IMG/VR virus record: IMGVR_UViG_3300046543_000277
Span: 1 to 26,598 of that record
Strand: one strand, 5' to 3'
DNA: 26,598 nucleotides
Source: a virus
Part shown: positions 1-26,598 of the stretch, one piece after another
Layout: the number at the start of each line of letters is the position of its first letter
How positions within the stretch are numbered: position 1 is the first letter of the stretch
The notes under the pieces: generated by a model
What the model was told of the DNA's origin: nothing
What the model saw: the letters and a program-made list of their open reading frames with translations, nothing else
Database searches by the model: none
Program-made: the position numbers and the translations under genes

Positions 1-78
1 CTCGGCTCGCAGTTGGAAGCAATGCAAGCGATGGACCCCGAAAAGCGCGGCCCCGGCCGCCCCCGCAAAGAGGCGTAA
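1..78 (+). CDS. 3' end of an unidentified virion-region gene (partial)
   Basis: An open frame enters from the left edge and stops with TAA at 76-78, giving the last 25 residues of a protein. The tail is charged and ends in GPGRPRKEA, which resembles an AT-hook (GRP core flanked by basic residues). The next gene starts 3 bases after the stop, so it belongs to the same late operon, between the capsid region and the tail adaptor. Too little is present to name it. A small structural or scaffolding-associated protein is one possibility, from position only. Confidence 0.6.
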   Translation, partial: LGSQLEAMQAMDPEKRGPGRPRKEA

Positions 79-81
79 GAC

Positions 82-1005
82 ATGGCAGCGACAATGTTGC
101 AGTTGATCCAGCAGGCTACCGGAGAATTGGGGCTTGCTGTTCCCTCATCGGTAGCGGGGAACACGGCACAGGATACGGTGCAACAACTGGCGCTGCTCAA
201 CGCGGTGGGCTATGACCTCCTGCGCGAACCCGCGTTCAACTGGCAGGCGCTGACGACCGAATACCGCTTTACGAGCCTGTGGACGATCCAGACGGGTAAC
301 GTGACGAATGGCTCGGCCATCATCACCAATATTCCGTCGACCGCGGCGATTGCGGCTGGTACGTACATGGTGACGGGCAGCGGCATCAATCAGGATACGT
401 ATGTCCAATCGGTCGACTCGCCTACGCAAGTGACAATGAGCCAGCCGGCCGCCGCAAGCGGAACAGCTGTATCGCTCACGTTCGCCAAGACGAAATACGC
501 TTTCCCCGCGGACTATCAGCGGATAGTCGACCGCACGCAATGGGACAAGTCGAAGCATTGGGAAATGCTCGGACCCGAGAGCCCGCAACAGTGGCAATGG
601 CTGAAATCCGGCTACATCGCGACCGGGCCCCGCATCCGGTGGCGCATCCTCGGCAACACGTTCCAGATTTGGCCTGGCGTCAGCACGAGCGAATACCTCG
701 GCTTTGAATACGTATCGAAGTACTGGGTGAGCGATGCTGGTGGCACGGCCAAGGGCAGCTTCACGGCTGATTCCGATACATGCCAGTTCGATGACCGTCT
801 GATGGTCGCGGGGCTCAAACTCAAGTATTGGGGCATTAAGGGATTCGAGACGCAACTACTGCAAGACGAATTCGACGCGATCCTTTCATCGGTCAAAGCC
901 GAAGAGCAGGGCGCACCGCTTCTGTCACTAGCGCCGCGGATCTCGAGTTACCTGCTCGGACCTGAGAACATCCCGGATAGCGGGTATGGAGTCGCGCAGC
1001 CGTGA
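82..1005 (+). CDS. Head-tail adaptor / tail accessory protein (gp4-like)
   Basis: This 307-residue protein lies where podoviruses encode the adaptor that binds the portal and starts the tail. The N-terminus (about 1-66) and the C-terminal half look like the mostly helical adaptor fold. The motif FPADYQRIVDRTQW (about 141-154) and the block near 230-275 are typical of phage adaptor-like proteins. Residues 72-134 are a Thr/Ser/Gly-rich beta segment (GNVTNGSAIITNI ... AASGTAVSLTF) of the kind found as a movable add-on module in many virion proteins. The ATG at 82 is preceded by AGAGG. The stop overlaps the next gene's GTG start. The role is inferred from order and style; the exact family is unconfirmed. 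Confidence 0.65.
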   Translation: MAATMLQLIQQATGELGLAVPSSVAGNTAQDTVQQLALLNAVGYDLLREPAFNWQALTTEYRFTSLWTIQTGNVTNGSAIITNIPSTAAIAAGTYMVTGSGINQDTYVQSVDSPTQVTMSQPAAASGTAVSLTFAKTKYAFPADYQRIVDRTQWDKSKHWEMLGPESPQQWQWLKSGYIATGPRIRWRILGNTFQIWPGVSTSEYLGFEYVSKYWVSDAGGTAKGSFTADSDTCQFDDRLMVAGLKLKYWGIKGFETQLLQDEFDAILSSVKAEEQGAPLLSLAPRISSYLLGPENIPDSGYGVAQP

Positions 1006-2801
1006 CGAACGTAACCGGTATCGCAGCGCAAGCGCAAAAGAAGCGCCGCCAGGCCCAAGGGCAGCGCGCGGCTACGGTCAACCTTCCTGCGCCGATCGGC
1101 GGCTGGAATGCGCGCGATTCGCTCGCGCAGATGCCGCCAGAAGATGCGGTCACGCTCACGAACTGGTTCCCGACGACATCCGATGTGATGGCGCGGCAGG
1201 GCTATACGAAGTGGGCGACTGGCCTTCCGGGTCAGGTCAACACGATCATGCCGTACAACTCGTCGACCGGCTCTAACAAGCTGTTCGCGGCCTCTGGCGC
1301 GGGTATCTACGATGTGAGCGGCGGCGGTGTTGTGGGCGCGCCTGTCCTGTCAGGCATGACTAGCGACAAATGGGCGTATACGAACTTTGCGACGCTCGCC
1401 GGCCCATTCCTCGGAATTGTGAACGGGCAAGACGGATATTACGTCTACAACGGCAGCACATGGCAATCGATCGTAAGCGGCACAGGTCAGACAATCACCT
1501 CGATTACGAACGCCACCACGACTGCCACGCTCACGACCGCGGCGCCGCATGGTCTGACGACTGGCAATACGGTATCGGTCAGCGGAGCAACGCCGGCAGC
1601 CTATAACGGAACGTTTGTAATCACGGTAACGGGTGCGAACACCTTTACCTATGTGATGGCGTCGAATCCTGGCGGAAATGCCACGGTGGTAGGCGCATAT
1701 ACGCTGTCGACCAATATCTCAGGCGTCAACCCGAACACTTTCTCGTTTATCACCCTCTTTGCAAGCCGCCTCTGGTTCATCCAGAAGAACAGCCTGAAAG
1801 CGTGGTATCTGCCTGTCGGTCAGTTCGGTGGCGTCGCTCAGTTCCTCGACCTCAGTCCGATATGCCGGCGCGGCGGATTCCTCGTGTCGATGGGCGTCCT
1901 GACGATGGACGGCGGCTACGGCGTACAGGATCAACTCTGCTTCGTGACTAGTGAAGGCGAAGTCGTCATCTATCAGGGAACCGACCCGTCGCAATCGTCC
2001 ACCTTTGCGCTAGTCGGTGTCTACCAGCTCGGCACGCCGATGGGCTTCCGCTCGTTCATGAAGTATGGCGGCGATCTGCTGTACATCGGCAAAGACGGCC
2101 TCGGCCCGATTTCGCAAATGCTGGCGTCGACTCGCGTTAATACGGCCGTCAACATCACCGGAAAGATTCAGGGCGCCATTTCTACGGCGACGAGTCTCTA
2201 TCCGAATAACTACGGCTGGTGTCTGGTGCTGTTTCCGCTTCAGAACATGATTATTCTGAACATCCCGGCCGGCGTCGACGTTCAGCAGCAGTACGTCATG
2301 AACACCATTACCGGCGCGTGGTGCAACTTCACCGGATGGGGCGCGAATCACTGGGAGCGCTTCAACGATCAGATTTACTTCGGCGCAAATGGTTATGTCG
2401 GACTCGCATGGAATGGCTTCAGCGACAACGGCGTTAACATCAATGCGCTGGCCCAGCAGGCGTTCAACGAGTTCGGCACGCCGCTACAGAAGCGCTTCAC
2501 GATGATGCGGCCGATTCTTTGGACGAACGGCGCGCCGGCGCTGGCGGCAGGCATCAACGTCGACTATGACCAGAATGTCCCGCAATCGACGCTGAACTAT
2601 CTGCCGCTCAGCTTCGGCGTATGGGATACGGCCATTTGGGATTCGGGCATGTGGGGCGGTGCGCTACAGATCGCGAAGGCATGGCAGGGCGTAACCGGCG
2701 TCGGGATGACCGGCTCGCCTACTCTGAAAGCCGCGGTAAATGGCACGGAGACGCACTGGGCCGCCTCTGACATCGTATTTGAGACGGGCTGGACGGTATG
2801 A
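1002..2801 (+). CDS. Tail hub / packaged-DNA stabilisation protein (gp10-like)
   Basis: This 599-residue protein begins with GTG inside the stop of the adaptor gene (GTGA). A basic leader (KKRRQAQGQR) is followed by the motif LPAPIGGWNARDSLAQMPPEDA (about 28-49) and by repeated W- and G-rich beta stretches expected of a propeller-like tail hub. Residues about 167-233 (APHGLTTGNTVSVSGAT ... NPGGNATVVG) form a separate small beta module that recurs in phage tail proteins. Position directly after the adaptor and before the ejection proteins supports a role in closing the portal and holding DNA, like P22 gp10. The assignment rests on context and general style rather than a diagnostic catalytic motif. 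Confidence 0.6.
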   Translation: MTNVTGIAAQAQKKRRQAQGQRAATVNLPAPIGGWNARDSLAQMPPEDAVTLTNWFPTTSDVMARQGYTKWATGLPGQVNTIMPYNSSTGSNKLFAASGAGIYDVSGGGVVGAPVLSGMTSDKWAYTNFATLAGPFLGIVNGQDGYYVYNGSTWQSIVSGTGQTITSITNATTTATLTTAAPHGLTTGNTVSVSGATPAAYNGTFVITVTGANTFTYVMASNPGGNATVVGAYTLSTNISGVNPNTFSFITLFASRLWFIQKNSLKAWYLPVGQFGGVAQFLDLSPICRRGGFLVSMGVLTMDGGYGVQDQLCFVTSEGEVVIYQGTDPSQSSTFALVGVYQLGTPMGFRSFMKYGGDLLYIGKDGLGPISQMLASTRVNTAVNITGKIQGAISTATSLYPNNYGWCLVLFPLQNMIILNIPAGVDVQQQYVMNTITGAWCNFTGWGANHWERFNDQIYFGANGYVGLAWNGFSDNGVNINALAQQAFNEFGTPLQKRFTMMRPILWTNGAPALAAGINVDYDQNVPQSTLNYLPLSFGVWDTAIWDSGMWGGALQIAKAWQGVTGVGMTGSPTLKAAVNGTETHWAASDIVFETGWTV

Positions 2802-3247
2802 AGCGGATTGTTTGGGATCAGCCGGAGCGCGTTATGCGCTTCGTTGCTGACCGCGTGGGCGAACGTGAATTCGAAGGCTATACAGCGATCGGGCTCGAGC
2901 GCGACGGCGAATTGATCGCGGGCGTTCTCTATGAGCAGCACACCGGCCCGAACGTAATGATGCACGTCGCCTCGGACGGCTCGCGCCACTGGATGACGCC
3001 GGCTTACATGGCTGCGTGCTTCCGCTACCCATTCCTTCAGCTTGACGTCAAACGCGTTACCGCGTTGGTGCGCTCTGACAACCTCGCGTCCATCAACTTT
3101 TGTTCCGCGCTCGGATTCAAGACGGAAGGCGCATTGAGAGAAGCCGCGACAGACGGCGCTGATCTGATCCTGTACGGGATGCTCAAACGGGAATGCAGGT
3201 ATCTAGACGGTAAATATTTCGACGCGCTGCATAAGGACAGAAAATGA
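2798..3247 (+). CDS. GNAT-family N-acetyltransferase
   Basis: This 149-residue protein starts with ATGA overlapping the previous stop. It shows the GNAT pattern: central strands (about 33-47, GELIAGVLYEQHTG), then RVTALVRSDNLASINFCSALGFKTEGALREA (about 85-115), the segment that in this family cradles acetyl-CoA and carries the N-x-A-S-x-x-F/L signature before the GF turn. Acetyltransferases of this shape are common between tail genes of podoviruses. The substrate is unknown; a virion protein or a host protein are both possible. A short basic tail (DALHKDRK) follows. The fold is fairly secure, the role is not. Confidence 0.75.
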   Translation: MKRIVWDQPERVMRFVADRVGEREFEGYTAIGLERDGELIAGVLYEQHTGPNVMMHVASDGSRHWMTPAYMAACFRYPFLQLDVKRVTALVRSDNLASINFCSALGFKTEGALREAATDGADLILYGMLKRECRYLDGKYFDALHKDRK

Positions 3248-4662
3248 ACGTGTTCAAACTCCTAAAATATCTGCTGGTGGACGCATTCACGTTCTACGGC
3301 GGAGGCGGCGGCAAGGGCGGCGGCTCGGCTCCGGAAGCTCCTGACCCGCAGAAAGTCGCAGCTGCTACGACTCAGACCAACACAGACACGGCTGCCTTTA
3401 ACAAGGCGCTGAACCTGAACAACTACTCCAACCCGTTCGGCTCGCAGCAAACGACGCAGACCGGCGTCGACCCGAAGACCGGCGCGCCGATCTACAACAC
3501 GAATATCAGCGCGAATTCCCAGCTTACCGGCGCGCTTAGCGGATTGCTCGGACAGGCGTCGAACAGTGGCGCGACGAACGCGAACGCGCAGAGCGGTCTG
3601 AATTCTCTGAACGGCCAGTACAACAACCTTGCCGGCCAATATGGCAGCCTGAATTCGGGCATCTCGTCGCTGAACCCGCAATACGATCAGCTTCGCAGCG
3701 GCCTGAGCTCGCTCGGGACGCAGTACGGCAACGTCTTCAACAATTACAACAACCTGTATAACTCGCTGGATCAGGGCGCAGCGAAGAACGCACAAGCGCA
3801 AGGTCAGGCCGCTGCATACAAGGCGCAGACGCAGTATCTCGATCCGCAGTTCTCGCAGCAGGGCGAATCGCTCTCCGCGCAACTGGCGAATCAAGGGCTG
3901 ACGCCGGGTTCAGAGGCGTACAACAACGCCATGACGAACTACAACAACACGAAGCAGCAAGCGTATAGCAACGCGCAGAATCAGTCGATTATGACAGGCT
4001 CGCAGCTCGGCGCTCAGAACCTTCAGAACCAGATTTCCGGCATCAACACGCAGGCCGGTTTGCTCGGGCAGCAAGGCCAGAACATCAATTCGCAGGCCAA
4101 TACCTACCAGCAGCAGGCCGGGATGCTCGGCAATCAGGCTGGGCTCTATGGCTTGCAATCGAGTAACTTGGGCGGGATGGGCTCGGCATTCGGCGCGCAG
4201 TCTGGACTGATGGGCCAGCTTGCATCGATGGGCAACATGCCTTATTCGCAACTTGGCAGCATTGCCAGCATGATCCCAGGATATTCGGGAACTGGTCAGG
4301 CAAGCGCCAATCCGGCCGATATCGCAGGGCTCTACAACAACCAGTACCAGTCGCAACTGGCGAACTACAACGCGCAGCAACAGAGCGCGAACAACACGCA
4401 GAGCGGCCTTATGGGTCTTGGGCAAGCGGGAATGATGGCTTTCGCTATGTCCGATCGTCGCGCTAAACGTGCAATCAAGCGCGTGGCAACGTGGGCGAAT
4501 GGCTTGGGCGTCTATACCTACCGTTATATGTGGGAACCGAAAGGCGTCCGGCATCTTGGCTTCATGGCCGACGAAGTACGGAAGATCGCGCCGTTTGCGG
4601 TGCTGCGTGGCACAGATGGCTTTGACCGTGTGAATTATCAACTGGCAGGGAGCGCGAAATGA
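3244..4662 (+). CDS. Gln/Asn-rich virion protein with C-terminal S74-type autoprocessing domain
   Basis: This 472-residue protein is coupled by ATGA to the acetyltransferase. Residues 1-25 hold a hydrophobic stretch and a Gly run. Residues about 45-400 are extremely rich in Gln, Asn, Ser, Gly and Tyr, with repeating SLN.QY and GLLGQQ units, and read as a long helical or disordered rod. The last 70 residues match the intramolecular chaperone / peptidase S74 domain: SDRRAK at 403-408 (predicted cleavage Ser403-Asp404, with Lys408 as the partner lysine by analogy to endosialidase), YTYRYMWEP and HLGFMADEV. Such domains usually end trimeric tail fibres or spikes; here the body is not fibre-like. 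It probably trimerises or assembles a virion or ejection component and is then released. Confidence 0.7.
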   Translation: MNVFKLLKYLLVDAFTFYGGGGGKGGGSAPEAPDPQKVAAATTQTNTDTAAFNKALNLNNYSNPFGSQQTTQTGVDPKTGAPIYNTNISANSQLTGALSGLLGQASNSGATNANAQSGLNSLNGQYNNLAGQYGSLNSGISSLNPQYDQLRSGLSSLGTQYGNVFNNYNNLYNSLDQGAAKNAQAQGQAAAYKAQTQYLDPQFSQQGESLSAQLANQGLTPGSEAYNNAMTNYNNTKQQAYSNAQNQSIMTGSQLGAQNLQNQISGINTQAGLLGQQGQNINSQANTYQQQAGMLGNQAGLYGLQSSNLGGMGSAFGAQSGLMGQLASMGNMPYSQLGSIASMIPGYSGTGQASANPADIAGLYNNQYQSQLANYNAQQQSANNTQSGLMGLGQAGMMAFAMSDRRAKRAIKRVATWANGLGVYTYRYMWEPKGVRHLGFMADEVRKIAPFAVLRGTDGFDRVNYQLAGSAK

Positions 4663-5018
4663 ACTGGGGAAACATGATTTTAGGTAGTTTGGGCGGCGGC
4701 GCTGCGGCTGGATTACTCGGCGGCGGCGCTGGCGAAACTGGGATGGATCTGTTTAAAAAGGCGATTATTCCCGGCGCTCTGATGGGCGGCTTAGCCGGAT
4801 CTAGCGGCGCATCCCCTATTACCAGCGGCGTTGCTGGCATGGGCATGGCAGGCCTGCTTCCCGGACTAATGAAGCAGCAGCAACAGCAGCCGGCGATGCA
4901 ACCGCCAGGCGGCGCACAATTTGCCATGCCGGCTGTTGGCGGGGGCGTCCAGTATGGCGCTGGCTCGCCTAGCTATCAGAACGCGCTTGCGCAAGCGCTC
5001 GCACAATATCAGGGGTAA
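4659..5018 (+). CDS. Small Gly-rich hydrophobic protein, putative virion/ejection component
   Basis: This 119-residue protein of unknown family is ATGA-coupled to the S74-domain gene. The first 70 residues are dominated by Gly, Ala, Leu and Met (MNWGNMILGSLGGGAAAGLLGG, trimmed here) and could form amphipathic or membrane-inserting helices. A QQQQQ run sits at about 72-76, followed by a Pro/Gly/Gln tail and a closing helix (NALAQALAQYQ). It lies between two genes that look like internal virion proteins. Together with its composition this suggests a DNA-ejection or membrane-penetration accessory, but no conserved domain can be named. Confidence 0.6.
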   Translation: MNWGNMILGSLGGGAAAGLLGGGAGETGMDLFKKAIIPGALMGGLAGSSGASPITSGVAGMGMAGLLPGLMKQQQQQPAMQPPGGAQFAMPAVGGGVQYGAGSPSYQNALAQALAQYQG

Positions 5019-5021
5019 AGC

Positions 5022-6881
5022 ATGGCCGGTGCTACTGGTGGAATGACGATTCTCCCGCAGTTTCAGGGAGACGCCTACACGCTTCAGAATAAGGCGGCGC
5101 TGGCACAGGCATTGATGCAGCAATCGTTCCAGCCGCAGAACACGCAAGCGGTCGGCTCGGGACAATACACGGTCGTTCCGAAATACAGCGGCTTGGGCGG
5201 CCTCGCGCAACTGGGTCAGGCGCTTGTGGCGGCTCGGATGCAGAACGACGTGGCGCAAGGCTATCAAGGGCTCGGCCAGAACCAATGGGCGGCGCTCACT
5301 GGCTCGCCTGCATCTGGTGGCATGGGCGGATCTGGCGCAGGCTCGAGTGCGTCAGGCAGCAGCCCGCAGGCGCTTGCGAGTGCGTTGGGCGGCGGTGGTT
5401 CGTCAGGCCAAGCCGCTCCGCAACAAGGCGGTTTGCTCTCGCCTGGCGGGCCGCTGAATCCGAACGGCATTCCGACTGCTGCCGCGGCGCAGATGTACCT
5501 GAGCGGCCCGGAAGGGCAAAAGGAACTGTTCAAGTCTGTTACGTCGGCATACGCTCCTACCACGGCGACGATGCAGGCCCGCCAAGGCAACATGGATTCG
5601 GTAGAAGCAAACCGTCGCCAGTTCGCCAAAGACAGTTATGTCGCGCCGATCACCGGCACCGGCATCATGCGCAATCCGTTCAATCCGTCGCAGCCTGTCG
5701 CATTCAACCCGGAAATCCCGGCCGGCGCGCAACCTCTCTTCGACGCATCAGGCAACGTCGCCAAGGTGCAGCCGATCCAAGGCGCGCAAGGTGTCATGCA
5801 GGGCAACGCCGCGGCGAGTGCAGCCGGTGGCGCCCAGTTCAAGCCGGTGCAGGTATACAACCCGCAGACGCAGCAAATGGAGTTCTCGAACGAGGCGCAA
5901 GTAACGAATCCGACCGCTCCCGCAGGGATTCGCAACAACAACCCCGGCGCCATGATGCCGGGTGGCAAGCTCGCACAATATCCCGATATGCAAACGGGAT
6001 TGGCCGCGCTGGATGGCAACCTCGCGAGCTATGCCAAGCAGGGCGTCAATACCGTTGCCGGCGTGATCTCGAAATGGGCGCCGCCGAACGAGAACGACAC
6101 GCAGGCGTATATCAAGGATGTCTCGCAACGCCTCGGAATTCCGCCGAATCAGAAAATCGACCTGACCAATCCGCTTCAACGCCAAGCTCTGTCGACGGCG
6201 ATTGCGTTGCACGAGAACGGCCCGTCTGGCGTATTCGGCGGCGGCGGTGCTCCGTCAGGTCGTGCTGCGGCGAGTGCTCCGATGGGCGCGCAGGCCAATG
6301 CGGAAGCGCTGGTTAAGGGGCAAGTCGACACGATGCAGAAGTCGTATCAGAACCTCCAAACGGTTCGCTCTGGTGCGCCGGCCGCGCTGCAAGATGTCGA
6401 CAATATGATGAAACTCGCGCAAGGCGCATCGCCCGCAACGATTGGCCCGGCCGGCGCAAAACTGGCCGGGCTCTTCAGCGCAAACGCAGCCGAGTATGAG
6501 AAATCGCGCGATAACCTTGTCACGAACTTGGGTTCGCAACTCGGCATCAACTCCGATGCTGCGCGTGATCTGGTCTATGGCTCGATTCCTTCCTATGGAG
6601 CACCAAAGCAAGCCGTTCAAAACGGGCTCGATACGCTCCGCGGGCAGATCCAGACGCGCCTCCTGAAGTCTGATTATCTGTCGGATGCCTACTCGGCTGG
6701 CGATGCAAAAGCGTACAACCAGCGCGAAAACCAGTTCGACCAGAAGATTACGCCGGCAATCGCGAATGTCGTATCTATGCCATCCGGGCCGGAACGAGCC
6801 GCGGCGCTTCAGGCAGTCGCTAAGAACCCGGCGATGCGCGCGCGTCTCGAATGGGCTGCACAGAATGGAATCCTGAAATGA
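5022..6881 (+). CDS. Virion-associated protein with P5/transglycosylase-like domain
   Basis: This 619-residue protein starts 3 bases after the previous stop. The N-terminal 270 residues are low-complexity Gln/Gly/Ser/Ala. Residues about 301-400 hold a recognisable lysozyme-like module: AGIRNNNPGAM, then MQTGLAALDGNLASY, KWAPPNENDTQAYI, LGIPPNQKIDL and ALSTAIALHENG. This series is typical of the structural P5-type muralytic domain found in many phage virions. The last 190 residues are helical and may form an oligomerisation or ejection segment (e.g. VDTMQKSYQNLQTVRSGAPAA). The likely job is local opening of peptidoglycan during DNA entry. The domain call is good; the exact chemistry is inferred from the family. 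Confidence 0.75.
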   Translation: MAGATGGMTILPQFQGDAYTLQNKAALAQALMQQSFQPQNTQAVGSGQYTVVPKYSGLGGLAQLGQALVAARMQNDVAQGYQGLGQNQWAALTGSPASGGMGGSGAGSSASGSSPQALASALGGGGSSGQAAPQQGGLLSPGGPLNPNGIPTAAAAQMYLSGPEGQKELFKSVTSAYAPTTATMQARQGNMDSVEANRRQFAKDSYVAPITGTGIMRNPFNPSQPVAFNPEIPAGAQPLFDASGNVAKVQPIQGAQGVMQGNAAASAAGGAQFKPVQVYNPQTQQMEFSNEAQVTNPTAPAGIRNNNPGAMMPGGKLAQYPDMQTGLAALDGNLASYAKQGVNTVAGVISKWAPPNENDTQAYIKDVSQRLGIPPNQKIDLTNPLQRQALSTAIALHENGPSGVFGGGGAPSGRAAASAPMGAQANAEALVKGQVDTMQKSYQNLQTVRSGAPAALQDVDNMMKLAQGASPATIGPAGAKLAGLFSANAAEYEKSRDNLVTNLGSQLGINSDAARDLVYGSIPSYGAPKQAVQNGLDTLRGQIQTRLLKSDYLSDAYSAGDAKAYNQRENQFDQKITPAIANVVSMPSGPERAAALQAVAKNPAMRARLEWAAQNGILK

Positions 6882-8584
6882 GCGCACTTGACGACATCAT
6901 TGCGCGCGACTCGGCGCCGCAGCAAGCATTGCCGCTCGATGCCATCATTGCGCGCGACTCGTCTGTCCAAGCGCAACCCGCAGCGCCAGCCCAAGCCCCG
7001 GCGCCGGGTCCGCAAGGCCAGCAGCCGGGTATGCTCGCATCGCTTGGCGCTGGCCTCGGGCATGGTTTCGGTAGCACGGTGCTCGGGGCTCAGGAACTGC
7101 TGGGCAAAGGGCTTAGTGCTGTCGGATCGGATCACGTTGGACCGTGGCTTGTGAACGATGCTCAGCAAGGCGTGAAGAATCTGGCGGCTCAGAATCAGCC
7201 TTACGCTTCAGCGAATCCGATCACGAATGCAGCCGGCAACATTGGTGGCAATATCGGGGCTACAGCGCCGCTGGCCGCTTTGGCTCCTGCTGCCGCAACG
7301 GCAAGCGCGCTGGGTCGCATCGGGACTGGCGCGGCGCTAGGTGGCGTAAGCGGTGCTATGGCGCCATCCGATCAGAACAGCCAGCAACCGTATTGGGACC
7401 AGAAGTTAAGTCAGACAGGTACGGGCGCGGCGTTCGGTGCTGGTGGCGCTGCTCTGGCAAACGCACTTGGCAAGGTGATTACAGGCGCGACCGGCACAGC
7501 ACAGCGGCAACTAGCGGATGCCGGCGTGACGATGACGCCAGGGCAGGCACTTGGCGGCGGATTTGCGCGCACTGAGGAAAAGCTGACAAGCGTTCCGATC
7601 CTCGGAGACATGATTAAGAACGCGCAGCAGCGTTCCGTCCAGAGCTTCAATAAGGCCGTCTATAACGACGTGCTCGCGCCGATTGGAAAGACCTATGACG
7701 GACCCGTAGGTCAGGACGCGGTGCAGGCCGTAAAGTCGCAGATCAGCAATGCCTATGACGGCGCGCTGTCTAATATGACATTCAAGGCGACCGATCCGCT
7801 CTTTCAGAAAGACATCTCGAATCTAACCGGGCTCGCACAGAATCTCCCGGCGCAACAGCAGCAGACGTTTATGAACGTCTTGAAGACTCAAGTCTTTGGA
7901 AAGCTCGGCCCGCAGGGAAACATGGACGGTCAGACGCTGAAGGGCGCACAGAGCGAACTGTCGCGCATTGCAAGCGGCTATTCCAGCGATGCGTCTTTCG
8001 ACCAGCGTCAATTGGGCGCTGCGATCGGTGAAGTCAAAAATGCGATCGATAGCTCGCTGACCCGATACAACGCGCCAACTGATGTGCAGAATCTTTCTGC
8101 AGCCAACGCGGCATATGCGAAGTTTGTTCGCCTGCGCGCCGCAGCCGGGTCGCAAGGGGCGATGAATAACGATGGCATATTCACGGCTGGTCAGCTTCAG
8201 AACGCCGTCCGCAGCGCGGATAAGTCGGTAGGGAAAGGAAACGTCGCCACGGGCAATGCGCTCATGCAGGATCTGTCGAGCGCCGGCCAACATGTGCTTG
8301 GCTCGAAATATCCCGATAGCGGAACTCCCGGCCGCGCAGCTTTGATGGGTCTTATAGGCGCGTTGGGCGGCGGCGGGGCAACGGCCGCAGGCTTTGGCGC
8401 TCCTGCATTGGCAGCAGGAGGCGCTGGCGTGCTTGCCGCGCTCCCATACACCGGTCTAGGCCAACGGGCGGCGCAAGCGGCTCTTATGGCTCGCCCAGCG
8501 TTTGCCCAGCCGGTAGGCCAGTTCGTTCAGAAAGGTGCGTCTCCCTTCGCGGCTGCGCTTGGCGCGGCTCTCGTGAACCACTGA
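6878..8584 (+). CDS. Large Ala/Gly-rich internal virion (DNA-ejection) protein
   Basis: I start this 568-residue protein at the ATG at 6878, which overlaps the previous stop (ATGA). An earlier ATG at 6851 in frame would overlap that gene by 31 bases. Residues 1-28 contain a tandem nine-residue motif (DDIIARDSA and LDAIIARDS). A Pro/Ala/Gln linker and several Gly/Ala-rich hydrophobic helices follow (about 55-180). A soluble helical middle (about 200-460) and a final hydrophobic Ala/Gly segment (about 480-560) complete it. Membrane-active segments at both ends, and its place as last gene before the tail-fibre cassette, fit an ejected internal protein. No enzyme motif is seen. Confidence 0.6.
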   Translation: MSALDDIIARDSAPQQALPLDAIIARDSSVQAQPAAPAQAPAPGPQGQQPGMLASLGAGLGHGFGSTVLGAQELLGKGLSAVGSDHVGPWLVNDAQQGVKNLAAQNQPYASANPITNAAGNIGGNIGATAPLAALAPAAATASALGRIGTGAALGGVSGAMAPSDQNSQQPYWDQKLSQTGTGAAFGAGGAALANALGKVITGATGTAQRQLADAGVTMTPGQALGGGFARTEEKLTSVPILGDMIKNAQQRSVQSFNKAVYNDVLAPIGKTYDGPVGQDAVQAVKSQISNAYDGALSNMTFKATDPLFQKDISNLTGLAQNLPAQQQQTFMNVLKTQVFGKLGPQGNMDGQTLKGAQSELSRIASGYSSDASFDQRQLGAAIGEVKNAIDSSLTRYNAPTDVQNLSAANAAYAKFVRLRAAAGSQGAMNNDGIFTAGQLQNAVRSADKSVGKGNVATGNALMQDLSSAGQHVLGSKYPDSGTPGRAALMGLIGALGGGGATAAGFGAPALAAGGAGVLAALPYTGLGQRAAQAALMARPAFAQPVGQFVQKGASPFAAALGAALVNH

Positions 8585-8665
8585 CTTGATCGCCGGGATT
8601 GCCCCGACGACTGCTGATGAAATAGCTAGTTGCCAAAACTGAGCGTTTGTCACTATCACTCCCTC

Positions 8666-8689
8666 AAGGGCCGCCAAGTGCGGCCTTTT
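8666..8689 (+). terminator. Intrinsic terminator after the virion-protein genes
   Basis: A 9-bp stem (AAGGGCCGC pairing with GCGGCCTTT, one G-U pair) encloses a CAAGT loop and is followed by a T-rich tract. It lies in the 124-base gap after the stop at 8584 and 20 bases before the tail-fibre start. The rest of the gap shows no convincing gene. It would end or attenuate transcription entering the tail-fibre gene unless late transcription is antiterminated. Confidence 0.75.
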
Positions 8690-8708
8690 AGCTTTTTAGG
8701 AGGCTACC

Positions 8709-9971
8709 TTGCCGTACAACGGAGCAGGCACATTCACCTTGGTAGCCGGAAACCCGGTTGTCACAGGAACCGTCATTTCATCGACGGTGCAAAACAATAC
8801 GATGTCGGACCTAGCGAATAACGGTCTGAGTAACTGTTTGACGAAGGACGGCCAGCAGACTCCGACGAATAATATCCCAATGGGCGGCTTCCGGATCACC
8901 GGATTAGGCGCTGGGACTGTCAGGACCGATGCGGCCCAAATTGGGCAGGTTCAGGACTCGACGATCTCCTATATCACGGCGGTGGCTGGCACTGACACGA
9001 TTACCGGCGTTACGTCTCCGGTGACGACTTCGTATGTAGCGGGTCAAACGTATCGGTTCATTTCGGCCGGCGCCAACACAACGTCGACCGTTACGCTTAA
9101 TCTGAACTCGCTGGGCGCGAAAGCGGTTACGCAGCTCGGCGCCTCGGCACTGCAACCCGGCGCGATCCAGTCTGGCGCGGTCGTAACGGTCATCTACGAC
9201 GGCACGCAGTTTCAGGCGATCGGCATCAATAACGGGACGGGTGTCGTCGGTAACGCACGCAACGCCAAGATGCTCGTAACCACTGCGGGCAACACTGGGA
9301 CGTTCACGGCTACGGAAGTGGTTGTCGAGACGGTTCTCGGTGGCGTTGCATATCGGCTCCCGAATTATAGCCAGGCTATCAACCTCGGCACGACCGGCGC
9401 TGGCGGCATGGATACCGGGCTCGCTCCTGTGAGCGGCTATGTCGCGCTCTATGCGATCTACAACGGCACGACTGGCACGGCTAGCATTCTGGCTCAGACG
9501 GTCTCGGGGGTTATGCCCGAAGTCTATGGCGGCGCAAATATGCCGTCCGGCTATACGGCATCGGCACTGCTCTCGATTTGGCCGACGAACGCTAGCCGGC
9601 AATTTGTTATCGGTCTGCAAAACGATCGTAAATTCGACTTTTCGCTTACCACTGCGCTCTCTTCCTCAACTGCTCAAGGGGCAGTTACTACGCTAGGCGT
9701 CTCATCGATTGTCCCGGCGAATGCGCGGACTGTCTCTGGTCAGCTTTCAGGGTTTGTTAATACTGCGGCGGCGTCGTTTGCTATCAATCTTTTCATCGCG
9801 TCGGTAGGTGCAGGCAACGTAACCATGTCCGCTAATCCTGCCGCGACAGGTGCTGCCTGCCAATCTCAATTCACCATTGATCTCTCTACCGCACAGACTT
9901 TGTTTTATACGTCGAGCATTTCGGGCGGTACTTATACCTACGTTATCTCGATAATGAGCTACTGGATCTGA
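8709..9971 (+). CDS. Tail fibre protein (host-recognition)
   Basis: This 420-residue protein starts at TTG. I accept the rare start because AGGAGG lies 5 bases upstream. The N-terminus (MPYNGAGTFTL ... TKDGQQTPTNNIPMGGFRI, to about residue 62), ending in GLGAGTVRTDAAQ (65-77), is the widely shared virion-attachment region of tail fibres in Burkholderia-type phages. The remainder is beta-rich with Thr, Ser, Gly and Val and no enzymatic motif. It probably forms a trimeric fibre whose C-terminal part (about 210-420) contacts the receptor. It does not resemble a C-type-lectin variable protein, and no reverse transcriptase or template repeat is nearby. It is flanked by terminators on both sides. 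Confidence 0.8.
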   Translation: MPYNGAGTFTLVAGNPVVTGTVISSTVQNNTMSDLANNGLSNCLTKDGQQTPTNNIPMGGFRITGLGAGTVRTDAAQIGQVQDSTISYITAVAGTDTITGVTSPVTTSYVAGQTYRFISAGANTTSTVTLNLNSLGAKAVTQLGASALQPGAIQSGAVVTVIYDGTQFQAIGINNGTGVVGNARNAKMLVTTAGNTGTFTATEVVVETVLGGVAYRLPNYSQAINLGTTGAGGMDTGLAPVSGYVALYAIYNGTTGTASILAQTVSGVMPEVYGGANMPSGYTASALLSIWPTNASRQFVIGLQNDRKFDFSLTTALSSSTAQGAVTTLGVSSIVPANARTVSGQLSGFVNTAAASFAINLFIASVGAGNVTMSANPAATGAACQSQFTIDLSTAQTLFYTSSISGGTYTYVISIMSYWI

Positions 9972-9973
9972 CC

Positions 9974-10156
9974 ATGAATCTATACGTTCAATTCTCTGAT
10001 GACACGATGCAGGTTATTACTTCTCTGTTCAGCGGCCCACAAGACCCAGCCGAATATCCGAACCAAGACGTAATCGCTTCGACCGATCCTCGCTACGTTG
10101 CCTATTACTACAGCATGCCGGAATGGTTCAGACCTTATCTCCCTTCACCTACCTAA
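9974..10156 (+). CDS. Small protein downstream of tail fibre, unknown role
   Basis: This 60-residue acidic protein starts 2 bases after the tail-fibre stop, so it is cotranscribed. Aromatic and Pro residues are frequent (MNLYVQFSDDTM, VAYYYSMPEWFRPYLPSPT). Small genes directly after a tail fibre often encode assembly chaperones or fibre-tip proteins. No family motif is visible, so that role is only an inference from position. The terminator begins 8 bases beyond the stop. Confidence 0.6.
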   Translation: MNLYVQFSDDTMQVITSLFSGPQDPAEYPNQDVIASTDPRYVAYYYSMPEWFRPYLPSPT

Positions 10157-10163
10157 AGAGAAT

Positions 10164-10189
10164 AGGCCGCCCAAAGAGGCGGCTTTTTT
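10164..10189 (+). terminator. Intrinsic terminator after the tail-fibre cassette
   Basis: A six-bp GC stem (GCCGCC with GGCGGC), extended by a G-U and an A-U pair, closes a CAAAGA loop and is followed by six T. It separates the tail-fibre pair from the lysis cassette, whose first start is 13 bases further on. Confidence 0.8.
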
Positions 10190-10201
10190 ACGGGGCTTGG
10201 A

Positions 10202-10531
10202 ATGCCAATACACGAAGAAATAGCGGCGGCGATTCATGCCCTTTCTACCTCGATGGATCAGAGGCATAGCGAAAATATCACGGCTCAATCTGTTACGGAG
10301 AGAAAAGTGGACGAAGTAATTCGCAGGGTCGATGACCTGCATAAAGCATTTCCCGGTGGCGATTGGGAAGGGCACAGACGGTATCACGAAGGTTTGATTC
10401 GCAAGATGGAAGCTCGGACCGAGTTCTACGAAGACTTGCGGTCCGAGCTCGCCAAGAAAGGCATTTGGGCCGTGCTAGTGGTTCTCGGCCTCGCTATGTG
10501 GCAATACTTCAAAACGAAGGTGACGACGTGA
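10202..10531 (+). CDS. Tail-anchored small membrane protein of the lysis cassette
   Basis: This 109-residue protein has a soluble, helical, charged N-terminal part (about 1-85, with ENITAQSVTERKVDEVIRRVDDL as likely coiled coil) and one C-terminal membrane segment (KKGIWAVLVVLGLAMWQYF, about 85-103). It precedes the holin gene, whose GTG start overlaps its stop (GTGA). The topology and location suit an accessory holin, antiholin or pinholin partner, but nothing sequence-specific proves this. The start has only a weak ribosome site (GGGGCTTGG). Confidence 0.6.
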   Translation: MPIHEEIAAAIHALSTSMDQRHSENITAQSVTERKVDEVIRRVDDLHKAFPGGDWEGHRRYHEGLIRKMEARTEFYEDLRSELAKKGIWAVLVVLGLAMWQYFKTKVTT

Positions 10532-10746
10532 TTCTTTCCCCGAACTGGCGTACCACGTACAAACGATATTCGGTGTGGGCGCTTGCTGCTAGTACGGCTC
10601 TGCAAGTTGTGTGGGGCGTCGTACAAAACCCGCCGATGTGGGCCGTTCTCGTGGCGAATGGCGTGATCGGCGGGCTCGGGCTGATCGGCTCATACCTTGC
10701 GCAACCTGAAGTGATCGGCGGCACCGATGCCAACGCTACCGAATAG
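10528..10746 (+). CDS. Holin, two membrane segments
   Basis: This 72-residue protein begins with GTG in the GTGA overlap. The open frame extends upstream, but that part reads as a shadow of the preceding gene. The pattern NWRTTYKRYSVWALAAS followed by a Pro-rich turn (NPPMW) and a second hydrophobic segment (WAVLVANGVIGGLGLIGSYLA) is a known small phage holin style. The first membrane segment spans about 12-30 and the second about 37-57. It would form the inner-membrane lesion and time lysis. The endolysin gene begins 20 bases before its stop. Confidence 0.75.
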   Translation: MILSPNWRTTYKRYSVWALAASTALQVVWGVVQNPPMWAVLVANGVIGGLGLIGSYLAQPEVIGGTDANATE

Positions 10747-11239
10747 GCCGGGTAAGAAGTCACTGGCGGTCGTTATCGGCACGGTCGCAGCGTCGATGGC
10801 TATCTCACTGACATCGTCGCAGGAAGGTGTAAAGCTGCGGCCGTATAACGACAAGCTGGCCGGTGATCTTCAGACCGTGTGCTTTGGCGAAACGAAAGTG
10901 GATATGCGCCCGTACTCGATGGACGAGTGCAAAGAGATGTTGGCCGATAGTTTGTCAACCTACGCGACCCAAGTGCGCAACCTTACGCCCGGTTTTGACA
11001 ACCTTACCGACGGCCAGAAAGTCGCAGTTATCGACGGGGTGTATAACTTCGGACCAGAGAACTACAGAAATTCCACTCTCCGCAAAAAATACATTGCCAA
11101 AGATTTCCCGGAAGCGTGCGACGAGTTCTTGAAGTGGCGCTTCGTGCGGGGCAAGGACTGTTCAATAGCTTCCAATCAGTGCTCCGGTATCTGGAAGCGC
11201 CGGCAACTAGAACGCAACGCATGCAGGGGTGAACAGTGA
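10727..11239 (+). CDS. SAR endolysin, GH24 lysozyme
   Basis: This 170-residue protein has an N-terminal signal-anchor-release segment at about 12-31 (SLAVVIGTVAASMAISLTSS), which is weakly hydrophobic and rich in Gly, Ala and Ser. The muramidase core follows with Glu33, Asp42 and Thr50 and the VCFGET motif (51-56). DGQKVAVIDGVYNFG and a C-terminal segment (NQCSGIWKRRQLERNAC) are typical of T4/P22-type lysozymes. The Asp-to-Thr gap has seven residues where the family usually has five. It would be exported, held in the inner membrane and released to cut peptidoglycan. Both the holin (upstream) and Rz (GTGA overlap downstream) are coupled to it. Confidence 0.85.
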   Translation: MPTLPNRPGKKSLAVVIGTVAASMAISLTSSQEGVKLRPYNDKLAGDLQTVCFGETKVDMRPYSMDECKEMLADSLSTYATQVRNLTPGFDNLTDGQKVAVIDGVYNFGPENYRNSTLRKKYIAKDFPEACDEFLKWRFVRGKDCSIASNQCSGIWKRRQLERNACRGEQ

Positions 11240-11748
11240 GCCCGTTTCTAATAACCGGCCTCGCCGCGGGCGCAGTGGGCGCCGCGCTTGGCTTCGGTAC
11301 AGCGCATACGATCGACGGCCGCACGCTCGCGCGAGAGCAGGCAGCGCATCAGGCTCTGATTGCACAGATCAATGTGGAATCAGCTAGAGCGCTTTCGGCC
11401 GCGCTTGCCAAGCAACAAGCGGCGGAGAGCGACATATCCGCGATACAGAAGAAATTCGACGATGAGGTTTCGCAACATGCAAAAGATGCTCTCGATTATC
11501 GGGCTCAGCTCGCTTCTGGCGCTCAGCGCATGCGCGTCCACGTCACCGGTTGTACTGCCACCGACTCAGGTCAAAGCGCCCCCGCCACCAGCAGCACTGA
11601 TGGAGCCGCCACCTTCGGATACCTCGCTCCAGCGGTTGCGAGCGGCCTTGTCACTGTAGCCGCCGACGATCAGGCCGAGATAGACAAGCTCTCTGCATTG
11701 CAGACTTACGTGCGAGCAATGCAGGAGCAGGGGTTTATCGGGAAATGA
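11236..11748 (+). CDS. Rz: Inner-membrane spanin subunit (Rz-like)
   Basis: This 170-residue protein has a GTG start overlapping the endolysin stop. An N-terminal membrane anchor (FLITGLAAGAVGAALGFGTAHTI, about 4-26) precedes a long Ala/Gln/Glu-rich coiled coil (about 32-95) and a looser C-terminal part. It wholly contains, in the +1 frame, a lipoprotein gene of Rz1 type, the classic spanin arrangement. The pair would join inner and outer membranes and disrupt the outer membrane at lysis. Its 3' end overlaps by 14 bases with the end of the oppositely oriented SGNH gene. Confidence 0.8.
   Translation: MSPFLITGLAAGAVGAALGFGTAHTIDGRTLAREQAAHQALIAQINVESARALSAALAKQQAAESDISAIQKKFDDEVSQHAKDALDYRAQLASGAQRMRVHVTGCTATDSGQSAPATSSTDGAATFGYLAPAVASGLVTVAADDQAEIDKLSALQTYVRAMQEQGFIGK
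11477..11659 (+). CDS. Rz1: Outer-membrane spanin lipoprotein, nested in Rz
   Basis: This 60-residue protein is encoded in the +1 frame entirely within Rz. The ATG at 11477 is chosen because GAGGT lies 8 bases upstream. Other in-frame ATGs at 11462 and 11486 are possible. A signal peptide (MQKMLSIIGLSSLLALSA) ends in the lipobox LSAC, so Cys19 would be lipidated. The mature 42 residues are Pro-rich (VVLPPTQVKAPPPPAALMEPPP), exactly as in Rz1 proteins. It would pair with the C-terminus of Rz across the periplasm. Confidence 0.85.
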   Translation: MQKMLSIIGLSSLLALSACASTSPVVLPPTQVKAPPPPAALMEPPPSDTSLQRLRAALSL

Positions 11749-12544
11749 GCGTTTCGAGGTTCTTCGTCAGAAGCACCGCCAGGATCTGATGCCCCAAGTA
11801 GTTCGGGTGCGTGCCGTCAGCGTTCCAATCGGCTTGCGGAACAGTCGCCAGAATGGCGCAAACCGACTGGTATTGGCTGACCATCAGCGGCAGATTCTTC
11901 GCAGCGTACACCGCGTAATGCGGAGGCTGCGCAGAGCTGCAATCCGGCTTCATAGTTTCGAGCGCGACCGGAATCCCACCGGTTGACGTGACCGCATCCA
12001 TCATCTGGCCGTACCAGACTTCGACCGTGCCAGCGTCGGTGTAGTATTGCGGCCGATCGTTCACGGCGAATTCCACGAACGTGATATCTGGATGGTACAA
12101 CTCTGCGAAGGCCGGATAGCGCGCCGCTCCCTGTGCTGAAGTCGTTCCAGATACCGCATCGTTCTTCATGTCGAACGTGCTATTCGGGAACGTCGTCTGA
12201 AACCAGAGAAATACCATGCCGGCGTAGGTCTTGCCAATGTCCGGCCATCCCTTCTCGCCAACAGTGATCGAGCCACCCTCGAAGCCGATCACATAATGGC
12301 CGCCCACCTTCATCTTCGCGAACAGCGCTTTGAGCTTCGACTGATCGCCAGTCAGAATCTTCGCCCGCGCCACAGACGCATCGTTGATGATGCACGTCTG
12401 GCCGTCAGCCAGATAGCACGCCGGTTTTACCACTGGAGCCGGTTCGCTCGAGCCACCATCCCCACCCCCACCACCCCCGCAAGCTGCCAGAACCAACGCT
12501 GCCGCGACTGCTGCAATTCTTCCGTACATGTTTTGTCCGATCAT
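11735..12544 (-). CDS. SGNH/GDSL-hydrolase lipoprotein (putative moron)
   Basis: This 269-residue protein runs leftward between the lysis genes and the integration module. The ATG at 12544 is favoured by GGGGGA 5 bases upstream; the frame continues upstream but lacks a better site. Residues 1-21 form a signal peptide ending in the lipobox LAAC (Cys22), then a Gly-rich linker. The catalytic blocks can be seen: GGSIT with Ser92 (block I), VSGTTS with Gly133 (block II), VND with Asn162 (block III) and DGTHP with Asp243 and His246 (block V). It should be a surface or periplasmic esterase or acetyl-hydrolase; the substrate is unknown. Its own promoter and reversed orientation suggest expression in the lysogen. 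Confidence 0.8.
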   Translation of the reverse strand: MIGQNMYGRIAAVAAALVLAACGGGGGGDGGSSEPAPVVKPACYLADGQTCIINDASVARAKILTGDQSKLKALFAKMKVGGHYVIGFEGGSITVGEKGWPDIGKTYAGMVFLWFQTTFPNSTFDMKNDAVSGTTSAQGAARYPAFAELYHPDITFVEFAVNDRPQYYTDAGTVEVWYGQMMDAVTSTGGIPVALETMKPDCSSAQPPHYAVYAAKNLPLMVSQYQSVCAILATVPQADWNADGTHPNYLGHQILAVLLTKNLETLISR

Positions 12545-12560
12545 TATTTTCCCCCGCGAG

Positions 12561-12566
12561 ATTATA
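12561..12566 (-). promoter_or_regulatory. Perfect -10 box for the SGNH lipoprotein gene
   Basis: On the minus strand TATAAT lies 16 bases upstream of the ATG at 12544, predicting transcription from about 12554 and a very short leader that still includes the GGGGGA ribosome site. The -35 region is poor (TAGTTA at 18 bases), so an activator or an extended contact may be needed. Confidence 0.5.
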
Positions 12567-12789
12567 GTGGTTAAAACCCATGCGTAACTAACTGATTTCA
12601 TTAGGACGTAACTGCCCATTTCGATACCTTTTTAGGGTGGTCGAAACAGCAGCTAAGATTCTGAATTTGCTACGAAAATCTGTGTTTTTATGCGCCTATG
12701 TGCAGCGCATGCGAATTTTGAACAGGTGCCCTTATGCGACAGGGGTTTGCGGGCGACTGTTCAACCAACGTTCATAATTTTCACAAAAC
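12567..12789. other. Intergenic region, probable attP with integrase arm-type sites
   Basis: This 223-base gap without a gene is A+T-rich compared with its flanks and lies immediately 3' of int, as in lambda. TTATGCG occurs at 12688-12694, 12732-12738 and 12801-12807 on the plus strand and at 12837-12843 on the minus strand (the last two in the int coding end). Looser ATGCG copies sit at 12580-12584 and 12709-12713. Repeated short motifs around a phage attachment site are typically integrase arm sites. No core identity or tRNA 3' end can be fixed without the host sequence. Confidence 0.45.
12718..12764. repeat. Perfect 8-bp inverted repeat beside int
   Basis: TTGAACAG (12718-12725) and CTGTTCAA (12757-12764) are exact inverted copies separated by 31 bases that include one TTATGCG motif. 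The placement in the presumed attP suggests a recombinase or accessory-factor site. A long-loop RNA hairpin after int is the alternative. Confidence 0.45.
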
Positions 12790-13875
12790 CTACCCTGCAT
12801 TTATGCGTACTTTTATCGGTGCAATGCCGCGCGAATTCGCATAAAGATCGGCTATCGCATCGGTCATATGGCCGAGCAAAGCCTTTGTATCGATCCCTCC
12901 CTGCTCCATGTAGATGCGCTTCGAAAGACTGCGAATTTCGTGGAATGTCGGCGCTCCGTCTTCGGGTATGCCGGCCAATCTGCGCGCCTCAGCGAAGCCC
13001 GCGGAGATCGTATTCAGATGCACCGGCTGCCCGCGCAGCATCACGCCGCGGCTGCGCACATGGTGGATCAAGTACTTCGAAACGACGCCTGTTGACTTGC
13101 ACCTAGCGATGATCTCGCCCAGTGACATTCCAACCGCATCCATGCGTAGCTCGAGTGGAATAGAAATCCGGATCTTCGTTTTTGAGCGCTGCAACTCGGC
13201 GTGTCCGTCGACGACGAACGAGCGCTCCCACGTTCCGATCGTCGACCGGTCCTGACCTGAGACTAGAGCCAGCAGCATCGCATTCGGCAGCCAGGACGCG
13301 ACCTCGGGCGCCTTCCCTAGGATCAGGTTGAACTGTTCCAGCGTCAGACGCTTGCGCTTCACGCTATTGCGTACCTTCTCAGTGACGATCGCCGGGTTCT
13401 TTTCCATCCATCCGAGCGCCAGACCCTTGTTGAAAATCGCGATCATGCGTGTTCGGATGACCTGAGCCCAGCGCAGTTTCCCACGCTCCTTTATCGGCTC
13501 AAGCACGTCTGCAATATCGCGCGTCGTCAGCGTCGCACATTCGCGCGTTCCGAGCGCTGCGCTAATCACCTTATCGCAGTCGCCGCGGGCGCGGATTGTG
13601 TTGGTGCTCAGCCCTTCAGTCGGCATCTTCGCAATCAGATCAGAAACGGTTCCTTGCTCCCGCGATACGCGTTCTGCAAGGCTCCGGCTGAGCTTCCCGT
13701 TCTCAACTATCACGTTCGCCTCGTGCGCCTCGTGGATCGCCTGCGCGAGCGGGATACGCCCTAGAACGTGTGTCTTCCCGTCTCGAGGGTCGCGCCAGAC
13801 ATAATATTCCGGGCGCGGCTCGTGCATGTTCGCCGGCCAATTGGCGCGGCGTCTTATCCGTGGGCGTGCTGCCAT
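12790..13875 (-). CDS. int: Tyrosine-recombinase integrase, lambda Int type
   Basis: This 361-residue protein corresponds to lambda Int (356 residues) along its length. The N-terminal arm-binding domain has the RPRIRRRANWPANM ... YYVWRDPRDGKTHVLGR pattern. The core-binding domain follows, then the catalytic domain with Arg210 (SGQDRSTIG), Lys232 (SKTK), His312 and Arg315 (FHEIRSLS), His336 (LLGHMTDA) and the nucleophile Tyr345. All catalytic positions are intact. Xis lies 3 bases upstream and ends the leftward operon together with int. It would integrate the phage at attP, presumably in the gap just downstream. Confidence 0.95.
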   Translation of the reverse strand: MAARPRIRRRANWPANMHEPRPEYYVWRDPRDGKTHVLGRIPLAQAIHEAHEANVIVENGKLSRSLAERVSREQGTVSDLIAKMPTEGLSTNTIRARGDCDKVISAALGTRECATLTTRDIADVLEPIKERGKLRWAQVIRTRMIAIFNKGLALGWMEKNPAIVTEKVRNSVKRKRLTLEQFNLILGKAPEVASWLPNAMLLALVSGQDRSTIGTWERSFVVDGHAELQRSKTKIRISIPLELRMDAVGMSLGEIIARCKSTGVVSKYLIHHVRSRGVMLRGQPVHLNTISAGFAEARRLAGIPEDGAPTFHEIRSLSKRIYMEQGGIDTKALLGHMTDAIADLYANSRGIAPIKVRINAG

Positions 13876-13878
13876 GAT

Positions 13879-14076
13879 TTATCGGGCGATTCGTTGGGCC
13901 AATGTCGGCCGGGTTTGTCGGTTCTGGAATGTCGCGTTCTCGTCGACATAATATGCTCGGCCGACCTTCACGGGAGGCGGATAAATCTTCCCGTCCCGGA
14001 TCCAAAGCCGAGCCGTTCGGATGGCCGGCGCCGGGGAGAATTGTCGCATCAGCCATTCGTCTAGTCTGAGTTTCAC
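13879..14076 (-). CDS. xis: Excisionase, lambda Xis type
   Basis: This 65-residue protein uses a GTG start overlapping the upstream stop (GTGA). It matches the lambda Xis layout: LRLDEWLMRQF, then RTARLWIRDGKIYPPPVKVG, the winged-helix segment with the diagnostic I-x-PPPVK wing, then YYVDENATFQ. It bends attP-side DNA and directs Int to excision. The lambda-like int/xis pair sits in a phage with podovirus-like tail genes, evidence of modular exchange. Confidence 0.9.
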   Translation of the reverse strand: MKLRLDEWLMRQFSPAPAIRTARLWIRDGKIYPPPVKVGRAYYVDENATFQNRQTRPTLAQRIAR

Positions 14077-14351
14077 GGCTTCTCCTGATCCGTTGCGGGA
14101 ATGGGGGCGGCGTAGAGCACGCGCGTTTCGAAAACGAGCGGGTATTTCGCCATGTGGTCGTGTGCGTCTTTGCTACAGTCGCCCCAATAGTCTTTTTGCT
14201 GCGTAATGCTCCGAGCTTGATAGATCGGCTCCTGCCCGCTCACAGTGCGGCGTGCCAGTTCTTGCAACTGCCGGATTTCCTCCAGAGCGGCTCGAACAGT
14301 CGGATGCTCGTGATCCAGATAGGCGAATGCTGCTTTGATAACTTCGCTCAC
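14073..14351 (-). CDS. Early-operon protein with PIYQ...LYAAP domain, unknown function
   Basis: This 92-residue protein starts at the GTG at 14351, which overlaps the HNH gene stop (GTGA) and has GGGGAG upstream. A longer frame to 14408 would overlap more. Residues 1-43 are helical (EHPTVRAALEEIRQLQELARR). The rest (EPIYQARSITQQKDYW ... TRVLYAAP) is a small domain that also occurs in the gene on the far side of the HNH gene. No enzymatic residues are recognisable. It is a typical accessory protein of phage early operons. Confidence 0.65.
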   Translation of the reverse strand: MSEVIKAAFAYLDHEHPTVRAALEEIRQLQELARRTVSGQEPIYQARSITQQKDYWGDCSKDAHDHMAKYPLVFETRVLYAAPIPATDQEKP

Positions 14352-14872
14352 GATTTCTTGCTCCCCGGATTTGCGAATTCGCCATGAAGCAAAACGGCGG
14401 CTAGACAATAGACTTCGTGCGCCTCGTCGGGAGAATCAAACATTCCAAGGTAGATCTTTCCCCGTTTAACTCCTATCGCCGCTTGCCACCGAGTGCCTAT
14501 TTTGCGAACGCCCTTAAAACCAGACTTGTTTCTATATCGAGTGTTGACACGGTTTTGAACTCGTGTTGCACGTCGCAAGTTCGCGATTCTGTTATTGCTT
14601 CTACATGTGTCACAATGGTCTATTTCGACGGTAGGCCATACGCCATAATGTAAGAACCACGCGACTCGATGTGCTCTGTACATAATGTAATCAAGGCCAA
14701 TCACGATGTAACCACGGTTCTTACACCCGGCAATATCCCCGATATTAGCCTTAGACAGAAGGCGACCCTGTCTGTCGTACCGATTTATCCGCCACCGGAG
14801 CAACCCGGTTTCAGGTTCATATGCCAAGCATTCAGAAATGCGGGCAAGTTCTTCTGGCGTAGGCGTTTTCAC
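14348..14872 (-). CDS. HNH homing-type endonuclease with AP2 DNA-binding domain
   Basis: This 174-residue protein has an HNH_3-type nuclease core: RAHRVAWFLHYG (His68), then EIDHCDTC (Asp85, His86) and SNNRIANLR (Asn94). The AP2-like domain follows at about 119-168 (GFKGVRKIGTRWQAAIGV ... LGMFDSPDEAHEVYCLAAVLLHGEFAN). This is the usual architecture of free-standing phage homing endonucleases. The gene is visibly more A+T-rich than its neighbours and separates two genes sharing a domain, so it looks like an insertion. It is nevertheless fitted with overlapping starts and stops on both sides. The nuclease signature residues are intact. Confidence 0.9.
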   Translation of the reverse strand: MKTPTPEELARISECLAYEPETGLLRWRINRYDRQGRLLSKANIGDIAGCKNRGYIVIGLDYIMYRAHRVAWFLHYGVWPTVEIDHCDTCRSNNRIANLRRATRVQNRVNTRYRNKSGFKGVRKIGTRWQAAIGVKRGKIYLGMFDSPDEAHEVYCLAAVLLHGEFANPGSKKS

Positions 14873-15387
14873 GGGTTGTTCTCCTTGTTCTTTATTGCGG
14901 CTAGGATTGCGCGGGCGAATTCGAGAATCGCGAAAGGTGCCGCTTGTTCGTCGAAACCTGTCTCACGCAACCATATTTCCCGAATCCGCGCATCCGTCAG
15001 CGCCGCATCCTTTTCGGCGTCCGCACGCTCAGGCGTAGGGGAGGCGTAAAACTCTGTTCCTTCTGCAAATTTTGGGTTGTGAACAAGCCACACAAAATCG
15101 CCGTCCGCATCAATCTTCGCCACCGGCTGCGCCTCACGCGGTGCGCACTCGGCATAAGGCGGCACGTCGAGCGATTCATCGTAATCAACGGGCGGCACGT
15201 AGTATCGCGGTGCGCCATCGGCTACCGAACTCGCGGGAGTGGCGATAGGGTCGGCGTAAACGATGCGCTTGCGCCGCTTCCCAATGAGTTTAGATGTGAA
15301 GGCTAGCGCGCTAACATCCATCCAAGCGCCCTCATCTTCAATCTGATAGATCGGCTTGCGCTCGTCCGCAATATGGTTGTCGTTCAT
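14869..15387 (-). CDS. Early-operon protein with duplicated PIYQ/YA.P-type segments, unknown function
   Basis: This 172-residue acidic protein has an ATG start with AGGAG 7 bases upstream. The N-terminal half carries KPIYQIEDEGAWMDVS ... RIVYADP, related to the domain in the gene beyond the HNH insertion. Residues about 87-117 (QPVAKIDADGDFVWLV ... TEFYASP) look like a second diverged copy. The C-terminus (ALTDARIREIWLRETGFDE ... FARAILAAI) is a helical segment common in beta-proteobacterial phage early proteins. No catalytic motif is visible. Confidence 0.65.
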   Translation of the reverse strand: MNDNHIADERKPIYQIEDEGAWMDVSALAFTSKLIGKRRKRIVYADPIATPASSVADGAPRYYVPPVDYDESLDVPPYAECAPREAQPVAKIDADGDFVWLVHNPKFAEGTEFYASPTPERADAEKDAALTDARIREIWLRETGFDEQAAPFAILEFARAILAAIKNKENNP

Positions 15388-15677
15388 TTCTTATCTCCTG
15401 CAATGGCGGCGTCGATGGCTTTAACTTCTGCGCTCGTCAGCCAGTCTTGTTCGATAGCGTATCTCCACCGCGCAGCATCGCTCGAATCCTTGCCGCCATC
15501 GGCTCGGGCTGACAGTGCGGCTCGCACTGCGGGAAGCGCTTGTGCGGCTCGTCGCTCGCACCATGCAAGGTCATCGCCCGGCTCGCGCTCCGCGTCGCCT
15601 ATATCCGCAAGCGCGGCCTCAGCGATCACCAGTGCATCCCGCTCCGCATCGTCTGCCGCGCGTTTTTCGTCTGTCAT
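15384..15677 (-). CDS. Small Ala/Glu/Asp-rich protein, unknown function
   Basis: This 97-residue acidic, mostly helical protein starts at ATG 15677 with a strong AAGGAG site 7 bases upstream. A longer form from ATG 15728, which overlaps the methylase stop (ATGA), would add 17 residues and cannot be excluded. The centre has LAWCERRAAQALPAVRAALSARADG, and the C-terminus (WLTSAEVKAIDAAIAGDKK) overlaps the next gene. No domain is recognised. Confidence 0.55.
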   Translation of the reverse strand: MTDEKRAADDAERDALVIAEAALADIGDAEREPGDDLAWCERRAAQALPAVRAALSARADGGKDSSDAARWRYAIEQDWLTSAEVKAIDAAIAGDKK

Positions 15678-15724
15678 TTCTCGCTCCTTGCGATCAGCAC
15701 AGAGCCGATCCTGATTTGTGTGGG

Positions 15725-16270
15725 TCATGCTATTTCCAGTTGCGTTGCTGAATGCGGCCTCACGACTGTCCCGAGATGACCGCCGAGCGGCGACAGATCG
15801 ACGCCGAACCCGAATACCGCTGAACCGTGGCTCGCGGCTTCTTGGCGGCCGTTCTCACGCAGAACCCCGAAACGGAGTCGCGCCTGGCAAAAGAGAACAG
15901 TGTCGGCATGTGCCATCGCCCGCTGGAAAATCTGCGTTTCCGTGTGCGACGGGATCAGCAACACGACCTTGGAACCTGCTCTGCTCGCGTCGATGCACTT
16001 CTCGACCCAACGATTCCGGGCCTCGCCGTAGGGCGGATTGCAGAAGATCGTTGCTGCGTCCCACGGCATTGCGCAGCCGTCGTTTGGCAGGTGATAAAAA
16101 ACGTCTGCTCGGGTCGGATTGTCTGGCTCGGTGCAAGGGTCAAGGCAAATTCCGCCGAGCACGCCGCGGATCGGTTCGAGCACGTAACTCGGCGTGAGCA
16201 TCGCTTGGCGCGCGTGGTGATCGGGCCGCCTGCGTTTCTCGTTGTCGAATCGATGTGCAGCTACGCTCAT
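15725..16270 (-). CDS. dam: Phage DNA N6-adenine methyltransferase (Dam type)
   Basis: This 181-residue protein starts at the ATG at 16270 with GAGAGAAG upstream. The frame remains open upstream to 16393 but that part looks non-coding. It shows LTPSYVLEPIRGVLGGICLDPCTEP (the cofactor-side motif, DPCT) and IFCNPPYGEARNRWVEK (catalytic NPPY at 78-81), then VVLLIPSHTETQIFQ and a Phe/Gly-rich C-terminus. This is the layout of the short phage Dam family. Methylation may protect phage DNA or adjust host regulation; the target sequence is not evident. No paired endonuclease is adjacent. Confidence 0.85.
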   Translation of the reverse strand: MSVAAHRFDNEKRRRPDHHARQAMLTPSYVLEPIRGVLGGICLDPCTEPDNPTRADVFYHLPNDGCAMPWDAATIFCNPPYGEARNRWVEKCIDASRAGSKVVLLIPSHTETQIFQRAMAHADTVLFCQARLRFGVLRENGRQEAASHGSAVFGFGVDLSPLGGHLGTVVRPHSATQLEIA

Positions 16271-16308
16271 GTTCTTCTCTCTATCGTGTCCGGCGCGATG
16301 CGCCAACG

Positions 16309-16464
16309 TTATGCCCAAAATCCGAACCAGACGCCGAATCCGTGAATGATGCCAATCGGGAACAGCAGCGCTCCCGCGATCAGCAAGCCCCATGAGTGGG
16401 TAATGAGGCAGTCAACAATGTGCGTGAACCACGCTGCGATGACTGCCAATGCGATAAGAGGCAT
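16309..16464 (-). CDS. Small two-segment membrane protein
   Basis: This 51-residue protein starts at ATG 16464 with GGAGAG 4 bases upstream. Two hydrophobic segments (LIALAVIAAWFTHIVDCLI and GLLIAGALLFPIGIIHGFGVWFGFW) make it almost wholly membrane-embedded. Similar tiny proteins are frequent in phage early operons, with unknown roles in the host envelope. It lies between the Gp157-like gene and the methylase. Confidence 0.65.
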   Translation of the reverse strand: MPLIALAVIAAWFTHIVDCLITHSWGLLIAGALLFPIGIIHGFGVWFGFWA

Positions 16465-16474
16465 GCTCTCTCCG

Positions 16475-16978
16475 TTATTTGATCTGCACGGTCTGTCCGC
16501 GCTCAAGGTGGACGCCCGGTATGTGTTCGCCAGCCTTCAGAGCTGCCGCGATTGCCTTCTTGTCCAACTTGGCCGGAGGTGGCGGAGGCTCGACGAAGAA
16601 CTGAGGCGGGATCGTCTGCTCATCTGTCACCACGACGCGTGGCGGGTTATCGCGAACCGTAATCACGAAGTAGGGCGTTTCCAGTTTCTTGACGCCCGCG
16701 AAAATCATGTTCGACATGAGGTATTCGCGGACGCGCTCGGCGTTCTTCCTGATCGCTGCTGCGCGCCGGCCCATTTCCTCGACTGCCGCGTCTATCTGAT
16801 CGGCCGCGGCTTCCAGGTTGCGAACGACGAATGCCGTGTTTTTGCTCTTTTCCTCTAGATCGCCGCCGAGCGATTCCAAGGTGTCGGCCATCGTCTGAGG
16901 ATCGAGATCCAGTTCTGCCAGCTTGTCGGCAGCTTCGCGATACTCGCCCGCGATCTTAAAAAGGCTCAGGTTGCTCAT
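16475..16978 (-). CDS. Siphovirus Gp157-like protein
   Basis: This 167-residue protein matches the Gp157 family pattern. A helical N-terminal half (about 5-90, LFKIAGEYREAADKLAELDLDPQTMADTLESL ... EMGRRAAAIRKNAERVREYLMSNM) is followed by a beta part with TPYFVITVRDNPPRVVVTDE (about 101-120), a polyproline turn (EPPPPPAK) and a helical lysine-rich motif (LDKKAIAAALKAGEHIPGVHLERGQTVQI). The family commonly accompanies phage single-strand annealing proteins; its biochemical role is unproven. The start overlaps the ERF stop (ATGA). Confidence 0.85.
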   Translation of the reverse strand: MSNLSLFKIAGEYREAADKLAELDLDPQTMADTLESLGGDLEEKSKNTAFVVRNLEAAADQIDAAVEEMGRRAAAIRKNAERVREYLMSNMIFAGVKKLETPYFVITVRDNPPRVVVTDEQTIPPQFFVEPPPPPAKLDKKAIAAALKAGEHIPGVHLERGQTVQIK

Positions 16979-17595
16979 GCCGGCACCTCCAGTTCAAGCT
17001 TCCTAGCGTCCTTTGCCTCGGCCAAAACCTCCTCTGCTACCGCGTCGCGAACGGCATGCGCAGCCTTGTAGGCGGTGCCGTAGGCCGACTTCAGCGCCTC
17101 GATGTCTGCGGCGTTTTGAATCGCGGCGACATACGACTTGAGAATCCCTGCGGCCAATCCCTTCGGAATGACTTCATGCGTCGTCGAATCAGCGTCGTTG
17201 TCGCCTTCGGTCGGAATGCAGAAAGCTTGCATGGCGGCGTACTTGTAGGCAGCGCTCATTGCCTTGTTGGTGGCCTTGTCTGCACTGTCCATTGCTTCAC
17301 CGAACGTCCGGACGGTGTGCTTGCTGCCGTCTTCCGCCGCTACGAAGTCGAATTCTGCTTCCACTGTCACGTAGAACAGCGCTCCGCCCTTTGCCGACTG
17401 GCGCTCGACAGATTCACGCTTGACCATGCGCGGAAGGATCACGAGCCCGTTTGACGACAGTGCAGGCGCAAGCGCGTTGTACAGGTCGTCAATCCCACGG
17501 AACTGATATCCCTGCTGCTGATTCTTGCGATCCTTGCTGATTCCTTCGCGCGACATCTGCGCCTGCACGGCGGCAATTGCTTGATATACCTTCAT
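16975..17595 (-). CDS. erf: ERF-family single-strand annealing recombinase
   Basis: This 206-residue protein uses ATG 17595, preceded by GGAGGGAGAA. The N-terminal ERF domain shows KVYQAIAAVQAQMSREGISKDRKNQQQGYQFRGIDDLYNALAPAL (about 2-46), VEAEFDFVAAEDGS, TFGEAMDSADKATNKAMSAAYKYAAMQAFCIPTEGDNDADS, which is the family signature. The C-terminal 60 residues are helical. It would coat and anneal single-stranded DNA during phage recombination and genome circularisation. The next gene is Gp157-like, a frequent companion. Confidence 0.9.
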   Translation of the reverse strand: MKVYQAIAAVQAQMSREGISKDRKNQQQGYQFRGIDDLYNALAPALSSNGLVILPRMVKRESVERQSAKGGALFYVTVEAEFDFVAAEDGSKHTVRTFGEAMDSADKATNKAMSAAYKYAAMQAFCIPTEGDNDADSTTHEVIPKGLAAGILKSYVAAIQNAADIEALKSAYGTAYKAAHAVRDAVAEEVLAEAKDARKLELEVPA

Positions 17596-17686
17596 TTCTC
17601 CCTCCGTTCTGTTCGTACCATGCAAGCCAGTCTGCCGCTTGCTCCTCTTCCCATGCGTTCCACATGGCGCTTTCGTCGTCTTCCAC
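17489..17686 (-). CDS. Short acidic/Trp-rich ORF overlapping erf, unknown function
   Basis: This 65-residue ORF begins at GTG 17686 with GGGAGA 5 bases upstream. The first 30 residues (EDDESAMWNAWEEEQAADWLAWYEQNG) are acidic and Trp-rich. Codons there favour G in the first position and G/C in the third, unlike the competing frame 17592-17831. It runs 107 bases into erf, which is an unusually long overlap. The tail (SSNCRRAGADVARRNQQ) looks like a shadow of erf, so the true protein may be shorter or the end may have been altered by frameshift. Confidence 0.45.
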   Translation of the reverse strand: MEDDESAMWNAWEEEQAADWLAWYEQNGGRNEGISSNCRRAGADVARRNQQGSQESAAGISVPWD

Positions 17687-17778
17687 GGCTCTCTCCCGTA
17701 GTTGTGCTTAGCGCAATCTGCTCGAAGATGGCATCTCTGTACAAAATCCCATCACCCAACAGACTGCTTCCCCTCAAC

Positions 17779-17904
17779 TCACGCGCACCTAACCACGCTA
17801 CAGCTTTGAATCCGCTCCGCCCTTGCTTCAATCATTCCGCACAGCGCCAGATACGCGAGTGCTACAGCGGCGATTACTGCCCACAGCTTCAACAGTTCTT
17901 TCAT
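17779..17904 (-). CDS. 41-residue single-pass membrane protein
   Basis: The frame begins at ATG 17904, overlapping the stop of the upstream gene (ATGA), with AGGTG upstream. The protein has one hydrophobic helix (LLKLWAVIAAVALAYLALCGMI) and a charged tail (EARAERIQSCSVVRCA). It fits the tight packing of the operon. The role is unknown. Confidence 0.6.
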   Translation of the reverse strand: MKELLKLWAVIAAVALAYLALCGMIEARAERIQSCSVVRCA

Positions 17905-18326
17905 GCTTCACCTGTTGCTTTGGCGATTGCGGCGCGCGCACGGTTCTGCGCCCACTGTTGAAACTGATCTCGCGTTTCTTCATCCCACGACGATGGATTT
18001 GCGTTTGCGATGTTTTGCAGTTCTGCCAGCAGGTAAGGCGCAGCGGCTATCAGGCGCATATCCGGATGGTCGACGCTTGCACACCAACTCGCGTGATGGT
18101 CACGGTTCGGAAAAGGCTTGATCCAGTCCTGCCGGTCTGGCAAGCGATGCATGATGTTCATGCCCTTGACGTCCTCGCGGAGACGGACGCAGGCGCCGTG
18201 AAATCCCCACCGCTCGAAATCCATAACGGTCAGGTCATACCGCGGAACGCCGCCGACAAGATGCATGCTCTTGTGTTTCGCGTTGAATTCCCACCGCCAC
18301 GGTCCCGGCGTATGTTTCGTTTCCAT
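17901..18326 (-). CDS. HTPGPW-type early phage protein, unknown function
   Basis: This 141-residue protein starts at ATG 18326, one base into the stop of the upstream gene (TAATG). The opening METKHTPGPWRWE is the hallmark of a widespread phage early family. The central part has several Trp/His/Asp residues (FERWGFHGACVRLREDV, DHHASWCASVDHPDMRLIAAAPYLLAELQ). The D-x-R-L-I-AAAP-x-LL-x-x-L block near the C-terminus is also typical. No function is established for the family. The frame extends upstream to 18395 but there overlaps the membrane-protein gene. Confidence 0.75.
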   Translation of the reverse strand: METKHTPGPWRWEFNAKHKSMHLVGGVPRYDLTVMDFERWGFHGACVRLREDVKGMNIMHRLPDRQDWIKPFPNRDHHASWCASVDHPDMRLIAAAPYLLAELQNIANANPSSWDEETRDQFQQWAQNRARAAIAKATGEA

Positions 18327-18463
18327 TAGCCCACCCCCAAGCCAAGGCACAGATACCACCATGCAGCCAGCGCTACGCCGGTCAGCGCTGCGCATACGAT
18401 TCCGCCGAATAAATCGCTCATGGCCACGGCCCGGTTAATTTCCTGCTCACTGACGATCTTCAC
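18326..18463 (-). CDS. 45-residue membrane protein
   Basis: A GTG start at 18463 has GGAG 6 bases upstream; an ATG at 18421 would give a 31-residue form with a poor ribosome site. A short polar head (KIVSEQEINRAVAMSD) leads into one long hydrophobic segment (LFGGIVCAALTGVALAAWWYL). It overlaps its upstream neighbour by 17 bases and its downstream neighbour by one. The role is unknown. Confidence 0.55.
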   Translation of the reverse strand: MKIVSEQEINRAVAMSDLFGGIVCAALTGVALAAWWYLCLGLGVG

Positions 18464-18539
18464 TATTTGCTCCGCGGATAAGGGACAAGACGACAGCGCA
18501 GACTGCGACCCACGCCAGAACGAGGTTAAAAGCGCTCAT
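18447..18539 (-). CDS. 30-residue membrane peptide
   Basis: ATG 18539 has GGAG 10 bases upstream. The peptide is one hydrophobic segment (FNLVLAWVAVCAVVLSLI) followed by RGANSEDRQ. It overlaps both neighbours (14 bases upstream, 17 downstream), which supports translation as part of the leftward operon. No family is recognised. Confidence 0.5.
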   Translation of the reverse strand: MSAFNLVLAWVAVCAVVLSLIRGANSEDRQ

Positions 18540-18867
18540 TTTCGGTACGCTCCACAGATTTGATTGCCTCAAGTTCGCAGTCATATTCGAGCCACACGTC
18601 AAACAGAATTTCGAGTGAATCAAGCGCCAGAATCTGGTTCTTCTTCTGCATCGCTGCTCGAATCAGGCCGGCCGTGCTCTTCGTGCAGTGCTCAAGCGAC
18701 GCTTGAATGTCGTCATCGCTCATTGCAGCCTTACGGCGCGCGATCATTTCATCTTTGATCTTCGCGATCAGTTCGTCGCGTTCGTCCTGCGCATCCAGAG
18801 CGGCAAGCTCGCGGTCGTAGATAAAGTCACCGAGCTGGGTGACGCCAATTGCGGTCACGGTGCTCAT
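18526..18867 (-). CDS. Helical early protein, unknown function
   Basis: This 113-residue protein starts at ATG 18867, overlapping the upstream stop (ATGA), with GGTGG in front. A GTG at 18876 is an alternative. It is acidic and almost entirely helical (YDRELAALDAQDERDELIAKIKDEMIARRKAAMSDDDIQ, in part), and later segments are KKNQILALDSLEILFDVWLEYDCELEAIKSVERTEN. Coiled-coil association is plausible. No motif identifies a function. Confidence 0.6.
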   Translation of the reverse strand: MSTVTAIGVTQLGDFIYDRELAALDAQDERDELIAKIKDEMIARRKAAMSDDDIQASLEHCTKSTAGLIRAAMQKKNQILALDSLEILFDVWLEYDCELEAIKSVERTENERF

Positions 18868-18935
18868 TTTTTCCACCCGAAAAGAAAGCAGTCGAGAACA
18901 AAGCCGACAACAGCAAACACAATGAACGGTTCCAT
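18864..18935 (-). CDS. 23-residue membrane peptide
   Basis: ATG 18935 follows directly after the upstream stop (TAGATG) and has AGGAGG 8 bases upstream, one of the best ribosome sites in the operon. The product (EPFIVFAVVGFVLDCFLFGWKK after Met) is one hydrophobic helix with a basic end. Its stop overlaps the next ATG. The strong site and coupling argue that it is really made despite its size. Confidence 0.55.
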   Translation of the reverse strand: MEPFIVFAVVGFVLDCFLFGWKK

Positions 18936-19076
18936 CTAGCAGCCCTCCTTTTCGTCGCGCAGGCCGGATGCGATGATCCGAGCTGCTACCTCGTGCAAAA
19001 GCTTTTCCGTCAGCGCGCCACAGCCACCTTGAGCAAGGCGCTTAAGTTCAAGCAGATCTTCAGCAAGTGCGGACAT
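18936..19076 (-). CDS. First gene of the left early operon, 46 residues, unknown
   Basis: ATG 19076 has GAGGAG about 8 bases upstream. The protein is helical and soluble (SALAEDLLELKRLAQGGCGALTEKLLHEVAARIIASGLRDEKEGC). It occupies the place held by the antiterminator gene N in lambda, but it lacks an Arg-rich RNA-binding tail, so it is not an obvious N protein. About 190 bases of leader separate it from the predicted promoter. Confidence 0.55.
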   Translation of the reverse strand: MSALAEDLLELKRLAQGGCGALTEKLLHEVAARIIASGLRDEKEGC

Positions 19077-19187
19077 TTCCAGTCTCCTCAGTCTTAGTGG
19101 TGCGCTCTGTCGCTATGCAGAAAGCACTAGTAAGACTCATCGGCTCTGTCGCGTCGCTGGCTCCGATTTCGCCAGGTCTACCGGTCG

Positions 19188-19233
19188 GCCCGATTGCAGC
19201 TCGGGCTAGGCATTCCCCCCTCACGCTGGGGGG
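19188..19233 (-). other. Tandem GC-rich hairpins in the left-operon leader
   Basis: On the leftward transcript two perfect 6-bp stems occur 8 bases apart, each with a 7-base loop: CCCCCC/GGGGGG at 19215-19233 and GCCCGA/TCGGGC at 19188-19206. Neither is followed by a U tract, so they are unlikely simple terminators. GCGACAGAGC is also repeated in the same leader (plus-strand 19104-19113 and 19143-19152). An antitermination or processing element is plausible. The 19077-19271 leader has no gene. Confidence 0.45.
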
Positions 19234-19271
19234 CTACTCGATGCGCTGTTGTTTGTTCAGGGCATGACTGA

Positions 19272-19313
19272 ATATTAGACACGAATGTCTTGGCGGTCAA
19301 GACATCTTTGACT
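19272..19313 (-). promoter_or_regulatory. Left early promoter pL with paired operators OL
   Basis: On the minus strand TTGACC (19295-19300) and TAATAT (19272-19277) are exactly 17 bases apart, with a start near 19265. Two 14-base operators of form AGACA-N4-TGTCT overlie it. The site at 19277-19290 is a perfect palindrome between the two boxes and shares the first base of the -10 box. The site at 19300-19313 (one mismatch) shares a base with the -35 box. Centres are 23 bases apart. Block length and geometry match the right promoter base for base, so repressor binding should occlude RNA polymerase. Confidence 0.8.
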
Positions 19314-19404
19314 AGAACCGCAAATATTTTTGCGATCGCCTTTAGAGCGGGGGAGAAATCGCGCGGAAATCCGCTAGAGCGGGTGCGCCGTGTCTAAACA
19401 GAAC

Positions 19405-19433
19405 GACGAAAGCCCGCAAAAGCGGGCTTCGTC
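19405..19433 (-). terminator. Intrinsic terminator of the rex-position gene
   Basis: Read leftward, a stem of seven GC-rich pairs (AGCCCGC/GCGGGCT) with a TTTT loop is extended by GACGA/TCGTC around one bulged base and followed by a moderately T-rich tract. It lies 20 bases after the stop of the gene at 19453-19731 and before pL, so it should isolate the lysogeny transcript from the left operon. The 19314-19404 segment next to it shows no gene, only a lone TGTCT half-site at 19391-19395. Confidence 0.6.
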
Positions 19434-19452
19434 AGGCGGAGGCGGTGTGGGG

Positions 19453-19731
19453 TTAGTGTTGCATGAGCATATCGAGGGCTCGTAGATGAGCCATCGCAAG
19501 CCCCTGGATGAGCTGCAAACAATCTTCCTTCCGGATGCGAACGTCGAAACGGCCAAGCCGCCCCAGTTCGTCTATTTCTATGGTGATGCTGGATCGAGAG
19601 GCCCCGTCCGTAGGTGCTTCGGTGATGCTGTCTTGTGAACCTTTTACTACGTACAGCCTGGGCGCCAAACCCTGCGTAGCCGTCATGTTCTTAGTTATTA
19701 CCCGAGTGACTTCAAACGACCCTGTTTGCAC
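19453..19731 (-). CDS. Unknown protein in the rex position (candidate lysogeny-expressed gene)
   Basis: This 92-residue protein starts at GTG 19731 with AGG seven bases upstream (an ATG at 19686 is the alternative). It reads leftward, downstream of the repressor and ahead of pL, the position of rexAB in lambda. The middle contains a beta-like stretch (SSITIEIDELGRLGRFDVRI) and the end a helix (KEDCLQLIQGLAMAHLRALDMLM). No membrane segment or known domain is visible. It has its own terminator and a possible own promoter. Position suggests expression in the prophage, e.g. exclusion or conversion, but nothing in the sequence proves that. Confidence 0.6.
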   Translation of the reverse strand: MQTGSFEVTRVITKNMTATQGLAPRLYVVKGSQDSITEAPTDGASRSSITIEIDELGRLGRFDVRIRKEDCLQLIQGLAMAHLRALDMLMQH

Positions 19732-19801
19732 TTTTTACCTATCTGTGCTTACAGACCCTTACTGCTCAGGCAATACTAACGCTAAGCCAAACGTTTTCGT
19801 C

Positions 19802-19830
19802 TACATATTTACAAACATAGTATGTAACAA
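19802..19830 (-). promoter_or_regulatory. Possible promoter and palindromic operator for the rex-position gene
   Basis: On the minus strand TTGTTA (19825-19830) and TATGTA (19802-19807) lie 17 bases apart. The spacer and -35 hold the palindrome ACATA-C-TATGT (19815-19825) within a wider TTACA...TGTAA inverted repeat (19809-19827), unlike the OL/OR sites. A further 5-4-5 palindrome (TCTGT-GCTT-ACAGA, 19742-19755) lies just before the ribosome site. The -10 match is only 3 of 6. The gap 19732-19856 is A+T-rich and has no gene. Confidence 0.35.
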
Positions 19831-19856
19831 CTGCATCGCTTTATTTCCTGTCTTAT

Positions 19857-20264
19857 TTATGTCCCAGTGATCCGATGCGGCTTCTCGGCCGGCAGGTCGA
19901 TTGCGGCGTGCGACCGCTCGGCCATCGATATGACACTGGCGATCGTTTCAATGTCGCGATCTTCCAACACTCCGCGCCGTGCCAGGCGATAGAGACGCTC
20001 GATCAGCTCGCCTACGGCTCCTTCCGCAGCGCCTTGCAGTGGGTTTAAATCGGGACTGAACAGGGCTGGAATCGTGACACCGATTCCGCCCGCCAGCGCG
20101 TCGAGCTTGTCGATCTTCGGTTCCACTTCTTGGGTACGAATCCGGTGGATGGTCCGCTGTCCGAGCTTCGTCGCTTCTCCCAGGTCTCCATCGTTGGCAA
20201 ATCTCCGCCCCGGCCCGACGAGGCTATCAATGTTCGCGCTCAGAATTTTCAGTGCTTTAGACAT
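19857..20264 (-). CDS. CI-like phage repressor, HTH only
   Basis: This 135-residue protein carries an N-terminal helix-turn-helix of XRE/CI type at about 27-66 (LGEATKLGQRTIHRIRTQEVEPKIDKLDALAGGIGV). The C-terminal part is short and helical (GELIERLYRLARRGVLEDRDIETIASVISMAERS) and lacks the Ser-Lys S24/LexA protease region. ATG 20264 is preferred: a -10-like TATGAT sits exactly 7 bases upstream, so the mRNA would be leaderless as for lambda cI, and no Shine-Dalgarno is seen at either candidate. ATG 20294 would add ten residues. It diverges from the Cro-like gene across the right operators. It should maintain lysogeny by binding OL and OR. Confidence 0.85.
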   Translation of the reverse strand: MSKALKILSANIDSLVGPGRRFANDGDLGEATKLGQRTIHRIRTQEVEPKIDKLDALAGGIGVTIPALFSPDLNPLQGAAEGAVGELIERLYRLARRGVLEDRDIETIASVISMAERSHAAIDLPAEKPHRITGT

Positions 20265-20276
20265 GCACTGATCATA
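20264..20276 (-). promoter_or_regulatory. pRM-like -10 box and leaderless start of the repressor
   Basis: TATGAT at 20271-20276 (minus strand; five of six consensus bases) places the transcription start at about 20264, the A of the repressor ATG. No recognisable -35 is present 16-18 bases upstream. The expected -35 region abuts the operator at 20289-20302, fitting activation by bound repressor as in lambda. Confidence 0.5.
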
Positions 20277-20288
20277 ATTTTTATCGCT

Positions 20289-20330
20289 AGTCATTTGTGT
20301 CTTGCGTTGTTAGACATCTGCGTCTACAAT
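20289..20330 (+). promoter_or_regulatory. Right early promoter pR with paired operators OR
   Basis: TTGCGT (20302-20307) and TACAAT (20325-20330) are 17 bases apart, with a start near 20337, so the following ATG at 20340 would be nearly leaderless. Operators lie at 20289-20302 (AGTCA-TTTG-TGTCT) and 20312-20325 (AGACA-TCTG-CGTCT), with centres 23 bases apart. Each shares one base with the -35 or -10 box exactly as in the left block. Even the deviation AGTCA in the promoter-distal site is the same in both blocks. Confidence 0.8.
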
Positions 20331-20339
20331 AGAGGCACT

Positions 20340-20516
20340 ATGAAAGAACTTAACGATCTCCGAACCTGGCTCTCGACCCAACGTGGTCGCTGGGCTGACA
20401 TTGCCCGCCGATCTGGGGTTTCCCACAAGACGATCGAGCGGATTATCCGCAACGAGGATTACTCGCCCACCGTGAGGACATTCGAGCTTCTCCGTCAGCA
20501 GATGACGGCTCAATAA
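20340..20516 (+). CDS. cro: Cro-like HTH regulator
   Basis: This 58-residue protein starts at ATG 20340, just downstream of the predicted pR start. The frame is open further upstream but that part crosses the promoter. WADIARRSGVSHKTIERIIRN (18-38) is a clear helix-turn-helix and the protein is little more than the DNA-binding fold. As first gene of the right operon, divergent from the repressor, it occupies the Cro position and is expected to compete for the OR/OL sites. The name is by position and fold, not by close sequence identity. AGAGG lies 4 bases before the ATG. Confidence 0.75.
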   Translation: MKELNDLRTWLSTQRGRWADIARRSGVSHKTIERIIRNEDYSPTVRTFELLRQQMTAQ

Positions 20517-20564
20517 ATTTCTGTTGGTCATGTTGTTTTTCTTTTAACGAAAGGAGGTAAAGCA

Positions 20565-20789
20565 ATGTCTAGCCGAGCTGCATATCGCAATGAAATCAAA
20601 ACCCGCGTGGAAGACCCTGTGTACGAGGGTATGCAAGCGTACAAATCCCTTCATGGCATCGACAGCGATTCGGCTGCCGTTGCTCGAATCCTCAAACTGT
20701 TTCTCTTTGGCACTGTTGGTACTTTGCCTGCGAACCTTATTGGCGTCAGTGTCTCGACGGCCCAGAACGGGGCGCGAGTAGCCGCATGA
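20565..20789 (+). CDS. Ribbon-helix-helix-like DNA-binding protein
   Basis: This 74-residue protein has an excellent ribosome site (AAAGGAGGT, 7 bases upstream). A short strand (EIKTRVED) followed by two helices (PVYEGMQAYKSLHG and DSAAVARILKLFLFG) is the ribbon-helix-helix pattern, as in Arc or some CII-position regulators. It is the second gene of the right operon, the place of lambda cII, so a lysis-lysogeny regulator is plausible. The 48-base gap before it holds only the ribosome site and a T-rich run. Confidence 0.6.
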   Translation: MSSRAAYRNEIKTRVEDPVYEGMQAYKSLHGIDSDSAAVARILKLFLFGTVGTLPANLIGVSVSTAQNGARVAA

Positions 20790-20980
20790 CCAACGGCAAT
20801 TCCCACCTCGCAGCCGAACTTCCTTTCCCAGAAATGGAAAAGTTGGTGATGGACGCGGTTCGGATGGGGGTGTCGATCCAGCAGTACATCGGTTATCACG
20901 TCCTGCGCTCAGCATTTGGGGTGAATCATCCGATGGTAGTGGCATTTGAAGCGTCCCTTAATGGGAACGGCGGGGCCTAA
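20786..20980 (+). CDS. Small early protein, possible regulator
   Basis: This 64-residue protein starts with ATGA overlap to the preceding gene. It is helical (LPFPEMEKLVMDAVRMGVSIQQYIGYHVLRSAFG) with a flexible Gly/Asn tail. The segment SIQQYIGYHVLRSAFG resembles the second half of a ribbon-helix-helix protein. Coupling to a DNA-binding protein hints at a partner, but this is uncertain. The 128-base gap after it (20981-21108) has no gene and only weak hairpins (e.g. CGGCC-GTAT-GGTCG). Confidence 0.55.
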   Translation: MTNGNSHLAAELPFPEMEKLVMDAVRMGVSIQQYIGYHVLRSAFGVNHPMVVAFEASLNGNGGA

Positions 20981-21108
20981 AAACGAACGGCCGTATGGTC
21001 GGAAGTCAGTACACGGGGATGTGAGTCGTAATACAAGCCGCTTTCGAAAGGCGTCTTCTATTTCTACTTTTTAGTTCTACTCACGGCGGATGCCGGGTAG
21101 GGGTTCCC

Positions 21109-21900
21109 ATGGCAGGTGATTGGATTAAGATGCGCGGCAACCTCTGGGATGACCCCAGAGTTGCCCGCTTGTGCGACCTGACCGACAACGGCGAAGCAGC
21201 CGTGATTGGCGGTCTGTACTGGCTGTGGGCTACCGCAGACCAGCATTCCTCTGATGGCGTCATGCCTGGCCTGACGCTGCGCTCTATCGACCGCAAGACC
21301 GGCATTCCCGGCCTCGGTGACGCTCTCGTATCGATCGGCTGGCTTATCAATGAGCCGGAAGGCGTGCGCATTGTCCGCTTCGAAGAACACAACGGAACGT
21401 CCGCTAAGAAGCGTTGCGTTACGGCTAAACGCGTTGCTAACCATCGCAGTAACGATGATGTAACGCAGGAAGCGTTACAGGACGAACACGAGAGCGTTAC
21501 ACCTGCGTTAGCTAGAGAAGAGAAGAGAAGAGAAGAGAAGAAAGAACCTAAGTCAAAAGCAGAAGCATCCGCGTCGCGTCTGCCTGCCGACTGGATGCCG
21601 ACTGAGGGTGAAATCTCTTTTTGCCAAACCGAAAGGCCTGACCTAAACCCCGTCTCGGTTGCAAGCCAGTTTCGAGATTACTGGATCGCGCAGCCTGGGG
21701 CTAAAGGCCGAAAGCTGGACTGGCCGGCAACGTGGCGAAACTGGGTGAGGAACCAGCGAGGCACAGGCGGACCGCGACAGATCCACAGCTACCACGACGA
21801 ACGAGCCGAAACAATCGCAGCACTGACGGGGAGAAATCGATATGAGCACGAATCCGAAGCAACCGACCAACGCCAACTTCGAATCGCCGTGGCCGGTTAA
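21109..21900 (+). CDS. Replication initiation (O-like) protein
   Basis: This 263-residue protein starts at ATG 21109 with AGGGG upstream. The N-terminal domain (about 1-100: WIKMRGNLWDDPRVARLCDLTDNGEAAVIGGLYWLWATADQ ... GVRIVRFEEHNG) is the winged-helix replication domain common in proteobacterial phages. A charged linker (about 130-155) is encoded by a pentanucleotide repeat. The C-terminal domain (LPADWMPTEGEISFCQ ... DYWIAQPGAKGRKLDWPATWRNWVRNQR) is the DnaT-like DNA-binding segment. Followed by a P-like gene, it should bind the origin, possibly within its own gene, and recruit the loader. Confidence 0.8.
   Translation: MAGDWIKMRGNLWDDPRVARLCDLTDNGEAAVIGGLYWLWATADQHSSDGVMPGLTLRSIDRKTGIPGLGDALVSIGWLINEPEGVRIVRFEEHNGTSAKKRCVTAKRVANHRSNDDVTQEALQDEHESVTPALAREEKRREEKKEPKSKAEASASRLPADWMPTEGEISFCQTERPDLNPVSVASQFRDYWIAQPGAKGRKLDWPATWRNWVRNQRGTGGPRQIHSYHDERAETIAALTGRNRYEHESEATDQRQLRIAVAG
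21514..21541 (+). repeat. AGAGA pentanucleotide tandem repeat inside the replication gene
   Basis: Five complete AGAGA units plus three bases run without interruption and encode part of the linker (REEKRREEK). Because the unit is not a multiple of three, gain or loss of a copy would shift the frame before the C-terminal DNA-binding domain. Confidence 0.8.
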
Positions 21901-22369
21901 TGCGATTCCGCAACGCTGGGTGGAAACGCTGTTCGCCAAGATGAGCGCGTTCTACGGATCACGGTTCGCGGATATGTGGCGCGGCTCGAATGTTTTGGAA
22001 GTTCAGAAGGCATGGGCGATCGAGCTTAAAAAGCTGTCGTCTGCGCAACTGAAGGCCGGTGTCGACGCGCTGACGGCGTTCACGAAGCCGCCCACGCTGC
22101 CGGAGTTCCTCGAGCACTGCAAGCGCACGCGGCTGGAAATGGCGGCACACGAAGCCCCGCGGCTCGAGCACACGGCGCCCGCAGACCAAAAGGTGATCGA
22201 TTCGAACCTGAAGAAGATTCAGCGGATCGTCCACGGCGTTCAGTTGAAATCGGCGCACAAGGGATGGGCTACCGAAATGATCGAGCGCGGCACGGGCCGT
22301 AACGGCGCTCCGCTGACGGTGGAAGTGTTGCAGAGCTGCCGCGACGTGATCGAAGGGAAGAAATTTTGA
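21842..22369 (+). CDS. Helicase loader, lambda P-like
   Basis: This 175-residue protein overlaps the end of the O-like gene by 59 bases and has GGGGAG upstream of ATG 21842. It shows the P-type core: IPQRWVETLFAKMSAFYGSRFADMWRGSNVLEVQKAWAIELKKLSSAQLKAGVDALTAFTKPPTLPEFLEHCK, the K-P-PTLPEF block being characteristic of phage replication P family members. The C-terminal part is helical (IQRIVHGVQ, WATEMIERG). It would deliver the host replicative helicase to the origin complex. Confidence 0.8.
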   Translation: MSTNPKQPTNANFESPWPVNAIPQRWVETLFAKMSAFYGSRFADMWRGSNVLEVQKAWAIELKKLSSAQLKAGVDALTAFTKPPTLPEFLEHCKRTRLEMAAHEAPRLEHTAPADQKVIDSNLKKIQRIVHGVQLKSAHKGWATEMIERGTGRNGAPLTVEVLQSCRDVIEGKKF

Positions 22370-22686
22370 AAAGAAGTCCGACAGCACTCACGGCCGAATT
22401 GCTGAAAAAAGACGGATGGCTGGTCTGGTCGGTTGAGCGCTGGATACCTGGGGCTCGAATCCGAGTCGATCTGTTCGGGATTCTCGACCAGATAGCGATA
22501 AAGGATGGCGAAGTAATCGGCTTACAGCCGACCAGTTGGAGCAACGTTCCGGCGCGGGTGAAGAAGATAGCCGAGTCGGAGCACATAGGGGAAGTACGTA
22601 AGTTGGGGTGGCAACTTCTGGTTTTTGGGTGGAAGTGGGACGCGAAGGCGAAGGAATGGCGCCATCGCATCGTGGATGTGAGCTAA
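22366..22686 (+). CDS. Nuclease-fold-like small protein (degenerate PD-(D/E)XK?)
   Basis: This 106-residue protein starts at TTG 22366 in a TTGA overlap with the loader stop, with AAGGGA upstream. The order of elements (helix ALTAELLKKDG, strand WLVWSVERW, then IRVDLFGILDQIAIKDGEVIGLQPTS, helix NVPARVKKIAES, then LGWQLLVFGWKWD) resembles VRR-NUC or restriction-nuclease folds. The usual Glu-x-Lys is replaced by Leu-Gln-Pro-Thr-Ser. It may be an inactive or altered nuclease or a structural relative. This is a fold guess by eye. Confidence 0.5.
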   Translation: MKRSPTALTAELLKKDGWLVWSVERWIPGARIRVDLFGILDQIAIKDGEVIGLQPTSWSNVPARVKKIAESEHIGEVRKLGWQLLVFGWKWDAKAKEWRHRIVDVS

Positions 22687-22704
22687 CGGGAGACGGGGGA
22701 AAAC

Positions 22705-23220
22705 ATGGCAGGCAACAAGAAACCGCGCAAAGCATACCGGCCGAAAGCCGGACGCAAAGACACAGTAACGACGCTCTTTGACGGTGACGAACCGCTCAAG
22801 GGAGATCTGAAGGAAAAGGTTCTGATGACGACGCACCTTTGCGCGACGCGTCTGGCTCAGGGCGATGGCACGCAGCAGGACTGGGGCGCGATCGTTACGG
22901 CGATGAATCTGAGCATGGTTCTCTGTGAGCGCGCGAAGAACCAGAACGTCGGCCTCGCCGCGGTGTACGACGCTAACAACGCGCTTATTGCGGTGCAGGA
23001 ACGTTTCTTCGAGATCGGCCGGCGCGTGTTCAAGGGTGACGAGCTCGTGGCCATGAACGGCGGCCTACACGTCTTCGATCAACTGGTGGAGACGGTCAGC
23101 AAACGGCAGTACGTGTGGGCATCGGATCAGGTAGAGCAGCGGATGTTTGACGGGCTTTCGGTCGCGATCGGGCCGGGACATAAAAAGACGCGGTACGAAC
23201 TCAGGAGCGAAGCGCGATGA
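22705..23220 (+). CDS. Conserved-looking phage protein, unknown function
   Basis: This 171-residue protein starts at ATG 22705 with GGGGGA upstream. A basic N-terminus (GNKKPRKAYRPKAGRKD) is followed by a helical body (QDWGAIVTAMNLSMVLCERAKNQ, NNALIAVQERFFEIGRR). A positively charged tail could bind nucleic acid. It is coupled by ATGA to the Myb/winged-helix gene downstream. No catalytic motif is recognised. Confidence 0.6.
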   Translation: MAGNKKPRKAYRPKAGRKDTVTTLFDGDEPLKGDLKEKVLMTTHLCATRLAQGDGTQQDWGAIVTAMNLSMVLCERAKNQNVGLAAVYDANNALIAVQERFFEIGRRVFKGDELVAMNGGLHVFDQLVETVSKRQYVWASDQVEQRMFDGLSVAIGPGHKKTRYELRSEAR

Positions 23221-23723
23221 AATGGGACAAGTGGACGGAACAAGAAGACGAGATCCTTCGCAAGTTCTGGAAAACAAATGAGCCGTTCTCGGATGCAGTG
23301 CGCCTTCTACCTGGACGTACCGAAGCAGCTATCCGGATGCGCGGGCAGTGGATCGGCGCAGCTCAGCGCAAGCCGGGACCGAAGCCGCAAGTCATGACGA
23401 GCGTAATCAAGCTTCTGAAAACCAAAGGGCCGCTTAGCTCGTTCGAAATGGGCGAAATGCTGCTCTGCGATCGGCGCCTCGTCGACCAGTACCTTCGCAA
23501 ATTGCGCCTCAAAAAGCGGGTTTATGTCGCCAGCTTCATCGAGACTCGCGGCGGAAAACTCTCGCGCCGGTTCGCGTTGGGCAATCAGCCGGATATGCCA
23601 TACCCGCCGAAATCGCAGCGCGAGGGCATTCCTACGGCGATCGTCGCCACCAAGGTAGTAAAGAAAAACGTCGTTCAGATCGATCCGATCACGGCCGCAC
23701 TCTTCGGGAGAGCAGCAGCATGA
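23217..23723 (+). CDS. SANT/Myb-like plus winged-helix DNA-binding protein
   Basis: This 168-residue protein starts with ATGA overlap. Residues about 3-45 (WDKWTEQEDEILRKFW ... GRTEAAIRMRGQWIG) form a Myb/SANT-like helix bundle. Residues about 60-110 (VIKLLKTKGPLSSFEMGEMLLCDRRLVDQYLRKLRLKKRVYVASFIE) are a winged helix. The C-terminus ends in DPITAALFGRAAA, a short motif repeated in the next protein. A role in transcription control of the phage or host genes is plausible; the site is unknown. Confidence 0.65.
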   Translation: MKWDKWTEQEDEILRKFWKTNEPFSDAVRLLPGRTEAAIRMRGQWIGAAQRKPGPKPQVMTSVIKLLKTKGPLSSFEMGEMLLCDRRLVDQYLRKLRLKKRVYVASFIETRGGKLSRRFALGNQPDMPYPPKSQREGIPTAIVATKVVKKNVVQIDPITAALFGRAAA

Positions 23724-24073
23724 TGTCCAAGAAAAACGTCTATCTGTCGGATCAGATACTAAACAGCCTGATCGAAAAGCCGCAGACAACCGCCGAACTC
23801 GCTCAGCGCTTCGAAACTCATCATGAAAATGTACGCAAGCGGCTGGCGCGTCTGAAGAGCGAAGGGCTGGTGCATATCGCGGAATACCGCATCAGCGAAC
23901 TGCGCTCCAATCAGCCGACCAAGGTATTCGGCGCCGGCTCAGGACAGGACGCGGAGCGCATCACGAAATGCGAGCTCGAAATGATCGAGCGCAAGACCGC
24001 CAAGAAGGCCGAATTCGTTCCGCGGCGCGATCCGTTCATCGCCGCTTTCTTCGGAGCCGCACATCATGGCTAA
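23720..24073 (+). CDS. Winged-helix regulator with the same C-terminal tail motif
   Basis: This 117-residue protein is ATGA-coupled to the previous gene. It is a winged helix (QILNSLIEKPQTTAELAQRFETHHENVRKRLARLKSEGLVHIAEYRI, about 12-58) and ends in DPFIAAFFGAAHHG. It looks like a shorter relative of the preceding winged-helix protein without the Myb-like part. A DNA-binding role is well supported, its target not. Confidence 0.65.
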   Translation: MMSKKNVYLSDQILNSLIEKPQTTAELAQRFETHHENVRKRLARLKSEGLVHIAEYRISELRSNQPTKVFGAGSGQDAERITKCELEMIERKTAKKAEFVPRRDPFIAAFFGAAHHG

Positions 24074-24170
24074 AAAGCTAGGCAGCATGATCCCGGAAAA
24101 CTTCGATGCACTCTGGTTCGCTCTCGGTATCAAGCGCAAGGACTGGACAAAACCGCAGGAGACAAAATGA
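24066..24170 (+). CDS. 34-residue small protein, unknown
   Basis: ATG 24066 lies 8 bases inside the end of the preceding gene with GGAG upstream, and its stop overlaps the next ATG (ATGA). The product (AKKLGSMIPENFDALWFALGIKRKDWTKPQETK after Met) is basic and partly amphipathic. Tight coupling on both sides supports its reality. The role is unknown. Confidence 0.55.
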   Translation: MAKKLGSMIPENFDALWFALGIKRKDWTKPQETK

Positions 24171-24664
24171 GCATCGCATATCGGGCAATGATGTTCGCGC
24201 GCGAAGCGCACAAGACGCAAGTTCGCAAATACACCGGGAACCCCTACGCTGATCACCTGGCCGAAGTCGCCGGCATCGTGGCAACTGTCGCGCTCGACAC
24301 AGAGCATTCCGTCGCGGTCGCGTGGTTGCACGACACGGTTGAGGATACGGCAACAACGGGAGCCGACCTTTTGTTGGAGTTCGGTTCGATCGTGACAAAA
24401 GGCGTGATTCTTTTGTCCGATCTTGAAACCGGCAACCGGACCGAGCGCAAGGCAGCGGGGCGCGCACGGCTCGCCGCGGCGCCGGCATGGATTCAGACGA
24501 TCAAGTGCGCCGACTTGATCAGCAACACATCGAGCATCGTCAAGCACGATCCGAAATTCGCGGTGACGTACCTCGAAGAGAAGCGCCTTCTGCTAGATGT
24601 GATGACGAAGGCTGATCCGCGTCTGCTGGCGCTCGCTATGGAGCAATCAAAGGAGCGTTCATGA
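24167..24664 (+). CDS. HD-domain (p)ppGpp-hydrolase-like protein (MESH1/SpoT type)
   Basis: This 165-residue protein matches the RelA/SpoT hydrolase HD domain: AREAHKTQVRKYTGNPYADHL (Arg20, His30), VAWLHDTVEDT (His55, Asp56, Glu59, Asp60), EFGSIVTKGVILLSD and IKCADLISNT (Asp116, Asn120). All metal-binding residues expected for the small alarmone hydrolase fold are in place. No synthetase domain is present and the length fits the single-domain hydrolases. It could lower host (p)ppGpp during infection. Other HD phosphohydrolase substrates remain possible. ATGA-coupled on both sides in the early operon. Confidence 0.8.
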   Translation: MSIAYRAMMFAREAHKTQVRKYTGNPYADHLAEVAGIVATVALDTEHSVAVAWLHDTVEDTATTGADLLLEFGSIVTKGVILLSDLETGNRTERKAAGRARLAAAPAWIQTIKCADLISNTSSIVKHDPKFAVTYLEEKRLLLDVMTKADPRLLALAMEQSKERS

Positions 24665-24927
24665 GCCGCGAACAATTCGACACCTACTACTCGACCGTCC
24701 ACGGCTGCCTGCTCGCCTCGGTCAAAGAGAACCACTGGCGCACCTGGCTAGCAGCCCAAGAAGCGCTCCTGTCGGCTCACGGTCCTGCGGTAGAGCTTCG
24801 GGTAATACAAGACGCAGAGAAGACGCTGGACGACCAATGGAAGCGTCTGAACGCGCTGCAAAGGATGGCCGAGAACGAACAGGAACTCGGACTGGACTAC
24901 ACGGAAGCACGGGAGATAAAGGAATGA
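24661..24927 (+). CDS. Helical early protein, unknown function
   Basis: This 88-residue protein follows by ATGA overlap. It is helical with several Trp, His and Gln residues (YSTVHGCLLASVKENHWRTWLAAQEALL, KTLDDQWKRLNALQRMAENEQELG). Coiled-coil pairing is plausible. It sits between the HD protein and the small membrane protein, with no recognisable motif. Confidence 0.55.
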   Translation: MSREQFDTYYSTVHGCLLASVKENHWRTWLAAQEALLSAHGPAVELRVIQDAEKTLDDQWKRLNALQRMAENEQELGLDYTEAREIKE

Positions 24928-25115
24928 AAATGTCGCTATCCACCGGATTGTTCCTTCTATTTCTGGCGCTGAAGCTGACCGGTTATATCGATTGGTCATG
25001 GATTTGGGTGACAGCGCCGCTATGGATTGGGTTAGCCATTGGTTTGGCTGTCATGGCGTTTATGTTTGCATTCGCTGCGATCATCGCTCTCATAGGGGTG
25101 ATCTATGGCCGCTAG
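24924..25115 (+). CDS. Two-segment small membrane protein (Fragile-X-F-like)
   Basis: This 63-residue protein starts at ATG 24924 in an ATGA overlap with GGGAGATAAAGG upstream; the frame is open upstream but that part is a shadow of the previous gene. The pattern LFLLFLALKLTGYIDWSWIWVTAPLWIG (about 9-36) and a second hydrophobic helix (AVMAFMFAFAAIIALIGVIYG) match a very widespread phage and prophage membrane-protein family often labelled transmembrane Fragile-X-F protein. No role is established. Confidence 0.7.
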   Translation: MKMSLSTGLFLLFLALKLTGYIDWSWIWVTAPLWIGLAIGLAVMAFMFAFAAIIALIGVIYGR

Positions 25116-25305
25116 TTGCACCGGATGCCAGTCGAGCGGCGCGACGCCTCACACGCCGGAATGCTTGTTCGCCCACTTTCTCGCATACACCGGCTATCAA
25201 CAGCTTTCATGGGCTACGCAGCAACTGCTGAAGACGGCCTACACGGACGGGTTGAAGGAAGGGATGAAGTGGAAGCTTCCGGATGATCTCAGGGGCAAGC
25301 TATGA
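25105..25305 (+). CDS. Small early protein with N-terminal Cys pair, unknown
   Basis: This 66-residue protein begins 11 bases inside the membrane-protein gene. It shows SCTGCQSSGATPHTPEC near the start, a possible partial metal site, then helices (HFLAYTGYQQLSWATQQLLKTAYTDGLKEGMKWKLP). It is coupled to the next gene by ATGA. No family is recognised. Confidence 0.55.
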   Translation: MAASCTGCQSSGATPHTPECLFAHFLAYTGYQQLSWATQQLLKTAYTDGLKEGMKWKLPDDLRGKL

Positions 25306-25496
25306 GCGACGTGGGGGATTTCGACTGTCATCAATGCGAGCACGAGCACATCCGGTCTGGCGGGAATTGCTTCCTGAGAGTCAGGATGATTCTATGCCCG
25401 ATCTGCGGAAACAAGCGCTGCCCGAAGGCGAACGACCATCGAAACGAATGCACCGGAAGCAATGAACCGGGCCAGAAAGGGAGCGCATACGAATGA
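25302..25496 (+). CDS. Small Cys-rich zinc-ribbon-like protein
   Basis: This 64-residue protein carries CHQCEHEH (Cys9, Cys12), an isolated Cys at GGNC, then CPICGNKRCPKAN (Cys32, Cys35, Cys40) and a further Cys, enough for one or two zinc sites. It is followed by a flexible Gly/Asn/Ser tail. Small zinc-ribbon proteins of this type are common next to nin-region recombination genes. A nucleic-acid or protein-binding role is a guess. Confidence 0.6.
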   Translation: MSDVGDFDCHQCEHEHIRSGGNCFLRVRMILCPICGNKRCPKANDHRNECTGSNEPGQKGSAYE

Positions 25497-25879
25497 GCGA
25501 TCGCCAGTTATTCCGCCTCGTGCATCCGACCGCGCGGCAGATGGCGTCGCGAGCCTGCATCCAGGCTCCTGACGGCTACGTGGTGGAGATCAAGCCCCGA
25601 ACGCGCAGCCTAGACCAGAACGCGCGCATGTGGGCGATGCTGAACGACATAGCCGGTCAAGTCGAATGGCACGGCCAGAAGCTGGCGGCCGAAGACTGGA
25701 AGCACGTCTTCAGCGCCTCGCTCAAGCAGCAGCGCGCAGTTCCGGGGCTGGATGGCGGATTCGTGGTGCTCGGCCAGTCGACAAGCAAGATGACCATTCG
25801 GGAAATGTCGGACCTGATGGAGATCGCCACGGCATTCGGTGCAGAGCGTGGGGTGAGATTTTACGGGGGTGGGGAATGA
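25493..25879 (+). CDS. ninB: NinB / lambda Orf recombination mediator
   Basis: This 128-residue protein has the NinB signature KPRTRSLDQNARMWAMLNDIAGQVEWHGQKLAAEDWKHVFSASLKQQ (about 35-80) and GGFVVLGQSTSKMTIREMSDLMEIATAFGAERGV. The family acts at single-strand DNA and helps load recombinase in place of RecFOR. The length is slightly under lambda Orf (146). It forms a nin-type block with the nucleases downstream (ATGA overlap). Confidence 0.9.
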   Translation: MSDRQLFRLVHPTARQMASRACIQAPDGYVVEIKPRTRSLDQNARMWAMLNDIAGQVEWHGQKLAAEDWKHVFSASLKQQRAVPGLDGGFVVLGQSTSKMTIREMSDLMEIATAFGAERGVRFYGGGE

Positions 25880-26151
25880 GCAAAGGCGAGCGGCTTTACC
25901 TTGGGCGAGTCGCCCGCTTGGGTTGCATGCTCTGTCGCGTGCTTGGTTATGACGAGACGCCGGCGGAAATCCACCATGTGCGTGAGGGTCAGGGAATGGC
26001 GCAACGAGCGGAGAATTGGCTGGTCGTGCCACTTTGCCCCGCGCACCATCGCGGAACGCATGGAATCCACGGAGATAGGGAAGATTTCAAGCGCGCCCGC
26101 GTGGACGAAATGGATTTGCTGGCAATGACGATCGGAGAATTGAATGGGTAG
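25876..26151 (+). CDS. Ref-like HNH (RecA-dependent) nuclease
   Basis: This 91-residue protein starts at ATG 25876 in an ATGA overlap with GGGGTGGGG upstream. It has Cys17-x2-Cys20 (GCMLC), then EIHHVREGQGMAQRAENWLVVPLC (His33, His34, Cys54) and PAHHRGTHGIHG (His57, His58). This is the arrangement of P1 Ref and related HNH proteins, which cut DNA at RecA filaments. P1 Ref has an extra disordered N-terminus that is absent here, so the present form is the catalytic core only. The product should act in phage recombination or repair. Confidence 0.75.
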   Translation: MSKGERLYLGRVARLGCMLCRVLGYDETPAEIHHVREGQGMAQRAENWLVVPLCPAHHRGTHGIHGDREDFKRARVDEMDLLAMTIGELNG

Positions 26152-26598
26152 CCAGCACGTGGGCCGCCGAGCTCGAACCTACGACGATGTGAACCAGTTG
26201 AAGTGCTGCGCGTCGTGTCGGGAATGGAAGGCATTCGATCTGTTTGCAAAGTCATCAGGGGCAAAGCAGACGAAATTTTCGGTTTCCCTCCAGGCGTATT
26301 GCCGACAATGCGCGTCCGCCAGGTCCAAGGAGTGGGCGCAGAAGAATCCGGAAGCAAAAACACAGCACGTAAAGAATGCATATTGGCGAGATCCGCAGAA
26401 ATACCGGGACAAGAAGAATCTTGAGTCTGCAGAAAAACGTGACGCCAGAAACGCCAATCACAGAGCGTGGCGAAAGGCGAATCTGGAAAAGGTTCTGTTG
26501 TGGAATCGTCTTAGGAAGATGAAATTGCGTGTTGCTGGGCCCGAGCCAAGAACGTCGGACATCGTTCGAATGGCGGAGGCGCAAGGATCGTGCTGCAC
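26144..26598 (+). CDS. HNH-type endonuclease with N-terminal zinc ribbon (partial, runs off the right edge)
   Basis: An open frame starts at ATG 26144, 8 bases inside the Ref-like gene, and is still open at the window end (151 codons). LKCCASCREWKAFDLFAKSSG ... AYCRQCASARSKEWAQKNPE is a four-Cys zinc-ribbon of the type placed before phage HNH nucleases. A Lys/Arg-rich helical region follows, then RMAEAQGSCC at the edge, where a Cys-x2-Cys of an HNH core would start. The catalytic part is cut off, so the call is by pattern only. Confidence 0.55.
   Translation, partial: MGSQHVGRRARTYDDVNQLKCCASCREWKAFDLFAKSSGAKQTKFSVSLQAYCRQCASARSKEWAQKNPEAKTQHVKNAYWRDPQKYRDKKNLESAEKRDARNANHRAWRKANLEKVLLWNRLRKMKLRVAGPEPRTSDIVRMAEAQGSCC

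What the first reader, a model, noticed from the sequence alone, without database searches (positions are those of the whole stretch)
24167..24664. Phage-encoded small alarmone hydrolase-like protein
The full HD metal site of the SpoT/MESH1 hydrolase is present (His30, His55-Asp56, Asp116) with the RKYTGNPY and VEDT motifs, and the protein is a single domain in the early operon. Removing (p)ppGpp could block the stringent response or counter alarmone-based defence such as toxic small alarmone synthetases.
Basis: partly seen in the sequence, partly recalled or inferred. Interest (0 to 1): 0.6.

Follow-up and report, generated by a model that had tools for sequence, protein, structure and literature searches.

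The report
Phage alarmone hydrolase, known paSpo-type family
A temperate phage, probably of Burkholderia-like soil bacteria, carries an intact single-domain enzyme of the MESH1/SpoT hydrolase family that most likely strips pyrophosphate from bacterial alarm nucleotides and from toxin-modified tRNA; this is a new member of a phage protein family already known and already shown to neutralise such toxins.

Summary
Window 24167-24664 (+) encodes a 165-aa single-domain protein with H30, H55-D56 and D116, plus R20, E59, D60 and N120, all aligned with the hydrolase residues of RelSeq. The predicted structure (pLDDT 95.8) matches human MESH1 over 165 residues (Z 23.9, rmsd 1.9 A). The gene lies in a tight early operon of a temperate phage, between replication genes and NinB.

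The family is known: 242 phage records hold a relative. The tree puts the window with PaSpo of Salmonella phage SSU5 (41% identical), which published work shows neutralises toxSAS toxins and removes their tRNA-CCA pyrophosphate. No alarmone synthetase occurs in the window or 33 related records, so it is an orphan hydrolase, not an antitoxin.

One unexpected detail: in a sister phage with nearly identical flanking DNA, the ~160-bp block carrying the HD/ED motifs has been exchanged (57% identity against 98-99% on either side).

Verdict: new member of a known kind.

The parts
24167..24664 (+). single-domain small alarmone hydrolase, paSpo-type (165 aa); catalytic R20, H30, H55, D56, E59, D60, D116, N120
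24281..24440 (+). exchanged central block of the hydrolase gene (about aa 39-91, carries HD and ED motifs): 69 of 160 bases differ from sister phage L010, against 6/557 to the left and 14/700 to the right
24066..24170 (+). 34-aa ORF immediately upstream, overlapping the hydrolase start by ATGA (probable translational coupling)
   Evidence: 100% identical in L010
23720..24073 (+). winged-helix/HTH protein of the same operon
24661..24927 (+). 88-aa ORF of unknown function, overlaps the hydrolase stop by ATGA
21109..21900 (+). replication initiation protein, upstream in the same operon
   Evidence: phrog_2509, 4.2e-47
21842..22369 (+). P-like helicase loader, weak match
   Evidence: phrog_109, 2e-6
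25493..25879 (+). NinB recombination mediator, downstream in the same operon
19857..20294 (-). phage repressor, start of the divergent early region
   Evidence: phrog_4583
12790..13875 (-). integrase (temperate lifestyle)
   Evidence: phrog_7244, 2.2e-41

Best explanation
A catalytically intact small alarmone hydrolase of the paSpo/MESH1 kind, made early in infection. With a Mn2+-bound HD site it removes the 3'-pyrophosphate from purine alarmones ((p)ppGpp, (p)ppApp) and, as PaSpo-SSU5 does, from tRNA 3'-CCA ends pyrophosphorylated by toxSAS/CapRel-type defence toxins, so keeping translation and nucleotide pools running for the phage. Shown here: gene, fold, complete active site, conservation, early-operon position, absence of a partner synthetase. 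Inferred: metal, substrates, counter-defence purpose.
For: Active-site residues match RelSeq R44, H53, H77, D78, E81, D82, D144, N148 through the alignment, and are invariant or at least 90% conserved in 60 relatives and 0.98-1.00 in 62 close ones. AlphaFold model pLDDT 95.8; MESH1 Z 23.9, P. aeruginosa SAH Z 23.2, SpoT 18.9, Rel 18.3. The tree places it in a phage-dominated SAH clade with PaSpo-SSU5, support 97/88, apart from long RSHs, 100/100; 41% identical to PaSpo, E 1e-25. PaSpo-SSU5 removes FaRel2's tRNA modification and neutralises toxSAS (PMC11559606, PMC9712102, PMC7644958). No PF04607 synthetase in the window or 33 related phage records. Host side: 97 of 97 genomes of the P. monticola genus carry synthetases and 9 show three or more synthetase matches.
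Against: No activity was measured. Identity to the tested PaSpo is only 41%, and SAHs differ in substrates: the M. [quoted passage not shown] campestris SAH also takes NADPH (PMC9765508). Extra (non-RelA/SpoT) synthetases are uncommon in the likely host group, 9 of 97 genomes at most, which weakens a purely toxSAS-directed role. That those extra synthetases are toxins was not tested.
Confidence: 0.62

Rival explanations
1. The main role is to hold down host (p)ppGpp and blunt the stringent response during infection or lysogeny, with toxSAS neutralisation incidental.
For: All 97 genomes searched in the P. monticola genus carry long-type synthetases, mostly two (RelA plus SpoT), so (p)ppGpp is always present while extra synthetases are rare. 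Fold and site match ppGpp hydrolases.
Against: Host SpoT already hydrolyses (p)ppGpp. No infection data. The best-studied relative was characterised against toxSAS.
Confidence: 0.25
2. It is the enzymatic antitoxin or immunity protein of a phage-encoded synthetase toxin (toxSAS pair, or a MuF-Apk2 toxin with its Aph1 hydrolase).
For: Such pairs exist: FaRel/ATfaRel (PMC11782079) and prophage MuF-Apk2/Aph1 (PMC12226406).
Against: No RelA_SpoT synthetase domain in the window, in 27 related virus records, or in SSU5 and five other annotated phages, while the control rang in 11 of 14 genomes. Neighbours are HTH, small unknowns and NinB.
Confidence: 0.04
3. It acts mainly on a cofactor (NADPH, CoA or PAPS phosphatase), tuning host redox or sulfur metabolism.
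For: MESH1 and X. campestris SAH dephosphorylate NADPH (PMC9765508), MESH1 also CoA (PMC13221220 abstract); nearest structures include MESH1-NADPH and MESH1-PAPS complexes.
Against: XccSAH is about 10^3 times less efficient on NADPH than on alarmones. The fold cannot separate these substrates.
Confidence: 0.06
4. A generic HD-domain nucleotidase or phosphodiesterase (YfbR-, OxsA- or dNTPase-like), not an alarmone enzyme.
For: Same HD superfamily; such folds appear lower in the list (Z 7.6-8).
Against: MESH1/SAH/Rel structures stand well above them (mostly Z 14-24), and the RK..G.PY..H, HDxxED and K.AD..N motifs of the RSH hydrolase family are complete.
Confidence: 0.03

Closest known systems
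PaSpo, small alarmone hydrolase of Salmonella phage SSU5 (paSpo subgroup named in Atkinson 2011, PMC3153485)
   Same: Phage-encoded single HD domain, all catalytic residues, shared ADL..NTSSIV..DP.F...YL.EK motif, same clade in the tree, no partner synthetase in the phage
   Different: 41% identical; PaSpo is 213 aa with a C-terminal extension; host group differs; PaSpo activity is demonstrated, this one's is not
PHROG 990 phage metal-dependent phosphohydrolases (e.g. Rhizobium phage RHph_X66, Sashavirus E. coli phages, Acidovorax phage ACP17)
   Same: Family match 3.5e-36; 242 phage records hold a relative
   Different: At most 50% identity among the listed isolates that cover most of the query; the closest kin (77-84%) are uncultivated IMG/VR contigs and Burkholderiales prophages
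Prophage SAHs of Paraburkholderia monticola, Caballeronia glathei, Solimicrobium silvestre
   Same: 77%, 71% and 67% identical
   Different: Different phage contexts; only the hydrolase, one small ORF and (weakly) the integrase are shared with the P. monticola locus
Human/Drosophila MESH1 and P. aeruginosa SAH
   Same: Full-length fold, Z 22-24, rmsd about 1.9 A; same catalytic set
   Different: 24-28% identity; cellular enzymes

Membership tests
Small alarmone hydrolase (SAH; RSH-type hydrolase domain alone) | RSH-type HD hydrolase domain with no synthetase, TGS or ACT domain | tested here: met
   165 aa, HD_4 only; TIGR00691 matches only profile positions 1-100
Small alarmone hydrolase (SAH; RSH-type hydrolase domain alone) | Complete metal and catalytic residue set of RSH hydrolases | tested here: met
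   R20, H30, H55, D56, E59, D60, D116, N120 align with RelSeq and are conserved in 60 members
Small alarmone hydrolase (SAH; RSH-type hydrolase domain alone) | MESH1/SAH fold | tested here: met
   model pLDDT 95.8; MESH1 Z 23.9 over 165 residues
Small alarmone hydrolase (SAH; RSH-type hydrolase domain alone) | Mn-dependent hydrolysis of a 3'-pyrophosphate from (p)ppGpp or (p)ppApp | not testable with these tools
   needs purified protein
paSpo-type phage SAH | Clusters with PaSpo-SSU5 apart from long RSHs and Mesh1-like cellular SAHs | tested here: met
   clade of 72 rows, 97/88; long RSHs separate at 100/100. Deep forks inside the clade are unresolved, and the 2011 subgroup model itself was not available
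paSpo-type phage SAH | Removes tRNA-CCA pyrophosphate and neutralises toxSAS | not testable with these tools
   shown for PaSpo-SSU5 only (PMC11559606)
SAH antitoxin of a toxSAS pair, or Aph1 immunity of a MuF-Apk2 toxin | Adjacent synthetase toxin gene | tested here: not met
   no PF04607 in the window or 33 related records; the window record is partial

The most novel reading that the evidence does not exclude
The active-site core of this hydrolase (about aa 39-91, with the HD and ED motifs) behaves as an exchangeable cassette between otherwise near-identical soil phages, so that substrate range is being diversified by recombination in an arms race with different nucleotide- or tRNA-modifying defence toxins.
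Probability: 0.12. Interest if true: 0.6.

Novelty: new member of a known kind. Interest (0 to 1): 0.3.

Why it matters
It adds a Burkholderiales-phage branch to a known class of phage enzymes that can undo alarmone and tRNA-pyrophosphate toxins. If the anti-defence role holds, these orphan hydrolases would explain how some phages survive toxSAS/CapRel immunity. The natural set of alleles with near-identical ends and exchanged active-site cores would let substrate specificity be mapped directly.

Tried and rejected
Antitoxin or MuF-immunity reading: rejected for want of any synthetase in the window or 33 kin records, with the caveat that the record is partial. Anti-phage defence gene: no PADLOC match. 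Generic HD nucleotidase: ranks far below MESH1/SAH. Near-identical named phage: none by megablast. Conserved gene neighbourhood: only L010 shares the flanks; other kin share at most scattered genes such as NinB or Gam, so no conserved partner gene was found. Diversity-generating retroelement as cause of the variable block: base changes are not biased to A, 16 of 69 start from A, so recombination is preferred. Promoter and terminator scan gave no more than shuffles. A direct look at Jimmy et al. 2020 and Ahmad et al. 2023 was not possible (not held).

Full report
What is there. The ORF at 24167-24664 (+) encodes 165 aa. Matches: Pfam HD_4 5.8e-11, PHROG 990 'metal-dependent phosphohydrolase' 3.5e-36, the hydrolase end of TIGR00691 spoT_relA 3.6e-15, and solved Rel, SAH and MESH1 chains. 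In the alignment with RelSeq (1vj7), query R20, H30, H55, D56, E59, D60, D116 and N120 fall on R44, H53, H77, D78, E81, D82, D144 and N148, the hydrolase-site residues of RelSeq (their role is from established knowledge of that structure).

Surroundings. The window is a virus record of 26,598 bases with virion, amidase, lysozyme and spanin genes, an integrase, a Gam-like protein and a repressor on the minus strand, and a packed + strand run: replication initiator, P-like loader, HTH proteins, the hydrolase, small ORFs, NinB, and a Ref-like/HNH nuclease ORF. Most neighbours overlap by 4 bases; a 34-aa ORF at 24066-24170 overlaps the hydrolase start and the next ORF overlaps its stop. This is the early operon of a temperate phage, inferred from gene order; the promoter scan was uninformative. 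Host: the closest hydrolases in named genomes are in Paraburkholderia monticola (77%), Caballeronia glathei (71%) and Solimicrobium silvestre (67%), the same sequences appearing as IMG/VR viral contigs, so prophages; 6 of 398 genomes of the P. monticola family hold a close relative, and the phage's amidase-like protein has a 64-69% match in another genome of that family. The host is therefore probably a Burkholderiales bacterium (inference).

Family. 242 of 50,697 phage records hold a relative, and 66 IMG/VR loci were fetched. The tree of 132 sequences puts the window in a 72-row, mostly viral clade (97/88) that includes PaSpo-SSU5, Sashavirus-type and Rhizobium phage proteins, apart from long RSHs (100/100) (bootstrap not fully settled, inner forks open; some bacterial rows, e.g. 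Pantoea, also fall in this clade). Eleven positions are invariant in 60 sequences, among them R20, H30, H55, D56, E59, D116 and N120. The AlphaFold model (pLDDT 95.8, pTM 0.91) matches MESH1 (Z 23.9, 165 residues, 1.9 A), P. aeruginosa SAH (23.2) and SpoT (18.9); other HD enzymes fall to Z 8-12.5.

What it does. PaSpo of phage SSU5, 41% identical, neutralises toxSAS toxicity and removes the tRNA modification installed by FaRel2 (PMC11559606), was used to make CapRel-SJ46 expressible (PMC9712102), and rescued E. coli from the ppApp-making FaRel, as did the PVP-SE1 phage SAH and human MESH1 (Jimmy et al. 2020 as reported in PMC7644958). By analogy the window enzyme most likely removes 3'-pyrophosphate from purine alarmones and toxin-modified tRNA. 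SAH substrate range varies (PMC9765508), so the ranking of substrates is a guess. No synthetase domain occurs in the window or 33 related phage records, so it is an orphan enzyme directed at host molecules, not a TA antitoxin or MuF immunity protein. In the P. monticola genus all 97 genomes carry synthetases, and 9 show three or more matches (at least one of these may be a split gene), so ppGpp is a universal target and extra synthetases are occasional ones. A recent paper reaches the same cautious reading for an SAH of Pseudomonas phage Adele (PMC12846349).

An unexpected detail. The sister contig L010 shares the flanking genes at 89-100% protein identity but its hydrolase at only 83%. At DNA level, bases 24281-24440 differ at 69 of 160 sites, against 6/557 just left and 14/700 just right (Fisher p 1.6e-37 against the rest of the aligned 3.4 kb). 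The block carries the HD and ED motifs. All six pairs among window, L003, L010 and L027 show it: ends 0.86-0.99 identical, middle 0.51-0.70. Synonymous sites follow suit (window/L010 pS 0.04, 0.80, 0.10), so it is exchange of DNA, not merely relaxed or positive selection on the protein. Other close groups do not show it (L002/L006/L011/L017/L021 have 0.99-1.00 identical middles), and milder mosaicism is also seen in NinB, so ordinary phage recombination suffices. Whether it changes substrate range is untested.

Verdict. Real, intact, well-conserved, correctly recognised; a new member of a known kind, with an anti-toxSAS function already demonstrated for a relative. Interest is modest.

Noticed in passing
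window 24281-24440 against L010 4211-4708: Central block of the hydrolase gene exchanged between sister phages with nearly identical flanks; same pattern among window, L003, L010 and L027.
   Followed up: partly
L071-L076 (except L073), L083, L084 (bacterial contigs): Proteins of about 440-458 aa in Desulfobulbaceae and gammaproteobacterial MAGs carry a phage-type SAH domain at the N-terminus fused to a roughly 250-aa C-terminal part of unknown identity (lengths).
   Followed up: no
L050 4968-6839 (IMG/VR 3300033562_000771): A 623-aa viral protein begins with a phage-type SAH domain; the rest was not identified.
   Followed up: no
L070 7992-8516 / L029 (Solimicrobium prophage): The otherwise conserved ED motif reads EG (D60 replaced by G) in this copy, a possible natural activity change.
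   Followed up: no
L151 (Acidovorax phage ACP17): The SAH gene is directly followed by a gene annotated as a phosphohydrolase of the MutT/nudix type, a possible second nucleotide-cleaving partner.
   Followed up: no
window 2798-3247: GNAT-type acetyltransferase gene (phrog_4470, host takeover category) set within the virion gene block.
   Followed up: no
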